A stretch of 64,000 nt of DNA from Christensenellaceae bacterium. Its GTDB lineage: Bacteria; Bacillota; Clostridia; Christensenellales; Christensenellaceae. The notes beneath the pieces were generated by a model that worked only from the letters and a program-made list of their open reading frames with translations, searched no databases and had not been told where the DNA came from. Both the position numbers and the translations under genes were made by a program. Positions 1 through 64,000 of the stretch are shown here, piece by piece (position 1 is the stretch's first letter; each line of letters begins with the position of its first letter). The stretch is from the NCBI GenBank assembly GCA_017523755.1, contig JAFWWA010000046.1, positions 1 to 64,000 on the forward strand. The letters run 5' to 3'.

Positions 1-315
1 CAGCCTTCTTGTTATTCTCTGATACCGGCCTGCTATTTCATTTTCTTCCGCGAATCTCTTTCCGCATTCCGGGCATCTGTACCGCCTTTTATTGTAGTGC
101 AGTATCGTCTTTTGTCCTGTGATCTCTTCATCTTTCAGCTGCTGTTCCCGGTAATCGTGCACATGTTTTACTTTCGATCCGCACCTTGGGCATATCGTTT
201 CTTCCTGCTTTAACCTGAAATAGATATGTATCTCTCCCAAGACATTTATTACCTTTTTTATCTCAAGACCTTTTATTCCTATGATTTCTTGTATACAATT
301 ATTATTGTCGAGCAT
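1..315 (-). CDS. ISL3-family transposase, N-terminal part (runs off window)
   Basis: The first 105 residues of a transposase are visible; the rest lies left of the window. The start is the ATG at 313-315, preceded on the minus strand by the strong Shine-Dalgarno AAGGAGG seven to eight bases upstream. Two CxxC pairs (CPRC near residue 44 and CPEC near residue 84), separated by a basic stretch and followed by KRF, match the N-terminal zinc-binding region of ISL3-type (DDE) transposases. The element should end in the AT-rich, hairpin-rich stretch between this gene and the TIR gene at 542. Whether the element is intact or active cannot be judged from here. Confidence 0.85.
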   Translation of the reverse strand, partial: MLDNNNCIQEIIGIKGLEIKKVINVLGEIHIYFRLKQEETICPRCGSKVKHVHDYREQQLKDEEITGQKTILHYNKRRYRCPECGKRFAEENEIAGRYQRITRRL

Positions 316-400
316 GACTTGTGCCTCCTTGTTTGTATTTTTTGTGGTGATTAAATTCTAAACTAATGTCGCACTTTATGCTCGATTTTTTTGCAACAAA

Positions 401-432
401 AAATGTTGAAGTGCTTTCGCACCCCAACATTT
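401..432. repeat. Imperfect hairpin, probable ISL3 end region
   Basis: AAATGTTG at 401-408 pairs with CAACATTT at 425-432, and GTGC at 411-414 pairs with GCAC at 419-422, with an AA/CC internal bulge. It lies just outside the transposase start, where the terminal inverted repeat of the element is expected. The opposite end is not in the window, so the exact terminus and target duplication cannot be fixed. Confidence 0.4.
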
Positions 433-447
433 ATTGTAGAACCTTTC

Positions 448-477
448 TTTACACGGGTAAGGAAGCTATAGTATATA
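448..477 (+). promoter_or_regulatory. Putative sigma-A promoter of the TIR gene
   Basis: TTTACA at 448-453 and TATATA at 472-477 are separated by 18 bases, about 65 bases upstream of the TIR-protein start. The promoter abuts the presumed IS end, so the element could influence expression. Motif match only. Confidence 0.4.
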
Positions 478-541
478 TTAAGTAAAGGATTTCCTCTGAA
501 GAATGACGATATATCAATAAGATTTTGAAGACGGTGTGATT

Positions 542-3214
542 ATGGAAAACTATACCTATAAGGCCTTTATATCATACAGGCATACTGAACCCGATGAGAT
601 CGCAGCAAAGAGACTGCATACTCTGATCGAGACATACGGTATCCCTGGGGAGCTTAAGAAGTCTCTCGGGATGAAAAAGATGGGAAGAGTGTTCAGGGAT
701 CAGGAGGAGCTTCCTCTCTCGACGGATCTCGGCGCTGATATATATAAAGCGCTCGACGCATCGGAATGGCTGATAGTGATGTGTTCGCCTGCTTATCTTC
801 AGTCGAAGTGGTGCAGGGCTGAGCTCGATTATTATATTTCCATCGGAAGACGTGACCGCATCCTTGCTGTTCTGGTAGACGGGGAGCCCGGGGAAGCATT
901 TCCTCCTCAGCTGAGACATAAGACCATAAACGGCATGGAGACCGAAGTAGAGCCGTTAGCCGCCGATATAAGGGATACATCGGTCAGCGGGATGATAAAA
1001 AAACTGGGTACTGAAAAGCTTCGTATACTTGCTCCTATGCTCGGGGTGTCTTTCGACTCATTAAGGCAGAGAGACAGAAGAAGAAAGCTGAGGCTTGCTG
1101 CAGGTACTGCGGCAGCTTCTGTAGTACTGCTGGCAGGCTTCCTTACCTATGCTCTTATAAAAAACAGCCAGATAGCCGAGCAAAGAGACATCGCTGAAGA
1201 GCAGAGGGACTATGCCGAGGAACAGAGACAGATAGCTGAAGAACAGAGAAACATCGCGTCAGAGCAGAGAGATATAGCTGAAGGACAAAGGCAGATAGCG
1301 GAGGAACAGAGGGCGATCGCCTCCGAACAAAGGGATATCGCGCTCGATAATCAGCTGCAGCTCCTTATCGAACAGGCCAACATATCCTCTGACGGAGGAG
1401 ATAAGATCATAGCGGCAGGACTGCTTTCCCGGGCTGCTGAGCTCAGGGAACAGGTAGGCAAGGGCCATGACGAAGAACTCAAGTCAGCGCTGGAATACGC
1501 CCTGTATAACTCCCAGTTTGACACGGTGCTCACGATAGACAATGACAACAGACAGTTTGACTCGATAGTATTCTCTCACTCAGACAGGTACCTGCTTGCG
1601 ATAACCAACCTTAATTCCGCATGTCTCATAGATGCTGAGACCGGTGAGATACTCAATACCGTTTCCAGAAGCGATATAGGACAGCTCGACAGTGTGGGAT
1701 TCACGCTTGATGACAGATATTTCTATATGGTGGATTCATGGTTCGGATACGTTTCCCTTTATGATGTGTCTGACGGAACTCTTTTCAGGGAATTTGACGG
1801 TTCAGCTGAGCATACATGGAATATAGGCGGGGACGTCATACCGATGACGGACAACAGGCTGATGATCGTAAAGGACAGGATAGTCATCCTGTGGAACTAT
1901 AAAGAAAACACAACCGAAGAGATACTCCCGGTGACTACTGACGGAGCGTTTGACGGATATCTGCAGCCCGGGTATCCTCAGCCATTCACACTGGACCTGT
2001 CTCCTGATGAAAGTTCGGTCGTTATAGGTTCGCACGGCTACGGGACAGGCATGAAGATCAAGTCGCTTGATGGAAAGGAACTAGTCTCTCTTGAATATGA
2101 TCCTGAACGCGGGTATCCCCAGATAATGTTCAGCGGTGACGGAAGATATGTGGCAGGGTGCTCGGGCAACAGATATTATGTGTGGGAAGCGGCGACAGGA
2201 AAGCTTCAGCTTGAGGGTACCGTGTCTGAAGAGTATACGGGAGATGTGTTCGTACAGATAAATCATGACGGTGATGTACTGCTCATAATGTCATCTGATT
2301 ATCTCGGGGCAGTCGAAACAGGCGGGGGAAAGATCCTTTGGGAGAAAAGAGCTGATTCCAACGTGGTCACAGAAGCGTATATTTCCCCGAATGGAAGATA
2401 TGTTTGTACTTCGGGAGGGATAAGCGGAGTCTTTGACATTTTGACCGGTGAGACACTGTGCGACCGGGCAGGCACTGCATTTTCCAATGATTCTTCCAAG
2501 GTCCTGTGCGGTACCTATGGGACAGAGCCACAGCTTCTGGTGACACCGGAGGCAGCGACATCCTGGATCGAGAAAAAGTTTGACGGCAAGCTTTATGAAG
2601 TCAATCGGTTCACTGATCCGGGCACTCCGGTCAATATCAGGTTAAGACACAGTGCAGGGGAGATATATTCGCAGCCTCCTGGGAACGCAAACAGACAGCA
2701 GCTCATCTATTCCAGCCCTGATGCAAAATATGCTGCCCAGACTCATTATGACGGTTTCATAGAAGTGTTTGACATTTCGGATCCCGGTAATGTGAAAGAG
2801 ACGATGTGTATGGCTGAGCATTGCTGGCAGTCTGTCACAGACCTTATTTTCCACGGAGATTTCATGGCTTCCTGCGGAGGATTCGATCCCAGATGTGTTA
2901 TTACCGATCTTAAGAACGGTAAGATACTGCACGTGCTGACTGTTGAAGGGTATGCTTGGGGATGTGAATTCTCACCTGATGGTTCGAAGATAATCATACT
3001 TTCCGGTTATTCAAGGGATACTGCCTATGTATACGATGTTGAGACAGGGAAGCTTTTGTACAGATTCACGGCACCCGAGGGGCACAAACTGGACAATATC
3101 GGTTTTACTGAGGAAGGTGACCTCGCTGTGGCGTCGGCAGATGACGGGCGCGCGGTAGTGGGCAGGATCTATGCGTCGGTCGATGACCTTATACTTGAGG
3201 CGAAAAACAGATAA
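542..3214 (+). CDS. TIR domain / transmembrane / heptad repeat / beta-propeller protein
   Basis: A protein of about 890 residues with four visible parts. Residues about 5-125 form a TIR domain: it opens with KAFISYRH and carries the WCRAEL block, where the glutamate (about residue 94) sits at the place of the catalytic Glu of NAD-cleaving TIR domains. One transmembrane helix lies at about 186-206. Residues about 212-268 are eight tandem seven-residue repeats of the type EEQRxIA, predicted to be coiled coil. The remaining 600 residues contain WD40/PD40-like blades (for example FSPDGSKI, LSPDESSV). The likely topology is a cytosolic TIR, one membrane pass and an outer propeller. ATG 542 is preferred over GTG 536; neither has a strong ribosome binding site. 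The ligand and function are unknown; NADase or signalling activity is inferred only from the TIR motif. Confidence 0.85.
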   Translation: MENYTYKAFISYRHTEPDEIAAKRLHTLIETYGIPGELKKSLGMKKMGRVFRDQEELPLSTDLGADIYKALDASEWLIVMCSPAYLQSKWCRAELDYYISIGRRDRILAVLVDGEPGEAFPPQLRHKTINGMETEVEPLAADIRDTSVSGMIKKLGTEKLRILAPMLGVSFDSLRQRDRRRKLRLAAGTAAASVVLLAGFLTYALIKNSQIAEQRDIAEEQRDYAEEQRQIAEEQRNIASEQRDIAEGQRQIAEEQRAIASEQRDIALDNQLQLLIEQANISSDGGDKIIAAGLLSRAAELREQVGKGHDEELKSALEYALYNSQFDTVLTIDNDNRQFDSIVFSHSDRYLLAITNLNSACLIDAETGEILNTVSRSDIGQLDSVGFTLDDRYFYMVDSWFGYVSLYDVSDGTLFREFDGSAEHTWNIGGDVIPMTDNRLMIVKDRIVILWNYKENTTEEILPVTTDGAFDGYLQPGYPQPFTLDLSPDESSVVIGSHGYGTGMKIKSLDGKELVSLEYDPERGYPQIMFSGDGRYVAGCSGNRYYVWEAATGKLQLEGTVSEEYTGDVFVQINHDGDVLLIMSSDYLGAVETGGGKILWEKRADSNVVTEAYISPNGRYVCTSGGISGVFDILTGETLCDRAGTAFSNDSSKVLCGTYGTEPQLLVTPEAATSWIEKKFDGKLYEVNRFTDPGTPVNIRLRHSAGEIYSQPPGNANRQQLIYSSPDAKYAAQTHYDGFIEVFDISDPGNVKETMCMAEHCWQSVTDLIFHGDFMASCGGFDPRCVITDLKNGKILHVLTVEGYAWGCEFSPDGSKIIILSGYSRDTAYVYDVETGKLLYRFTAPEGHKLDNIGFTEEGDLAVASADDGRAVVGRIYASVDDLILEAKNR
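1175..1342 (+). repeat. Eight 21-bp tandem repeats coding heptads
   Basis: Eight in-frame copies of a 21-base unit encode AEQRDIA-like heptads inside the TIR protein. Codons vary between copies (CAA/CAG, AGA/AGG), so the repeat is conserved at protein level and is not a recent DNA duplication. Confidence 0.85.
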
Positions 3215-3247
3215 TGCCGGGGCCTTTTCTTAGCATACACCGGTCAG

Positions 3248-3279
3248 AAAAAAAGCCTGCAGTCTTATGAACTGCAGGC
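3248..3279 (-). terminator. Rho-independent terminator of the dapA-dapB-AKR operon
   Basis: Nine-base stem GCCTGCAGT / ACTGCAGGC (3255-3263 / 3271-3279), followed on the minus strand by seven Ts. It lies just past the stop of the aldo/keto reductase. Confidence 0.8.
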
Positions 3280-3299
3280 GTTGCTGTAGATTTCAGTTA

Positions 3300-4424
3300 T
3301 CACTCAAAGAGCTCGGCGATCTTTTCAAGATTCTCGATTATGGAGATATGCTGCGGACAATGGCTCTCGCACATACCGCAATGCAGGCATTCGCTTGCCT
3401 TTCCTCTCTCTTTGGTAGCTTCATTATATGCCCATTTTGCAGCATGCATGTTGTTGTATACCATATAGCTGTTGTATATGGAGAACAATTCCGGGATATT
3501 GATCTGCATGGGGCAGTCGTCCACACAGTATTTGCAGGCTGTGCACGGGATCGATTTTGTATTCCGTATGCCGTCAACGACCTTTGCTATAACTTCCTTT
3601 TCCTCGTCGGATATCGGAACGAAATTCTCCATGGTCGTAAGATTGTCCTGCATCTGATCTTCTTTTGACATTCCGGAGAGCACCGTTATAAGCCCCGGAA
3701 GCGAAGCAGCGTATCTTATGGCCCATGAAGCAAGTGATTTGTCAGGTGCGTAATCAGTCATGGGTTTTGCGATAGAAGGATGCATCATGGCAAGTGAACC
3801 GCCTTTTACCGGTTCCATGATGACTACAGGCTTATCATGCTTCATGCACACTTCGTAGCATTTCCTTGACTGGACATCCTCATTATCCCAGTCAGCATAG
3901 TTTATCTGAAGCTGGACGAATTCCATCTCGGGATGCTTTGTTAAAAGATCATCGAGCATCTCAGGAGTATCATGGAACGAGAATCCGACGTGCTTCACTT
4001 TTCCTTCCTTCTTGGCATTTAAAACGAAATCCCAGGCGTTGAATTTGTCGGTGTTTTCAATATTGATGCCTGTCTGAAGACTGTGGATCAGATAGAAGTC
4101 GAAATAGTCGACTCCCGCACGGCTGAGCGAAGTCTCAAGCTGCTTTTCCATATCACCGGGTTCCTTGACTTCCCACATGGCAAGCTTTGTGGCAAGATAG
4201 AAACTGTCACGGGGATATCTCTTGACGATAGCTTCCCTTGCGGCTACCTCGGATGTGCCACCGATATAAACATACGCTGTATCGAAATAGTTGAATCCTT
4301 TTGCCATGAAAGCATCGACCATATTTTTGGTCTGCTCGATATCGATCACATCATCCTTCATAGGGAGACGCATCAGACCGAATCCGAGATTTTTGATATC
4401 AGAACCTAAATAATTCTTATCCAT
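3300..4424 (-). CDS. Aldo/keto reductase with C-terminal 4Fe-4S domain
   Basis: A 374-residue protein of the COG1453 type. An NAD(P)H-dependent aldo/keto reductase barrel (FDTAYVY with the catalytic Tyr, then LATKL with the Lys, and YLIHS) is followed by a ferredoxin-like tail with two cysteine clusters, CTACKYCVDDC (about 294-304) and CLHCGMCESHC (about 346-356). These should bind two 4Fe-4S clusters. The chosen ATG has AAAGGTGG six bases upstream. An earlier ATG at 4457 overlaps the dapB stop but lacks a ribosome binding site. It is last in the dapA-dapB operon, though a role in lysine synthesis is not evident. The substrate is unknown. A paralogue lies at 56244-57371. Confidence 0.9.
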   Translation of the reverse strand: MDKNYLGSDIKNLGFGLMRLPMKDDVIDIEQTKNMVDAFMAKGFNYFDTAYVYIGGTSEVAAREAIVKRYPRDSFYLATKLAMWEVKEPGDMEKQLETSLSRAGVDYFDFYLIHSLQTGINIENTDKFNAWDFVLNAKKEGKVKHVGFSFHDTPEMLDDLLTKHPEMEFVQLQINYADWDNEDVQSRKCYEVCMKHDKPVVIMEPVKGGSLAMMHPSIAKPMTDYAPDKSLASWAIRYAASLPGLITVLSGMSKEDQMQDNLTTMENFVPISDEEKEVIAKVVDGIRNTKSIPCTACKYCVDDCPMQINIPELFSIYNSYMVYNNMHAAKWAYNEATKERGKASECLHCGMCESHCPQHISIIENLEKIAELFE

Positions 4425-4456
4425 ATATCCACCTTTGCATGTAATAATATTTTGCA

Positions 4457-5200
4457 TCAGCCGATCAGGCTGTTCATGTCATAAAGTCCCGGGCATTTAC
4501 CCTTAAGGAATGCTGCGGCCTTGAGCGCACCGTCAGCAAATACCTTTCTGCTCTCGGCTATGTGCTTGATCTCTATCCTTTCGTTTTCACATATGAACAT
4601 GACATCGTGTTCGCCCACGATATTCCCGCCGCGTACTGAGCTTATGCCTATCTCAGACTTTTTCCTTTTTCTGTGCAGCGACTGTCTGTCATATGTATAC
4701 TCATAACTGCCGTCCTGGTTCAGGGCATCCGCTATCGCAAGAGCGGTACCGGAAGGAGCGTCCAGCTTTCTGTTATGATGCATCTCGATTATCTCTATAT
4801 CGGCATCATTGCCAAAAAACTCACGGGCTATCTTGGCGAGCTTTATCTGCAGATTGACTCCGAGAGACATGTTCGCTGAATAGAAAACGGGGATCAGGGC
4901 GGCAGAATCCCTTATGAGAGACTTCTGTTCTTCCGAGTACCCCGTAGTGCAGAGCACTGCCGGTATTCTGTGTTCAACGGCATAGCCGAGAACGTTCTCA
5001 AGATTGCTGAAATGAGAAAAATCGATGATTACATCGATCCTTTCCTGGATTTTGCTGAAGTCGTCATATACGGGGAAACCCGCTTGAGGGTCATCCTTTA
5101 TGTCCACGCCGGCAGCTATCACGGCGCCTTCGAAATCCTGTGCGGACTCACGGACGTTCATACCCATTTTCCCGGAGCAGCCGGATAAAAGAATATTCAT
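4457..5200 (-). CDS. dapB: 4-hydroxy-tetrahydrodipicolinate reductase
   Basis: A 247-residue cytosolic enzyme that reduces the DapA product with NAD(P)H in the diaminopimelate/lysine pathway, which feeds peptidoglycan. It shows the N-terminal nucleotide-binding GCSGKMG (residues 7-13) and the family signature EMHHNRKLDAPSGTA, which contains the catalytic His pair and Lys. Length is slightly short but typical of Clostridia. It follows dapA by 19 bases and is certainly co-transcribed with it. The stop codon overlaps a possible upstream start of the aldo/keto reductase. Confidence 0.96.
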   Translation of the reverse strand: MNILLSGCSGKMGMNVRESAQDFEGAVIAAGVDIKDDPQAGFPVYDDFSKIQERIDVIIDFSHFSNLENVLGYAVEHRIPAVLCTTGYSEEQKSLIRDSAALIPVFYSANMSLGVNLQIKLAKIAREFFGNDADIEIIEMHHNRKLDAPSGTALAIADALNQDGSYEYTYDRQSLHRKRKKSEIGISSVRGGNIVGEHDVMFICENERIEIKHIAESRKVFADGALKAAAFLKGKCPGLYDMNSLIG

Positions 5201-5219
5201 TATATATCTACCTTCCGTT

Positions 5220-6098
5220 TTAAATAAGAGAATGCTTCTTAAGAATGCTTCTTAGCTGGGAGGCTTTTTCACTGTCCATCTCACACAGCGGGAGCCTTAC
5301 ATCGCTTCCGCAAAGACCCATCATGCCCATTGCGGTCTTGACGGGTATGGGGCTGACATCGGTGAAAAGACCTTTAAAGAGATCGTAATACTCAAGGTGT
5401 ATCTTTTTGGCTTCTGCCATATCCTCATCAAGGCATGCCTGTGTCAGTTCGTGCATCTGAAGAGGGATTATATTTGCGGCTACCGAGATCACCCCGATAC
5501 CGCCTACAGACATGATGGGGTAGGTAAGGCTGTCGTCCCCGGAATAGACGTCGATCTCTCCTCCAGTCTTTAAGATCAGCTCCGTGATCTGGGATATATT
5601 GCCTGATGCCTCTTTTATGCCTGAAATGTTCCTTATGCCGCACAGACGCTTTACCGTATCCGGAAGTATATTGACTCCGGTCCTGCCGGGAACATTGTAT
5701 ATTATCACCGGGGTATCGACATTTTCCGATATGGTCCTGTAGTGCCTGTACAGACCTTCCTGTGAAGCCTTGTTATAATAAGGTGTCACTATAAGCAGGG
5801 AATCGGCACCGCATTCCTCGGCATAATGCGCATTTTCTATCACCTGAGCGGTATTGTTGCTGCCTACGCCTATCATTACGGGCACTCTTTTATCTATATA
5901 ATCGATGGAGAACCTGATCAGCTCTCTTTTTTCAGTTTCCGACATGGTGGCGGGTTCGCCTGTAGTGCCGCAGATCAGTATCGAATCGGTCTTGTTGTCG
6001 ATCTGAAAATCGATGATCTTCTTAAGAGAATCGTAGTCTATGCCTTTATCGTTAAAGGGTGTGACCAGAGCAACTCCGGATCCTTTGAAAACGCTCAT
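5220..6098 (-). CDS. dapA: 4-hydroxy-tetrahydrodipicolinate synthase
   Basis: A 292-residue class I aldolase that condenses pyruvate with aspartate semialdehyde, the first committed step to diaminopimelate and lysine. GTTGEPATMSETE near the N terminus, the catalytic Tyr in YNVPGRTG and the Schiff-base Lys in SGIKEASGN are all present. It is first in the operon dapA-dapB-aldo/keto reductase. The leader of roughly 80 bases has a possible TATTAT -10 element but no lysine-riboswitch-like length or structure that I can see. Confidence 0.96.
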   Translation of the reverse strand: MSVFKGSGVALVTPFNDKGIDYDSLKKIIDFQIDNKTDSILICGTTGEPATMSETEKRELIRFSIDYIDKRVPVMIGVGSNNTAQVIENAHYAEECGADSLLIVTPYYNKASQEGLYRHYRTISENVDTPVIIYNVPGRTGVNILPDTVKRLCGIRNISGIKEASGNISQITELILKTGGEIDVYSGDDSLTYPIMSVGGIGVISVAANIIPLQMHELTQACLDEDMAEAKKIHLEYYDLFKGLFTDVSPIPVKTAMGMMGLCGSDVRLPLCEMDSEKASQLRSILKKHSLI

Positions 6099-6277
6099 AC
6101 CTGATCCCTGTCCTTTCCTTTATCCCTCCTGGAGCCTTCGTGCCGTAAGCCTGTGAACAGCTGTGACCGTACGCAGTCGGGGATGATATAATACCGGTGA
6201 AACAAACTGAAAACATCTTTTCAACTTGCCTTGATTATATCATCGGGGCATATCAGTGTCAATTGAAGGGAAGGGGC

Positions 6278-6832
6278 ATGAAAGGGGCAGGATATATGGA
6301 TACTGCGGGCTTTTTTACCGATAATCTGCACATAAAGCGATATGATATGAATGATCTTGACGGATTCTACAGGATCGGATCCGATAAGCATACCGCCATG
6401 CTTCTTGGGATAAGGGAGTTCTCGGGGAGAAGTGAAGCGCGCGAGCTCGCGGAGGACCTTCTTATCAGGGGAGAGCTGTTCAGCCTGTTCATGAAGGATA
6501 CCGGGGAATACATCGGTTTTATAGGGATATCGGATGACGGGAGGAGAGAGGATCCCTCCGTTAAGATGGTCTCATTTGCACTGATCCCCGGCATGAGGGG
6601 AAAGGGTCTCGGAACTGAAGCGTTAAGAAAGGTCACGGAAAGGCTTTTTAGAGAACGGCAAACGGTCACAGCTTACTGCTTTCCCGAAAACGGGGCTGCT
6701 GCCGCTTTTTTAAGGAAATGCGGATTTCGTGAGAAAGGGATTATGAGATCGGAAGCAGTGGACGGGCACGGAAAGGTGCATGACCTCATATGTTTCCTGG
6801 CGTCATACAAAAACAGAGCGGATATCATTTGA
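6278..6832 (+). CDS. GNAT acetyltransferase, RimJ/RimL type
   Basis: About 184 residues. The fold elements of a Gcn5-related N-acetyltransferase are visible: FIGISDDG, the acetyl-CoA loop region GMRGKGLGTEAL, and the late block AAAFLRKCGFREKGIMR, as in ribosomal-protein or small-molecule acetyltransferases. ATG 6278 is chosen because GAAGGGAAGGGG lies immediately upstream; ATG 6296 is an alternative. The gene stands alone between the divergent dapA and a convergent membrane-protein gene. Its substrate is not predictable. The last codons overlap the stem of the terminator. Confidence 0.85.
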   Translation: MKGAGYMDTAGFFTDNLHIKRYDMNDLDGFYRIGSDKHTAMLLGIREFSGRSEARELAEDLLIRGELFSLFMKDTGEYIGFIGISDDGRREDPSVKMVSFALIPGMRGKGLGTEALRKVTERLFRERQTVTAYCFPENGAAAAFLRKCGFREKGIMRSEAVDGHGKVHDLICFLASYKNRADII

Positions 6833-6852
6833 CGGGTATCTGCTCTGTTTTT
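6809..6852. terminator. Bidirectional terminator shared by acetyltransferase and YcxB-like gene
   Basis: ACAGAGC at 6813-6819 pairs with GCTCTGT at 6842-6848, extended inward by GGATAT/GTATC pairs. As run at 6809-6813 and Ts at 6848-6852 allow termination in both directions. The left arm is inside the acetyltransferase coding end. Confidence 0.8.
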
Positions 6853-6871
6853 AAGTGTTCAGTCTTCCTTT

Positions 6872-7405
6872 TCAGATCTGTTTTTCAAGCGACCCCGGGA
6901 TCCTGCCCGGGATCGTTTTTTTCATCAACTCTATGAAATCCTTCAGTCCGTCCCCGGAAAAGGCATCTTTTTTAAGTATCAGGCAGTCTCTCCTATCGGT
7001 ATACAGAAGATAGAGATTTCTGGTCTGCCCCAGCCTCGTCATGTCTTTAAGGGGATATATCATCCTTGAGCCGGTACGGCTGTTGCTTGCAGAGACGATA
7101 TCTCCTTTGAACTCGTACGTTATTATCTCTTCTTCTTCGCTGTCATGGCTGTTCTTTTTCAGTGCGATGACATACTGCACTGCGCGCAGTATAAGTATGC
7201 CTATGACATACGCGAGACAGAGAAGGAAATTCTTGACATCCTTTTCGCTGTCGAAGATGAGATGATATACGTCTATCAGAAGATTCAGCACCAGAAACGA
7301 TTCGATGATGATGAAGAAAGGGGAGAGGAACATCCTCTTCCTCAGGAATTCCCTCGTTATGTTTCTGTCCAGCCTGTAGCGGTTTATGATCTTTTTTTCT
7401 TCCAT
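6872..7405 (-). CDS. YcxB-like small membrane protein
   Basis: 177 residues. Two hydrophobic helices at about 27-50 and 62-82 (FFIIIESFLVLNLLID and LCLAYVIGILIL) are followed by a charged linker (SEEEE) and a soluble C-terminal domain with the block SRMIYPLKDMTRLGQTRNLYLLYTD, which resembles the YcxB-like C-terminal domain (conserved, unknown function). It starts 10 bases after the DUF362 gene and is probably co-transcribed with it. No functional claim is possible. Confidence 0.65.
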   Translation of the reverse strand: MEEKKIINRYRLDRNITREFLRKRMFLSPFFIIIESFLVLNLLIDVYHLIFDSEKDVKNFLLCLAYVIGILILRAVQYVIALKKNSHDSEEEEIITYEFKGDIVSASNSRTGSRMIYPLKDMTRLGQTRNLYLLYTDRRDCLILKKDAFSGDGLKDFIELMKKTIPGRIPGSLEKQI

Positions 7406-7415
7406 ATCTTCAGGT

Positions 7416-8531
7416 CTAGATCCTTCCGTTTATGATCCTTGCGATAAGAGGCCTTTTTGCGATAAGAGCTGATCTGGGGCAGAATTCCTGGCAGCAGAAG
7501 CACCTTATGCAGGCCTTCCTGTCTATTTCAGGGTAAGGAGCAAGCTTTATAGCCTTTTTAGGGCAGATCCTTTCACATTCCCCGCATCTGATGCACAGAT
7601 CCTTTTTTAAAACAGGCTTTCTCTCGAAGACAGCTGAAGCGATGCCGATATCGAAATGAGTGTTGACTCTGTCAATAAGCTCAAAGCTGCCTGCGGAATA
7701 TGGTTCGGTACTTCCGTAAAGGTTTATGCTGTCAGGGTATTGAGGCATGAGGCCTCTGTCATAAGCCGCTTTAAGGTAAGGTATCGCCATAGGGTCCAGC
7801 CCCATGATCCTTGCTCCCTCAACATCGGCGTAATAGGGAGAAGAGGATGCGATAAGCGCGCCGACGTGACGTGGCTTTCCTCCTGAAGGTCCGTTGCCCT
7901 CCATCGCCATGCATGCGTCTATGAGAGACAGGACAGGCTTTTTAAATATGGTTATGTCTACCAGCATGTCGGCAAAATCCTCGGTCCTCGGATATTTGTA
8001 GTGATATTCGGGCTTTTCGACGCCGGGTATGATCCCGAACATGTTTTTCGTAGCTCCGGTCATAAGGAGCATGCCGTGGGTCTTCAGCTTGGCAAAGTCT
8101 ATTATATAGTCGGCATCATCGAGATATCCTGTATAATTGAGTTCTTTTACGACCTTCCCGTCAAATCCGGAATGAGATACGCGCATATCCCGGTTTAGCT
8201 CGGCACCGCCCTTTTCCGCCAGATCTATCCCTGTTCCCTTGTAAATGGCGGCTACGTAAGGATAGGTATAGAGACCTCCAGGACTGTCGCCTATAACTAC
8301 ACTGCATCCCTTTTCCGTAAGTATCTTTGAAAGGCAGTAAAGCATTATGGGATGGGTAGTGGCTGCCGCCTCCGGCTTTTTCAAAAGAAGAAGATTCGCC
8401 TTGATGGCTATCTTTTTTCCCGGCACGGCAAAACTGAATCCGACGGTGTTCTCAACAGCTTCGTAAATGGCTTTTGTTACCGTTTCCTCATCATAGCTGA
8501 CGCACGGGACCACGGCACAGTCATATCTCAT
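7416..8531 (-). CDS. DUF362 protein with C-terminal ferredoxin domain
   Basis: 371 residues. The main body matches DUF362 (LKTHGMLLMTGATKNMFGIIPG and the NGPSGGKPRHVG block). The C terminus is a two-cluster bacterial ferredoxin: CIRCGECERIC at about 313-323 and CIRCFCCQEFC at about 341-351. DUF362 proteins are conserved in anaerobes but their reaction is not established; the clusters imply electron transfer. The ATG has GGGAAGGA upstream. A strong hairpin separates it from the fused synthase gene upstream, so it is probably a separate or only partly linked unit. Confidence 0.88.
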   Translation of the reverse strand: MRYDCAVVPCVSYDEETVTKAIYEAVENTVGFSFAVPGKKIAIKANLLLLKKPEAAATTHPIMLYCLSKILTEKGCSVVIGDSPGGLYTYPYVAAIYKGTGIDLAEKGGAELNRDMRVSHSGFDGKVVKELNYTGYLDDADYIIDFAKLKTHGMLLMTGATKNMFGIIPGVEKPEYHYKYPRTEDFADMLVDITIFKKPVLSLIDACMAMEGNGPSGGKPRHVGALIASSSPYYADVEGARIMGLDPMAIPYLKAAYDRGLMPQYPDSINLYGSTEPYSAGSFELIDRVNTHFDIGIASAVFERKPVLKKDLCIRCGECERICPKKAIKLAPYPEIDRKACIRCFCCQEFCPRSALIAKRPLIARIINGRI

Positions 8532-8551
8532 CAGATATTCCTTCCCTGTAA

Positions 8552-8603
8552 AAGGCGACAGTCATCATTATAAGGAAACCTTTCCAAGCAATGATGACTG
8601 TCG
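8552..8603 (-). terminator. Hairpin terminator after the fused AL-ACP-AONS gene
   Basis: A perfect 14-base stem, CGACAGTCATCATT / AATGATGACTGTCG (8556-8569 / 8590-8603), encloses a small AAGG/CCTT hairpin. On the minus strand it is followed by CCTTTTAC, a weak T tract, so some readthrough into DUF362 is possible. Confidence 0.55.
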
Positions 8604-8615
8604 TGTAAGCTTTTT

Positions 8616-11600
8616 CTATTTAATGAATCCGTATTCGCGCATGAGCCTTGAACAGAGCGAGACTGCCGTCTCAAGCTGTTCTATAGAATGGGCCGCCGAC
8701 AGTGAGAACCTTAGACGGCTCTGTCCTCTCGGGACTGCGGGATACATTGCAGGCGGGACGAATACGCCGTTCTTCAGCATGAAATGCGAGAGCATCGCAG
8801 CATCCTCGTCGGAGCCGACGAGCACAGGGACTATGGCGCTTTCCTTCGCGAGACCGGTATTAAGGCCTTCCTCGTTGGCACGTCTTATGAAATACTCGAT
8901 GTTCCTGTGAAGAGCGGATACTGTGGTATTGTCCCTCTGGATTATCTCTATCGCCTTCATGCATGCTGCTGCAAGCGGCGGACTTATGCCTGCCGTGAAC
9001 ACGAATCCGTTCATCGAGTATCTTAAGTATTCGACTATCGATCTGTCTGCGGCTATATAGCCTCCGCAGGTACCTAAAGCCTTGCTCAGAGTACCCATCT
9101 TTATATCAACGTCGTGAGGCTCAAGATGGAAGTAATCGTCCACACCACCTCCGTGATCGCCTATGACACCGCTTGAATGTGCTTCGTCGACCATAAGGAA
9201 GCATCCGTATCTCTTTTTGAGCTTTACGAATTCAGGAATGGGGGCGATGTCGCCGTCCATACTGTAGACCCCCTCAACTACGATGAGGACCTTGTTGTAT
9301 TTCCCTTCTATATTCTTAAGGGTAGCTTCAAGAGCGTTGAGGTCGTTATGCGTGAACGCCTTGCTGTCCGCCTTCGACAGGGCGACGCCTTCCGTTATGG
9401 AGTTGTGGGACAGAGCGTCATAGAGTATGAAATCGCCCTTCTTTGCGAAGCAGCTTATGAATGTAAGATTGGTGGACCAGCCTCCGGTGCAGACTATGGA
9501 GTCTTCGGTATGCTTCCAGTCGGCAATCGTCTTTTCGAGCTTCTGGTAAAGAGTCTTTTCTCCCGCCAGTGTCCTGCTGCCGCTTGCTGAAGTGCCGTAG
9601 ATCTTCACAGCTTCGATGGCTGCCTCCATGGTCTCAGGATTGCCGGACATGCCAAGGTAGTTATACGATCCGAGGTTGATGACCTTTGATCCGTTTATTA
9701 TGCTCGTATCCCTTATAAGGCTGTCATGAGGAACGAAGTACGGATTCATCGACTGGTCTTTGACGACATTGGCTTTTCTTTCCTCAAGCGCTTTATACTC
9801 CTCGCTGTCCCTGAAATCGGTTATCCTTGAAGTCCCTATGTGGGTCTCAGAGGTCCCGCCCGAAAGATCTATGCCGTATTTCTTGCCGTATATGATCTTT
9901 GCGATCTCGTATGCGTTTATTGCTGAGGAGAGTTCCGAATCGGATATCACGAGCCCGTATTTCTCTTCGAGCTGTGCCATGATGCCTATGATCGAAAGAC
10001 TGTCCCCTCCGAGGTCGAAAATGAAGTGTGCGCTGTCGGATACCGAGCTTTTCTCTATAGAAAGAGTGTCCGCAAAGATCTGAAGGATATCATCCAGTAT
10101 GCCCTTGAATCTGGGATCGGCTTCAAATCCCTCGCTCCTCGCGGGAATATCCGCTTCCTGTGTGTCATCGCTTACTGTAAGCTCCTTAAATGAGCCTTCA
10201 TTAAGCATCTGTCTTATTATCTGCCGGCGGACCTTCATGCTTCCTGACAACGGCAAAGGATCAGCTGCAAAAATGACCCGTCTTATCTGCCTGTACGTCG
10301 GGAGCTCCTGATTTACGCGGCTGATGCTTTCCTCTAAGCCACTTATCGCGTCTGGAGTCTTTTCCTGAGGTTCGACTACAAGGACGACATCCTCATATTC
10401 CCCGTTCTTTACTCCTGTTACGCACAGCCTTGCGATGCCTTCCACATCTTCGAATGATTCCTCAAGCTCATCCGGGTATATGTTCTCTCCGGAGCTGTTG
10501 ATGATAACGTCCTTTATCCTGCCTTCGATATAGAGCTTGCCGTCGTCGAGCCGTGCTATATCGCCAGTCGCGAACCAGCTTTCGGGATCCCTTATGACCT
10601 TTTTCCCGTCAACAAGTCTTGATGAATGCAGAGAGCTTCCTTTTATGCTGAGCTCACCGTTTTCAAGAACGGTATATGTGACCGATGAGAAAGGCCTTCC
10701 TACGCTGCCTTTCTCTCTTTCGGTGATGTCAGGATCGAGCTCGACCGACGTTATGCCGCTCTCGGTCATGCCGAAGCCGTTATAGAGGGGGTATCCTATA
10801 CCGTTTATGATCTTAAGCGTATCCTGCGGGATATGGCCTCCGCCTGAGATAAGGAATCTTATCCTGCTTCCAAGAAGACTGTTCCTGATCTCCCTGATCA
10901 TGGGATGATCCTGCCCCCTGCCGCTCATGATGAGTGAAAGTATGGGCTCGGCTTTCTCTTTGTACTGGGCCCTTATCTTTCTTACAAGAGAGCTGGCGAT
11001 GGAATTGAAGAACACGGGGACCGCGCAGATATGCGTGACTCCGTGCTTTATTGATGTTTCAAATATGGTATTGGGATCGCGGTCCCTTAAATACACTATG
11101 GTCTTCCCGAGACATGAATACCATATGTTGAGGACTATGAACCCGAATATGTGATAGAAGGGGAGGAATGCCAGCTGCTTGAGCTCGCCTTTATCCTCGT
11201 CGTATGCGATATCATCGTTCTGTGGGATTATCTCGCCGGTGTTTGTGAGCTGGCTCGATATAGCCCTGCCGTCGTAAATGAAGATCCTGCTGTCCCCGGT
11301 CGTGCCCGAAGTGCACAGGGCAGCCTCATCGGACCATACCTCTTTCCCTTCGGGACCGTCGAGAAGGACGGCTTTGACAGGGATCATGGGACGGTCAGCA
11401 TCCTGTATCAGCTCGTTTGAGATATAGCATTTTGCTCCGGATTCCTTTAAGAGCTTGGACAGAGTCTGAGGCGCAGTCTGCGGATTGAGCAGAAGCGGTA
11501 TGCCGCCGCTCATCATGATGCTCCAGAACAGTACTGTCCAGTTGATATCGGTATCAGCTGCGAGTCCTATCACATCGCCTTTGTTTATTAGGATGCTCCT

Positions 11601-11789
11601 CTGCAGATTTCCGGCCCCTTTTCTTGCAAGGACGGCGTTTTCCTTATATGTCCTTATAACTGTTTCGCCGCCGGGCACGGGAGTGAACTCTCCTGCAACT
11701 CTGTCGCCGTAATCTTCAAGTATACCGAAAAGTGTCCTGTATGAAGGATCGGAAGCGACTCTTTTTAGGATATCCTGCCAAGTGATCAT
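8616..11789 (-). CDS. Tri-domain acyl ligase - acyl carrier protein - alpha-oxoamine synthase
   Basis: A 1057-residue fusion. Residues 1-~540 are an adenylate-forming acyl ligase (TSGTTG at ~160, YNGFGMTESG at ~337, ATGDIARLDDG at ~407, C-terminal Lys in LSGSMKVRRQ, ~K519). Residues ~555-640 are an acyl carrier protein whose FDLGGDSLS motif carries the phosphopantetheine Ser (~S597). Residues ~690-1057 are a PLP-dependent alpha-oxoamine synthase of the KBL/BioF/SPT family (SYNYLGMSG, SGSRTLAGE, VDEAHSSGVIG, Schiff-base Lys in GTLSKALGT, ~K903). The expected reaction is activation of a carboxylic acid, loading on the built-in carrier and decarboxylative condensation with an amino acid to an alpha-aminoketone. 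ATG 11789 has AAAAGGGAG seven bases upstream. It lies downstream of an Fe-alcohol dehydrogenase but has its own promoter. Confidence 0.92.
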   Translation of the reverse strand: MITWQDILKRVASDPSYRTLFGILEDYGDRVAGEFTPVPGGETVIRTYKENAVLARKGAGNLQRSILINKGDVIGLAADTDINWTVLFWSIMMSGGIPLLLNPQTAPQTLSKLLKESGAKCYISNELIQDADRPMIPVKAVLLDGPEGKEVWSDEAALCTSGTTGDSRIFIYDGRAISSQLTNTGEIIPQNDDIAYDEDKGELKQLAFLPFYHIFGFIVLNIWYSCLGKTIVYLRDRDPNTIFETSIKHGVTHICAVPVFFNSIASSLVRKIRAQYKEKAEPILSLIMSGRGQDHPMIREIRNSLLGSRIRFLISGGGHIPQDTLKIINGIGYPLYNGFGMTESGITSVELDPDITEREKGSVGRPFSSVTYTVLENGELSIKGSSLHSSRLVDGKKVIRDPESWFATGDIARLDDGKLYIEGRIKDVIINSSGENIYPDELEESFEDVEGIARLCVTGVKNGEYEDVVLVVEPQEKTPDAISGLEESISRVNQELPTYRQIRRVIFAADPLPLSGSMKVRRQIIRQMLNEGSFKELTVSDDTQEADIPARSEGFEADPRFKGILDDILQIFADTLSIEKSSVSDSAHFIFDLGGDSLSIIGIMAQLEEKYGLVISDSELSSAINAYEIAKIIYGKKYGIDLSGGTSETHIGTSRITDFRDSEEYKALEERKANVVKDQSMNPYFVPHDSLIRDTSIINGSKVINLGSYNYLGMSGNPETMEAAIEAVKIYGTSASGSRTLAGEKTLYQKLEKTIADWKHTEDSIVCTGGWSTNLTFISCFAKKGDFILYDALSHNSITEGVALSKADSKAFTHNDLNALEATLKNIEGKYNKVLIVVEGVYSMDGDIAPIPEFVKLKKRYGCFLMVDEAHSSGVIGDHGGGVDDYFHLEPHDVDIKMGTLSKALGTCGGYIAADRSIVEYLRYSMNGFVFTAGISPPLAAACMKAIEIIQRDNTTVSALHRNIEYFIRRANEEGLNTGLAKESAIVPVLVGSDEDAAMLSHFMLKNGVFVPPAMYPAVPRGQSRLRFSLSAAHSIEQLETAVSLCSRLMREYGFIK

Positions 11790-11873
11790 GAAATATCTCC
11801 CTTTTAAACCTGTTTTATTCAAGAGCAGCGCGTATGCTCTGATGCAAAGATCCCGATGCTATACTTATTGGAG

Positions 11874-11902
11874 ATTGTATCATTTTTGTAAACATTTGAC
11901 AA
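11874..11902 (-). promoter_or_regulatory. Promoter of the fused synthase gene
   Basis: On the minus strand, TTGTCA (11897-11902) and TACAAT (11874-11879) are 17 bases apart. The leader of about 78 bases contains a short AGAGC/GCTCT hairpin before the ribosome binding site. Confidence 0.65.
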
Positions 11903-11939
11903 CCTCAAAAGACGTGTGAATGCGCCCGGGGCAAGACAC

Positions 11940-11966
11940 AAAAAAGGCTCCCGGGGGAGCCTTTTT
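11940..11966 (-). terminator. Terminator after the Fe-alcohol dehydrogenase
   Basis: Stem GGCTCC / GGAGCC (11946-11951 / 11956-11961) followed on the minus strand by six Ts (11940-11945). It also has Ts on the plus side. It separates the dehydrogenase from the fused synthase gene. Confidence 0.8.
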
Positions 11967-11982
11967 GCAGTTAACGGTCCTC

Positions 11983-13197
11983 TCAGCCTTTGTAGGGGGT
12001 CGTGAGTTCTTCCCTGCAGGCGTAAAGGATATTCTTTATATCTTCGTAGGACATGACGGTGAGCTTTCCGATGTTTCCGTGTTCCCCGTCGCATATCTTC
12101 CAGATCTTGTCGGCTACTATATCGAGCTCCGAATCCGAGAAGTCGATGGTCTGGGACAGATCGTAAAGCGTCTGCGGAGCGTCCATCTTCTTGAGCCACT
12201 CTATGAAAGCGTCGACGCCGAGGACCGCGGCCTTCTCATCGTCATCACAGTCTATGCCCATGATGTTCCTTGCGAATCTTGCAAATATCCAGGGCTGGCG
12301 AAGCATTGCGACCCTCATCCATCTGGGAGTCACGACGCCCATTCCGCCGCCGTGATGGGTATCGAAGTGCCCGCTTATCCTCTCTTCGATGTTGTGGCAC
12401 GCATGATCGGAAGGACCTCTTCCTATCTTGGTAAGACCGGTGCCCCATGTCATCGTGGATATCCACATTATCTCGCCCCTTGCATTGAGGTCGCCCATAT
12501 CAGCGTGAAGTCTCTCGAGCGCGCTCATGGTTGCCTTTATGAGTGCTTCTGAGAAGCAGAGCTGGAATTCGGCGTCCCTGCATCCGTTGAAGTAGTATTC
12601 GAACGAATGGCTGAGTATATCCATGGCGCCCCAGATTGTGAGCCTTCTCGGAAGAGTGCTGGTCACTACAGGATCCATGAAGCAGTACTTGGGATATTCA
12701 ACGAGACACCATGATTTGTCCTTGGTATCGGCGTCGACTATTACTGCCGTGTTGTTGAGCTCGGTACCGGTAGCCGCGATAGTGGGTATCATGACCGTAT
12801 CAAGCGAGCCGATCACGCCGGGCCTTGAACCCCAGACATATTCATACGGATCAAGACCGGTCTTTGCGGACATGGCGATGATCTTTGAGCAGTCCATGGC
12901 TGAACCGCCGCCGAGAGCAACTATGCATTCGACACCGTTGTCCCTTGCGACCTTGACGCCTTCATATACGCTGTACATCTTGGGGTTGGAATCGATATCG
13001 CTCATGCCGAACACTTCCATGCCGGCCTTTTCAAGCTGGGTCTTTACCCTGTCATAGAGTCCGCTCTCGCGGAAGGGTCCTTTTGCAGAGACGAGCAGGC
13101 AGCTCTTATAGATCCCGTTGAGTTTTTCTCCGATCTGATCTATGACGCCGTTACCGAAGAATGTGGTAGTCGGGTTGTAGAATTCAAAATCTCTCAT
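11983..13197 (-). CDS. Iron-containing alcohol dehydrogenase
   Basis: 404 residues, group III (YqhD/butanol-dehydrogenase-like). It has the N-terminal NPTTTFFGNG, the nucleotide-binding ALGGGSAMDCSK, and the metal-binding region AMDILSHSFE followed by SDHACHNIEERISG and HHGGGMG with the His ligands. It would interconvert an aldehyde or ketone and an alcohol with NAD(P)H. The ribosome binding site GAAGGAG lies 6 bases before ATG. It sits upstream of the fused synthase gene on the same strand; joint action on the same molecule is an inference, and a plain fermentation role is the main alternative. Confidence 0.92.
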   Translation of the reverse strand: MRDFEFYNPTTTFFGNGVIDQIGEKLNGIYKSCLLVSAKGPFRESGLYDRVKTQLEKAGMEVFGMSDIDSNPKMYSVYEGVKVARDNGVECIVALGGGSAMDCSKIIAMSAKTGLDPYEYVWGSRPGVIGSLDTVMIPTIAATGTELNNTAVIVDADTKDKSWCLVEYPKYCFMDPVVTSTLPRRLTIWGAMDILSHSFEYYFNGCRDAEFQLCFSEALIKATMSALERLHADMGDLNARGEIMWISTMTWGTGLTKIGRGPSDHACHNIEERISGHFDTHHGGGMGVVTPRWMRVAMLRQPWIFARFARNIMGIDCDDDEKAAVLGVDAFIEWLKKMDAPQTLYDLSQTIDFSDSELDIVADKIWKICDGEHGNIGKLTVMSYEDIKNILYACREELTTPYKG

Positions 13198-13209
13198 TTT
13201 CGATCTCCT

Positions 13210-13345
13210 TCATAAGAATAGATATATATGATCATTAATCATCGTGTTTGTCCGCCGGCATTTCGCAGGGACACTGTTATCCGCATTTCAGTGAGGCCGG
13301 TGTGATGCCTCCTGGCGATCGCCCTGTTCCCTTTGGATTATTGAT
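13210..13345 (-). promoter_or_regulatory. Structured leader of the alcohol dehydrogenase gene
   Basis: The transcript leader is about 140-150 bases, long for this window. In the minus-strand RNA, AGGGA near its start can pair with TCCCT, enclosing three hairpins: GGC-GATC-GCC, GAGGC/GCCTC, and CACTG/CAGTG. It matches no riboswitch class I recognise. Pairing was done by eye. Confidence 0.3.
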
Positions 13346-13348
13346 ATC

Positions 13349-13377
13349 ATTATACATTAAGGGCTTTTTAAAAACAA
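13349..13377 (-). promoter_or_regulatory. Promoter of the alcohol dehydrogenase gene
   Basis: TTGTTT (13372-13377) and TATAAT (13349-13354) on the minus strand, 17 bases apart. It is divergent from the promoter at 13423. Confidence 0.55.
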
Positions 13378-13422
13378 TCAGATGAGCTCATTTCCGGGCG
13401 GCCTGATGACAGATGCCGCAGG

Positions 13423-13452
13423 TTGGATTTTAGTCATCAAATAGGATATAAT
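13423..13452 (+). promoter_or_regulatory. Promoter of the homocysteine methyltransferase gene
   Basis: TTGGAT (13423-13428) and TATAAT (13447-13452), 18 bases apart, 36 bases before the start codon. Confidence 0.6.
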
Positions 13453-13488
13453 GGGCAAAAGAACAGCGGAAAGGCGAACAGGTGCAAA

Positions 13489-14709
13489 ATGAGCAGGCTT
13501 ACTGACAGGATAGAAAAAGAGATCGTGATATATGACGGGTCCAAGGGCTCGGTTCTAATGGCCCACGGGCTTATGAGCGGCGAGGACGCAGACATCTGGT
13601 GCGTGGATCATCCGGATGTGGTAAGGAAGCTCCATGAAGACTATATAAAGGCAGGTTCCGGCGCGATACAGACGAATACTTTCATGGCGAACGAGATGTC
13701 ATTAAAGGAATACGGGCTGTCTGAAAGGACAGAGGAGATAAACAGGGCGGGAGCAAGGCTCGCACTTGAGGCGGCAGGTGATAAAGCCGATGTTGCGGCT
13801 TCGGTCGGACCGCTGCCTAAGCTTATGAGACCGTACGGGGATCTTTCCGTAAGGGATGCCGTAAAGGTATATGAAAGACAGCTAAGGGCTCTTATGAGCG
13901 CGGGGATCGAGACCGTACATTTTGAGACGTTCACGGACCTTGCCATGATGAGAGCGGCTCTTATCGCTGCAAGGAATACCGGCATCACCGCAATAGCCAC
14001 GCTGTCGTTCGATCAGGGGAGGACGCTTGCGGGAAATACCCCCGAGGCATGTGCGGTGACTCTTAAGGCTCTTGGAGCCAGGGCTGTCGGGGCAAACTGC
14101 TCGGGAGGACCGGATTCGCTTATGGATCCCATAAAGAGGATGAACTCGGTCGCCGGGATCCCCCTCATAGTAAAGCCCAATGCCGGCCTTCCGAGAAAGG
14201 AAGGCGACAGGCTCGTCTACAGCATGGGTCCGGAGGACTTCAGAAAAGACGCTGTTGGATTCATAAACAACGGAGTGAGGCTGATAGGGGGATGCTGCGG
14301 TACGGACGCTGCGTTCATAAAGGCTCTGAGTGAAGAGCTTGGCGGTATAACAGCTCCCGCCATAGAAGAAAAGGAAGAGCTCATAGCTTCCCCGTATAAG
14401 GCGGGAAGGGTCCCGGATGAGCTTTTATCTGTAAACGTGACCGGCGGAGACGATCCGTATGACGTTATGGATGAGGCCGGGGATGAAGCGGTATTGCTTT
14501 GCTTCAGTGATATCGGACCTGAAGAGGCTTCTTCATTCATGCTCGATCTCTCGGTCATCTACAAGGACCCCGTGGTGATCAAGGCTGCTGATGATAAGGT
14601 GTTCGAGGCAGTACTGAGAGATTATCCCGGCAGGGCGGGGGCTGTCCCCGTGAATGCCGGGCAGGAGAAAGCTGCCGCAGAATTCGGTGCGCTTGTCGTT
14701 TCGGAGTGA
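13489..14709 (+). CDS. Homocysteine S-methyltransferase family protein with shortened pterin-domain-like tail
   Basis: About 406 residues; ATG follows AGGTG. Residues 1-~290 match the zinc-dependent homocysteine S-methyltransferase domain of MetH: QTNTFMANE, GANCSGG (Cys204) and GGCCGT (Cys269, Cys270), which complete the three-Cys zinc site. The domain transfers a methyl group to homocysteine. After a linker, the last ~110 residues (from NVTGGDD, through PVVIKAADDKVFEAVLRDYPGRA) look like a shortened version of the pterin-binding domain that follows in MetH. No cobalamin domain is present here. The stop is 6 bases before the M16 peptidase start, so the two are co-transcribed. Confidence 0.85.
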   Translation: MSRLTDRIEKEIVIYDGSKGSVLMAHGLMSGEDADIWCVDHPDVVRKLHEDYIKAGSGAIQTNTFMANEMSLKEYGLSERTEEINRAGARLALEAAGDKADVAASVGPLPKLMRPYGDLSVRDAVKVYERQLRALMSAGIETVHFETFTDLAMMRAALIAARNTGITAIATLSFDQGRTLAGNTPEACAVTLKALGARAVGANCSGGPDSLMDPIKRMNSVAGIPLIVKPNAGLPRKEGDRLVYSMGPEDFRKDAVGFINNGVRLIGGCCGTDAAFIKALSEELGGITAPAIEEKEELIASPYKAGRVPDELLSVNVTGGDDPYDVMDEAGDEAVLLCFSDIGPEEASSFMLDLSVIYKDPVVIKAADDKVFEAVLRDYPGRAGAVPVNAGQEKAAAEFGALVVSE

Positions 14710-14715
14710 TATAGG

Positions 14716-15978
14716 ATGGACGTGATCTTAAGAGAGCTTGCGGGCGGTATAAGATTCGCAGGCATAAGGAACAGCCTTACAAGGGCCGTCAGCATAGGGA
14801 TATTCGTAAGGAACGGCTCGGTCGATGAGGGAAAAGGCGAGTCAGGCCTGTCCCATTTCCTTGAGCATATGAATTTCAAGGGGACGAACAGAAGGGACGC
14901 AAGGAAGATCTCGGTCGATATGGACGATATAGGCGCACAGATAAACGCATATACATCTAAGGAGATCACCTGCTTTTATGTCAGTGTCATAGACAGCCAT
15001 CTCAAGGAGGCTGTAGACTGTCTTGCAGACATTTTCATCTGTTCGGTATATCCGGAAGACGAGCTGGAAAGGGAAAAGAACGTCGTCATTGAAGAGCTCG
15101 CCATGGCGGAAGATACTCCTGACGACGTTGCAAATGAAACGGTCACTTCGCTGTATTTCAAAGGGACACCGCTCGAAAAAAGGATACTTGGTGACAGGGA
15201 GACCATCAGGAACGTGAGCAGAGAGGATCTCCTCGCGTTCAGGAACAGCCATTACAGGCCGGATAATATAGTTATAAGCGCAGCAGGGAACTTTGACGTG
15301 GATACGATCACAGATCTCCTGAACGGAGCTTTTGCGAAACTCAGGCATGACAGCTGCCTTAGGACAGGTTTCGATTATTCAGGCTGGGCACCGTCGTGCG
15401 GCATAGAGACAGTGAAAAAAGAGATAGAGCAGGCGCATATCGAGATAGCCCTTCCCGGGATACCGTTCCTTAACGATATGAAGTATGCGGTCGCGGTCGT
15501 ATCAAACGCCTTCGGCGGATGCATGAGCTCGAGGCTTTTCCAGAAGGTAAGGGAGGAGATGGGCCTCGCATATTCAGTGTATTCGTTCGCGTCGTCTTAC
15601 CGCGGTGCCGGCATTTTCCAGATATATGCGAATACTTCGGGAGAGAACAGTATCAGGGTGACTGAGGTCATCCTGTCTGAGATAGAAAGGCTGAAGAACG
15701 GAGGCCTTGAAGAGGATGAGATAAGAAGGAGCATAGAGCAGATGAAGGGCGAGTTCATACTCTCCTCTGAGAGCAGCTATGCCGTTATGAGCCTTATGGG
15801 AAGGAACATGCTGTTAAAGGGCATGCCGGTCACTCCCGATATGGTCCTTGAGAAGATAGGCGGCATAGGTGCGAAAGATGTAGCAGATGCCGTGGCGGGC
15901 ATATTCGGACCCGGGACGGTAGATCTCGTATATGTCGGCAGCGACACTGCCCGGTTTGAAGAAAGATTCGGAAAATAA
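14716..15978 (+). CDS. M16-family zinc peptidase
   Basis: 420 residues, processing-peptidase type. The inverted zinc motif HFLEH (His47, Glu50, His51) and the distal glutamate in VIEELAMAED (about 126-127) are intact, so it should be catalytically active. The second M16 half contains EIALPGIPFLNDMKYA and FGGCMSSRLFQKVREE. ATG follows GGAGTGATATAGG. It is coupled to the methyltransferase upstream. In Clostridia such proteins are cytosolic peptidases of unclear substrate. No signal peptide is seen. Confidence 0.9.
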   Translation: MDVILRELAGGIRFAGIRNSLTRAVSIGIFVRNGSVDEGKGESGLSHFLEHMNFKGTNRRDARKISVDMDDIGAQINAYTSKEITCFYVSVIDSHLKEAVDCLADIFICSVYPEDELEREKNVVIEELAMAEDTPDDVANETVTSLYFKGTPLEKRILGDRETIRNVSREDLLAFRNSHYRPDNIVISAAGNFDVDTITDLLNGAFAKLRHDSCLRTGFDYSGWAPSCGIETVKKEIEQAHIEIALPGIPFLNDMKYAVAVVSNAFGGCMSSRLFQKVREEMGLAYSVYSFASSYRGAGIFQIYANTSGENSIRVTEVILSEIERLKNGGLEEDEIRRSIEQMKGEFILSSESSYAVMSLMGRNMLLKGMPVTPDMVLEKIGGIGAKDVADAVAGIFGPGTVDLVYVGSDTARFEERFGK

Positions 15979-16087
15979 GGGAACGGCCGTTTTTATTAAT
16001 AGTTTTTTTACTGAATGGATGCTGCCGCATATTATATAATTGATAATATGGGACCGGGAATGATCATCCCGGCTGACGGAGGAGAGG

Positions 16088-18448
16088 ATGAACCAGCGGC
16101 ATCAGACCCTTCTGGGATATGATGAGATACTTAGGATGCTTTCGGACTGTGCTGTTTCCGAATCGGGAAAGAGGGCTGCAGTCTCTTTAAGCGCATCCTT
16201 CGATCCGGAGGAAGTCGCCCGGATGCTTGCCGAGACGAAAGAGGCTGAGACGATAGCAAAGAGCCAGGCTTCGGATCCGGTGCTTCCTTTCCCGGATGTT
16301 ACGGCCCAGGCCAGGAGGCTCGGATCATATGCCGACCTCAACTGTCTCGATCTTCTGAACGTGATGAGGTTCTTCAAGGCCGTAAAGAATTCGTGTTCGG
16401 TCATAACCCGCGACGATGAGAGGAATATACAGCTGCTGCCTTCCATGACGGAGGGGCTCGTGTATGACGACCGCGTCATACAGGAGATAGAGATGTCCAT
16501 ACTCAGCGAGGATGAGGTGGCCGATGCCGCTTCCCCGGAGCTCAGGAGCATCAGAAGAAAGATAAGAAGCGAGAATGACAGCATCCGCGAGAAGCTGAAC
16601 AGCATAATAAGGGGCAGGGAGACAGGGAAGTATCTGCAGGAGGCCCTTATCACACAGAGGAACGGCAGATATGTAGTCCCCGTAAAACAGGAATACAGGT
16701 CACAGGTCAAAGGGCTCGTTCACGGCGAGAGCGCAAGCGGGGCGACCGTTTTCATAGAGCCGATGGGCGTAGTTGAGTCGAACAACCGTCTGCGTTCGCT
16801 GGAGGAAGAAGAGAACCGCGAGATAATGAGGATACTCTCCATGCTTTCGGAGATGATAAGGCCGTATGCCCAGGCGATATCGTCGGATATGGAGATCATG
16901 ACGGCGCTCGACCTTATATTCGCAAAGAACAGACTTGCAGGAAGGATGGATGCTTCTCCCTGTGAGGTGAGCAGAGACGGCGGGATACATATCCTTAAGG
17001 GCCGTCATCCGCTGATAGACAAGGACAGGGTGATACCTGTAACGATAGATTATTCGGGAAGCTACAGGACTGTGGTCATAACCGGCCCCAACACCGGAGG
17101 CAAGACAGTCACGTTAAAGATAGTCGGGCTGTTTGCGTTGATGGCCCAGAGCGGGCTTTATATACCTGCCGCTTACGGAAGCTCCCTTCCGGTATTCACC
17201 GGAGTTTTCTGTGATATCGGAGACGAGCAGTCGATAGAACAGTCGCTTTCCACATTCTCATCACATATGAGCAATATATCGGCTATAGTGAAGGAAGCTG
17301 AAAGAGGAGCTCTCATCCTTCTTGATGAGCTCGGTGCGGGTACGGACCCCGAAGAGGGGGCATGTCTGGGCATGTCCATACTGAAAGAGCTCAGCAACAG
17401 GAACATGATGACTCTCGCTACCACCCATTACAGCGAGATAAAGGCGTATGCGTTAAGAGAGAAAGGCTTTCTCAACGCGAGCATGGAGTTTGACGCAGAG
17501 TCTTTAAAACCTACATTCAGGCTCATCATGGGGGTGGCGGGAACTTCGAATGCGCTCCTCATATCAAAAGGTCTGGGCTTAAGTCAGAGCATAATAGACA
17601 GGGCCAGAAGCTTCATGAGCGCTGAAAGGATAGAATTCGACAGTCTCCTTCAGGAAGCCGAGAAGACCAGGACAAGGGCGGCTAGAGAACTTGAAAAGGC
17701 TCAGGAGATGCAGAGAAACGCCAGAGCGATCGAGGAAAAGGCAAAGAAGCTAGAGGCCGAATACCAGCAGAAGAAGGAAGACACCCTGAGGAAGGCAAAA
17801 GAAGAAGCCTATGAGATAATATCAGACGCAAAGGATGAATCCGAGCGTCTCATAAAAGAGATAAGGAAGACAAGAAAGATGTCCGAATCCGAAAGCACGA
17901 AGATCGTGCAGGAGGTTAGGAGGGATCTTTCGGAGAAAAAGGAGAAAGCAAAAAAGAGGATACAGAGACCCGAAACACCGTCAAAGGCTCTTACAAGGGA
18001 TGAAGTTATGGTAGGCGACACCGTAAGGATACTGTCCCTCGGGGTCGACGGTACCGTTACCTCTCTTCCGGACCAGAAAGACAATGTCGGCGTGATGGCA
18101 GGAATCATGCAGATGAATGTGAAGCTGACGGATCTGGAGAAGAGAGAGCCGGAAAAGAAGAAAAAGACGGCGGCAGGGTCAAGGGTGAGGCTCATACCCA
18201 AAACGGTATCGCTCTCGATAAATCTTAACGGCATGACTGTGGAGGACGCGATAATAGAGCTCAATCAGTATCTTGACGAGGCATTTCTTTCAGGTCTGAA
18301 GGAGGTCTCGGTCGTGCATGGCAAAGGCAGCGGTGCTCTTAGGAGCGGAGTACAGCAGTTCCTTAAAGGGCATCCGCATGTAAAGAGCTACAGGCTCGGA
18401 AAATACGGAGAAGGAGAAACCGGCGTAACGGTAGTTACCCTGAAATAG
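16088..18448 (+). CDS. mutS2: Endonuclease MutS2
   Basis: 786 residues, full length. MutS-like core with Walker A GPNTGGKT (about 333-340), Walker B LILLDELGAGTDPEEG, and ATTHYSEIKAYA. A long Lys/Glu-rich coiled-coil region (about 515-630) and a C-terminal Smr endonuclease domain (VVHGKGSGALRSGVQQFLKG) follow. It acts on branched DNA or collided ribosomes rather than in mismatch repair. An AT-rich stretch upstream contains a TATAAT-like element. It is followed after 16 bases by the response regulator, suggesting readthrough. Confidence 0.96.
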   Translation: MNQRHQTLLGYDEILRMLSDCAVSESGKRAAVSLSASFDPEEVARMLAETKEAETIAKSQASDPVLPFPDVTAQARRLGSYADLNCLDLLNVMRFFKAVKNSCSVITRDDERNIQLLPSMTEGLVYDDRVIQEIEMSILSEDEVADAASPELRSIRRKIRSENDSIREKLNSIIRGRETGKYLQEALITQRNGRYVVPVKQEYRSQVKGLVHGESASGATVFIEPMGVVESNNRLRSLEEEENREIMRILSMLSEMIRPYAQAISSDMEIMTALDLIFAKNRLAGRMDASPCEVSRDGGIHILKGRHPLIDKDRVIPVTIDYSGSYRTVVITGPNTGGKTVTLKIVGLFALMAQSGLYIPAAYGSSLPVFTGVFCDIGDEQSIEQSLSTFSSHMSNISAIVKEAERGALILLDELGAGTDPEEGACLGMSILKELSNRNMMTLATTHYSEIKAYALREKGFLNASMEFDAESLKPTFRLIMGVAGTSNALLISKGLGLSQSIIDRARSFMSAERIEFDSLLQEAEKTRTRAARELEKAQEMQRNARAIEEKAKKLEAEYQQKKEDTLRKAKEEAYEIISDAKDESERLIKEIRKTRKMSESESTKIVQEVRRDLSEKKEKAKKRIQRPETPSKALTRDEVMVGDTVRILSLGVDGTVTSLPDQKDNVGVMAGIMQMNVKLTDLEKREPEKKKKTAAGSRVRLIPKTVSLSINLNGMTVEDAIIELNQYLDEAFLSGLKEVSVVHGKGSGALRSGVQQFLKGHPHVKSYRLGKYGEGETGVTVVTLK

Positions 18449-18464
18449 ACGGAGGGACAATCAC

Positions 18465-19145
18465 ATGACTAACAAAGTGCTTATGATCGATGATGATGAG
18501 AATATATGCAGGCTTGTCAAGCTGAATCTGGAAAAAGAAGGCTTTCAGGTACTTGTTGCATATGACGGGGAGAGCGGACTGGATCTGGTCTCGCGCGAGA
18601 ACCCCGATCTTATACTCCTTGATATAATGATGCCGGGAATGGACGGGGTCGAGGTGTTAAGGCAGATAAGGAAGGACAGGACCACTCCTGTCATAATGCT
18701 GACAGCCAAGGCCGATACCTTTGACAAGGTGCTGGGACTCGAGCTCGGAGCCGACGACTATATCACAAAGCCGTTCGATACGAAGGAGCTCACCGCGAGG
18801 ATCAAGGCTGTTATCAGGAGGACAGGTCAGGAGGAGGAAGACAGTGAGGTCGTAAGGTATGACAATCTTGAGATTTCGCTCGCAAATTATGAAGTTAAGT
18901 ATTTCGGGAAAAAGCTCGAGATGCCTCCGAAAGAGCTGGAGCTCCTTTACTTCCTTGCATCACATCCGGGAAAGGTGTTCACCAGGGAGCAGCTTTTAAG
19001 GCAGGTATGGGAATTCGATTTCTACGGAGACAGCAGGACCGTCGACGTCCATATAAAGAGACTGAGGGAAAAACTCACAGGTAACCAGAACTGGGAGATC
19101 AAGACGGTCTGGGGCGTCGGATACAAATTTGAAGTCAACGAATAA
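18465..19145 (+). CDS. PhoB/OmpR-type response regulator
   Basis: 226 residues. The receiver domain has the acidic pair (IDDDE), phospho-acceptor Asp53 (LILLDIMMPG), the Thr/Ser switch (MLTAKAD) and Lys in ITKPF. The C-terminal winged helix (RQVWEFDFYGDSRTVDVHIKRLREKL) binds DNA. It is the partner of the histidine kinase 18 bases downstream. With the htrA gene that follows, the set resembles the CssRS/CiaRH-type envelope-stress regulators, though the target genes are not shown by sequence. Confidence 0.95.
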   Translation: MTNKVLMIDDDENICRLVKLNLEKEGFQVLVAYDGESGLDLVSRENPDLILLDIMMPGMDGVEVLRQIRKDRTTPVIMLTAKADTFDKVLGLELGADDYITKPFDTKELTARIKAVIRRTGQEEEDSEVVRYDNLEISLANYEVKYFGKKLEMPPKELELLYFLASHPGKVFTREQLLRQVWEFDFYGDSRTVDVHIKRLREKLTGNQNWEIKTVWGVGYKFEVNE

Positions 19146-19163
19146 TCGTATCAAAAGGATTAA

Positions 19164-20597
19164 ATGATCAAGCTAAAATCACTCTTCTCCAAGATGCTTT
19201 TCTCGATCATACTGGTGATCCTTATACTCACCGTTCTGGTGAATCTCATGACCACCCAGGTCATACTTAAGGACAGTGTCGGGAACAGCTTTAAGATGAT
19301 GAACCTCATAAGCGCGGATGTTTCGGCTGCTTTTGCTGAGTATTATACTGTCCAGGATGAGGCGTCATTTAAAGAGGAACTTCTTGCAAAAGCCAAGAAT
19401 TACGATGTCGATATCATAATCAAGGACAGATTCGGGACCGACTTCGTCAATGCGGGCGGAGGAAGCAATCTTTCAGGCTATCTTGACAAGTTCGAATCCG
19501 AGATGGAAAGCATGAGAGAGGAGACCCGGAACGGTAGAGGTTCAACATATTCATATTACGAGAATTCCTTCTATTACACCCCGCTTCTTATATCGGCTGA
19601 TCCGCTCATAATGGACGGGAACAATGTCGGGAGCATCTTCATCATGCAGAGGCTCAACGGATACGAGACGATGCTGAAGAACATATACCTGAGATTCGGT
19701 ATCGCCGCGGTCCTGAGCCTGCTGATCGCTCTTGCATTCATATATTTTACCTGTATCAGGGTCGAGAGACCGTTAAAGGATATCAATGAAGTCGCAAAGA
19801 AGCTCTCAAAGGGGAATTTCAGGGAAAGAGTGCAGATAGATGAGGCCGGTGATTCGGCTGTGACGGAGCTGGCTGTGACGTTCAACGATATGGCTCAGGA
19901 GCTTGAGAAATATGAGACGACAAGGTCAAGCTTCGTGGCAAATGTATCGCATGAGCTCAGGAGCCCTCTCACATCCGTGCATGGGTTTATCCAGGGAATG
20001 CTCGACGGGACCATCCCCGAAGAGGACAGGCAGCAGTATCTTGAGATAGTGCTTCACGAGACTGAGAGGATGACAGCGCTCATTGGAGATCTCATGGAGC
20101 TTGCCAAGGCTGAAAGCGGACAGTTCCCGCTCAATCTGACGGCTTATGATATCAACGAGCAGATAAGGACCTGTATCATCAATTACCTCGGCGCGATAGA
20201 GGAGAAGAGACTCAATATGTCCGTCGATCTGCCGGATGTTCCGACCATGGTGGTCGCCGATTCGGACCGTATAATGCAGGTCATCACGAACCTTGTTGAC
20301 AATGCCGTGAAATTTGCCGATGAGGACGGTCTTCTTAAGATCTGGACATATATATCGGACGGAAAGGTGTATGTGAATATACTGAATACGGGTACCGTTA
20401 TATCGGAACAGGATATCCCGTATATATTCGACAGATTCTTCAAGGCTGACAAGAGCCATAACAGAAAGAAGCCCGGGACCGGCATAGGTCTGTCTCTAGT
20501 CAAGACCATAATCAACAGGCATGGTGAACAGGTGTTCGTAAATTCCGACAAGCAGAACGGCACCGTATTCACATTCACACTGGCACTTGCCTCGTGA
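19164..20597 (+). CDS. Membrane sensor histidine kinase
   Basis: 477 residues. Transmembrane helices at about 12-32 and 172-195 flank an extracellular sensor region of about 140 residues. HAMP linker, dimerisation/phospho-acceptor helix with His263 (FVANVSHELRSPLT), and ATPase domain with NLVDNAVKF (N box), FDRFFKADKS and GTGIGLSLVK (G boxes) are all present, so it should be active. It pairs with the response regulator upstream. The stimulus is unknown; the neighbour htrA suggests misfolded exported protein or envelope damage. Confidence 0.95.
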   Translation: MIKLKSLFSKMLFSIILVILILTVLVNLMTTQVILKDSVGNSFKMMNLISADVSAAFAEYYTVQDEASFKEELLAKAKNYDVDIIIKDRFGTDFVNAGGGSNLSGYLDKFESEMESMREETRNGRGSTYSYYENSFYYTPLLISADPLIMDGNNVGSIFIMQRLNGYETMLKNIYLRFGIAAVLSLLIALAFIYFTCIRVERPLKDINEVAKKLSKGNFRERVQIDEAGDSAVTELAVTFNDMAQELEKYETTRSSFVANVSHELRSPLTSVHGFIQGMLDGTIPEEDRQQYLEIVLHETERMTALIGDLMELAKAESGQFPLNLTAYDINEQIRTCIINYLGAIEEKRLNMSVDLPDVPTMVVADSDRIMQVITNLVDNAVKFADEDGLLKIWTYISDGKVYVNILNTGTVISEQDIPYIFDRFFKADKSHNRKKPGTGIGLSLVKTIINRHGEQVFVNSDKQNGTVFTFTLALAS

Positions 20598-20619
20598 TGA
20601 TACATATAGGAGCATATAA

Positions 20620-22278
20620 ATGAACGAAGATATGAAACGTGAAGGCTTTGAGAATACTTCCGTACCGGAAAGTGATGCCGCGGACGACATCTGCGGTATT
20701 GACGGTCAGGAGGATATAACGCAGGCCGAACATACGGATGCCGTATCATCCGGCCCTTCTTTTGACAGCACGGAGGACGGTGGTCCTGTTCTGTCTGATG
20801 ATGAGAACAGCAGCGCGGACGACACTGCCGGTCAGCCTGAACGCAGATTCGAGCTCATAAAGAACGATGAGCTCGAGAAAGACAGATTCCAGCAGGTATT
20901 CACGGGATTCGAGCAGATCGAGACCGGGGAATACAACGGGAACGATACCGACTTCCTTTCCAATTACAGCCAGGACAGCGGCACGAAGGCTGCGAAGTAT
21001 GATGCAATGCCCAAGAACCACAGCAGATTCCTGCGTTTTGCAGGCATCTTTGCTGCAGCAGCGGTATTCGTCATGCTGATAGTGCTCCTTTCCACGGTGA
21101 TACTTGTCCCCAAGCCTTCTTTCGAAGTGAAGCCGGGAGAATCGGCTTCGGCGCTTCCGGACGCATCGGCCGGAAAGCAGCAGATCCTGCCGGAAGACAG
21201 TGTGAACGATAAGGCGTCCGCAGCAGTACCTGATGAAGGAAGCAGCTCTTCCCCGTACAAGAAGATAGGGAACCTTCCGATGTTCGGCGGAGATGCTCCG
21301 GTCATCACCGATAAATATAATCCTGTAGTTGAGATAGTAGAGCAGGAAAACGACTGCGTAGTCTCCGTACAGGTGGATGTCGTAAAGGAAGAAGCAGAAG
21401 GCGGGAGCTCAGTATCAGGCTGGATAAAGGGCTCAGGCTTCATAGTGACTGAGGACGGATACATAATAACCAATTATCACGTGGTGAGCGGCGGCAACAA
21501 TATCAAGGTAAAGCTGACGGACGACAGCGAGTACAGCGCCGCATATATAGGCGGTGATTCTACGATCGATATAGCGCTGATCAAGATAGATGCAAAAGGT
21601 CTGCCCGTCGTGGCGCTTGGGGATTCCTCAAACGTAAAGACCGGTGAGGTGGCCATAGCGATAGGAAATCCTGCCGGGATGGGCGATGAGCTGACAAATA
21701 CTGTCACAGTGGGATATGTAAGCTCTGCCCAGAGGACGATACAGTTCAACGGATACAAACAGGTATTCATACAGATAGACGCCCCGGTGAACTCCGGTAA
21801 CAGCGGCGGCCCGGTATTCAATTCAAAAGGCGAGGTCATTGGTATAGTCACACTTAAATCACTGATCTCAAGCTATGATGACTACGGTACAGCGATAGAT
21901 TCAGAAGGGCTTGGATTTGCAATACCTATAAACACAGCTCTTGATGCGATAGCGCAGCTTTTTGAATACGGTGCGGTAAGAAGACCGGGCATAGGCATAA
22001 GATACACCATGTACGACCAGGAATACGCCGAAAGGAAAGACGTGACTTCGGGAATGCATGTGGAGAAGGTCGAAAAGGGCAGCAGCGCTGAAAAGGCCGG
22101 GATACAGGAAGGCGACACCATCATAAGATGCGACGGAATAGAGATCGTTACAGGTGATGAGCTGGTCGATCTTATAAAACAGAAGGGCATAGGCAGCTCG
22201 GTGGACCTCGTGATCGTAAGAGGAGACAGCGAGATAAAGATCACTGTCGAGATACAGGATACGAATCTGCTCAACTGA
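20620..22278 (+). CDS. htrA: HtrA/DegP-like membrane-anchored serine protease
   Basis: 552 residues. An acidic cytosolic N terminus of about 135 residues is followed by one transmembrane helix (about 140-163), a trypsin-like domain with triad His287 (TNYHVVSGG), Asp317 (STIDIALIKI) and Ser395 (GNSGGP), and one PDZ domain (MHVEKVEKGSSAEKAGIQEGDTI). It degrades or refolds damaged exported proteins on the outer face of the membrane. The cytosolic tail is longer than usual. It lies 22 bases after the kinase gene and is likely both in its operon and under its control. Confidence 0.94.
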   Translation: MNEDMKREGFENTSVPESDAADDICGIDGQEDITQAEHTDAVSSGPSFDSTEDGGPVLSDDENSSADDTAGQPERRFELIKNDELEKDRFQQVFTGFEQIETGEYNGNDTDFLSNYSQDSGTKAAKYDAMPKNHSRFLRFAGIFAAAAVFVMLIVLLSTVILVPKPSFEVKPGESASALPDASAGKQQILPEDSVNDKASAAVPDEGSSSSPYKKIGNLPMFGGDAPVITDKYNPVVEIVEQENDCVVSVQVDVVKEEAEGGSSVSGWIKGSGFIVTEDGYIITNYHVVSGGNNIKVKLTDDSEYSAAYIGGDSTIDIALIKIDAKGLPVVALGDSSNVKTGEVAIAIGNPAGMGDELTNTVTVGYVSSAQRTIQFNGYKQVFIQIDAPVNSGNSGGPVFNSKGEVIGIVTLKSLISSYDDYGTAIDSEGLGFAIPINTALDAIAQLFEYGAVRRPGIGIRYTMYDQEYAERKDVTSGMHVEKVEKGSSAEKAGIQEGDTIIRCDGIEIVTGDELVDLIKQKGIGSSVDLVIVRGDSEIKITVEIQDTNLLN

Positions 22279-22316
22279 TCAGACTGCTGTATGCCGCATA
22301 TATAAGAAAATTTTTG

Positions 22317-22354
22317 ATGCATCCCTTTTTTAGCTTTTAAAGGGATGCATTTCA
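22317..22354 (+). terminator. Probable terminator after htrA
   Basis: A 12-base perfect stem, ATGCATCCCTTT / AAAGGGATGCAT (22317-22328 / 22339-22350), followed by TTCATT. The T tract is poor but the stem is strong. Confidence 0.55.
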
Positions 22355-22417
22355 TTGTAGAATGTGTTTTGTATAACTATACACTTTTAACATCAAAGAA
22401 CGAAGAAGGTAAAACAG

Positions 22418-24052
22418 ATGCCGATTACAGAATTCCTTTCAAGAAACGCAGCGTTATATCCGGATGACATAAGCCTTGTCGAGATAAACCCTGAAGCAAG
22501 AGAGCGCGAAGGCCGTTCATGGACTGAATATGAACTTGTTGAGATGGATCCGACACGGAGATACCGCAGGCAGATAACGTGGAAGGAGTTTGACGAAGAA
22601 GCCAACAGATTCGCAAATGCGCTTATTGCCGACGGAATAAAGAAGGGCGATAAGGTCGGGATACTCCTCATGAACTGCATAGAGTGGCTCCCTGTATACT
22701 TCGGAGTGCTGAGGTCAGGCGCGCTCGCAGTACCTCTCAACTTCAGATATACCGCCGACGAGATAAGATACTGTCTTGATCTTGCTGAATGTGATGCGCT
22801 GATCTACGGCAACGAGTTTCTGGACAGGGTGGATGCCGTCATAAATGAGATCCCGAGGACAAGGCTCATCTATTATATCGGAAGTGACCGCCCCGGTTAC
22901 GCAAAGGACTATGTCGCTTCCATTTCGAAAATGAGCTCGGATGATCCCGGGATAGAGCTGACAGACGATGACGATGCCGCGATCTATTTTTCTTCGGGCA
23001 CGACAGGTTTCCCCAAAGCGATACTCCACGCTCACAGGGCTCTCGTCCATGCATGCCTCTGCGAGCAGAAGCATCACGGACAGACCAGGGACGACGTTTT
23101 CCTCTGCATACCTCCTCTCTATCACACAGGCGCCAAGATGCACTGGTTCGGAAGCCTTCTTTCGGGCGGAAGAGCCGTACTGTTAAAAGGCATAAAGCCT
23201 AACTGGATAATAGAAGCGGTATCGAACGAGCATGCGACTATAGTATGGCTCCTTGTACCGTGGGCTCAGGATATCCTTGATGCCATCGACAGGAAGGAGA
23301 TAGATCTCAGCAAATATGAGCTTTCCCAGTGGAGGCTCATGCATATAGGAGCCCAGCCTGTACCGCCGAGCCTTATAAAACGCTGGAAAAAGGTGTTCCC
23401 TGACCATGATTATGATACGAACTATGGGCTTTCCGAATCAACGGGACCCGGATGCGTACACCTGGGCGTAGAGAATATAGACAAAGTCGGAGCGATCGGC
23501 ATACCGGGATATGGCTGGGAGACCAGGATCGTCGATGAAAAAAGGAATGATGTCGAGCAGGGCACGGTAGGAGAGCTTGCCGTAAAAGGCAACGGCGTTA
23601 TGAAATGCTATTACAGGGATCCTGCCGCCACGGCAGAGGTCTTACAGGACGGATGGCTCTTCACGGGGGACATGGCGATGCAGGACAGTGACGGCTTCAT
23701 ATATCTCGTCGACAGGAAGAAGGACGTCATCATAACCGGCGGTGAGAACCTGTATCCTGTACAGATAGAGGACTTCATACATACCGACGAGGCCGTAAAG
23801 GATGTTGCCGTTATAGGCATCCCGGACGCCCGTCTTGGAGAGATAGCTGCAGCTATAATAGAGATAAAGGAAGGATACGAGGTCACGGAGGAAGATATAA
23901 ACGAGTTCTGCAAGGCTCTCCCGAGATACAAGAGGCCCAGAAAGATAATCTTCGATAAGGTGCTCAGGAATCCTACCGGAAAGATAGAAAAGCCGAAACT
24001 GAGGGAAAAGTATATCGGCGACAGCCTGGTCAAAGTCCAGATCACTTCATGA
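22418..24052 (+). CDS. Acyl-CoA ligase (AMP-forming)
   Basis: 544 residues of the adenylate-forming superfamily. It has the P-loop SSGTTG (about 192-197), NYGLSEST, LFTGDMAMQDSDGFIYLVDRKKD, and the C-terminal catalytic Lys in NPTGKIEKPKL. It resembles medium/long-chain fatty-acid or aromatic acid CoA ligases; the substrate cannot be chosen. It is monocistronic, with its own terminator and a possible promoter (TTGTAG / TATACA, 17 apart, near 22357). It is distinct in sequence from the ligase domain of the fused protein at 8.6 kb, and any link between the two is speculative. Confidence 0.9.
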   Translation: MPITEFLSRNAALYPDDISLVEINPEAREREGRSWTEYELVEMDPTRRYRRQITWKEFDEEANRFANALIADGIKKGDKVGILLMNCIEWLPVYFGVLRSGALAVPLNFRYTADEIRYCLDLAECDALIYGNEFLDRVDAVINEIPRTRLIYYIGSDRPGYAKDYVASISKMSSDDPGIELTDDDDAAIYFSSGTTGFPKAILHAHRALVHACLCEQKHHGQTRDDVFLCIPPLYHTGAKMHWFGSLLSGGRAVLLKGIKPNWIIEAVSNEHATIVWLLVPWAQDILDAIDRKEIDLSKYELSQWRLMHIGAQPVPPSLIKRWKKVFPDHDYDTNYGLSESTGPGCVHLGVENIDKVGAIGIPGYGWETRIVDEKRNDVEQGTVGELAVKGNGVMKCYYRDPAATAEVLQDGWLFTGDMAMQDSDGFIYLVDRKKDVIITGGENLYPVQIEDFIHTDEAVKDVAVIGIPDARLGEIAAAIIEIKEGYEVTEEDINEFCKALPRYKRPRKIIFDKVLRNPTGKIEKPKLREKYIGDSLVKVQITS

Positions 24053-24083
24053 CAACGATGAAGATAAAAACAAACGTTCATCA

Positions 24084-24116
24084 CAGCAGACGCTATAAAA
24101 GCGTCTGCTGTTTTTT
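24084..24116 (+). terminator. Rho-independent terminator after the acyl-CoA ligase
   Basis: Perfect 11-base stem CAGCAGACGCT / AGCGTCTGCTG (24084-24094 / 24100-24110), followed by six Ts. Confidence 0.92.
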
Positions 24117-24150
24117 ACCTCTGGAATGATACAAAACACCTGTGTCGCAG

Positions 24151-24179
24151 TTGACTTGAACATACCTGTTATTTATCAT
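24151..24179 (+). promoter_or_regulatory. Putative promoter upstream of the PflA remnant
   Basis: TTGACT (24151-24156) and TATCAT (24174-24179), 17 bases apart. A 33-codon open frame begins at ATG 24269 downstream, with no ribosome binding site and no recognised relatives; it ends at 24370 in a different frame from the PflA remnant. Confidence 0.45.
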
Positions 24180-24305
24180 AAAGGCATAAGATATAATAAA
24201 ATGGAATATAAAAAGATCCGGGAAAAAGACGAAACGGGACAAAATTAAAAGGGACATTGGTAAAGACTATGGAAAAAAGATCGTTTACGGCGTCGGGCCC
24301 CGTAT

Positions 24306-24599
24306 TTGCGGATCATCTGTTCACCCAGTATTCGGAACCTCATTACGACGATAGTACCGGGATTCAATGATGATCTTTCGGCCCTTTCCCGGATAGGTGG
24401 ATTTCTTTCCGGGCTTGGAAACATAACTGCATGGAGGATACTTCCTTATCACAGCATGGGAAAGGCTAGATATGAGTCTATAGGTATGCTGTATAAAATG
24501 CCTGAGATCGAAGCTCCCGACGCCAGATATATGGAAGCGCTCAAAAAAGAGCTTAGGAAGGTATTTGACAGGGTGATGCTCTCCTCGGACCTCTCATAG
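24306..24599 (+). pseudogene. Remnant of a PflA-like glycyl-radical activating enzyme (C-terminal end)
   Basis: The frame encodes about 85 residues that match only the end of radical-SAM activases of the PflA family: TTIVPGFNDD, then NITAWRILPYHSMGKARYESIGMLYKM, corresponding to the family's VPG-ND and LLPYH-LG--KYE--G blocks. The CxxxCxxC cluster and the rest of the barrel are missing, and the frame opens with TTG without a ribosome binding site. I therefore call it a 5'-deleted pseudogene. It accounts for most of the gap between 24053 and 24722. No partner glycyl-radical enzyme other than nrdD (which has its own nrdG) is in the window. Confidence 0.65.
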
Positions 24600-24670
24600 G
24601 TCGGTGAAAAAGACACATTTCGGTTTCTTCTTGGTTTGAGGTGGTATACACCGGAGATATAGTGTAAAAT

Positions 24671-24686
24671 AATGATTATAATCATT
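24671..24686. promoter_or_regulatory. 16-bp perfect palindrome, operator-like
   Basis: AATGATTATAATCATT is a perfect inverted repeat 37 bases before the PD40-protein start, downstream of AT-rich promoter-like sequence. Its TGATTA/TAATCA arms resemble Fur/PerR-type operators without matching either consensus. The regulator is unknown. Confidence 0.45.
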
Positions 24687-24722
24687 TGTTTAATATAAAT
24701 AATAAAAAATCGGAGGACGGCT

Positions 24723-25901
24723 ATGCAGATATTGCCTACAGAGATCAAAAGGATAACGCCTGAAAATGAACACTGGTTTTTCGGATACTATGATATCCTT
24801 TCATTCGATCAGGATGAAAACTATCATCTTGGCATAAAAGTCGATTTTATGGACAGGATGCCGACGTCCAAGGACAAGGCAGAGGTGTATCTGATCGATA
24901 TAAGGACAAATGAGCGAAGGCTCCTGGGTGATACTTATGCGTGGTGTTTCCAGCAGGCTTGCTTCGTCCAGTGGGTCCCGGGAAGGAAGAATACCGTCAT
25001 ATGGAATATAAGGACCGACGGCGGCTGCGGATACGGTTCTGTCATGATGGATGTCGTGACTGGAGAGAAGAAGATATTTGAGCGCCCGGTCGCTACGGTA
25101 TCGCCCACAGGGAAGTATGCCATAAGCATAAACTTCGACAGGCTTTATGATTTCAGACCCGGATACGGATATGAAGGGCAGAGAGACCGCTGGTATGATG
25201 ACAATCATCCCCAGGATGACGGTATATGGCTCATGGATCTTGATACAGGGGAATACAGGCTGATACTGTCTCTTGATGAGCTTTGGAATTTTACAAAAGG
25301 ATATTTCGGCGGGCAGGATCAGAAGGTATGTGTCAACCATATCAATTTCAATACTGACGGATCCAGGTTCGTGTTCCTTTTAAGGAATTTCGCAGGAGAT
25401 GACTGGAAGACCGCGACCATGACCGCTGATTATGACGGAGGCAATCTCTATACGCTGTCCGATTATTCATATGCAAGCCATTATTACTGGGTGAGCAGGG
25501 ATGTTCTGTCCATCTACTCAAGAGGGGAAGAGCTTGGAACGATGGGAGATCAGCTCTATGAACTGACAGATCTTACCCATGAAGGCAGAGCGCTCGATCC
25601 GGAATTCTTCAGGGCTGACGGACATGTAAGCTATTCGCCGGACAGAACATGGGTGCTTTATGACAGCTATCCGAAGGAAGACGGATGCCGTGAGCTCTAT
25701 CTGTATGACCTTATAAACAGAAAGGGAGGTATCCTGGGAAGATTCAGGATAATGCCCTATTCGACGATCGAGATCAGATGCGATCTTCATCCTGTATGGT
25801 CTCCGTCAGGGAAGAAGATTTCGATCGACTCAGTGCATGAGGGATTCAGGGGAATATATGTCATAGACGTCGAAGAGGCAAAGAAGGCTCTCAGGGGCTG
25901 A
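24723..25901 (+). CDS. PD40-repeat beta-propeller protein
   Basis: 392 residues with no signal peptide. Repeated blades of the PD40 type (VSPTGKYAISI, FNTDGSRFVFLL, YSPDRTWVLYD, WSPSGKKISID) suggest a six- or seven-bladed propeller. The overall arrangement and conserved His residues (VNHINFN, ADGHVSYS, DLHPVWS) recall family PL22 oligogalacturonate lyases, but I do not see that family's full metal-site signature, so enzymatic activity is unproven. ATG follows GGAGG. It has its own terminator and is separated from the redox operon downstream. Confidence 0.7.
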   Translation: MQILPTEIKRITPENEHWFFGYYDILSFDQDENYHLGIKVDFMDRMPTSKDKAEVYLIDIRTNERRLLGDTYAWCFQQACFVQWVPGRKNTVIWNIRTDGGCGYGSVMMDVVTGEKKIFERPVATVSPTGKYAISINFDRLYDFRPGYGYEGQRDRWYDDNHPQDDGIWLMDLDTGEYRLILSLDELWNFTKGYFGGQDQKVCVNHINFNTDGSRFVFLLRNFAGDDWKTATMTADYDGGNLYTLSDYSYASHYYWVSRDVLSIYSRGEELGTMGDQLYELTDLTHEGRALDPEFFRADGHVSYSPDRTWVLYDSYPKEDGCRELYLYDLINRKGGILGRFRIMPYSTIEIRCDLHPVWSPSGKKISIDSVHEGFRGIYVIDVEEAKKALRG

Positions 25902-25917
25902 TGATATAAAACAGGAG

Positions 25918-25949
25918 CAAAAGAGCTGTTCTTAAGACGGCTCTTTATT
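25918..25949 (+). terminator. Terminator after the PD40 gene
   Basis: AAAGAGC at 25920-25926 pairs with GCTCTTT at 25940-25946, followed by ATTCTATT. A short stem. Confidence 0.5.
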
Positions 25950-25998
25950 CTATTAAAGCTGCAGTCATTCGGCAGCATATCCGAAAGGAAAACAGGAC

Positions 25999-27348
25999 AT
26001 GGAAAGATTTCATTACGGGGACCTAGCTGAACTGAAAAAAAGGGCGTCCGAGCTCAATGCGTATCTTCCTTTTGCTGAAGATACTGGAATACTGAAGACC
26101 GGGATCAGGATAGGGGATCATATACTTTGCAACAGGCTGGGTACCGCCCCGATGGAAGGAGCGGATTCGCTTCCCGACGGGTCACCTTCAGAACTGACGT
26201 TCAGAAGGTATATAAGAAACGCTGAAGGCGGGAGTGCCGTTATATGGTCAGAGGCTATTTCGATAGTCCCTGAGGGGAGATCCGGAAGCACTCAGCTGCT
26301 TATCAATGATGAAAACCTTGACAGGTATAAGCTGTTCTGCGAGAGGATAAAGGAAGCAGGGCTGAAGAAAAACGGATACGCACCGTTCCTTGTAATGCAG
26401 GCAAACCATTCCGGCAGATATTCTAATCCCGGCAATGTCCCTTCGCCTGTCATAGCCTACAGGAATCCGGTCTATGAAGAGTTCAGGGCGGCGGATGATT
26501 CCTGCATAGCCTCGGATGACTATCTTATGCAGCTGGAGGAAAGGTTCGGCGAATCTGCACTGCTTGCAAAGAAGGCAGGCTTTGATGCGGTCGATATAAA
26601 AGCGTGCCACGGGTATCTCCTGATGGAGCTCCTGAGCGCTTATGAGAGGCCCGGAAGATACGGTGGCAGTCTAGAGAACAGATCGAGACTGCTCATGAAC
26701 GGGATCGGTGCAGCAAAGGCATATGAGGACAGTGATTTCATGGTGACCTGCAGGCTCGGTATCTATGACGGGGCAAGGTATCCTTTCGGATTCGGAGTGT
26801 CTAAGGACGGCAGTCTGGACCCTGATCTGACCGAACCGAAGGAACTGGTGTCAAGGCTCTCGCGTGAGCAGGGCATTGGATTCATATGTCTTACTATGGG
26901 CAATCCGTATGTTACCACACATGTGACAAGGCCCTTCGATAAAGGAAAATATGAGCCTGACGAACATCCGCTTACCGGAGTGTCGAGGATGATCACCGGC
27001 TTTGCAGAGATAAAGAAGGCGGTCCCGGAGATGATCATATACGGTTCCGGCCCGTCATATCTGAGACAGTATGCTGACCTGTATACTGCCGGTGCGGTAC
27101 AGGAAGGCATGATAGACGGAATGCTTTTTGGAAGGCTTTCCTTTGCGGATCCTGACTTTGCGAACGAGATTATTACACAGGGGAGGATCGCCGGGGATAA
27201 TGTATGCATAACCTGCGGAGGCTGCGGCGATCTTATACGCGCCCATAAGCCGACGGGATGCGTTATCAGGGACAGGGATGTCTACGGAGGATACATGAAG
27301 GAATTCGCCCTGGAGAAAAAAGACCTGCCCAAGAATTACAGAGGATAG
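25999..27348 (+). CDS. Old-yellow-enzyme-type NADH:flavin oxidoreductase
   Basis: 449 residues, an FMN barrel of the OYE/2,4-dienoyl-CoA reductase family. It has NRLGTAPMEGAD near the N terminus, the substrate-site QANHSGRYS, and DIKACHGYLLMELLS with YGGSLENRSR. The C terminus has cysteines C403, C406, C409 and C421 (CITCGGC...C), as in anaerobic members such as BaiCD/BaiH that hold a 4Fe-4S cluster; it lacks the full FAD/NAD extension of those enzymes. It probably reduces an activated C=C bond. It is first in the operon with the flavoprotein 10 bases downstream. Confidence 0.88.
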   Translation: MERFHYGDLAELKKRASELNAYLPFAEDTGILKTGIRIGDHILCNRLGTAPMEGADSLPDGSPSELTFRRYIRNAEGGSAVIWSEAISIVPEGRSGSTQLLINDENLDRYKLFCERIKEAGLKKNGYAPFLVMQANHSGRYSNPGNVPSPVIAYRNPVYEEFRAADDSCIASDDYLMQLEERFGESALLAKKAGFDAVDIKACHGYLLMELLSAYERPGRYGGSLENRSRLLMNGIGAAKAYEDSDFMVTCRLGIYDGARYPFGFGVSKDGSLDPDLTEPKELVSRLSREQGIGFICLTMGNPYVTTHVTRPFDKGKYEPDEHPLTGVSRMITGFAEIKKAVPEMIIYGSGPSYLRQYADLYTAGAVQEGMIDGMLFGRLSFADPDFANEIITQGRIAGDNVCITCGGCGDLIRAHKPTGCVIRDRDVYGGYMKEFALEKKDLPKNYRG

Positions 27349-27358
27349 CTAAGGATAT

Positions 27359-29299
27359 ATGATCAGCGAACTGACGATTAAAAATATAGTCATCGGCAGC
27401 GGGGCCGCAGGACTGTCGGCTGCATTAAGGCTGTGGGAGTTCGGCGAGAAAGATACGGCTGTTATTACCGAAGGAATGAATAGCGGGACCAGCAGGAACA
27501 CAGGCTCGGACAAGCAGACCTACTATAAGCTCTCTCTTTCGGGCGGGGATCCCGACAGTATCCTCGACGTGGCTGAAGATATTTACAGCGGAGGGGCGGT
27601 TGACGGTGACACAGCGCTTGTTGAAGCGGCTTATTCTGCAAGATGCTTCTTTAAGCTCGTTGAGCTCGGAGTACCTTTTCCGTCGAATGAATTCGGGGAA
27701 TATACCGGTTACAAGACAGATCATGACAAAAGAAGGAGAGCTACCAGCGCAGGCCCGTATACGTCAAAACTTATGACTGAAGCTCTTGAACGCGCCTTGA
27801 GGGATACCGGGATAACTGTTATGGACAGGATGCAGGCTGTAAAGATACTGTGCGGGGAAGGCAGGGTAATGGGGACGCTCCTTATCGATCTCGCCTCGCT
27901 TGACGAAAACGGGGCGGAAGAGCCGGCATTTACGCTGATATGGGCAGAAAATGTGATCCTTGCTACAGGAGGACCGGCCGGTCTCTACAGTGATGTGGTA
28001 TATCCTGTATCACAGCAGGGCTCCAGCGGTATGGCTTTTGAAGCCGGTGTAAGGGGAAAAAATCTTACCGAATGGCAGTTCGGCATAGCATCGACAAACC
28101 CCAGGTGGAATGTCTCGGGCACTTATATGCAGGTCCTTCCAAGATTCGTATCCACTGACAGCAGCGGAAATGACGAGAAGGAATTCCTTTTTGAATACTG
28201 TAAAGACACATCCGAACTGCTGTCTCTTGTCTTTCTTAAAGGCTATCAGTGGCCTTTTGACGTTGATAAGCTTAAGGGAGGTTCTTCGGTGATAGATCTT
28301 CTCGTATATTTGGAGACTGTCATTAAAGGAAGAAGGGTCTTCCTGGATTTTATGAACAATCCGGGAAGATCGGAGATCTCTTTTGAAAAGCTTTCCCCTG
28401 AGGCATACAGCTATCTGAAAGGTGCGGGAGCCCTTTTCGGAACGCCTGTTACAAGGCTTAAGCATATGAATCCCGCCGCTGTAGCTTTTTTTGCAGACCA
28501 CGGAGTAGATCTGGAACGGCAGAGACTTGAGATCACTGTCTGCGCACAGCATAACAACGGAGGGCTCTCCTGCAATGCTGACTGGGAAACAGACATAAAA
28601 GGGCTGTTTGCCGTGGGAGAATTAAACGGAAGCCACGGTATAAGGAGGCCGGGAGGAAGCGCTTTAAATGCCGGGCAGGCAGGAGCGCTGAGGGCTGCGG
28701 AAACGATAAGCTTAAGAACACGGCAGAAAAAAGAAGACGGCAGTGATGTGTTCCTGAAGGAAAAACTCAGAGCAGAAGCCGAGGCGTTTTCAGGAATGTA
28801 TAAAAAGGCAGCCGGACGATGGGAGGCGTCGGAGCTTGCTGATGAGCTCAGGCGAGAGATGAGCGCAGCTGCGGGACTGCTCAAGGACGGTCCGCTTATA
28901 AAACAGGCCCTTATGAAGACAGAAATGATACTTGAAGACTTTAGCGGGACCGTTAAGAAGCCGGCCCTTAAAGATCTGGGGGATTATTACAGGCTCTATG
29001 ACATGCTGCTGGCAAGAAGAGCGTATCTTTTCGCAATGGACGATTATATCTCCCGCGGCGGAGGCAGCAGGGGATCAGGGCTTTACCGCGATGATACAGG
29101 GGAGCTTCCTGCAGAAGGATTCCCTGAAGAATTCAGATTCAGGAATGATCAGGACTGTCTGAAGGGGAAGATACAGGAGACCGGCACCGACAGCAGGGGA
29201 GAGCTGCGTTCTGTCTGGAGGGAAGCACGACCGATACCCATTCCGGACGATGTGTTTGAGAATCAGTGGAGGGCATACCGTAAAAGGCATGGCCTTTGA
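27359..29299 (+). CDS. FAD-dependent oxidoreductase, fumarate reductase/aspartate oxidase type
   Basis: 646 residues. The N-terminal dinucleotide-binding motif is VIGSGAAGLSAA (GxGxxG at 13-18). The family blocks NTGSDKQTYYKL, GGPAGLYSDVVYP and GELNGSHGIRRPGGSALNAGQAGALRAAE follow, with a helical C-terminal domain like SdhA/NadB. There is no signal peptide and no FMN-binding domain, so the electron partner may be the OYE protein encoded 10 bases upstream. The substrate is not known. RBS is AAGGA. Confidence 0.88.
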   Translation: MISELTIKNIVIGSGAAGLSAALRLWEFGEKDTAVITEGMNSGTSRNTGSDKQTYYKLSLSGGDPDSILDVAEDIYSGGAVDGDTALVEAAYSARCFFKLVELGVPFPSNEFGEYTGYKTDHDKRRRATSAGPYTSKLMTEALERALRDTGITVMDRMQAVKILCGEGRVMGTLLIDLASLDENGAEEPAFTLIWAENVILATGGPAGLYSDVVYPVSQQGSSGMAFEAGVRGKNLTEWQFGIASTNPRWNVSGTYMQVLPRFVSTDSSGNDEKEFLFEYCKDTSELLSLVFLKGYQWPFDVDKLKGGSSVIDLLVYLETVIKGRRVFLDFMNNPGRSEISFEKLSPEAYSYLKGAGALFGTPVTRLKHMNPAAVAFFADHGVDLERQRLEITVCAQHNNGGLSCNADWETDIKGLFAVGELNGSHGIRRPGGSALNAGQAGALRAAETISLRTRQKKEDGSDVFLKEKLRAEAEAFSGMYKKAAGRWEASELADELRREMSAAAGLLKDGPLIKQALMKTEMILEDFSGTVKKPALKDLGDYYRLYDMLLARRAYLFAMDDYISRGGGSRGSGLYRDDTGELPAEGFPEEFRFRNDQDCLKGKIQETGTDSRGELRSVWREARPIPIPDDVFENQWRAYRKRHGL

Positions 29300-29320
29300 G
29301 CATAAGGAAGAGAGCTGGAG

Positions 29321-30106
29321 ATGAAAAAAACAGTTATAGTGACAGGAGCGGGGAGAGGGATAGGCCTTGCAACGGCGGTACAGCTGGCAAAAGACGGCTT
29401 TAATATAGTCATGACTTCGAGAAGCCCGGAGGAGAGGTATGCCGATGCCGTTCAAAAAATCAGGTCGCTGGGTGCGCAGGTCCTATATATTAAGGCAGAT
29501 TCTGCGGATACAGCTACAGGGGAAGCAGTCGTATCCGCGGCTGTTAAAAGATTCGGACGGATCGATGCGCTGGTCAACAATGCCGGGGTCGCGCCTAAGG
29601 TCAGGAACGATCTTCTTGAAATGACTGAGGAGAGCTTTGACTATGTGGTAGGAACTAACACCAAGGGTACGCTTTTCATGACCCAGGCAGCGGCAAGACA
29701 GATGGTCAGGCAGGATTATTACGATGACGAACACATGAGAGACCGCAACAAAGGAGCGATCGTCAATATCTCAAGCTGCTCAGCCGAAGTCTCAAGCATT
29801 TCAAGGGGAGAATACTGTATATCGAAAGCCGGTATATCAATGATAACGACACTGTTTGCGGACAGGCTCGCGGATGAAGGCATAACGGTGAACGAGGTGA
29901 GGCCGGGGATCATACTCACTGATATGACTGGGCCTGTAAAGGAAAAGTATGACAGGATGATCGGGGAAGGTGTATTCCCGATAAGAAGATGGGGGAGACC
30001 TGAAGATGTCGCCATGGCCGTATCGATGTTCTTAAGTGATAAGCTGAGATATACTACGGGGAGCTATCTCGATGTGGATGGCGGATTCCATATAAAGAGA
30101 CTGTAG
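29321..30106 (+). CDS. Short-chain dehydrogenase/reductase (FabG-like)
   Basis: 261 residues, classical SDR. It has the cofactor motif TGAGRGIG (8-15), NNAG, catalytic Ser in NISSCSA, Tyr165 and Lys169 in YCISK, and the C-terminal TGSYLDVDGGFH. It interconverts a ketone and an alcohol with NAD(P)H. It is placed 21 bases after the flavoprotein, so it likely acts on the same substrate as the OYE and FAD enzymes. FabG of fatty-acid synthesis is an unlikely alternative because no fab genes are near. Confidence 0.92.
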   Translation: MKKTVIVTGAGRGIGLATAVQLAKDGFNIVMTSRSPEERYADAVQKIRSLGAQVLYIKADSADTATGEAVVSAAVKRFGRIDALVNNAGVAPKVRNDLLEMTEESFDYVVGTNTKGTLFMTQAAARQMVRQDYYDDEHMRDRNKGAIVNISSCSAEVSSISRGEYCISKAGISMITTLFADRLADEGITVNEVRPGIILTDMTGPVKEKYDRMIGEGVFPIRRWGRPEDVAMAVSMFLSDKLRYTTGSYLDVDGGFHIKRL

Positions 30107-30158
30107 GCTATTGCTGTGTATGGAAATACCGGTCGGTAAGATGATGAGGTGACGGAAG

Positions 30159-31184
30159 ATGGGCAGGAACCATGAAGTAACGACAGTACAGCCGCTGTTG
30201 AACGACGAGGGCGGATTAAGGGAACCGGGCTGGTCACGAAGCCAGATCCAGGTCTATGACAGAAGCATGATAAAGGCTCCTAAGTGGAGGATAAAGGAGT
30301 GGGATTATTATCTGGTCCTTTCCAAAGATTTTGCAGGAGCTTTCACGATATCCGATGACGGATATATCGGACTGCAGTCGGTATCGCTTCTAAATTTCAG
30401 GGACAAACCATGGGAGCACACAGAGACGGTCCTCAATGCATTCCCGATGGGAAAGCTGAGGCTTCCCGGCGATTCTTCAGCGGGAAAGACCGTATATGCT
30501 GACAAAAGGCTGAAGATGTCTTTTGAGGCGGGAGGCGGGAAGAGGCACATAAAATGCTGCTTTGATAACTTTTACCAGGGAAAAAAGCTGAGCTGTGACA
30601 TCACTCTGGATCAGCCTCCGATGGACAGTATGGTGATCGCCACTCCGTGGGATAAGAAGCACGCGTTTTACTATAATCAGAAAATAAACTGTATGAGGGC
30701 ATCAGGATACATTGAATTTGACGGGGTGAGATACGAATTTGACCCTTCAACGGATTTCGGGACGCTGGACTGGGGAAGAGGAGTATGGACATATGACAAC
30801 ACCTGGTTCTGGGGCTCCGGCAATACGGATACAGGAGGCAGGAGCTTTGGATTCAATATCGGGTACGGCTTCGGGAACACTGAAGCTGCAACGGAGAATG
30901 TCCTGTTCTATGAAGGAAAAGTGCATAAGCTCGATGATATAGAATTCCATATCCCCGAGAGCTCATACATGGATCCGTGGAGATTCACGTCTTCAGACGG
31001 CAGATTCGAGATGGATTTCATACCTGTCCTTGACAGGGCCGCGAAGATCGATTTCAAGGTGCTCGTATCCGATCAGCATCAGGTCTTCGGAAGGATGAGC
31101 GGAAAAGCCGTACTTGACGACGGAAGTGTTATAGAAGTAAAGGATATGATGTGTTTCGCCGAAAAAGTCCATAACAGATACTGA
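30159..31184 (+). CDS. DUF2804 domain protein
   Basis: 341 residues. Full-length DUF2804: starts with QPLLNDEGGLREPGWSR and contains the Trp/Gly-rich centre (DWGRGVWTYDNTWFWGSG). Its fold resembles lipocalin-like/hydroxyneurosporene-synthase-type barrels, which may bind lipids, but no function is established. It is the last gene of the OYE-FAD-SDR unit, 52 bases after the SDR, and is followed by a terminator. ATG follows GACGGAAG. Confidence 0.88.
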   Translation: MGRNHEVTTVQPLLNDEGGLREPGWSRSQIQVYDRSMIKAPKWRIKEWDYYLVLSKDFAGAFTISDDGYIGLQSVSLLNFRDKPWEHTETVLNAFPMGKLRLPGDSSAGKTVYADKRLKMSFEAGGGKRHIKCCFDNFYQGKKLSCDITLDQPPMDSMVIATPWDKKHAFYYNQKINCMRASGYIEFDGVRYEFDPSTDFGTLDWGRGVWTYDNTWFWGSGNTDTGGRSFGFNIGYGFGNTEAATENVLFYEGKVHKLDDIEFHIPESSYMDPWRFTSSDGRFEMDFIPVLDRAAKIDFKVLVSDQHQVFGRMSGKAVLDDGSVIEVKDMMCFAEKVHNRY

Positions 31185-31208
31185 CATCAGCTGTTTCCAT
31201 GCCGGTAT

Positions 31209-31253
31209 GATAAAAGCCTTTATACTGCGCTGCAGATAAGGGCTTTTATCATA
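31209..31253 (+). terminator. Terminator of the OYE-FAD-SDR-DUF2804 operon
   Basis: GATAAAAGCCTTTAT at 31209-31223 pairs with ATAAGGGCTTTTATC at 31236-31250, with its T-rich side inside the right arm. Confidence 0.7.
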
Positions 31254-31392
31254 TACTGGATCAAAACATAAGTTCTGCCGCTGTGCAAAGAAGCGGTTTT
31301 TATGATACCATGGATACGGGAACGGACCATGCTGCTGATCCTGCGGCATTCTTGTAAAGACACCATAAACTGAAGACCGGAGAAAAGCCAAT

Positions 31393-32265
31393 ATGAAAGT
31401 CATGAAGAAAATACTCTTACGCTTATGGGATTATGCGGTTATCACATTTGCGTGCGCGGTATACGCCGTTGCGTTCAACTGCTTTTTTGAATCCAACAGT
31501 TTTACAGTCGGAGGATTCACGGGACTTGCCCAATGCATTCATTTCTTTTTCAACGGACTGCCTATAGGTGCCATGGTCCTTGTCATGAACATACCTCTCC
31601 TCATAATAGGGATAAAAAAACAGGGGATAAGGATGCTCATAACCACGCTGTTCGCCATAGTGGTAAGCTCGCTGCTGATAGACGTCACGGAAGCAATGTT
31701 TGAATTCCCGAAAACGGATCCCCTTCTCGGGTGTGTGTTCGGAGGAGTGTTCCTCGGGGTCTCGATGGGTCTTATGCTGAAGAAAGGGGCGACCACAGGA
31801 GGTACAGAGCTGGCGGCCAGACTTCTCAAATACAGGTTCCATCATCTGTCGATAGGCAGGCTGTGCCTCATCATAGATATCCTTGTGGTCGGATTCCATA
31901 CAGCCGTTTTCAGCAATATCAACAATTCTCTTTATGGTGTCATCGCTATGTATATCTCAAGCGTGGTCATGGATACCGTGATATACGGTTCTGTCGGTGC
32001 CAAGCTCGCCATGGTCATCAGTGAAAGCAGTGATGAGATAAGGAAAAGGCTGCTTGATATGAACCTGGGCGTGACGATGCTCGACGGAACGGGAGGCTGG
32101 ACCGGAGCGAAGAAGAACGTGGTGCTCTGTGTGTTCAAGCGCAACCAGATAGCAGCCATAAAATCGACAGTCAATGAACTGGATCCTACAGCATTCATAA
32201 TAGTATGTGAAGCGCACGAAGTCCTGGGAGAGGGGTTCGGAGAATACTCGCCTGACAGTCTGTAG
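31393..32265 (+). CDS. YitT family membrane protein
   Basis: 290 residues. Five or six hydrophobic helices at the N terminus carry YitT family features (NSFTVGGFTGLAQ, KKGATTGGTELAARLL), followed by a soluble DUF2179 domain (TMLDGTGGWTGAKKNVVLCVFKRNQ). These integral membrane proteins are common in Bacillota and of unknown function. Transcribed alone, with a strong terminator. Confidence 0.92.
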   Translation: MKVMKKILLRLWDYAVITFACAVYAVAFNCFFESNSFTVGGFTGLAQCIHFFFNGLPIGAMVLVMNIPLLIIGIKKQGIRMLITTLFAIVVSSLLIDVTEAMFEFPKTDPLLGCVFGGVFLGVSMGLMLKKGATTGGTELAARLLKYRFHHLSIGRLCLIIDILVVGFHTAVFSNINNSLYGVIAMYISSVVMDTVIYGSVGAKLAMVISESSDEIRKRLLDMNLGVTMLDGTGGWTGAKKNVVLCVFKRNQIAAIKSTVNELDPTAFIIVCEAHEVLGEGFGEYSPDSL

Positions 32266-32287
32266 GAATAAGATCTCATTTCTGATG

Positions 32288-32312
32288 AAAGGCCGCCTGC
32301 AGGCGGCCTTTT
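32288..32312 (+). terminator. Terminator after YitT gene
   Basis: Perfect GC-rich palindrome GGCCGCCTGCAGGCGGCC (32291-32308) with As before and four Ts after. Confidence 0.85.
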
Positions 32313-32313
32313 A

Positions 32314-32341
32314 TTGACTCAAATGTATCCCAAAGTATACA
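32314..32341 (+). promoter_or_regulatory. Promoter of the GH35 gene
   Basis: TTGACT (32314-32319) and TATACA (32336-32341), 16 bases apart, directly behind the YitT terminator. Confidence 0.55.
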
Positions 32342-32384
32342 ATTATAATATAGCTAATACAAAAGAATATCCGGAGGCTGTTTT

Positions 32385-34598
32385 ATGTACAATCTAGATC
32401 TGACTAACGTCGCCCCATCCCCTGTTTATCCTCTTGACGACCGTTTCAGAGGAAAGGATCCTGACGGACATGAAGTGGGATTCACAAACGCGTATATGAC
32501 TATTGACGGAAAACCCTTCTTCGGCATAAGCGGTGAGATGCATCATGAAAGGATGTCGCCCGATCAGTGGGAGGACTCTGTCATAAAGATGAAGAACGGA
32601 GGGATAAACATAATATCAGTCTATGTCTTCTGGATAGTCCATGAAGAGGAGGAAGGCATATTCAGATTTGACGGCCAGAGAGATATAAGAAAATTCCTCG
32701 AGATATGTGAAAAATACAACATGATGGTGATTATGAGGGTCGGACCTTTCAATCACGGTGAGATGAGGAACGGAGGTCTGCCAGACTGGCTTTACGGTAA
32801 ACCGTATGAGGTCAGAAAAGACAATCCCGGTTTTCTTGCTGTTGTAAGAAGGTACTTCCGCGAGCTCCATAAACAGATGGACGGCCATTATTACAGTCAG
32901 GGAGGCTGTATCGTTGGCACCCAGATAGAGAATGAGTATCAGCATTCCTGCGCACCGTGGGAGATAACTACCGGGATATCAAATGAATGGATAACTCTCG
33001 GCGGTTCGGGAGAGAAGTACATGCTCGCCCTGAAAAAGATAATGATCGAGGAAGGCATAATAACTCCCTTCTATACGACGACAGCATGGGGAGGCGCGGT
33101 AACACCTGTTGAGGAAGCGCTGCCGCTCTGGGGTGGATATTCCTATCAGCCATGGCTGTTCTACGAAAAGGACGGGGTACATCCTGCAACTCCCGAATAT
33201 ATTTACAGAGACAATCATAACAGTGCCGTGACAAAGGAGTATAACTTTGAACCTTCCTATGATCCCGGTACCCGTCCTTACGCCTGCTGCGAGATGATGG
33301 GAGGCATGATGTGCTCCTACAGGTACAGATTCCAGCTTGACATGCGTGCGGTGGACGCGCTTGCGAATACAAAGCTCGGAAGCGGATGCAATCTTTTAGG
33401 TTATTATGTCTACAAGGGAGGGACGAATCCTCTTGGAAAGAGGACTCCGTTCCTTAATGAGGGGCAGATAACCAAGCGTTCATATGATTATCAGGCGGCT
33501 GTGGGAGAGTTCGGACAGATAAGGGAAAGCTATGGCAGACTGAGGGCTATACATCTTTTCTGCAATACATTCTCCGGCAGTTTTGAAGATATGAAAGCAG
33601 TCCTTCCCGAACACTTAAAAGGCCTTGAGCCCGAAGATCTCGGGCCGCTGAGATTCAGTGTCAGGATAAAGGATTCTTCAGGGTTCCTGTTCATCAATAA
33701 TTTCCAGGACCATATAGAGATGAAGGACCGCAGAGGGGATGAAGTCGTCCTCTCACTGCCTGACGGTGATATAGTATTCAGATTTGATATTGCTGCCGGG
33801 GAAAACGCCATACTGCCGTTCAACATGGATCTCGGAGGTCTGAAGCTCGACTGGGCAACAGCGCAGCCTATGGCGAAGGTAGGGGACACATGGTTCTTCC
33901 TTGCGCCTGACGGAATGGCTCCTAAATATTCGATATGCGGAAGAGTTATCGAGGCTGAGGCGGGAAAGAGCTTTACTGTCGGACACATAACGGTAATGAC
34001 CCTGAGCAGAAAAGACAGCCTCGGATTCAATGTCATAGATATATGTGGGAGAAAAGCTGCTGTTCTCTGCGACAGGCCCCTTCTCTGGGACGGGAACAGG
34101 ATGGCTGTGGAGTTTGAAGAAGGGGATGCCGATCTCTATATGTACCCTGCAGGCCTGCTAAAGAGACCGGAAGACGCCGAGCCTCTTGAGAAAGATCTGT
34201 TTGAAGGGTTCAGGATAAAGAGCGGGAAGAAGATCTGCCCGGCATCCTTCCATTCCACGGGATACGGCAGATATGTCGTGGATCTCCCAGAAAAAGGTCT
34301 TCTGGGGCATAAGCAGGTCATGCTGAGGGTAGGCTATGTCGGTGATATAGCAAGCGCGTTCATAAACGGCGAGATGATATCCGACAATTTCAGCAACGGC
34401 GGAAAGTGGGATATCCGTGTTGATAATGAGGCCGAAAGGCTGAAAAATGATCCTCTTACGATCTATATAACCCCGAAAAAGGAGAACGTCGTGGTCGATA
34501 CATCTGCCATGGCAGGGCTTCAGGAGAGAGTCGGCAGCATGACGGCTGAGCTCCTTTCTGCGGAATGGGTCGAAGTCGACGAGATCAGGGTAATGTGA
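32385..34598 (+). CDS. Glycoside hydrolase family 35 (beta-galactosidase-like)
   Basis: 737 residues with no signal peptide, so intracellular. The GH35 barrel begins at MTIDGKPFFGISGEMHHER. The acid/base region is VGTQIENEYQH, with the general acid at about Glu184. RVGPFNHGEMRNGGLPDWL fits the family substrate pocket. C-terminal beta-sandwich domains follow. It would release terminal galactose or a related sugar from imported oligosaccharides. It is a single-gene unit with no transporter next to it. RBS is GGAGG. Confidence 0.92.
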   Translation: MYNLDLTNVAPSPVYPLDDRFRGKDPDGHEVGFTNAYMTIDGKPFFGISGEMHHERMSPDQWEDSVIKMKNGGINIISVYVFWIVHEEEEGIFRFDGQRDIRKFLEICEKYNMMVIMRVGPFNHGEMRNGGLPDWLYGKPYEVRKDNPGFLAVVRRYFRELHKQMDGHYYSQGGCIVGTQIENEYQHSCAPWEITTGISNEWITLGGSGEKYMLALKKIMIEEGIITPFYTTTAWGGAVTPVEEALPLWGGYSYQPWLFYEKDGVHPATPEYIYRDNHNSAVTKEYNFEPSYDPGTRPYACCEMMGGMMCSYRYRFQLDMRAVDALANTKLGSGCNLLGYYVYKGGTNPLGKRTPFLNEGQITKRSYDYQAAVGEFGQIRESYGRLRAIHLFCNTFSGSFEDMKAVLPEHLKGLEPEDLGPLRFSVRIKDSSGFLFINNFQDHIEMKDRRGDEVVLSLPDGDIVFRFDIAAGENAILPFNMDLGGLKLDWATAQPMAKVGDTWFFLAPDGMAPKYSICGRVIEAEAGKSFTVGHITVMTLSRKDSLGFNVIDICGRKAAVLCDRPLLWDGNRMAVEFEEGDADLYMYPAGLLKRPEDAEPLEKDLFEGFRIKSGKKICPASFHSTGYGRYVVDLPEKGLLGHKQVMLRVGYVGDIASAFINGEMISDNFSNGGKWDIRVDNEAERLKNDPLTIYITPKKENVVVDTSAMAGLQERVGSMTAELLSAEWVEVDEIRVM

Positions 34599-34632
34599 GC
34601 ATATTCTAGCCATCAGTGATTGGCCGTATCAG

Positions 34633-34663
34633 GGGTCGGAAGTCAAAGCTTCTGGCCCTTTTT
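34633..34663 (+). terminator. Terminator after the GH35 gene
   Basis: GGGTCGGAAG (34633-34642) pairs with CTTCTGGCCC (34649-34658) through ten pairs including G-U, followed by five Ts. Confidence 0.75.
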
Positions 34664-34668
34664 CTTCC

Positions 34669-34697
34669 TTGATTAAGACATGAAGAGGACATATAAT
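34669..34697 (+). promoter_or_regulatory. Promoter of the TPR-DUF4037-nrdG operon
   Basis: TTGATT (34669-34674) and TATAAT (34692-34697), 17 bases apart, 31 bases before the TPR gene start. Confidence 0.7.
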
Positions 34698-34728
34698 CAA
34701 ATACGACAGAAATGAAACGGAGCATAAT

Positions 34729-35571
34729 ATGAAAATAGAAGACCATGAACTTAGGCCGGAAGACTATGTGGAACCGAGATGCCTTTTAAGCGGAGAGCCG
34801 TTCGGATATTCGGCGGCAGCAGTGTCGGTTCCCCAGCAGCGCATAATGCAGAAGCTCGATGAATATATGTCACATAAGGATTTTGCCGGAGCCGAAAGAC
34901 ATCTGAGATACTGGCTCGATGAAGCTCGGCTGGGAAATGATCTGAGGGGCAGTCTTCTTGTCGAGAATGAGATGATCGGCTTTTACAGAAAAACAGGAGC
35001 AAAGGGAAAAGCATATAAGAGCATAGATTCTGCTCTGGAGCTGATAGATAAGCTGAGCTTTGAGGATACCGTCAGCGCAGCTACCACATATGTGAATGCT
35101 GCGACGGCTTTCCAGGCATTCGGTGACATAGACAGATCGCTCGGGCTGTTTATAAAAGCAAGGAATATATATGAGAAAGACGTGAAGACGTCGCATGATC
35201 TTTTAGGAGGTCTTTACAACAATATGGCCCTGACATATGCCGCGCTGAGAGATTTCGGCAACGCTTTCGAACTCTATGAAAAAGCCATAAAGGAGATGGG
35301 GAACGTAAAGGGAGGAGAGCTTGAACAGGCGATCACATACCTCAATATGGCAAATGCTGCAGAAGCCGAAAGCTCATATGAGGAAGCGGAGCATAAGATA
35401 TTTGAGTATCTTGATGCTGCATGGGATCTCATAGAAGAAAGCAGCGCGCCTAAAAACGGTTATTATGCCTTCGTCTGTGAAAAATGCGCGCCTACCTTCA
35501 GATATTACGGCTACTTTATGGCAGCAGAGGAACTGACGAAAAGATCGGAACAGATATATGAACGGGATTGA
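34729..35571 (+). CDS. Tetratricopeptide-repeat protein
   Basis: 280 residues, largely helical, with several TPR units (VNAATAFQAFGDIDRSLGLFIKARNIYEK, LYNNMALTYAALRDFGNAFELYEKAIKEM, YLNMANAAEAESSYEEAEHKI). No signal peptide or catalytic motif. Its end overlaps the DUF4037 start by 14 bases, so the two are translationally coupled and probably act together as scaffold and enzyme. Confidence 0.85.
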   Translation: MKIEDHELRPEDYVEPRCLLSGEPFGYSAAAVSVPQQRIMQKLDEYMSHKDFAGAERHLRYWLDEARLGNDLRGSLLVENEMIGFYRKTGAKGKAYKSIDSALELIDKLSFEDTVSAATTYVNAATAFQAFGDIDRSLGLFIKARNIYEKDVKTSHDLLGGLYNNMALTYAALRDFGNAFELYEKAIKEMGNVKGGELEQAITYLNMANAAEAESSYEEAEHKIFEYLDAAWDLIEESSAPKNGYYAFVCEKCAPTFRYYGYFMAAEELTKRSEQIYERD

Positions 35572-36502
35572 GATATCAAAGGCATATTTTGAAGAATACG
35601 GTCTTCCCATGCTGAGTGAACAGTTTCCTGATATTCTCGGGTATATCGCTGCGGGCATCATGGGAAGCGGATCCGAATGCCTTGGTTTTGATGACGAGCT
35701 GTCTAGAGATCACGATTATGAAGCCGGGTTCTGCATATTCCTGCCGGGAGAGGATATCATTGACAGGAGGACGGCATTCCTCATGGAAAGGGCATATTCC
35801 AAGCTTCCACGTGAATTCATGGGCATAAATAGACCTCTCATGATGCCTGCCGGCGGACAGAGAAGGGGAGTCATGAGGACAGGGGAATTCTTCCTTGACA
35901 GGACCGGTACATCAGACGGTATCCTGTCAGTTGACAGCTGGTTCGGTATCCCGGAGCAGTCGTTATTAGAGTGCGTCAACGGTGAGATCTTTTTTGACGG
36001 ATACGGAGAAGTGTCTGAGATAAGGGAAAGGCTTCAGTATTATCCTGACGATATAATGAAGAAAAAGCTGGCAGGGGAGCTCATGATCATGGCGCAGTCC
36101 GGTCAGTATAATTACAAAAGATGTATCGATCACGGTGAAGAAGCTGCAGCACAGCTCGCTGTCTTCTCGTTCGTGAAAAGCGCCATGTCGGCGGTCTTCA
36201 TGCTGAACAGAAGATATATGCCTTTCTATAAATGGAGCTTCAGGGCTCTGAGATCTCTTCCCAGGCTCGCGCTTCTTGCAGAGCTCTTTGAGTATCTGAT
36301 AACTACCGACAACAGTCAGGACTTAAGGAAAGAAAAGTATGATGTGATAGAGGCTGTAGCCTCCGACATTTCAGACGAACTGATGGAGCAGAAGCTTTCA
36401 AAGGCAGTATGCAGCGATCTTGAGAAACATGCTTCTTCGATAAATGACAGCATAGAGGACCCTGGTATCAGGAATATGCATATCCTTGCCGCGGTAAGAT
36501 GA
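35558..36502 (+). CDS. DUF4037 protein (nucleotidyltransferase-like)
   Basis: 314 residues. The N-terminal part has AGIMGSGSECLGFDDELSRDHDYE, a GS-x(n)-DxD arrangement seen in the nucleotidyltransferase fold of DUF4037 proteins. The rest is helical. The biochemical role is not known. It overlaps the TPR gene and is followed after 13 bases by nrdG. Confidence 0.82.
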   Translation: MNGIEISKAYFEEYGLPMLSEQFPDILGYIAAGIMGSGSECLGFDDELSRDHDYEAGFCIFLPGEDIIDRRTAFLMERAYSKLPREFMGINRPLMMPAGGQRRGVMRTGEFFLDRTGTSDGILSVDSWFGIPEQSLLECVNGEIFFDGYGEVSEIRERLQYYPDDIMKKKLAGELMIMAQSGQYNYKRCIDHGEEAAAQLAVFSFVKSAMSAVFMLNRRYMPFYKWSFRALRSLPRLALLAELFEYLITTDNSQDLRKEKYDVIEAVASDISDELMEQKLSKAVCSDLEKHASSINDSIEDPGIRNMHILAAVR

Positions 36503-36515
36503 TAGGGAGGAACTA

Positions 36516-37208
36516 ATGAAAATATACGGTCTTCAGAAAATGACTCTTCTTGATTATCCCGAACATGTCGCATGTACGGTATTCCTTGGAGGCTGCGATT
36601 TCAGATGCCCGTTCTGCCATAATTTCGAACTGGCAGATGGATCGGCTGAGCCGCTCATGGAAGAGGAAGAGTTGTTCGAGTTCTTAAGAAAGAGGACAGG
36701 GCTTCTTGACGGTGTGGCCGTAACGGGGGGCGAGCCTTGTCTGTACAGAGAGCTTCCCGGATTTCTTTCAAGGGTAAAGGAGATGGGTTTCCCCGTCAAG
36801 CTGGATACGAACGGATACCATCCGGCTATGATAAAGGAACTCCTTGACAGAGGGCTCGTAGATTATATCGCGATGGATATAAAGAATTCTGAGGAGAAAT
36901 ATGCTTCGACATGCGGTGTGGATTATGTCGACATGGAGCTCATAAAAAAGAGCATAGAGCTCATAATGAACAGCGGCATATCATACGAGTTCAGGACGAC
37001 TGTAGTAAAGGAGCTCCATAATGTGGATGACATGGCTGGTATAGGCATGTTGATAGACGGAGCCGAAAGCTTTTTCATACAGAATTTCACTGACCGGGAC
37101 ACTGTTCCCTATGGCGATCTCCATCCGCATGAAAAGGCCGATCTTATGGCGTTTAAGGATGCCGTAAAGCCGTTCGTAAAAAACGTCGAACTGCGCGGAA
37201 TAGACTGA
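36516..37208 (+). CDS. nrdG: Anaerobic ribonucleotide reductase activating protein
   Basis: 230 residues, a radical-SAM enzyme with CDFRCPFC (C27, C31, C34) holding the 4Fe-4S cluster and the GGEPC SAM-binding motif. It installs the glycyl radical on NrdD. This longer, YjjW/Arc-type form is common in Clostridia, so activation of another target cannot be excluded, but nrdD begins 148 bases downstream. Unusually, it precedes nrdD and belongs transcriptionally to the TPR-DUF4037 operon, while nrdD has its own NrdR-type promoter. Confidence 0.9.
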   Translation: MKIYGLQKMTLLDYPEHVACTVFLGGCDFRCPFCHNFELADGSAEPLMEEEELFEFLRKRTGLLDGVAVTGGEPCLYRELPGFLSRVKEMGFPVKLDTNGYHPAMIKELLDRGLVDYIAMDIKNSEEKYASTCGVDYVDMELIKKSIELIMNSGISYEFRTTVVKELHNVDDMAGIGMLIDGAESFFIQNFTDRDTVPYGDLHPHEKADLMAFKDAVKPFVKNVELRGID

Positions 37209-37212
37209 AAAT

Positions 37213-37226
37213 ACACAATATATAGT
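37213..37226. promoter_or_regulatory. NrdR box 1
   Basis: ACACAATATATAGT matches the NrdR operator consensus ACACWATATMTTGT at 13 of 14 positions. It lies upstream of the nrdD -35 element. Confidence 0.75.
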
Positions 37227-37243
37227 TTTTTTAAAAAAACATA

Positions 37244-37257
37244 ACCCTACATATTGA
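37244..37257. promoter_or_regulatory. NrdR box 2
   Basis: ACCCTACATATTGA matches the NrdR consensus at 11 of 14 positions and starts exactly 31 bases after box 1, the three-helical-turn spacing typical of NrdR site pairs. It overlaps the -35 hexamer. Confidence 0.65.
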
Positions 37258-37281
37258 CAATCGCATTTGTTGCGGTACAAT
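37254..37281 (+). promoter_or_regulatory. nrdD promoter
   Basis: Consensus TTGACA (37254-37259) and TACAAT (37276-37281), 16 bases apart, overlapped by NrdR box 2. The start point is expected near 37288. Confidence 0.8.
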
Positions 37282-37298
37282 TAGTTATAGAAACATTT

Positions 37299-37336
37299 CT
37301 GGAGTGTTTTGATAGAAAATATTCCAGATATTTTTT
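37299..37336 (+). promoter_or_regulatory. Terminator-like hairpin in the nrdD leader
   Basis: CTGGAGTGTTTT (37299-37310) pairs with AAAATATTCCAG (37316-37327) over 12 positions including two G-U, loop GATAG, then six Ts at 37331-37336. It lies between the promoter and the start codon, so it could attenuate or stabilise the nrdD message. No antiterminator partner was identified. Confidence 0.45.
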
Positions 37337-37355
37337 ACAAGTCGGGGGTATTGAA

Positions 37356-39755
37356 ATGTATCAGGTAGTCAAAAGAGACGGCAAAATAGTAGACTTCAAC
37401 ATAAATAAAATAAGTGCCGCCATCACTAAGGCGTTTGATGCTTTAGGAAAACAGTATCATCCTACCGTAATAGACATGATAGCTCTTCGTGTCACTTCGG
37501 ACTACGAGACGAAGATCAAGGATGACAAGATCACTGTCGAAGATATACAGGACAGCGTAGAGAAAGTACTGTCCGAAGCAGGATATGCGGATGTCGCAAA
37601 GGCATACATCCTCTACCGCAGACAGCGCGAAAAAGTACGTAACGTCAACAGCGCACTACTTAACTATAAGGAACTCGTAGACAATTATCTTAAGATAAAT
37701 GACTGGAGAGTAAAAGAGAATTCCACAGTCACATATTCGGTCGGAGGACTCATCCTTTCAAACTCCGGAGCGATAACAGCGAACTACTGGCTGACAGAGG
37801 TCTATGACGATGAAGTGGCACAGGCTCACAGAAATGCCGAGATACATCTTCACGATCTTTCGATGCTTACCGGTTACTGCGCAGGGTGGAGCCTTAAGCA
37901 ACTTATCCAGGAAGGCCTCGGGGGAGTCCCGGGCAAGATAACCTCATCGCCCGCCAACCACCTCTCAACGCTCTGCAATCAGATGGTTAACTTCCTTGGG
38001 ATAATGCAGAATGAATGGGCCGGAGCTCAGGCGTTCTCATCCTTCGATACTTATCTTGCCCCGTTCGTAAAGGTCGATAACCTGACACAGAAGCAGGTCA
38101 AACAGTGCATACAGTCCTTCGTATACGGCGTTAATACCCCAAGCCGCTGGGGCACACAGGCTCCCTTCTCTAATATCACGCTCGACTGGGTAGTACCGAA
38201 CGACCTCAAGAACCTTCCTGCCATAATCGGCGGCAAGGAGATGGATTTCACCTACGGTGACTGCCAGAAGGAAATGGATATGGTGAACAAGGCGTTCATC
38301 GATATAATGATCGAGGGCGATGCAAACGGAAGAGGTTTCCAGTATCCTATCCCCACATATTCTATTACCAAGGACTTTGACTGGAGCGAGACTGAGAACA
38401 ACAAGCTGCTGTTCGAGATGACCGCAAAATACGGAACACCGTACTTCTCCAACTATATCAACTCCGATATGGAGCCGAGCGACGTACGTTCGATGTGCTG
38501 CAGGCTGCGCCTTGACTTAAGAGAGCTCCGCAAGAAATCAGGAGGCTTCTTCGGATCGGGCGAATCGACCGGATCAGTCGGAGTAGTCACCATTAACATG
38601 CCGAGGATAGCATATCTCGCCAAGGACGAGAATGACTTCTATTCCAGGCTCAACAACCTGATGGATATCGCCGCCCGTTCTCTCAAGACGAAGCGTACCG
38701 TAATAACAAAGCTCTTAGATCAGGGACTGTATCCGTATACAAAGAGGTATCTCGGCACTTTCGAGAACCATTTCTCAACGATCGGTCTTATCGGAATGAA
38801 CGAGGTCGGACTCAACGCAAAATGGCTGAGGGCAGACCTTACGGATCCCAAAGTACAGCGCTTCACGAGGGATGTGCTGAACCACATGCGCGAAAGACTT
38901 TCGGATTATCAGGAGAAATACGGAGACCTGTACAATCTTGAGGCAACTCCCGCAGAGTCGACGACATACCGCTTTGCAAAGCACGATAAGGAAGAATTCC
39001 CGGATATCATAACTGCAAACATGAACGGAACTCCTTATTATACGAACTCATCGCATCTGCCCGTAGGATATACAGAAGATGTATTCTCGGCTCTGGATAT
39101 ACAGGATGACCTCCAGACGCTGTACACATCAGGAACGGTCTTCCATGCATTCCTTGGCGAAAAGCTTCCCGACTGGAAGGCAGCTGCAAATCTCGTAAGG
39201 AAGATAGCTGAAAACTACAAACTGCCGTATTACACCATGAGCCCGACATACTCTGTCTGCAGAGACCACGGATATCTCACAGGCGAGCAGTTCAAGTGCC
39301 CGATATGCGGAAAGGACACCGAGGTATACAGCCGTATAACCGGTTATTACCGCCCAGTCCAGAACTGGAACGATGGAAAAGTCCAGGAGTACAAAGACCG
39401 CAAGGTATACAATGTCGGACATTCCATACTGACACATAAGGGACCGAATCCTGCACCTGTGGACACAGTTCCCGAAGTTAAGACAGAGACAGCGGAGATA
39501 AAGAGCGTATTCCCTGGTGAGGGAGACGGAAGCGTTCTTCTGTTCAAGACCGCCACCTGCCCAAACTGCAAGGCTGCTGAGGCGATGCTCACCGCTGCCG
39601 GAATAAGCTATAAGACGGTGAATGCGGATGAGAATGCCGATCTGGTAGGCAAGTACGGTATTCGCCAGGCTCCGACGCTGGTAGTTCTCGGAGACGATAC
39701 TTTCGAGAAGTTCAGGGGAGTATCCGATATACGCGGATGGATTATGAAGAAATAA
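37356..39755 (+). CDS. nrdD: Class III ribonucleoside-triphosphate reductase with fused thioredoxin-like domain
   Basis: 799 residues from the ATG preceded by GGGGG. An N-terminal ATP-cone (MYQVVKRDGKIVDFNINKI) gives allosteric control. The glycyl-radical barrel includes SMCCRLRLDLRELR. A zinc-type CPICGKD precedes the radical site RITGYYRP (about Gly663). A further domain of about 75 residues (SVLLFKTATCPNC, CPNC at 735-738, then QAPTLVVLGDD) has the glutaredoxin/NrdH-like fold with a redox CxxC. It makes dNTPs without oxygen. The fused domain could supply electrons, in place of formate. Arginine codons CGT/CGC are more frequent than in neighbours, consistent with high expression. Confidence 0.95.
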   Translation: MYQVVKRDGKIVDFNINKISAAITKAFDALGKQYHPTVIDMIALRVTSDYETKIKDDKITVEDIQDSVEKVLSEAGYADVAKAYILYRRQREKVRNVNSALLNYKELVDNYLKINDWRVKENSTVTYSVGGLILSNSGAITANYWLTEVYDDEVAQAHRNAEIHLHDLSMLTGYCAGWSLKQLIQEGLGGVPGKITSSPANHLSTLCNQMVNFLGIMQNEWAGAQAFSSFDTYLAPFVKVDNLTQKQVKQCIQSFVYGVNTPSRWGTQAPFSNITLDWVVPNDLKNLPAIIGGKEMDFTYGDCQKEMDMVNKAFIDIMIEGDANGRGFQYPIPTYSITKDFDWSETENNKLLFEMTAKYGTPYFSNYINSDMEPSDVRSMCCRLRLDLRELRKKSGGFFGSGESTGSVGVVTINMPRIAYLAKDENDFYSRLNNLMDIAARSLKTKRTVITKLLDQGLYPYTKRYLGTFENHFSTIGLIGMNEVGLNAKWLRADLTDPKVQRFTRDVLNHMRERLSDYQEKYGDLYNLEATPAESTTYRFAKHDKEEFPDIITANMNGTPYYTNSSHLPVGYTEDVFSALDIQDDLQTLYTSGTVFHAFLGEKLPDWKAAANLVRKIAENYKLPYYTMSPTYSVCRDHGYLTGEQFKCPICGKDTEVYSRITGYYRPVQNWNDGKVQEYKDRKVYNVGHSILTHKGPNPAPVDTVPEVKTETAEIKSVFPGEGDGSVLLFKTATCPNCKAAEAMLTAAGISYKTVNADENADLVGKYGIRQAPTLVVLGDDTFEKFRGVSDIRGWIMKK

Positions 39756-39761
39756 GCTGTT

Positions 39762-39806
39762 AAAAAAGCTCTTCACCTCAATTGATGTGAGGTGAAGAGC
39801 TTTTTT
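39762..39806. terminator. Bidirectional terminator between nrdD and trpB2
   Basis: Perfect 13-base stem GCTCTTCACCTCA / TGAGGTGAAGAGC (39768-39780 / 39788-39800), flanked by six As and six Ts. It serves both converging genes. Confidence 0.95.
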
Positions 39807-39831
39807 ATGCTTTTAATTTCAGATGCAAAGA

Positions 39832-41199
39832 TCAGTCTATGACGGGAAGCTTTGAGAGGCTCTGTTCGATCTCTTCGTCGGTCGGAACATAGTCATCCAT
39901 CACGCCGTCATTGTATTTCTGATAGGCAACAAGGTCAAAATACCCGGTACCTGTGAGCCCGAAGACGATGGTCTTTTCTTCTCCGGTCTCTTTACACTTG
40001 AGTGCTTCATCCATAGCTACCTTTATAGCATGTGAGCTTTCAGGAGCCGGGAGGATGCCCTCGGATCTTGCAAAGCGCTCAGCTGCTTTGAAGACTTCGG
40101 TCTGGGGAACGGATACTGCCTCCATATGGCCGTCATCATAAAGCTGAGAGAGGACTGTGCTCATTCCGTGATATCTCAGGCCTCCGGCGTGGTTCGGAGC
40201 AGGGATGAAGTCGCTCCCGAGAGTATACATCTTAGCAAGAGGGCAGACCCTGCCTGTATCGGCGAAGTCATATGCGAATCTGCCACGTGTGAAGCTGGGG
40301 CATGAAGCTGGCTCTACTGCGATTATCCTGCAGTCAAGCTTTCCCTTGATCTTGTCGCGCATGAAAGGAGCGATAAGACCGCCGAGGTTTGAACCGCCTC
40401 CGGCACAGCCGATGACCATATCGGGCTTTATATCGTACTTCTTAAGTGCAGCTTCGGTCTCAAGACCGATTATGCTCTGATGCAGGAGCACCTGATTGAG
40501 AACGCTTCCAAGCACGTAGCGATAGCCTGGAGTTGAAACTGCAGCTTCGACTGCTTCGGAGATAGCGCATCCGAGACTTCCGGTAGTTCCCGGATGAGCT
40601 TCGAGGATCTTTCTGCCTATTTCAGTAGTATCGGAAGGAGACGGGGTGACATTTGCGCCGTAGGTCCTCATGACTTCACGGCGGAACGGTTTCTGCTCAT
40701 AGGATACTTTTACCATATAGACCCTGCAGTCAAGACCGAGGTAAGCACACGCCATGGAGAGAGCAGTGCCCCACTGCCCGGCGCCGGTCTCTGTAGTAAC
40801 GCCTTTGAGCCCCTGCTTTTTTGCATAATATGCCTGGGCTATAGCTGAATTCAGCTTGTGGGATCCGCTCGTGTTGTTGCCTTCGAATTTGTAATAGATC
40901 TTTGCAGGAGTGCCAAGCTCTTTTTCAAGGCAGTACGCTCTAACAAGTGGAGACGGTCTGTACATCTTATAGAAGTTATAGACTTCATCCGGGATCTTGA
41001 TGTATGCAGTATCATTATCCAGTTCCTGCTTGATGAGCTCACTGCAGAAAACAGGTTCCAGATCTGCTGCTGTCATTGGCTGATGAGTGTCTGGATTGAG
41101 AAGGGGAGCGGGCTTGTTTATCATATCCGCCCTTAAGTTATACCATTCCCTTGGCATCTCATCTTCTGTTAAATAGATTTTGTAGGGTATGTCTGCCAT
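39832..41199 (-). CDS. trpB2: Tryptophan synthase beta chain, TrpB2 type
   Basis: 455 residues, longer than standalone TrpB1 and with the TrpB2-type N terminus (IYLTEDEMPREWYN, RPSPLVRAYCLEKELG). The PLP Lys is in SGSHKLNSA (about K115), followed by ETGAGQWGTALS and the phosphate-binding GCAGGGSN. It makes tryptophan from indole and serine. TrpB2 enzymes usually work without TrpA, and no other trp gene is present, so indole salvage is likely. It lies 71 bases downstream of pheA on the same strand; the gap has a short CAGGC/GCCTG hairpin without a T tract, so co-transcription is plausible. Confidence 0.93.
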   Translation of the reverse strand: MADIPYKIYLTEDEMPREWYNLRADMINKPAPLLNPDTHQPMTAADLEPVFCSELIKQELDNDTAYIKIPDEVYNFYKMYRPSPLVRAYCLEKELGTPAKIYYKFEGNNTSGSHKLNSAIAQAYYAKKQGLKGVTTETGAGQWGTALSMACAYLGLDCRVYMVKVSYEQKPFRREVMRTYGANVTPSPSDTTEIGRKILEAHPGTTGSLGCAISEAVEAAVSTPGYRYVLGSVLNQVLLHQSIIGLETEAALKKYDIKPDMVIGCAGGGSNLGGLIAPFMRDKIKGKLDCRIIAVEPASCPSFTRGRFAYDFADTGRVCPLAKMYTLGSDFIPAPNHAGGLRYHGMSTVLSQLYDDGHMEAVSVPQTEVFKAAERFARSEGILPAPESSHAIKVAMDEALKCKETGEEKTIVFGLTGTGYFDLVAYQKYNDGVMDDYVPTDEEIEQSLSKLPVID

Positions 41200-41270
41200 A
41201 TCAACAATCCTTTCTTAATATGATAGGAATCTTTATACAGGCGCCAAGCCTGTTGATTTCTTAAGTCTGT

Positions 41271-42410
41271 TCAGATAACCTCGCTGTAGCTGCCAAGATA
41301 CTGATAGCTCTCACATATATAAGGCAGCTCTTCCGCAAGCTGCAGCAGCTGGGGAGAGTATACGGGGATATCAAGATCGAAATAAAACATGAATTCAAAC
41401 TCCCTTCCGGGAAGAGGTCTGCTCTCGACCTTGTTCAAGTTTATTCCCAGTGTATACAGCTTCGATATGAATCTGTACAGCGAGCCGAAGGAGTGGGGGA
41501 GGATGAACATTATGCTTGTCCTGTCAGCACCCGGATAAATCTCCAGCCTGTTTGATATACATATGAATCTAGTATAGTTATTATCGCTGTTCTGTACGGA
41601 CGCGCTTAGACATTCAAGCCCGTAATAGTCGATACATGGCCTCGAAGCCAGGGCTGCCATATCATTTCTTTTTGATTCGGCAACAAGCTTTGCGGCTACC
41701 GCGGTATTCTCACAGGGGATTATCTTCACTCCCTTGAGAGAGCCAAGGTATTCGGAGCACTGGCTTATAGCCTGTTCGTGGGAATAGATCTCCTTTATAT
41801 CCTCGATCCTGGAGCCGGGCAGTGCAAGCAGATTATGGTCTATCTTCAGCCTGATGCTTTTAACTATGCTGAAATTATGGCCCATCATGAGGTCGTAGAC
41901 CTTGTTGACCGATCCGGCAGTGCTGTTTTCGACCGGGATGACCCCGTATCTGCAGATACCCTTTTCAATGGCGGTAAAAACAGCGTCAAAAGTCGAGAAG
42001 AACATTATATTGGCATTTCTGAAAAGCTTGTCACATGCAAAATGAGAGTTGGCACCTTCTATGCCCTGACACGCTACTCTTGCCGATGAAGGGAAGATAC
42101 TTGGGGTTTCGTTAATAGCAGCTGTTATTCTTTCAGCAAGCCCGTTGCTGTTGCCCAGACTCCTCCTTCTCGATGTCCTGTCAAGTTCTGTAAGAAGGGA
42201 ATACATCATTGGCAGATATTCTTTGACTGATCCGGGAGCGTTTTCCATAAAAGAAGAGAGCTTTTCCTTTTCGTGCTTCTGCTCGATCACGGGAGCATCC
42301 GAATCCCCGTTTTTTGAGATCTCATTTGATAAAGACAGCCTTTCGGTAAAAAGCTTTACAATCTGCTCATCGATTTCATCTATACGGTCTTTTAAAACTG
42401 AACTGCCCAT
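41271..42410 (-). CDS. pheA: Bifunctional chorismate mutase / prephenate dehydratase
   Basis: About 379 residues. N-terminal AroQ chorismate mutase helices (LKDRIDEIDEQIVKLFTERL), a prephenate dehydratase domain (GIEGANSHFACDKLF, VIPVENSTAGSVNKVYDLM) and a C-terminal ACT domain (SIMFILPHSFGSLYRFI, ESRPLPGREFEF) for phenylalanine feedback. The frame stays open for 45 more codons upstream, but that part would start before the predicted transcription start and is unlike the family, so ATG 42410 behind GAGGT is chosen. Confidence 0.93.
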   Translation of the reverse strand: MGSSVLKDRIDEIDEQIVKLFTERLSLSNEISKNGDSDAPVIEQKHEKEKLSSFMENAPGSVKEYLPMMYSLLTELDRTSRRRSLGNSNGLAERITAAINETPSIFPSSARVACQGIEGANSHFACDKLFRNANIMFFSTFDAVFTAIEKGICRYGVIPVENSTAGSVNKVYDLMMGHNFSIVKSIRLKIDHNLLALPGSRIEDIKEIYSHEQAISQCSEYLGSLKGVKIIPCENTAVAAKLVAESKRNDMAALASRPCIDYYGLECLSASVQNSDNNYTRFICISNRLEIYPGADRTSIMFILPHSFGSLYRFISKLYTLGINLNKVESRPLPGREFEFMFYFDLDIPVYSPQLLQLAEELPYICESYQYLGSYSEVI

Positions 42411-42535
42411 AGCTGCGGTTACCTCAAAATGACTGAAATCTGTTCTGCCAGGTCTTGTAGGGATCCCTTTTGGACTTGTGTGCCGAACAATGATCGGGAC
42501 TATACACGGGAAGCATGCTGACTCAAACTTATCGG

Positions 42536-42565
42536 ATGATATCATTTTTTCTCTGGTACTGTCAA
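42536..42565 (-). promoter_or_regulatory. pheA promoter
   Basis: Minus strand TTGACA (42560-42565) and TATCAT (42536-42541), 18 bases apart. It leaves a leader of about 120 bases with a small CCGA/TCGG hairpin but no T-box or terminator that I can see. Confidence 0.7.
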
Positions 42566-42665
42566 TAGAAAAGGCACGTATACAAACGGCAGAAAAAAAT
42601 AACTTCTATGAAGCGCGGCAAGGATGTATAATTGCATGGGAAAATGAATACTGTAAGAGGCGGAT

Positions 42666-43208
42666 ATGAAAAAGACTATTGATCTGACCAGGACAGCCCT
42701 GATGGCTGTCGTTATCTCCGTATGTGCATGGATATCGGTACCATCGGTGATACCGTTCACGCTCCAGACGTTCGGGATATTCCTTACCATGAAGCTGATA
42801 GGCGGTAAAAACGGAACTCTGGCGGTATTGCTGTATGTCATCCTCGGTACAGTCGGCCTGCCTGTATTTTCAGGCTTTTCCTCAGGGCTGGGATGCATAA
42901 TCGGACCGACAGGAGGATACATAACTGGGTTTATCATCCTGAGCCTTATCTACTGGCTGTTTGAAAAGAAAATGACAGGCAGGATCATGGAAGATATAGT
43001 TCTTATCGGAGGACTTGCCGTGTGTTATCTGTTCGGTACTGTCTGGTTTTACTTATATATGAACAGAAACGGAACGGACATCAGCTTTCTTAAGGCGCTG
43101 GGCATGTGTGTCCTTCCATATATAATCCCTGATATGCTAAAGCTCCTTATTGCGGATCTGATCGCGGGAAGGATCAAAAAGCATACAGGCAAAGATACGA
43201 CTGACTGA
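42666..43208 (+). CDS. bioY: Biotin transporter BioY
   Basis: 180 residues, five to six transmembrane helices. BioY signatures are IPFTLQTFGIFLT near the N terminus and LPVFSGFSSGLGCIIGPTGGYITGF. It is the substrate-binding component of the ECF biotin uptake system; the EcfAAT energising module is not in the window. Divergent from pheA. I see no clear BirA operator. RBS is AGAGGCG. It ends at a bidirectional terminator shared with the tRNA operon. Confidence 0.93.
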   Translation: MKKTIDLTRTALMAVVISVCAWISVPSVIPFTLQTFGIFLTMKLIGGKNGTLAVLLYVILGTVGLPVFSGFSSGLGCIIGPTGGYITGFIILSLIYWLFEKKMTGRIMEDIVLIGGLAVCYLFGTVWFYLYMNRNGTDISFLKALGMCVLPYIIPDMLKLLIADLIAGRIKKHTGKDTTD

Positions 43209-43233
43209 CAGCTGTCACGCGTGGAATAGAGAG

Positions 43234-43268
43234 AAAAAGATCCGGAGATAAATCTTCGGATCTTTTTT
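43234..43268. terminator. Bidirectional terminator between bioY and the tRNA operon
   Basis: AGATCCGGAG pairs with CTTCGGATCT (43238-43247 / 43254-43263), five As before and six or more Ts after. Confidence 0.88.
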
Positions 43269-43269
43269 C

Positions 43270-43344
43270 TGGAGGCGCCATCCGGATTTGAACCGGAGCA
43301 TAGAGGTTTTGCAGACCTGTGCCTTACCACTTGGCTATGGCGCC
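43270..43344 (-). tRNA. tRNA-Cys (GCA)
   Basis: Acceptor stem GGCGCC/GGCGCC, anticodon GCA in CTGCAAA, T-arm GGTTCAAATCC, discriminator U73 as usual for Cys, and CCA encoded. Last gene of the four-tRNA operon. Confidence 0.97.
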
Positions 43345-43349
43345 TTATA

Positions 43350-43424
43350 TGGAGCGGAAGACGAGATTCGAACTCGCGATATCTGCCTTGGCAAGGCAGC
43401 GCTCTACCACTGAGCCACTCCCGC
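43350..43424 (-). tRNA. tRNA-Gly (GCC)
   Basis: Acceptor stem GCGGGAG / CTTCCGC, D-arm GGCTCAGTGGTAGAGC, anticodon GCC in TTGCCAA, T-arm AGTTCGAATCT, and CCA encoded. Confidence 0.97.
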
Positions 43425-43433
43425 ATATAAAAA

Positions 43434-43510
43434 TGGCGACCCGGATGGGGCTCGAACCCACGACCTCTAGCGTGACAGGCTAGCGTTCTAACCAACTGAA
43501 CTACCGGGCC
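43434..43510 (-). tRNA. tRNA-Asp (GTC)
   Basis: Acceptor GGCCCGG / CCGGGTC, anticodon GTC in CTGTCAC, T-arm GGTTCGAGCCC, discriminator G73, and CCA encoded. Confidence 0.97.
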
Positions 43511-43517
43511 ACTTTAG

Positions 43518-43593
43518 TGGTGGGAACAACAGGGCTCGAACCTGTGACCCCTTGCTTGTAAGGCAAGTGCTCTCCCAGCTGAGCTATGCTCCC
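43518..43593 (-). tRNA. tRNA-Val (TAC)
   Basis: Acceptor GGGAGCA / TGTTCCC, D-arm AGCTCAGCTGGGAGAGC, anticodon TAC in CTTACAAG, T-arm GGTTCGAGCCC, and CCA encoded. First gene of the operon. Confidence 0.97.
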
Positions 43594-43634
43594 ACAAAAG
43601 CTTGTTCCATGGATCTCTCCAAGGGACATGCTTC

Positions 43635-43663
43635 ATTATAAATTAAGTATCGAAGGTTGTCAA
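43635..43663 (-). promoter_or_regulatory. Consensus promoter of the tRNA operon
   Basis: Minus strand TTGACA (43658-43663) and TATAAT (43635-43640) with exactly 17 bases between, a perfect sigma-A match. It drives Val-Asp-Gly-Cys. Confidence 0.9.
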
Positions 43664-43724
43664 TACTCAATTTACTTAATATTTTAATGAATAAAAAGCG
43701 TTTATAAACAGCCTTGAACATACA

Positions 43725-44438
43725 TCAGCTGCCGTACTTTATCGCATCCCTTAAGGTCAGGAGCCCTTCATACAGGGCTTTTCCTATGACTGCACCATAA
43801 GCTCCGGTATTCCTTACGCTTATGAGGTCGTCCACAGATGATATCCCGCCTGCAGCTATGATGTTTATCCAGGTCTTTTTGACTATCTCTTCCACATGAG
43901 CTATATTTGGCCCCTTCATGGACCCTTCTCTTGAGATATCTGTATAGACGATAGTCTGTATCCCCATCTTATGTACTTCCCTGGCCAGCTCGACCGAACT
44001 CACGTCGGTCTCTTCGACCCAGCCGTTCGTGCAGCATCTGCCGTCACGTGCGTCGATTCCGACGATGAACCTGTCCGGATAGGTCGAGTGGGCCCATCTT
44101 ACGAGCCCCGGGTCCTCGATGGCTATGGTGCCTGCTATAAGCCTGGAGATACCGCAGTCATCCAGTCTTTCCATGATATCTTTTTTTGTCCTGGCACCGC
44201 CGCCGAGCTGGACAGGTATCTTTAATGAAGATGTGATCTTCTGGATAAGCTTCTTGTTTCTGAATTCGCCTGTGAATGCGGCATCGAGATCGACAAGGTG
44301 TATCATATCCGCACCTTCTTCCTGCCATCTTAATGCAAATTCAAGCGGATCCCCATAGACCTTTTCGTTTTTGATCTCTCCGTATGTGAGCCTTACACAC
44401 ATCCCGTTGCGTATATCTATTGCGGGGATTATCTTCAT
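43725..44438 (-). CDS. hisA: Phosphoribosylformimino-AICAR-phosphate isomerase
   Basis: 237 residues, a beta-alpha barrel. The catalytic Asp of IIPAIDIRNG (Asp8) and the Asp of FIVGIDARDG, the phosphate-binding LGGGARTKKD and ITAAGGISSVDDL-like AAGGISS blocks are present. It catalyses the fourth step of histidine synthesis. It stands alone; the other his genes must be elsewhere or absent, so a dual HisA/TrpF role is possible but not shown. RBS AAAGGAG, with TATAAT upstream near 44505. Confidence 0.93.
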   Translation of the reverse strand: MKIIPAIDIRNGMCVRLTYGEIKNEKVYGDPLEFALRWQEEGADMIHLVDLDAAFTGEFRNKKLIQKITSSLKIPVQLGGGARTKKDIMERLDDCGISRLIAGTIAIEDPGLVRWAHSTYPDRFIVGIDARDGRCCTNGWVEETDVSSVELAREVHKMGIQTIVYTDISREGSMKGPNIAHVEEIVKKTWINIIAAGGISSVDDLISVRNTGAYGAVIGKALYEGLLTLRDAIKYGS

Positions 44439-44620
44439 TGCGTGAACTCCTTTACTTACATTGCATACTGTTGACCGAATTGGTTTTTAGATACACTATG
44501 ATTATACCTTAAGGAAAGAAAAAAAGATATCGTAAGACATGTTAAGCGTATAATGGAATATCATACGGGGCTATTTCTTGGTATAATTATCCTATATCGG
44601 TATGATCGGGAGGGATCGGG

Positions 44621-45712
44621 ATGAAAAAAAGATTACTGTGCTTTTTGATTCTGTTTGTTTTCATTGCGGGATGTGCAGGAGGTGGAGAGACTGTCCCTCA
44701 GTCGTCGTCTGAAACGCCTGAAAAGAGCTCTGCCGTTATCCCGGAAGCTACACCCGAGCCTGAACCTGAGGGAGCGGAAAAAGTATTCGGGAAAGCTGAT
44801 ATAAAGATAACCGTTATCTGTGAAGATGACGAGGACGGAAGTCTTCTGTTCCTTAAGGGGATCGAGCACGAAGCTTCGCAGTGCGGGCTCATGTATGATG
44901 TGGTCTATACGGATGACATCAGGGGAGCGGCAGACAGCAGCGGTGCTGATGCGGTTATCATACTAAAACGTACTCCCGAAGATATCCCTGCAATATCAGA
45001 CGGGTCACGTGTCACAGTCATTGCAGGACCGGGCGGAGGCGATGGGGGAGCCGACGTATGCCTGAGCGCCGATGTTTCCGGTGCGGCAGAGGAACTCCTT
45101 GATTATGTGCTTGTCTATCCCAATCACGATACACCTGTAAGGATGCTCGGAATGTTTACGAGCAGGATGTCTTCCCTTTACGAGACATATTCGGTTTTTG
45201 CCGATGAAGGAAAAGTGTTCTCAAAAAGCGAGTATGCGGCTGATGAGGATACTGAGGATGAGCCTTCCTTTATAGAAAGCACATTGAAAGACTGGTATCC
45301 GGGCATGATAGATGCCCTTATAACCGACAGCGGCAGCATGGCTGCTGATGTCCTTAAAGCGCTTAATGAAAGCGGAAGGGACGATTTTGAGATATTCCTT
45401 ACCGGCATTACGCCCGAAGCGCTCGCGTATATGCATGAGCAGGGGAATCTTATGGCAGCGTTATCAGGTATAAATGAAGCCGAGATGGGAAGGATGGCCT
45501 TCATTTCTGCCGTGAAGCTTCTTGCCGGGGAAGAGACCGTGAAGGATCTCAAAGCGACCCCCGTGCTCCTTAAGGCTGAAGACATGGACGGGGAGGATAT
45601 GTTTGACTGTCTCCTCAAGGGAGAGCTTGATGAAAGCTTTGAAAGCGAAGCTCTAAACTATCTTAAAGAGTATCATCTGGGGCAGGAAGCAAACGAACAG
45701 GCAGGACAATAG
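44621..45712 (+). CDS. Lipoprotein resembling a periplasmic binding protein
   Basis: 363 residues. A signal peptide with lipobox IAGC (Cys18) is followed by a Ser/Pro/Glu-rich linker to about residue 55 and then a two-lobed binding-protein-like domain (VICEDDEDGSLLFLKGIEHEASQCG, ADAVIILKRTPEDI, IDALITDSGSMAADVLKAL, IFLTGITPEALAYM), as in LacI/sugar-binding type I proteins. The ligand is unknown and no permease or ATPase is next to it. A glutamine-amidotransferase-like gene begins 11 bases downstream, so the two are co-transcribed. Confidence 0.78.
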   Translation: MKKRLLCFLILFVFIAGCAGGGETVPQSSSETPEKSSAVIPEATPEPEPEGAEKVFGKADIKITVICEDDEDGSLLFLKGIEHEASQCGLMYDVVYTDDIRGAADSSGADAVIILKRTPEDIPAISDGSRVTVIAGPGGGDGGADVCLSADVSGAAEELLDYVLVYPNHDTPVRMLGMFTSRMSSLYETYSVFADEGKVFSKSEYAADEDTEDEPSFIESTLKDWYPGMIDALITDSGSMAADVLKALNESGRDDFEIFLTGITPEALAYMHEQGNLMAALSGINEAEMGRMAFISAVKLLAGEETVKDLKATPVLLKAEDMDGEDMFDCLLKGELDESFESEALNYLKEYHLGQEANEQAGQ

Positions 45713-45723
45713 GGAGGACTGAT

Positions 45724-46437
45724 ATGAATGAGAAAAGACCTCTTATAGGGATAACGACATGGACCTTAGACAGAAATGAGCCCCATCCGGGAAGATTCAT
45801 ACACAGCAATGTGCAGTATATGCAGGCTGTGAGACTGTGCGGAGGCGTTCCCATTTATCTCTCGGGTGATCAGGCAGCTGAAGATGAGCTGTCGGACGTG
45901 CTTGACGGACTTATCCTTTCAGGCGGACCTGATATAGAGCCGTGGAGATACGGCAGGGAAAATGAAGGAAGCATGGAGCCCGATATCGGAAGGGATGAAT
46001 ATGAGATATCTCTTGCGCGCGATATGGTGAGGAAAGGCAAGGCCGTGCTCGGCATATGCAGAGGCATACAGGTGCTGAATGTAGCTCTTGGAGGGACGCT
46101 GATCCAGGATAACGATACGTTTTTAGGTATAAACCATCCAAACGGACACGGTAAAAGACATGAGCTTAGAATATCGGAAGACTGTTTCATGTTCCCGTTT
46201 TTTGACGGAGCCGAAAAGATAACGGTAAACTCGACCCATCATCAGTCATGCGAGATCCCGGGAAAAGGAATGAAAGCGACGGGCTGGAGCGAAGACGGGG
46301 TCATAGAAGTGATCCAGGCTGAAGACGGAAGGCCTCTTTACGGTGTGCAGTTCCATCCGGAGAGGATATTCAGGTCAAGGGGAGAGAGCATACTGGGGAT
46401 ATTCAGGGCATTGGTCAAAGGGGCGGCAAAAGGATAA
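45724..46437 (+). CDS. Class I glutamine amidotransferase-like hydrolase (peptidase C26)
   Basis: 237 residues, PuuD/gamma-glutamyl-GABA hydrolase type. The nucleophile is Cys112 in GICRGIQVLN, and the His and Glu of the triad are in GVQFHPER. SGGPDIEPWRYG and STHHQSCEIPGKG fit the family. It probably cleaves gamma-glutamyl amides in the cytosol. It follows the binding-protein-like lipoprotein by 11 bases, which hints at uptake or sensing of such an amide, but this is inference. RBS is GGGAGG. Confidence 0.9.
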   Translation: MNEKRPLIGITTWTLDRNEPHPGRFIHSNVQYMQAVRLCGGVPIYLSGDQAAEDELSDVLDGLILSGGPDIEPWRYGRENEGSMEPDIGRDEYEISLARDMVRKGKAVLGICRGIQVLNVALGGTLIQDNDTFLGINHPNGHGKRHELRISEDCFMFPFFDGAEKITVNSTHHQSCEIPGKGMKATGWSEDGVIEVIQAEDGRPLYGVQFHPERIFRSRGESILGIFRALVKGAAKG

Positions 46438-46448
46438 AAGTTTTCTTT

Positions 46449-47345
46449 TCAGAGATCATTTGCATCCGCTTCCCCGCTTTCAGAACGGGCGCCAGCGGTC
46501 TGCGAAAGGATAACTGCCGTAAATATGAGCACACATCCCGCTATCTCTTTTAATGACATCGATTCCTTGAGTATGATGGCTCCGAAAACGGCAGCGAAGA
46601 CCGATTCGAGGCTCAGGATCACCGAAGCGACCGTCGGGTCGGAATCCTTCTGCGCTATGATCTGGAGCGTATACGCCACGCCCATCGAGAATATGCCGGT
46701 ATAAACGACCGGGAGCCATGATGGGAGGATCTGCCCGATAGTGGGCCGTTCAGCGGCAAACATGGGTACTGAGCTCATAAAGCACATCGTAAGGAGCTGA
46801 ATGAACGAAAGCAGTATACCGCTCGTTTTCTGTGAATAACTGTCGATGAAAAGTATCTGGAATGCAAAAAATAAAGAGCATCCAAGTACAAGAAGATCTG
46901 AGCCCGTTATGCTGAAGGAAGGTCCTGCACATAACAGGTAAAGCCCCGTAACCGAAAGGACGGCGCTTATCCATATGATCAGCTTCGTGCGTTTTCCCGT
47001 GATGAGCCTTATCAGCGGGACCATGACGCTGTAAAGAGATGTTATAAAGCCCGCTTTCCCGGCTCCTGTCCCTTTCTCGATGCCAAACTGCTGAAGCGTG
47101 CTGGCGATAAAAAGGCAGAGACCGCAAAGGAAACCGCCCAAAAGCGTGGTCTTTAACGGATAGCGGCCTTTTTTCATCTCTGAGATCACGAGAGGAAGAA
47201 GCACCGCCGCTCCTATAAGGCTTCTTATTGCGTTGAAAGTGAAGGCCCCGATATTTTCAGAGCCTGAACTCTGCGCAACGAAGGCAAGTCCCCATATAAG
47301 CGCTGTAAGCATAAGAAGAAGAGTATTAATGAATCTGCCTTTCAT
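46449..47345 (-). CDS. EamA/DMT-family transporter
   Basis: 298 residues with ten predicted transmembrane helices in two EamA repeats (ALIWGLAFVAQSSGSENIGAFTFNAIRSLIGA; GIFSMGVAYTLQIIAQKDSDPTVASVILSLESVFAAVFGAIIL). Typical drug/metabolite exporter size. ATG 47345 is chosen because GAGGTG lies five bases before it. The substrate is unknown. It converges with the amidotransferase gene. Confidence 0.9.
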   Translation of the reverse strand: MKGRFINTLLLMLTALIWGLAFVAQSSGSENIGAFTFNAIRSLIGAAVLLPLVISEMKKGRYPLKTTLLGGFLCGLCLFIASTLQQFGIEKGTGAGKAGFITSLYSVMVPLIRLITGKRTKLIIWISAVLSVTGLYLLCAGPSFSITGSDLLVLGCSLFFAFQILFIDSYSQKTSGILLSFIQLLTMCFMSSVPMFAAERPTIGQILPSWLPVVYTGIFSMGVAYTLQIIAQKDSDPTVASVILSLESVFAAVFGAIILKESMSLKEIAGCVLIFTAVILSQTAGARSESGEADANDL

Positions 47346-47444
47346 CAAATCACCTCGGACTATGATGTCAGGAATATATTACAGTAACGGGTACTGCATA
47401 ATCAATCGGATTATTCATATATTTATACAGGAAAGGATCATGCC

Positions 47445-48569
47445 ATGCGGAAAAGAATAGAATACTTCGACGGTCTTAAGGCAGCCGCGTGTCTTGGTGT
47501 TTTGCTCACGCACTTTGCAGGAGCCTTCAGGAACTATCAGCTCCACGGGAGCGTATACTGGATCAATGACAACATTCTCAGGATCCTTCTTGACGGGGAT
47601 TTCCAGATAGGCATTTTTGCATGCATAAGCGGGTGGCTCCTTATGATGAAGGGGATCGGCAGCGTAAAAGAGACCTTAAAGGAAGCTGCAAAACGATATC
47701 TGAGATTCCTTATCCCTGTCTTTTTCGTTTGCCTTGCAGTATTCATCATAGACAAAACGGCAGGCTTCCATAACGGTGAAGCGGGAGGGATGCTGTCGAA
47801 CGGATGGTTCGCCTCATATTATCAGAAGAGCTTTACAGCCGTGGATGTCATCATGTCACCGCTCATAAGGATATGGATATTTGCAGATGACAGCTTTAAC
47901 GGACCGTTCTGGATGCTGTCGCAGCTGCTGTTCGCTTCTTTTATTGTGATTCTGATCAGCTTTGCCGTAAACAGGCTTAAAAGATGGGGATATCTTTCAT
48001 TCATTCCGGCATTTATCCTTTCATACCATATAGGATATGCCGCTCTTGCCTGTGTTTTGGGAGCTTTTTTCTGTCTTGCCGGGAAACACATAAAAGAGGG
48101 GATATGGTCTGATGTTGTTTTTTCGCTGATCATGGTGATCACGGTATCGATGTTTTACGGTCTGTATGAAAAGCTGCTGATAAAGATCCTGCCGAAAGTA
48201 TACATAAGTACCGGGGGAAATATGAGCGGGTATTTCAAGGCGGTATCAGGTGCCGTTTTCGTGCTGTCCGTATCAAATATCCGTTTCATGAAAAAGGCTC
48301 TCTCGGTAAAGCCGGTCAGTATGGGCGGAAAATACAGCTTCGGTATTTACTGTTTTCACTGGCCTGTAATATGTTCCTTTTCCTCCATGCTGTTCCTGCG
48401 TCTGTATGGCAGCATGGACTATACAGGGCTCTATTTCCTTCTTCTTACGTTTACGCTGCTGCTTACCGCCGCCTTCGCATATCTTTTCTCTTTTGCTGAG
48501 AGGTGGTCTGCGTCAGCAGTAAAACTGCTTTTCAGGGAAAAGAAAAAGATCCCGGAGGATCAGAAATAG
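47445..48569 (+). CDS. Acyltransferase 3 (OafA-type) membrane protein
   Basis: 374 residues with about ten transmembrane helices. The family start RIEYFDGLKAAACLGVLLTHFAGAF carries the conserved His. These proteins acetylate or acylate sugars of the envelope or polysaccharides at the membrane. RBS is AAAGGA. It is a single gene with a short bidirectional terminator. No polysaccharide gene is adjacent, so the acceptor is unknown. Confidence 0.85.
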   Translation: MRKRIEYFDGLKAAACLGVLLTHFAGAFRNYQLHGSVYWINDNILRILLDGDFQIGIFACISGWLLMMKGIGSVKETLKEAAKRYLRFLIPVFFVCLAVFIIDKTAGFHNGEAGGMLSNGWFASYYQKSFTAVDVIMSPLIRIWIFADDSFNGPFWMLSQLLFASFIVILISFAVNRLKRWGYLSFIPAFILSYHIGYAALACVLGAFFCLAGKHIKEGIWSDVVFSLIMVITVSMFYGLYEKLLIKILPKVYISTGGNMSGYFKAVSGAVFVLSVSNIRFMKKALSVKPVSMGGKYSFGIYCFHWPVICSFSSMLFLRLYGSMDYTGLYFLLLTFTLLLTAAFAYLFSFAERWSASAVKLLFREKKKIPEDQK

Positions 48570-48573
48570 AAAT

Positions 48574-48599
48574 AAAAAAGGAACGTAAGTTCCTTTTTT
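48574..48599. terminator. Bidirectional terminator
   Basis: GGAAC-GTAA-GTTCC (48580-48593) with six As before and six Ts after. Shared by the acyltransferase and the NiaX-like gene. Confidence 0.75.
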
Positions 48600-49170
48600 A
48601 TTTCAGGCTTATCCTTTTTACTGACAGATCTGTTTTAAGCACTTTCGATACGGGATTCCAGATGAGGCATGAAATATAGTAGTCGATCATACTGTGGACA
48701 AAACCGCCCACGCCGATAAGAAGTATGACTGAAACGAAGAACCCTCTCGTATAGTTCATTTCTGAGAGTGCGTTTCCGAAGTAGAAGAATGAGACGACGA
48801 TGACCTCAAGCAGCGCGTGTATGACCGATACGACAGTCCCGAAAAAGAGAGTCTTTTTCCCGTTTGAAAGGGCATCAATCGTTTTTTTCAGATAGAAAGA
48901 ACCGAGAGTTGAAAAAACTATATGTGAAAGTGCTCTTAAGGTGATGACCATCGGAAGCCCGCTTATAAGGAATCCGAGAGTAGTTCCGAGCGTGACTGCA
49001 ATGGATACGGCCGGTGAAATGAACATGGCCATGAATATCGCCACATGGCTGGCAAGCGTATAAGATGCCGGACCTATGACTATTTTAGGAAAGAAGCTTG
49101 GTATGAGTATCCCTACAGCACAAAGCATCGCTGCCATGGTTATCTTTTCTATATGGTTCCTTTTGCTCAT
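48598..49170 (-). CDS. ECF-transporter-like membrane protein, NiaX-like
   Basis: 190 residues, five to six helices. ATG 49170 has GGAGG at a good distance. The block TLASHVAIFMAMFISPAVSIAVTLGTTLGFLISGLP resembles the predicted niacin-specific ECF S component NiaX. If right, it captures niacin for NAD synthesis with a shared EcfAAT module encoded elsewhere. The substrate assignment is tentative; S-component topology is the firmer statement. Confidence 0.6.
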   Translation of the reverse strand: MSKRNHIEKITMAAMLCAVGILIPSFFPKIVIGPASYTLASHVAIFMAMFISPAVSIAVTLGTTLGFLISGLPMVITLRALSHIVFSTLGSFYLKKTIDALSNGKKTLFFGTVVSVIHALLEVIVVSFFYFGNALSEMNYTRGFFVSVILLIGVGGFVHSMIDYYISCLIWNPVSKVLKTDLSVKRISLK

Positions 49171-49348
49171 CCTGACCTCCGGACATATAAAGGTTTTTGA
49201 TAATTCATTTATCATGCATAATTATAGCAATGCCCCTGCTTTTGTCAAATAAAGATGATCTTCCGCCTGTTTGCAGTTTTCTCTGATCTGCTGTATCTTT
49301 TGGGATAAAAAGCATGTGTATGATATAATAATAGGAAGGAGGGATGAA

Positions 49349-50653
49349 ATGGAACTGTTTGATTACAATAGGGAAAAAGGAGCTCCTCTTGCTGACCGCA
49401 TGCGCCCGGACAGTCTTGATAACTTTTTCGGTCAGGAGCATATAGTAGGCAGGGGCAGGCTTTTAAGAAGAGCGATAGAAGCCGATAAACTGTCTTCCAG
49501 CATTTTCTTCGGCCCTCCCGGAACAGGAAAAACGACGCTTGCCCAGATCATAGCGTCTACCACAAAGAGCGAATTCGTAAGAGTCAATGCTGTAACTGCA
49601 GGCGTTAGGGAAGTAAGGGAGATCATTTCCGCGGCTGACAGCAGGCTTAAGATGACGGGACAGAGCACATATCTTCTCCTTGATGAGTGCCACAGATGGT
49701 CGAAGGCTCAGTCCGACAGCATACTCCCGGCGATCGAGAAGGGGGTAGTCAAGTTCATAGGCAGCACGACCGAGAACCCTCTTGTGTCGATGACCCCTGC
49801 TATAGTGTCAAGATGCAGGATATTCCAGTTCAGGCCTCTTGGCAGGGACGATGTGAGGAAGATTGTCGAAAGGGCTGTTGCAGACGAAACGAGAGGCTTC
49901 GGATATATGGATATCAGCGTCGACGAAGACGCCATGCTCCATATAGTGGATACGGCCAACGGAGACGCAAGAGCAGCACTTAACGCCATTGAACTGGCAG
50001 TGCTCACAACTCTTCCGGATGCTGGAGGGACGATACACATAACACTTGATATCGCTGAGGAATCGATACAGAGAAGAGCCGTAAGATGTGATGAAGAGGA
50101 GTACTATAACATGCTCTCGGCATTCTGTAAATCTCTCAGGGGTTCTGACAGCGATGCCGCTTTATTCTGGTTCGCAAGGATGATATATGCCGGAGTAGAT
50201 CCGAGGATAATCTGCAGAAGGATGATAGCCCATGCGTCAGAGGATGTGGGGTTGGCAAACCCGGGGGCGCTCCAGCAGGCAGTGGCTGCAGCCCAGGCGC
50301 TGGAATTCAACGGCATGCCCGAAGCAAGGCTCAATATCGCTCAGGCGATCATCTTCATCTGTGAGTCGCCCAAATCGAACAGCGTGGTCATGGCCTTGGA
50401 AGGGGCGTTCAAGGCGGCAGAGGGATCTTATCAGACGGGAGTGCCTGTGCATCTCAGGGATACGCATTACAGCGGAGCTCAGTCTCTCGGAAATGGGAAA
50501 GGCTACAAATACCCGCATGATTATCCCGGACATTATATCGAACAGCAGTATCTGCCTGACGAGCTTAAGGGAGCCCGCTTCTATGAGCCTTCATCACAGG
50601 GCAATGAAAAACGGATAAAGGAAGCAAAGGAAAAGAGGGAAGAGAAGAACTGA
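49349..50653 (+). CDS. rarA: Replication-associated recombination protein A
   Basis: 434 residues, an AAA+ ATPase of the clamp-loader-related RarA/MgsA family. Walker A GPPGTGKTT (about 55-63), Walker B YLLLDECHRW, sensor GSTTENP, and the C-terminal MgsA domain (ARMIYAGVDPRIICRRMI, GNGKGYKYPHDYPGHY). It acts at stalled replication forks. The start is the ATG after GGAAGGAGGG. Confidence 0.95.
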   Translation: MELFDYNREKGAPLADRMRPDSLDNFFGQEHIVGRGRLLRRAIEADKLSSSIFFGPPGTGKTTLAQIIASTTKSEFVRVNAVTAGVREVREIISAADSRLKMTGQSTYLLLDECHRWSKAQSDSILPAIEKGVVKFIGSTTENPLVSMTPAIVSRCRIFQFRPLGRDDVRKIVERAVADETRGFGYMDISVDEDAMLHIVDTANGDARAALNAIELAVLTTLPDAGGTIHITLDIAEESIQRRAVRCDEEEYYNMLSAFCKSLRGSDSDAALFWFARMIYAGVDPRIICRRMIAHASEDVGLANPGALQQAVAAAQALEFNGMPEARLNIAQAIIFICESPKSNSVVMALEGAFKAAEGSYQTGVPVHLRDTHYSGAQSLGNGKGYKYPHDYPGHYIEQQYLPDELKGARFYEPSSQGNEKRIKEAKEKREEKN

Positions 50654-50668
50654 CAGAAGCCGTCTTTC

Positions 50669-50697
50669 TTTACTTTAGGTCTTCCTGATGATATAAT
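50669..50697 (+). promoter_or_regulatory. hisS promoter
   Basis: TTTACT (50669-50674) and TATAAT (50692-50697), 17 bases apart. The leader is only about 30 bases, so there is no room for a T-box. Confidence 0.65.
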
Positions 50698-50734
50698 TTT
50701 GTGCGGTAAAAAAGCATTCTGTAAGGAGAACAAC

Positions 50735-51985
50735 GTGATATACAAAGCACCGAGAGGCACGAAGGACATACTTCCTTCGGATTCATATAAATGGCAGTTT
50801 GCCGAGGAAGTGATAAGGGACCAGTGCAGGAGATACGGCTTTAACGAGATACGCACCCCCATATTTGAGCAGACTGAAGTTTTTGTGAGAGGAGTCGGGG
50901 ATACCACCGACGTAGTCTCAAAAGAGATGTATACGTTTGAGGACAAGGGAGGCAGGTCCATGACCCTGAGACCGGAAGGAACGGCAGGGGTAGTGAGGAG
51001 CCTTATCGAGAACAACATCAATCCGCTCCCGCTCAAGCTGTATTATCTTTCCGCACCCATGTTCAGGTATGAGAACCCTCAGGCGGGAAGGCAGAGACAG
51101 TTCCACCAGTTCGGAATTGAAGTGTTCGGAGCTTCAGACGCCTCTGTAGACGCCGAGACCATAGCGCTTGCATGGGACGTTCTGAAAAATGTCGGTGTCG
51201 GCAATCTTGAGCTCAACATAAATTCGATCGGATGTCCCGAATGCAGGCCTGCGTTCAGGGAAAAGCTCATAGCATATTTTGAGGACAGGAAAGACGAGCT
51301 CTGTCCCACATGCAGGGAAAGACTGTATAAGAATCCTCTGCGCATACTTGACTGCAAGGAAGAGAAGTGCAGGGAGATCTGCAGCAACGCACCGGTCATT
51401 ACAGACAATCTGTGCCCCGACTGTCAGGAGCATTTCGAGGACCTTAAGGCGTACCTTAAGGAATACGGCATACCTTATGTTGTGAATCCTTTCATCGTAA
51501 GAGGTCTCGATTATTATACGAAGACCGTCTTTGAGATCATCTCGGGCGAGATAGGTGCCCAGGGGACCGTCTGCGGAGGCGGGCGCTATGACGGGCTCGT
51601 ATCGCAGCTTGGAGGGCAGGATATCTGCGGCATAGGCTTCGGCATGGGTATGGAGAGGCTAATGATGGTCATGGAAGCTGCAGGAGGAGGTCCTGCGGAA
51701 GGCAACAGACCTGATATCTTCATAGCTACCATGGGAAGGAACGCCAGACTCAAATGCGTTGATCTTCTGAGATCGCTGAGGGAAAAGGGATTCTCTGCCG
51801 ATATGGACCATATTTCAAGAAGCATGAAAGCCCAGTTCAAATACGCAGGAAAGATAAACTGCAGATTTGTTGGCAGTCTTGGCGAAGATGAGCTGGAAAA
51901 AGGCATAGTCAAGCTCAAAAATATGGATACCGGGGAAGAGAAGGAAGTAGCCTTTGATGAGATAGCCGGTATGCTGGCAAAATAA
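50735..51985 (+). CDS. hisS: Histidyl-tRNA synthetase
   Basis: 416 residues, class II synthetase. Motif 1 region APRGTKDILP at the start, motif 2 FRYENPQAGRQRQFHQFG, the histidine-binding RGLDYYTKTVFE, and a C-terminal anticodon-binding domain (DIFIATMGRNARLKCVDLLRSLREKGFSADMD). Start is GTG 50735 behind AAGGAG, because the family begins at IYKAPRGT. Charges tRNA-His. Confidence 0.97.
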   Translation: MIYKAPRGTKDILPSDSYKWQFAEEVIRDQCRRYGFNEIRTPIFEQTEVFVRGVGDTTDVVSKEMYTFEDKGGRSMTLRPEGTAGVVRSLIENNINPLPLKLYYLSAPMFRYENPQAGRQRQFHQFGIEVFGASDASVDAETIALAWDVLKNVGVGNLELNINSIGCPECRPAFREKLIAYFEDRKDELCPTCRERLYKNPLRILDCKEEKCREICSNAPVITDNLCPDCQEHFEDLKAYLKEYGIPYVVNPFIVRGLDYYTKTVFEIISGEIGAQGTVCGGGRYDGLVSQLGGQDICGIGFGMGMERLMMVMEAAGGGPAEGNRPDIFIATMGRNARLKCVDLLRSLREKGFSADMDHISRSMKAQFKYAGKINCRFVGSLGEDELEKGIVKLKNMDTGEEKEVAFDEIAGMLAK

Positions 51986-52057
51986 GACGCAAGTCTTCCG
52001 GATAAAATCTAAGAAAGGAGTGCTTTTACGAATAATATCATAAAAGCGCAGGAAAAA

Positions 52058-52375
52058 ATGGCAAATTATATACAGATCAACAGCACTGCTGAATTCGATG
52101 AAAAAGTACTTGGTTCAGACAAACCCGTTTTAGTGGATTTCTGGGCGACCTGGTGCGGACCCTGCAAGATGATGGCACCTATTTTTGAAGAACTTGCAGA
52201 CGAGATGCAGGAAGAGGCACTCTTTGCAAAGGTCGATGTCGACAATAATATGGAGCTTGCTCAGAGATACAGAGTCATGAGCATACCTACGGTCATCTCC
52301 TTCAAGGACGGGAAGCCTTTTAAGAAGAACATCGGTGTAGCGCAGAAGAACGTTCTTAAGGATCTTCTCTCATAG
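52058..52375 (+). CDS. trxA: Thioredoxin
   Basis: 105 residues, canonical: VLVDFWATWCGPCKMMAP with active site Cys33-Cys36 and cis-Pro in SIPTVISF. A general disulfide reductant. The annotated ATG has only a weak GCAGG upstream. A much better AAAGGAG (52014-52020) lies 38 bases upstream and faces an in-frame ACG ten codons before the ATG. It is monocistronic, 72 bases after hisS. Confidence 0.95.
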   Translation: MANYIQINSTAEFDEKVLGSDKPVLVDFWATWCGPCKMMAPIFEELADEMQEEALFAKVDVDNNMELAQRYRVMSIPTVISFKDGKPFKKNIGVAQKNVLKDLLS

Positions 52376-52387
52376 TTTTAAATGTAT

Positions 52388-52424
52388 CCCCTGGCAGTAC
52401 TGTGCTGTCAGGGGTTGATATTTT
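52388..52424 (+). terminator. Terminator after trxA
   Basis: CCCCTGGCAG (52388-52397) pairs with CTGTCAGGGG (52405-52414), followed by TTGATATTTT. Confidence 0.6.
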
Positions 52425-52461
52425 CATTATCATAAAGGTTCTCATCTGAGGAGCGTTTAAA

Positions 52462-52962
52462 GTGATTCATATTTATTACGGAAACGGCAAAGGCAAGAGC
52501 ACTGCCGCCACAGGCCTCGCGGTAAGAGCGAAGGGCAACGGTTCAAATGTTATATTTGCGCAGTTCATAAAATCTGTTCCGAACGGAGAAGTCGTTTCTC
52601 TCGACAAGCTCGGGGTCAGTGTAATAAGAGGGAAACTCCCTAATCAGGACCCCTCGGAGTATACTTCCGAACAGAAAGAGCTCGTTATAAGGGAGCATGA
52701 CAGGATATTCGACAGAGCATCATCGTTCAACCAGAAGAACACGGTAATAGTGTTCGATGAGCTTCTTGATGCATATAATGAATCCCTGATCGACAGGGAA
52801 AAGGTTATGGAATTCCTGTCCGCCATCCCGCTCGGGATCGAGGTGATCCTTACGGGAAGAGATGCGCCTGAGGAGATACTTGACATAGCCGATTATGTTT
52901 CAGAGGTGATAGGTCATAAGATCCCCGAAAGCATAGAAGAAGGAGCGGTAAGGCTCCATTAA
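52462..52962 (+). CDS. cobO: Cob(I)alamin adenosyltransferase, CobA/BtuR type
   Basis: 166 residues. P-loop GNGKGKSTAATG (about 7-18, the inverted-nucleotide type of this family), FAQFIKS, and VIVFDELLDAYNE. It adds the adenosyl group to corrinoids to make coenzyme B12. GTG start behind GAGGAG. Cobalamin synthesis genes are not nearby, so it probably serves salvage of imported corrinoid. Confidence 0.92.
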   Translation: MIHIYYGNGKGKSTAATGLAVRAKGNGSNVIFAQFIKSVPNGEVVSLDKLGVSVIRGKLPNQDPSEYTSEQKELVIREHDRIFDRASSFNQKNTVIVFDELLDAYNESLIDREKVMEFLSAIPLGIEVILTGRDAPEEILDIADYVSEVIGHKIPESIEEGAVRLH

Positions 52963-53024
52963 AAGCGCTCATATGGCTGAAGATATGCCGGACTGAACGA
53001 CAGAGCGATTACTTGATAGCATAT

Positions 53025-53069
53025 GAACAGGCATATTTTCCTAACTGGATACATATCCTGTTCATTTTA
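53025..53069 (+). terminator. Probable terminator after cobO
   Basis: GAACAGG (53025-53031) pairs with CCTGTTC (53057-53063), with inner ATAT/ATAT pairing, followed by ATTTTA. Confidence 0.45.
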
Positions 53070-53099
53070 CGATAAAAATATTTAAAAAGAGGTATTGAG

Positions 53100-55016
53100 A
53101 TGTCTGAGATAAAGAAAACAGAATTCAAAACTGAATCAAAAAAACTGCTGGATATGATGATCAACTCCATCTATACACATAAGGAGATATTTTTAAGAGA
53201 GCTCATTTCAAATGCCAGCGACGCGATAGACAAGATGTATTTCCGTTCCCTGACCGATGACCAGGTCAGCCTGAACAGAAGTGATTTCGAGATACGGATA
53301 GGAGTGGATAAGGACAGGAGACAGATCGTCATTTCAGACAACGGATGCGGGATGACGAGGGATGAGCTTGAAAACAATCTCGGCACTATAGCCAAGAGCG
53401 GCTCTTTTGAATTCAAGAATGAGTCGAAAGAGAACAGCTCCAAACCCGAAGACATAGACATCATAGGACAGTTCGGTGTCGGCTTCTATTCGGCGTTCAT
53501 GGTGAGCGATGACATACAGGTCGTTAGCCGTGCTTTCGGGGACGATAAAGCCTATCTGTGGGAATCGACAGGTGTCGACGGCTATACCGTAACGCCCTGC
53601 GTCAAGGATTCACACGGGACCGTGATCATGCTGCACATCAAGGAGGACACTGAAGATGAGAACTACAGCGAATTCCTTGAAGAGTACAGGATCCGTTCAC
53701 TCGTAAAAAAATACAGCGACTATATAAGATATCCTATCAGGATGAAAGTAACAAAATCGAGAAGGAAGGAAGGGACCCCGGAAGACAAGCCTGAGTATGA
53801 ATCCTATCAGGAAGACGAGACCTTAAACAGCATGATCCCTATCTGGAAAAAAGCCCAGAGCGAAGTCACTGACGAAGAGTATGCCTCGTTCTATAAGGAA
53901 AAGTACTATGATTATGAGGATCCTATCAAGGTCATAACCCAGCGGACAGAAGGAATGACCAATTATGACGCGCTGCTGTTCATCCCTTCGCATGCTCCGT
54001 TCAATTATTACAGCAGGGAATTTGAGAAGGGCCTTCAGCTTTATTCGAGCGGTGTCATGATAATGGAGAAGTGCAAGGATCTTCTTCCGGATTATTTCAG
54101 CTTCGTGACAGGGCTCGTTGACAGCCAGGATCTGTCGCTCAATATTTCAAGGGAGATGCTCCAGCACGACAGACAGCTGAAAAGGATAGCTCAGGCTATC
54201 GAAAAGAAAATAGCCGGAGAGCTGTCAAAAATGCTGAAGAATGAAAGAGACAAATACGAGACCTTCTATAAAGCATTCGGAACACAGCTTAAATACGGTG
54301 TATACAGCGATTACGGAATGCATAAGGAAGTGCTCCAGGATCTTCTTATGTTCAGGTCTTCATTCGGAGATAGCCCCGTGACGCTTGAAGAGTATACCGG
54401 AAGGATGAAGGAAGGCCAGGAAAAGATATACTTTGCCGCAGGCGACACTGAGGAGCAGATAGCTCTGATCCCGCAGGTGGAAGCAGTAACGGAAAAGGGA
54501 TATGAAGTCCTTTATCTTACAGAGGACATAGATGAATTCGCGCTTCAGATGCTCATGAGATATAAGGAGCATGAATTCCTGAACGTATGCAGGGACGGGC
54601 TCGACCTTGCTACGCAGGAAGAGAAGGACAAGCTGAAGAAGGAGAACGAAGACAACAGCGAAATGCTCACATTCATGAAGGACAGTATAGGGGATTCAGT
54701 AAAAGCAGTCAGATTCACTAATACACTGAAGGATCATCCCGTAGCTATCTCAAGCGAGGGCAATCTTTCGGTAGGCATGGAAAAGACGCTCAACAGGATG
54801 CCCGGAGCTGAGGACAACAAGGTCAGGGCGGATCTTGTCATGGAGATAAATATCGACCATCCTATTGCGGCAAAGCTCAAGGAACTGTTTGAAAACGATA
54901 AAGACAGGCTTGCGTCATACAGCAAGATCCTTAATGCAAACGCAAGGCTGATAAGCGGGCTCTCGCTCAGCAATGCGTCTGAGATAGCCGGGCTCGTATG
55001 TGATCTCATGCTGTAA
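53100..55016 (+). CDS. htpG: Chaperone HtpG (Hsp90)
   Basis: 638 residues, full length. The N-terminal ATPase domain contains IFLRELISNASDAIDKM, ISDNGCGM and GQFGVGFYSAFMV. The middle domain has GVVDSQDLSLNISREMLQ-like GLVDSQDLSLNISREMLQHD, and the C-terminal dimerisation domain is present. A cytosolic ATP-dependent chaperone. RBS is AAAGAGG. Transcribed on its own as far as I can see. Confidence 0.97.
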   Translation: MSEIKKTEFKTESKKLLDMMINSIYTHKEIFLRELISNASDAIDKMYFRSLTDDQVSLNRSDFEIRIGVDKDRRQIVISDNGCGMTRDELENNLGTIAKSGSFEFKNESKENSSKPEDIDIIGQFGVGFYSAFMVSDDIQVVSRAFGDDKAYLWESTGVDGYTVTPCVKDSHGTVIMLHIKEDTEDENYSEFLEEYRIRSLVKKYSDYIRYPIRMKVTKSRRKEGTPEDKPEYESYQEDETLNSMIPIWKKAQSEVTDEEYASFYKEKYYDYEDPIKVITQRTEGMTNYDALLFIPSHAPFNYYSREFEKGLQLYSSGVMIMEKCKDLLPDYFSFVTGLVDSQDLSLNISREMLQHDRQLKRIAQAIEKKIAGELSKMLKNERDKYETFYKAFGTQLKYGVYSDYGMHKEVLQDLLMFRSSFGDSPVTLEEYTGRMKEGQEKIYFAAGDTEEQIALIPQVEAVTEKGYEVLYLTEDIDEFALQMLMRYKEHEFLNVCRDGLDLATQEEKDKLKKENEDNSEMLTFMKDSIGDSVKAVRFTNTLKDHPVAISSEGNLSVGMEKTLNRMPGAEDNKVRADLVMEINIDHPIAAKLKELFENDKDRLASYSKILNANARLISGLSLSNASEIAGLVCDLML

Positions 55017-55107
55017 CAGGTAAGAGTGTAAACACAGGTATAACCAGTAAGTGAAAGAACTGCCTATCCCGGTATCCGGCGGCTGCAGACAACAATAGAG
55101 GTGCATC

Positions 55108-56244
55108 ATGACCAAAATAACAGACGTACAGGTAAGAAGCTTTCCCATAAAAGTCTCATGGGGAAACAAGACCATAGTAGCAAATCAGCTTTCATGCTGG
55201 CCGGAATACTTTGAAGAGAGGATATCCTTCAATTATCCCGATATGGCCAACTGCATTGTCAAGATAACGGATGACGAGGGCAACTACGGTCTGGGCCAGC
55301 TCGGCGGAGGAAAGAGGCTTACAGGCTATATCGTGGAAAAGATATTCAAGCCTTTCATAATAGGAAAAGACGTAAGCGAGATCGAAAAGATATGGGAGGT
55401 ATGCTACAGGGCTACGATACCCATTGGAAGAAAAGGAGCCGTTATAGAGGCTCTGTCAGGCGTAGACATAGCTCTCTGGGATCTTTTCGGGAAAGTCTTA
55501 AAGACTCCTGTGTACAAGCTTCTAGGAGGAGCTGTCCGTGACAGGATACCTGTCTACGCTACGGGAAACAACATAAAGCTCCATCTCGAGATGGGGTTCA
55601 GGGATGTTAAGCTTGCCATCCCTTACGGACCGTCACACGGAGTATTCGGGATGAAAGAGAATGAGAAACTTGTCCGGGAAACAAGAGAGCTTATAGGAGA
55701 TGAAGGCAATATAATGCTGGACTGCTATATGTCCTGGGACGAGGAGTATACATGCAAGATGGCAAACATACTGTCAAAATACAATATAAGATGGATAGAA
55801 GAGCCTTTAAGGCCTGAATTCTACGACGGATACAGAAGACTGAGGGAAAGACTCAATCCGATGGGCATAATGGTCACCGGCGGAGAACATGAATTTACAC
55901 GCTGGGGAGTGAGGGAGATCATAGAGAACGCCTCCATGGATATAGTGCAGGTGGATCTTTGGAGAACAGGCGGCATTTCGGAATTCAAGAAGATAACCGC
56001 ACTTGCATCCGCATATGATACTAAAGTCATACCTCACGGTTCAGGTGCTCCGGTGTTCCATGCCGTCATAAACAGTATGGTCTCTCCGTTTGCCGAGTGT
56101 ATAGTAACACCTGACGAATACCAGCTCTTTAAAGGAGAACCTGTACAGAAAGATGGATTTGTTACGCTTGATGACACTCCCGGCATCGGCTATGATCTCT
56201 CACCCATGTCGGAGAAAGCTTTTGAAACGGAGGAAGTCTGGTAA
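55108..56244 (+). CDS. Enolase-superfamily sugar-acid dehydratase, L-rhamnonate dehydratase-like
   Basis: 378 residues. Strong collinearity with L-rhamnonate dehydratase: VDIALWDLFGKVLKTPVYKLLGG, then YATG, LDCYMSWDEEY (metal Asp), WIEEPL (metal Glu), VTGGEHEF (metal Glu region) and the general-acid His in IPHGSGAP. It should remove water from a six-carbon sugar acid to a 2-keto-3-deoxy acid, with Mg2+. The exact sugar acid is uncertain. Its stop overlaps the aldo/keto reductase start by one base, so the two work in one operon. A RhaM-like gene at 63.7 kb adds weak support for rhamnose. Confidence 0.85.
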   Translation: MTKITDVQVRSFPIKVSWGNKTIVANQLSCWPEYFEERISFNYPDMANCIVKITDDEGNYGLGQLGGGKRLTGYIVEKIFKPFIIGKDVSEIEKIWEVCYRATIPIGRKGAVIEALSGVDIALWDLFGKVLKTPVYKLLGGAVRDRIPVYATGNNIKLHLEMGFRDVKLAIPYGPSHGVFGMKENEKLVRETRELIGDEGNIMLDCYMSWDEEYTCKMANILSKYNIRWIEEPLRPEFYDGYRRLRERLNPMGIMVTGGEHEFTRWGVREIIENASMDIVQVDLWRTGGISEFKKITALASAYDTKVIPHGSGAPVFHAVINSMVSPFAECIVTPDEYQLFKGEPVQKDGFVTLDDTPGIGYDLSPMSEKAFETEEVW

Positions 56245-57371
56245 TGAAATACAGGATCATGCCCTGTTCAGGTGACAGGATCTCAGCGCTCGGATTCGGA
56301 TGCATGCGTTTTCCTACTATAGATGGAAACATCGATTATGACAAAGCCGAGAAACTGATAGAAAAGGCATTTGAGGGTGGAGTGAACTATTATGACGGAG
56401 CATATCCCTATCATGGGGGACAGGCGGAAGTGTTCATGGGTCACGCTCTTAAAGGAGTAAGGGACAATGTATTCATAGCCACGAAGCTGCCGCCGCAGCA
56501 GATAGAAAAGCCTGAGGATATGTACAGGATATTCGACGAACAGCTGAAAAGGCTCGCCACCGATCATGTCGATTACTATCTCCTTCACGGCATCTCGGAT
56601 ATGAGGGTGTACAGAAAAGTCACTGGACTCGGACTGTTTGAGTTTTTTGACAGGATAAAAAAAGAGGGAAGGGCAAAGCACATAGGTGTATCGTCTCATG
56701 CCAATGAGAGCGATTTCAAGCAGATAGTAAAAAGCTATGACTACGAATTTGTCCAGATACAGTTCAACTATTATGATGTCTTAAGACAGATGGGCATACC
56801 TGCGCTCGAATTTGCAAGGGAAAGAGATCTGGGGGTCATAGTAATGGAGCCTCAGAGGGGCGGGATGCTGTCGAACATATCGGACCCTGAAAAGCTGCAG
56901 CTTATCAAAGGGAAAGGAACGCCGGCAGAGATGGCTTTCAGATTCGTTCTTGACAGACCCGAGGTCACATGTGTGCTTTCGGGCATGAATCAGATGGAGC
57001 AGGTAGAAGAGAACCTGAGGACCTTTGACAGATTCGGAGAAGGGAACATGTCTCCCGACGACCATAAAGCTCTGGATGAGATAAGAAGGATGTATGAGGA
57101 AAAGATACAGGTCGGATGCACAGCATGCGGCTACTGTATGCCCTGCCCGTTCGGTGTGGATATCCCGATATCATTCAGATGCCTCAATGATGCTCATATG
57201 GTAAATCATGAAGCCGGTCAGAGGACATACAATGTTATGACGAACAGACCCGGTTATCCTGATTCAGGAGCAGGCAACTGCAGGGAATGCGGAGCCTGTG
57301 AGAAAAAATGCCCTCAGCATTTAGAGATAAGAAAATATCTTAAGCAGGTAAAAGCTGAGTTCGGCAGATAG
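56244..57371 (+). CDS. Aldo/keto reductase with C-terminal 4Fe-4S domain (paralogue of 3300-4424)
   Basis: 375 residues with the same plan as the protein at 3.3-4.4 kb: a reductase barrel (LGFGCMRFP, YYDGAYPYHGG, IATKLPP, YYLLHG) and a C-terminal ferredoxin tail with CTACGYCMPC and CRECGACEKKC. The ATG shares a base with the TAA of the dehydratase gene (translational coupling), so it likely acts in the same sugar-acid pathway, for example on a keto or aldehyde intermediate. That role is inferred from position only. Confidence 0.9.
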   Translation: MKYRIMPCSGDRISALGFGCMRFPTIDGNIDYDKAEKLIEKAFEGGVNYYDGAYPYHGGQAEVFMGHALKGVRDNVFIATKLPPQQIEKPEDMYRIFDEQLKRLATDHVDYYLLHGISDMRVYRKVTGLGLFEFFDRIKKEGRAKHIGVSSHANESDFKQIVKSYDYEFVQIQFNYYDVLRQMGIPALEFARERDLGVIVMEPQRGGMLSNISDPEKLQLIKGKGTPAEMAFRFVLDRPEVTCVLSGMNQMEQVEENLRTFDRFGEGNMSPDDHKALDEIRRMYEEKIQVGCTACGYCMPCPFGVDIPISFRCLNDAHMVNHEAGQRTYNVMTNRPGYPDSGAGNCRECGACEKKCPQHLEIRKYLKQVKAEFGR

Positions 57372-57381
57372 GAGAAGGAGA

Positions 57382-58527
57382 TTGCTGTTTTTAGGAAAAT
57401 CGGAAACAGAAGGAAAGAACATACTGAAACGGGGAGCTGTGTATCTCCTGTTTCTTATCTGTTTATTTTTAGTGTGTTCATGTGCGGGGCCCGGAAGCTC
57501 GCCCGAAACTCATTCTGCAGAACCTTCCGGTGGAGCTGCTGCCGCACAGGAACGGAATGAGACGGCTGAGAATGAACCGCCGCAGGCAACAAAACCCGCC
57601 GATGAAGGATCTTCAGTGATCTCATCTGAGATATTTAAAGAGTCCCTGTCAAGAAATTATGATCCATCAGTCATCAAAGATATCTTTAACAGGGATGACA
57701 AAGACTATATATACTATGCGGAGAATATCGGAAGATACCTTAAGGCGTCGGGTGACCTGACCGGGGAGCTGTTCCGGTCATTGAGAGCTGCAGGAAAAGA
57801 GACAGGATATGATGTCGATATCCATATAGTTCCGCCGGATGCCCAGATGATGATGGCCCTAGCTGATTCATATGACAGATATGAAGATATGTCTTTTGAC
57901 ATGCTACCGGTGAGCATATCTGAAAAAAGCGGAAGTATACAGGCCGATATAGATTTCTCCGACATTATCGGTGTATTCACGAAAGCATCTGCAGGAGATC
58001 CGGAAAAATACCTCAATATGAGAGTGAAGTACGGGTACATGCTGACAGTATATGATGCTAAAGGCAATATCCTTTCAGGCGAACAGGATGCGGCAGATAT
58101 TCCTGAATGGATGTTCCCGCTTCCGAGATTCACCAGGTTCAGGGATACGTGGTTCGCGAACCGTGACGGCGGAAGACGCAGACATCTTGGTACAGACATA
58201 TCTGCCCCGGAAGGTACGGAGATCTATTCCTGTACCGACGCGGAAGTTATATATGTCGGAAACGGAAGACTTGCAGGCAACTGTGTTCTGACAAGGGACG
58301 GGTACGGAAACGAGTATCTTTACTGCCATATGGTAGAGGTCTCGGATTTTCTTGCTGTCGGACAGAAACTAAAGGCAGGAGATCTGGTGGGGCATGTCGG
58401 AAATACAGGCAACAGCGCTGTCAACCACCTTCATCTGTCGGTGCTTCTGAAGGACGGGCGCCATCTGCATACTTTTCCTTATCTTAAGGAAGCCTGGGAT
58501 AATAAAAGAGTAAAAAAACAGCACTGA
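57382..58527 (+). CDS. Lipoprotein with M23 peptidase domain
   Basis: 381 residues. TTG start with GGAG seven bases upstream. A hydrophobic segment (about 17-33) ends in a lipobox-like VCSC (Cys34). A low-complexity Ser/Ala/Glu linker is followed by an unassigned domain and then a C-terminal M23 (LytM/NlpD) domain with His268-x3-Asp272 (HLGTD) and HLH at 349-351. These are the zinc ligands and catalytic His, so it is likely an active peptidoglycan endopeptidase outside the membrane. Eleven bases after the reductase, so probably co-transcribed although functionally unrelated. Confidence 0.88.
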   Translation: MLFLGKSETEGKNILKRGAVYLLFLICLFLVCSCAGPGSSPETHSAEPSGGAAAAQERNETAENEPPQATKPADEGSSVISSEIFKESLSRNYDPSVIKDIFNRDDKDYIYYAENIGRYLKASGDLTGELFRSLRAAGKETGYDVDIHIVPPDAQMMMALADSYDRYEDMSFDMLPVSISEKSGSIQADIDFSDIIGVFTKASAGDPEKYLNMRVKYGYMLTVYDAKGNILSGEQDAADIPEWMFPLPRFTRFRDTWFANRDGGRRRHLGTDISAPEGTEIYSCTDAEVIYVGNGRLAGNCVLTRDGYGNEYLYCHMVEVSDFLAVGQKLKAGDLVGHVGNTGNSAVNHLHLSVLLKDGRHLHTFPYLKEAWDNKRVKKQH

Positions 58528-58555
58528 GCTGTTAACATGTTTTTGGGAGGAACTA

Positions 58556-59479
58556 ATGTGGTTCATATTCGCTCTGCTTACTATGCTGGCATGGGGATCT
58601 GCCGATCTTTTCTATAAGAAGGGAGCGGGAGAAGAGGTCAAATACAGTCATCTCAACACTTCGATAATGGTTGGCTTCGTGATGGGTATCCATGCTTTCT
58701 ATATGCTCATTTTCGGAGATATAGATTATGATATAAGCAATATCCTTATTTATCTGCCTGTATCAGCTATGTACATAATCTCGATGACTATCGGATACTT
58801 TGGATTAAGGTATCTTGAGGTATCTATCTCATCTCCGGTACAGAATACTTCGGGTGCACTCGTATCTCTGATGTGCTTCCTTTTTTTGGGTCAGAGCATC
58901 GGCTTAGGCACCGCCGCCGGGATTATACTTGTCAGCCTCGGCATATTCCTTCTCGGACTGTTTGAAAGACAGGAGATGTCTCTTAACGAAGGAGACAAAA
59001 AGTACAGTATCGGTTTCGTAGCCTTCATGATGCCAGTGCTGTACTGCATATTCGATGCGCTCGGCACTTATTTTGACGCATATTATCTTGATGACATCGC
59101 TTCGACGCCTCTTGTGAACGTTACGGAGGAAACATTTGAAGATGTAGCTAACGTATCATATGAATTGACGTTTTTCATGGTAGCTGTACTGCTTCTTATC
59201 TATATCACAGTGATAAAGAAGGAAAAATTCCATATTAAAAAGCAGGGGAACAATCTTGCGGCAGCAGTCTTTGAGACGATAGGACAGAGTTTCTATGTAT
59301 ATGCTATGAGCGGGAACGGCATTGTAGCTGCTCCGATGGTCGCAGCATACAGCATAGTTTCAGTTATACTTTCACGTCTCATTCTAAAAGAGAAACTGAA
59401 GGGAAGACAGTACGCCGCTGTCGCGGTGGTAATGGCGGGTATAATCCTTTTAGGGCTCATGGAAGCGCTTGCTGAATAA
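58556..59479 (+). CDS. EamA/DMT-family transporter
   Basis: 307 residues with ten predicted helices in two EamA halves (ALLTMLAWGSADLFYKKGAG; AAPMVAAYSIVSVILSRLILKEKLKGRQYAAVAVVMAGIILLG). An inserted hydrophilic loop (about 180-210, acidic) between the halves is longer than usual. RBS is GGGAGG. It follows the M23 gene by 28 bases. Substrate unknown. Confidence 0.88.
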   Translation: MWFIFALLTMLAWGSADLFYKKGAGEEVKYSHLNTSIMVGFVMGIHAFYMLIFGDIDYDISNILIYLPVSAMYIISMTIGYFGLRYLEVSISSPVQNTSGALVSLMCFLFLGQSIGLGTAAGIILVSLGIFLLGLFERQEMSLNEGDKKYSIGFVAFMMPVLYCIFDALGTYFDAYYLDDIASTPLVNVTEETFEDVANVSYELTFFMVAVLLLIYITVIKKEKFHIKKQGNNLAAAVFETIGQSFYVYAMSGNGIVAAPMVAAYSIVSVILSRLILKEKLKGRQYAAVAVVMAGIILLGLMEALAE

Positions 59480-59497
59480 CATGTGAAAATGAAAAAG

Positions 59498-59539
59498 AAA
59501 AGTGCATGCATCTCTTAAAGACAGGATGCATGCACTTTT
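59498..59539. terminator. Bidirectional terminator
   Basis: Perfect 15-base stem AAAAGTGCATGCATC / GATGCATGCACTTTT (59498-59512 / 59525-59539) between converging genes. Confidence 0.85.
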
Positions 59540-59558
59540 GTTATGGTGCTCTTAAGTC

Positions 59559-62324
59559 TCAGATAAGAGTCCAGCGAACAGGCCATGAAATGGCCGCATT
59601 TCCCTTATCCGCATCGACACATACCCATATCTGGACTTTCTCTCCGGGAGCAAATCCGGTGAGGTCCATTGTATATGAGCCAACGTCAAACTCGGTTATA
59701 ACATAGAAATCCTTTTTCCCAACTGCTTTTTTACCTTTTTCGCCGAGAACATAGATATCGGCCTTGCCGTCTATGCCTTCGAATTCAAGAGCCGGATTCT
59801 TTCCTTTGAGATCGATTGAAGGTATTACTGTCTCTGCCTTATAGACCAGATATCCTTCCTTGTCTCCCTTCTTGAAGTTGGTCATACCGTTCTTCGGGAA
59901 GATATGCATCAGCATGGAGGGAGCACCGCATCCTACGTCCTCATATTTCCAGAATGAGCTCTGATCCTGTTTCATCATCAGTTCCATATCCGGTTTCTTT
60001 GTGAATGCAACGGGGCAGAGTTTCCATTTGTAGATATAATGGCAGGGCTCACTGTCAACGGATGCTATATCGGCAGTTTCTCTCTTTACGGAGATCTCAG
60101 CCGTGAGCAGTCCCTCGGCAGACGCTGTGACGATAAGATCGCCTTCACCTTTAAGGGAGCGAACAAGCACCTGGGCGCGTCCTTTGTTTGCCTGGACATC
60201 ACTGGAGTTCTCCCAGATCTTCGTATCGGTTATCGCTGATGAAATCGATGATACGATCTCGCCGTTCTTAACAGCATCGAAGTGGATCCATCTTCCTATA
60301 TCTCTCAGCACGACCTTGCCGTCAGCATCGACCAGTGACGCTGTTATTATTGCAACGTCATCCCCGTCTGCTTTCAGAGGTTCGATATTCTCAAGTGAGA
60401 GTGCGATGGCAACAGGTTCTCCGGGCGTGACTGAAACGTCCTCCGCAACGGCATTCCCGCAGTTGTATGCAACAGCTTTGACGGAACCGGGTACATATTC
60501 AGTCTCAAAAGAAACCATCTCATATTTATCGACGGATCTCTTTCCGAGAGATTTACCGTTAACGATGACTTCTGCCTCTTCAGCGTTGGTGAATACGGTT
60601 ATCCTGACAGGTTCTCCTGTCATATTCTTTTCCATATCCCAGTCGGGCGTAACTTTGCAGTAAGGCTCATCGCTCCAGTAAGCCTTGTACATATGGAAGG
60701 TCTCGCTTGAAGCTCCGATATTATCGAGCGGAGTGAGGTTTGCATACTGTGTGGGGTAGGATGCACCGTTATGCTGAGGCCATGCTGTCCACATGAAGCC
60801 GCCCATGAACCAGGGACGGATATCCATCTCACGCCATGCGTCTATACCGGTCCTTGTGAAGCGCATCGCACACTCAGAGCCGTAGATGGCTTTATTGGGA
60901 TAATGCTCATGTACCCAGTCATACCATGTGATGTTATAGTTTACGCCGATGACATCCTGATCATCAAGTGAATGGTCGGCTGTAAGTCCGAAAAGGGTAG
61001 CACCGGTGCACGGCCTTGTTGCGTCCATCTGTCTGACTTTAGCCTGCAGTGATCTGAACATGTTCTGACCGAGGGTCCTGTTGATGGAATCCTCTTCATT
61101 ATACAGTGACCACATGAAGATACAGGGATGGTTCCTGTCACGTCTGAGCATGCTCTCGACTTCAGCCATAACTATAGCTGAAGAATGGAAGATCCTGTTC
61201 TCATCGAGAACGAGCATTCCGTATCTGTCGCAGGCGTCATACAGTTCAGGCGCATGCGGGTTATGAGCGCATCTGAACGCATTTGAACCGAGATCCTTCA
61301 TGCGCTTGATTCTGAACTCGTTCATCGATCTGCTCATCGCCATACCTACGCCGGCATATGTCTGATGGTTTGCGAAGCCTCTGACCTGAACGTGTTTTCC
61401 GTTTAAAAGGAGACCCTTTTCCGGATCGAAATCAAATGTACGGTACCCGAAATCGGTATAGTACTCATCGATCAGCTGACCGTTTTCATAGACTTTCGTC
61501 CTTACGGTATACAGATTCGGTTCATCTATATCCCACAGACAGGGAGAGGAGACGGAGATGTTCTGCTTAAGTACGGCAGTGCTTCTGTATCCGACTTCGA
61601 TGCTGTCTTCAGATGAGCCTATCTCTTTTCCGTTCTTGTCGATAACAGTACTGTTTACGACCGCGGCTCTGTCATTGAAATTATCATTCCTGACAGTCGT
61701 TTCGATGAAGGTGTTCCATACGTCGCCTTCCTTTTCAGGATGCACATACGTTCCCCAAAGGTCGACGCCGAGCCTGTTCTGAGTGCAGAGCCATACATTC
61801 CTGTATATGCCGCCGCCCTCATAATACCAGCCTTCATACTTATCCTTGCACTGACAGTAAACGCTGACTACGTTGACATTGTCCCCGAAACGGGCGACAT
61901 CCGTGATATCCACTTCAAATGATGTTCCGGCAGTGGTATTGTGCCACAGCAGCATAGAGTTGACATACACGTCACATTCGATAGAAACACCGTCAAAGAG
62001 GAGAGTGATCCGGCTGCCTTCGTTTGAGTTGTCGATCTTGAAAGTCCTGCGGTACCATGCGTTTACAAGAGGGCGCGAGCCGTGAGGTCCGTTCTCCTTG
62101 TCGGTAGGCTCGATCTCATCGATATAATCGTGAGGAATGGTGACAGTACGCCATGAAGAGTCATCGTAGTCTCTTCTTGCTGCGCCGATCGCATTCTCAG
62201 CCCTTGTCTGGCGGTACGTCTGGTCCATAATGTCATTTCTGCGCTCGATCACCGGCGGATCACCGACAAAGATCCTCCAGCCTGTATTGAGCAGTGATTT
62301 GCTTCTTCTGATCTTATTATCCAT
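59559..62324 (-). CDS. Glycoside hydrolase family 2 (beta-galactosidase/glucuronidase-like)
   Basis: 921 residues with no signal peptide, so cytosolic. N-terminal sugar-binding sandwich (TVTIPHDYIDE, GVSIECDVYVN), immunoglobulin-like domain, and GH2 barrel. The acid/base Glu is in FMWSLYNEEDS and the nucleophile in AIYGSECAM. Two further beta domains at the C terminus (from about 560) make it longer than the basic family. Specificity cannot be set from sequence alone. It has its own promoter and a terminator shared with the transporter. Confidence 0.92.
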   Translation of the reverse strand: MDNKIRRSKSLLNTGWRIFVGDPPVIERRNDIMDQTYRQTRAENAIGAARRDYDDSSWRTVTIPHDYIDEIEPTDKENGPHGSRPLVNAWYRRTFKIDNSNEGSRITLLFDGVSIECDVYVNSMLLWHNTTAGTSFEVDITDVARFGDNVNVVSVYCQCKDKYEGWYYEGGGIYRNVWLCTQNRLGVDLWGTYVHPEKEGDVWNTFIETTVRNDNFNDRAAVVNSTVIDKNGKEIGSSEDSIEVGYRSTAVLKQNISVSSPCLWDIDEPNLYTVRTKVYENGQLIDEYYTDFGYRTFDFDPEKGLLLNGKHVQVRGFANHQTYAGVGMAMSRSMNEFRIKRMKDLGSNAFRCAHNPHAPELYDACDRYGMLVLDENRIFHSSAIVMAEVESMLRRDRNHPCIFMWSLYNEEDSINRTLGQNMFRSLQAKVRQMDATRPCTGATLFGLTADHSLDDQDVIGVNYNITWYDWVHEHYPNKAIYGSECAMRFTRTGIDAWREMDIRPWFMGGFMWTAWPQHNGASYPTQYANLTPLDNIGASSETFHMYKAYWSDEPYCKVTPDWDMEKNMTGEPVRITVFTNAEEAEVIVNGKSLGKRSVDKYEMVSFETEYVPGSVKAVAYNCGNAVAEDVSVTPGEPVAIALSLENIEPLKADGDDVAIITASLVDADGKVVLRDIGRWIHFDAVKNGEIVSSISSAITDTKIWENSSDVQANKGRAQVLVRSLKGEGDLIVTASAEGLLTAEISVKRETADIASVDSEPCHYIYKWKLCPVAFTKKPDMELMMKQDQSSFWKYEDVGCGAPSMLMHIFPKNGMTNFKKGDKEGYLVYKAETVIPSIDLKGKNPALEFEGIDGKADIYVLGEKGKKAVGKKDFYVITEFDVGSYTMDLTGFAPGEKVQIWVCVDADKGNAAISWPVRWTLI

Positions 62325-62354
62325 GATCGTATCCTTTCGTGAATTTGTAAGACC

Positions 62355-62384
62355 ATTTTAGCAGTTATGCGGTTGTGTTGTAAA
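62355..62384 (-). promoter_or_regulatory. Promoter of the GH2 gene
   Basis: Minus strand TTTACA (62379-62384) and TAAAAT (62355-62360), 18 bases apart. Confidence 0.55.
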
Positions 62385-62411
62385 CACAGCGTGAAGAGTC
62401 TTTTTTGTACC

Positions 62412-62444
62412 AAAAAAGGCACTGCTCAAAAGACCAGTGCCTTT
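62412..62444 (-). terminator. Terminator after the MBL hydrolase gene
   Basis: AAAGGCACTG / CAGTGCCTTT (62415-62424 / 62435-62444), followed on the minus strand by a run of Ts. Confidence 0.8.
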
Positions 62445-62459
62445 GCGATTTATAAATGA

Positions 62460-63113
62460 TCAGTCAAGAGCAGGCTGCATGACTATGATCCTGCTCCGCT
62501 TTTTAAGATTGGCAGCTTCTATCTCAAAGACATAATTGCCGAGTCTCGATACGTCTATATATCCACCTGCAGCAGAGAGGAATTTCTGAACGGAATCAAG
62601 AGGTGTCGTAAGCGACAGGGTCTTGTAATGCATGGGGATCACTATATTGGGCTCTATGATCTTGACCAGCTCATATGCCTCGTCCCCGTCGATCGTATAT
62701 ACGCCGCCGACCGGTATCAGCGCTATATCTACTTTTCCGAGTTCTTTAAAGAAGCTTTCATCGGGTATCTCGCCAATGTCTCCGAAGTGTACTAGACGCA
62801 TACCGTCGGCTTCGATGACATATACTGTGTTGTCGCCCCTCAGAGCCCCGTGCTCCTTATCGTGGAACGTGTGAATGCCCGTCACGGTCACACCGTCAAA
62901 CTCATATTTTCCGGGTCCTGACAGCACGGTGCATCCGGGTGAAAGCTTTGAAACTTCGTTGTGATCGAAATGATCGTGTGTTATGCATGCGATGTCTGCA
63001 GTGATCATAGGGCACTCGTATCCTATGGAACTGTCAAACGGATCAAAAGTGATCTTTCTTGTATCTTTCAGCTCAATCACGAAGCAGGAATGAGCAATCC
63101 ATTTAATTTTCAT
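62460..63113 (-). CDS. MBL-fold metal-dependent hydrolase (UPF0173/UlaG-like)
   Basis: 217 residues. The zinc motif HDHFDH (46-51), GDIGEIP and IPMHYKT are characteristic of the UlaG/UPF0173 branch of metallo-beta-lactamase-fold hydrolases. Start is ATG 63113 after GGAGG. Its first 11 bases overlap the end of the DUF1934 gene, showing translational coupling. Substrate unknown. Confidence 0.9.
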   Translation of the reverse strand: MKIKWIAHSCFVIELKDTRKITFDPFDSSIGYECPMITADIACITHDHFDHNEVSKLSPGCTVLSGPGKYEFDGVTVTGIHTFHDKEHGALRGDNTVYVIEADGMRLVHFGDIGEIPDESFFKELGKVDIALIPVGGVYTIDGDEAYELVKIIEPNIVIPMHYKTLSLTTPLDSVQKFLSAAGGYIDVSRLGNYVFEIEAANLKKRSRIIVMQPALD

Positions 63114-63558
63114 ATTCGCCTCCAATAATACTAGAACTACCTTGCTTTAGCGTTTTATATTTGAGATCTATCTGATTCACGGATTCGCTGCCATTCACGT
63201 TTATGAGATACTCAAGATTTACAGAACCCGAGCTGCAGCTGAGGTCGGTCTTGAGTTTCGTAGGTGTAAGGGACATGTTCAGCCTGCGGTCGAATAGCCT
63301 CATATCGGCCACAAACGTCTTGCCCGACTCAAATACGAAATTGTAATCGGAGCCGTCTCTTAAAAATGACATCGAATCATCGCTTACGGAGATGGTGGTC
63401 TTGCCGTTTAGGGGAAGACCTGCGTCGGGCGTCTCATATGTGATCAGGTATCCGTCTTCATTCCTGTCGAGCCTGGCATGAGTCTCGAACTCAAGGCTGT
63501 CCTGGGTATCAGAAGATACATATAGACCTTTTATAGTAAGGATGACGTCTTTCTGCAT
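63103..63558 (-). CDS. DUF1934 protein
   Basis: 151 residues from the ATG after GGAG. All-beta, calycin-like DUF1934 features are TIKGLYVSSDTQDSLEFETHARL, LITYETPD and a C-terminal LEYLINVNG. It is found across Bacillota with unknown role. Coupled to the MBL gene downstream. Confidence 0.85.
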   Translation of the reverse strand: MQKDVILTIKGLYVSSDTQDSLEFETHARLDRNEDGYLITYETPDAGLPLNGKTTISVSDDSMSFLRDGSDYNFVFESGKTFVADMRLFDRRLNMSLTPTKLKTDLSCSSGSVNLEYLINVNGSESVNQIDLKYKTLKQGSSSIIGGEYEN

Positions 63559-63595
63559 TTGGGTCTCCGGAGTCAAAAATGATCGCATTTATATG

Positions 63596-63624
63596 TTTAT
63601 AACATTTTAGCATGTTTTTGTAAA
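63596..63624 (-). promoter_or_regulatory. Promoter of DUF1934-MBL operon
   Basis: Minus strand TTTACA (63619-63624) and TATAAA (63596-63601), 17 bases apart. Confidence 0.6.
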
Positions 63625-63717
63625 AATGCAATCTGTTCATATATAATATTTTGAATGGTTTCAGAGGTTTATATGGTATAATTATATTGCTTGAAAAAAA
63701 CAGGAGGATAATAGGAT

Positions 63718-64000
63718 ATGGTAAGAAACCAGTTTCTGCTCAGGCTGAAGCCCGGCAAGCTCGATGAATATAAGAAGGTACTGGCTGAAAACGATCCGGG
63801 GATGATAAGCCTTATAGAAGCCCACGGGATAAAGAACATCTCCATCTGGAATTCGGCAGAATTCATTTTCGGCTATTTTGAGACCGAAGAGGAGCTCTCG
63901 TTTAATGACGAGGAAAAGGAATTCCTTGACAGATTCGAGGACAGGATGAAGGATGTCTATGAATACATAAGCGAACGCGGAAAGCATATGAGGCTGATGT
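63718..64000 (+). CDS. L-rhamnose mutarotase-like protein (runs off window)
   Basis: The first 94 residues are visible. FLLRLKPGKLDEYKKVL, LIEAHGIKNISIWN and FGYFETEEE match the RhaM/YiiL family, dimeric small proteins that interconvert sugar anomers. The ATG is behind AGGAGG, with TATAAT at 63677-63682. The family also includes members of unknown substrate, so rhamnose is a guess supported only by the dehydratase at 55 kb. Confidence 0.75.
   Translation, partial: MVRNQFLLRLKPGKLDEYKKVLAENDPGMISLIEAHGIKNISIWNSAEFIFGYFETEEELSFNDEEKEFLDRFEDRMKDVYEYISERGKHMRLM

Follow-up and report, generated by a model that had tools for sequence, protein, structure and literature searches.

A single-chain ligase-carrier-alpha-oxoamine synthase of Clostridia as a candidate self-loading enzyme for sphingoid-like bases

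The window analyzed here, a stretch of 64,000 nucleotides from a contig of a Christensenellaceae bacterium, carries on its reverse strand a gene (8616..11789) whose product of 1057 amino acids joins a fatty-acid ligase, a carrier protein, and an alpha-oxoamine synthase (AONS) in one chain. Very probably the enzyme is an oxoamine synthase that loads itself and is fed by its carrier, and the product favored on balance is a sphingoid base made from serine, with an SDR enzyme carrying out the reduction. No description of such a ligase-ACP-AONS fusion was found in the open-access literature.

The open reading frame extends from 8616 to 11822 when read from a TTG, which is the mechanical start, and from 8616 to 11789 when read from an ATG that lies 11 codons further downstream, is preceded by GGGAG, and gives the 1057-residue version. 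In this protein Pfam places AMP-binding at residues 29-378 (1.4e-37), PP-binding at 567-626 (2.9e-10), and Aminotran_1_2 at 702-1043 (1.8e-53), all above cut-off, which bears out the claim of an earlier note, made by a model from the DNA letters, that three catalytic parts share a single chain of this length. The adenylate-forming ligase domain (residues 1-535; 10185..11789, reverse strand as for all three domains), delimited by the AMP-binding match and by invariant columns, has the ATP loop CTSGTTG (159-165), D410, R424, GEN (434-436), and the catalytic Lys519 (10233-10235) within SGSMKVRR, and its closest solved relative by sequence is FadD13 (85 bits). The carrier domain (residues 560-640; 9870..10112) presents its phosphopantetheine Ser597 (9999-10001) within GGDSL. 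The AONS domain (residues 655-1057; 8619..9827), assigned from the Aminotran_1_2 match, from residue mapping, and from a tree, contains H795, D868, H871, T900, the PLP-binding K903 (9081-9083) within GTLSKALG, and R1027, with the serine palmitoyltransferase (SPT) of S. multivorum as its top solved relative (237 bits). Among 25 aligned fusion proteins C159-T164, D410, R424, G434-N436, K519, S597, D868, H871, and R1027 are invariant, while H795 and K903 are each retained in 24. The key residues named in the earlier note (ATP loop, C-terminal lysine, carrier serine, and PLP lysine) are all visible, and no catalytic residue has been lost from the protein of the window.

The earlier note had proposed a search for the same three-domain order in other genomes, and it was found in dozens of them at about 40-63% identity, which rules out both an assembly artefact and a chance open reading frame. 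A scan of genome contigs gave 40 loci, 34 with the ligase and six (L023, L024, L027, L036, L037, and L040) with a carrier-AONS or an AONS alone. In the order-level sample 30 of 396 genomes matched the fusion, most of them over its full length; the class-level sample gave no match beyond the window's own genome, and the phylum-level sample added two matches to the carrier-AONS part only, which are the contigs of L036 and L037 again. The named carriers are mostly MAGs, many of them from the gut of goat, sheep, buffalo, yak, or deer. Three of the ligase-less loci (L023, L024, and L027) fall among the fusion rows in the AONS tree, as if their ligase had been lost. Between the window and a locus of the same genus (L055), in a comparison in which synonymous sites are saturated and non-synonymous change is low, the AONS is 86% and the ligase 52% identical, as would be expected if the amino-acid step were fixed while the choice of acid or the partner contacts drifted.

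In the proposed model, the N-terminal ligase would use ATP to activate a free fatty acid, and the acyl group would pass to the phosphopantetheine arm at Ser597 of the built-in carrier, following which the PLP-dependent C-terminal domain would join the acyl thioester to an amino acid, most likely L-serine, with loss of CO2. This would release a 3-keto-sphinganine-like aminoketone, the ketone of which would be reduced by a KdsR-like SDR to a sphinganine-like amino alcohol, presumably long-chained and open to later N-acylation or addition of a head group. Tethering in one chain would make the loading selective. That the ligase loads a free acid onto the carrier feeding the AONS had already been suggested in the earlier note, and by architecture and residues it should do so; the sphingoid-like product of the same note is kept as the leading guess, in which the serine, the chain length, and the end product are those that we would infer.

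The placement of the AONS is consistent with feeding by a carrier. A maximum-likelihood tree of 53 AONS sequences, in which SgaB is absent and a plasmid-borne Pseudomonas PKS-AONS stands in for it, unites all fusion and carrier-AONS rows (100/99) and puts the fusion AONSs into one clade (100/100) with those fed by a PKS or FAS, including the RkpG-type gene of Sinorhizobium. BioF, KBL, ALAS, and classical SPT are all on the opposite side of a 100/100 split, and the long branches (F_L056, the BioFs, and the S. wittichii SPT) make within-group details unsure without affecting that main split. In the plasmid collection, the nearest annotated relative of the AONS is the C-terminus of a type I PKS from Planktothrix (46%), and further relatives are a KS-AT-ACP-AONS protein of Streptomyces (43%), genes beside type I PKSs in Pseudomonas (41%) and Paraburkholderia (40%), and a gene on pSymB of S. 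meliloti (40%), which has a PKS/FAS of 2502 aa on one side and an SDR on the other, lies in a capsule region, and is taken by us, from this context, to be RkpG. In the fusion itself the carrier domain directly precedes the AONS, its phosphopantetheine serine being unchanged in all 25 proteins. By sequence, the AONS is thus a member of the carrier-fed (PKS/FAS-type) clade, and the kinship with carrier-fed AONSs drawn in the earlier note is supported.

It has to be noted that the fusion AONS reaches none of the NCBIfam equivalog cut-offs, the SPT models included (NF047600, 333 against 640 bits; NF047599, 324 against 500; NF047603, 256 against 670), and for this reason the fusion is not filed as a member of the SPT family, only as probably working like one. 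The highest-scoring NCBIfam model is bioF (352 bits against a cut-off of 426), and a fusion of BioW with BioF is known (PMC9544090), both of which would suit a synthase of 8-amino-7-oxononanoate (KAPA) for biotin, with the ligase activating pimelate. Against this role, which we regard as scarcely credible, the tree separates the fusion AONS from BioF at 100/100, Arg739 occupies the position of a BioF glycine, and biotin genes are not adjacent. Moreover, BioB above cut-off was found neither in the genome of the window, where at 69% completeness absences are soft, nor in the other genomes of the BioB sample that match the fusion (G038, which matches its ligase-carrier part only, G064, and G073), while it is present in six fusion-free genomes of the same sample; the absence of BioB together with the tree strongly disfavors a biotin role. 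Threonine catabolism, as carried out by KBL, was likewise rejected: the tree separates the two, and the KBL of the genome, the sole other AONS found in it at 69% completeness, is a distinct gene beside threonine dehydrogenase (L042).

The active site was compared with that of the S. multivorum SPT by means of the printed alignment, with an offset of +1 between chain index and published numbering. N52, H138, D210, H213, T241, K244, and R367 of that enzyme correspond to Y709, H795, D868, H871, T900, K903, and R1027 of the fusion, in which the catalytic set is complete: His138, which anchors the carboxylate, and the catalytic Lys244 are both retained, and R1027 is the arginine of the C-terminal RF motif. 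Tyr709 replaces Asn52, which is among the water-mediated contacts of the serine hydroxyl (PMC10196870), and the aligned S. wittichii SPT also has a tyrosine here (TYNYMGM against SYNYLGM). A structure model, of the kind proposed in the earlier note and built from 25 sequences (mean pLDDT 75.6, pTM 0.50), confirmed the AONS fold, its top matches being SPT, KBL, and ThAOS with a TM of about 0.87 normalized on the target. Around residues 664-691, 734-743, and 927-934 the model is too weak for the amino-acid pocket to be read.

The reductive step is suggested by the surroundings of the fusion gene in relatives. These were compared across 71 loci, with genes called by the codon usage learned from the fusion gene of each locus and clustered by BLAST; in this set two contigs are present twice (L032 = L093 and L008 = L097), both lacking an adjacent SDR, and in 10 loci one flank is shorter than 1.5 kb. 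An SDR gene is adjacent, on the same strand, and within 400 bp in 18 of the 71 (16 of the 61 having both flanks), in two gene orders that vary by clade: downstream of the fusion in L001, L002, L005, L023, L024, L027, and L031 (in L001, L005, L024, and L027 the two genes share 4 bp), and upstream in L003, L004, L012, and eight others. The SDR of L109, which is KduD-like and lies 1.7 kb away in a pectin locus, was excluded. For all four SDRs tried, among them an unlinked relative in the window's genome (P0006, G000:C1:9366-10139), the 3-ketodihydrosphingosine reductase model NF049977 tops 18950 NCBIfam models, with scores of 175-232 bits that lie below its cut-off of 400. The recurrent linkage in relatives is the evidence for a KdsR-like SDR as the probable partner of the fusion. 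Co-occurrence as such was rejected as proof of partnership: an SDR match is present in 236 of the 396 genomes of the order, as against 30 with the fusion, and although all 30 fusion genomes have one (Fisher p 1.6e-7, a value inflated by shared ancestry), so do 206 of the 366 others. With the subfamily so common in the order, and the genome 69% complete, an unlinked SDR says little here, and which SDR would act as the reductase in the window's genome is a guess.

The earlier note had assigned the reduction of the aminoketone to the Fe-containing alcohol dehydrogenase encoded immediately upstream (11983..13197, reverse strand; Pfam Fe-ADH, 5.6e-37). This gene is adjacent to the fusion and co-oriented with it in the window and in L055, which belong to the same genus and share an entire syntenic block (MutS2-like gene, peptidase gene, ADH, fusion, DUF362, and YcxB); it is not next to the fusion in any of the other 69 of the 71 loci, and elsewhere an SDR takes its place. 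In the window the intergenic DNA reads AAAAAGGCTCCCCCGGGAGCCTTTTT, followed by TTGTCA-17-TACAAT, that is, a terminator-like hairpin of 11 pairs and a T run 3' of the Fe-ADH gene (11941..11966) and a separate promoter-like site 5' of the fusion gene that is assigned by consensus match only (11874..11902), both on the reverse strand. A further 13-bp perfect inverted repeat followed by CCTTTT, read directly from the same strand 3' of the fusion stop (8556..8603), is a probable terminator between the fusion and the DUF362 gene. Such promoter- and terminator-like sites are no commoner in a consensus scan than in shuffles, and it is from position and shape, not as proof, that the fusion gene looks like a transcription unit of its own. 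The Fe-ADH is judged not to be part of the pathway, and its role as the reductase is considered very unlikely; conserved linkage outside the genus, the lack of which the earlier note itself had named as a refutation, was not found in the 71 loci. The downstream neighbor (7416..8531, reverse strand), a DUF362 protein with two [4Fe-4S] clusters, is not claimed as a partner either; it lies near the fusion in just three loci, co-directional and downstream in the window and L055 and divergent in L012.

The same chemistry could also lead to a product other than a sphingoid base, either with alanine or glycine in place of serine as the donor (1-deoxy type) or with a short acyl chain, and the aminoketone or amino alcohol could then be exported as a signal or an antimicrobial. 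The AONSs of the clade are mostly enzymes of secondary metabolites or capsule lipids, lipid head-group genes are absent beside the fusion gene, and a gene for a MATE-type transporter is next to or near it in eight loci, three of which (L015, L033, and L039) have it immediately downstream. MATE genes are abundant in Clostridia, however, and one of the eight cases (L109) belongs to a pectin-degradation locus. This alternative is also opposed by the 3-ketodihydrosphingosine reductase being the top SDR family match, and by the near-exclusive use of serine by SgaB, a characterized PKS-partnered enzyme; we hold it to be unlikely, if deserving of some weight. Rather improbable is a role in making a carrier lipid for surface polysaccharide, in which the amino alcohol would anchor or prime a capsule or glycolipid. 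In rhizobia the rkp genes have been proposed to play such a part, and the relatives in S. meliloti, Shinella, Acidisoma, and Pseudomonas belong to capsule clusters that also contain a PKS, an SDR, or both; the window, in contrast, has no polysaccharide cluster beside the fusion, and hints in the 71 loci are few (L088 and L108, each with one adjoining sugar epimerase).

With the serine-derived sphingoid base as the preferred reading, it is tentatively proposed that a mostly ruminant-gut lineage of Clostridia, which is not among the groups known for sphingolipids, may use the trifunctional synthase to turn free fatty acids directly into a sphingolipid or deoxysphingolipid of its own, which MATE-type transporters might export and the host or neighbors might sense. 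By one conclusion in the literature, sphingolipids among bacteria are those of Bacteroidetes and Proteobacteria (PMC9386255). If the proposal is true, the Bacillota would join the sphingolipid-making bacteria by a compact route that starts at the free fatty acid. A single gene and a single lipid extract would suffice to test whether rumen Clostridia make sphingoid bases, and the fused chain would be a natural self-loading biocatalyst for aminoketones.

Several known systems resemble the fusion in part. PigH and RedN of the prodiginine pathways have a carrier and an AONS on one chain and are set apart, by description, in having no ligase domain. RkpA-RkpG-RkpH of Sinorhizobium, so named here by context, shares an AONS of about 40% identity with a PKS/FAS before it and an SDR after it; unlike the fusion, it is PKS-fed, serves capsule export, and has no ligase. 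BioWF likewise has an acid-activating enzyme fused to an AONS, but that enzyme is a pimeloyl-CoA synthetase, the carrier domain is missing, and the context is biotin (PMC9544090). In the SgaA-SgaB(-SgaC) system of P. fluorescens, an AONS with SPT activity acts on a carrier-bound chain to make 3-ketodihydrosphinganines, with m/z 300.29 reported for the C16-acyl product, using L-serine almost exclusively over alanine or glycine, and a KDSR homologue is found in the cluster (PMC12134224). From this likeness we infer a preference of the fusion for serine, the plasmid-borne Pseudomonas PKS-AONS in its clade being the relative compared, with SgaB itself outside the tree set. In that system an iterative PKS builds the acyl chain, whereas the fusion would activate a ready-made acid with its own ligase. 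Most likely, by analogy, the fusion is a one-chain counterpart of AasR, AcpR, and SPT of Rhodobacteria such as Caulobacter, in which AasR acylates no other carrier than its own AcpR, the acyl-AcpR then serving SPT as substrate (PMC9386255), and the product of the fusion would be a 3-keto-sphinganine-like base. In Rhodobacteria a dedicated synthetase converts a free fatty acid to acyl-ACP, which a PLP enzyme condenses with serine to 3-oxo-sphinganine, and the fusion would take the same steps; the two differ in that the former are three proteins of Proteobacteria and the latter is one chain of Clostridia, whose AONS branches apart from the SPT of Sphingomonas in the tree.

Two fusion proteins from genomes of the window's family (L056, 9953-13132, in G013; L057, 8431-11610, in G012) carry an alpha-oxoamine synthase (AONS) domain that, judged by its residues, is apparently dead, with the PLP lysine Lys903 replaced by Gly, Ser902 by Cys, His795 by Ser and Tyr709 by Ala (window fusion protein numbering). 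The residues of the ligase and the carrier are still intact in both. Comparison of these two genomes gave a dN/dS of ~0.07 in the seemingly inactive domain, a value that rests on few changes, and the domain may possibly serve as a scaffold or have been repurposed. Ligase-carrier proteins of the fusion's family in which the AONS is absent altogether were found twice in a single genome, G038 (L111, 171-2204; L112, 8629-10635; coordinates in the locus orientation used for gene calling).

Among the neighbouring genes, a MATE-type transporter lies ~30-40 bp 3' of the fusion in L015 (11274-12632), L033 (11274-12656) and L039 (11274-12638), and MATE genes are also nearby in L001, L005, L024 and L027. 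A DUF362-ferredoxin gene is close to the fusion in the window (7416-8531, minus strand), in the same-genus locus L055 and in one distant locus (L012, 5922-6920, minus strand).

Elsewhere in the window, a second adenylate-forming ligase (22418-24052, plus strand; 544 aa) shows weak similarity to that of the fusion, and an 892-aa protein (536-3214, plus strand) perhaps has a role in signalling or defence. Inspected by eye, the N-terminus of this protein (KAFISYRHTEPDE) resembles a TIR domain and its C-terminus a WD40 domain, and it also contains a coiled repeat.

In two environmental Bacillota, whose carrier-AONS genes occur without the ligase, a CDP-alcohol phosphatidyltransferase is encoded immediately upstream (L036, 7260-7829; L037, 7291-7836), an arrangement that would fit a phospho-head-group step.
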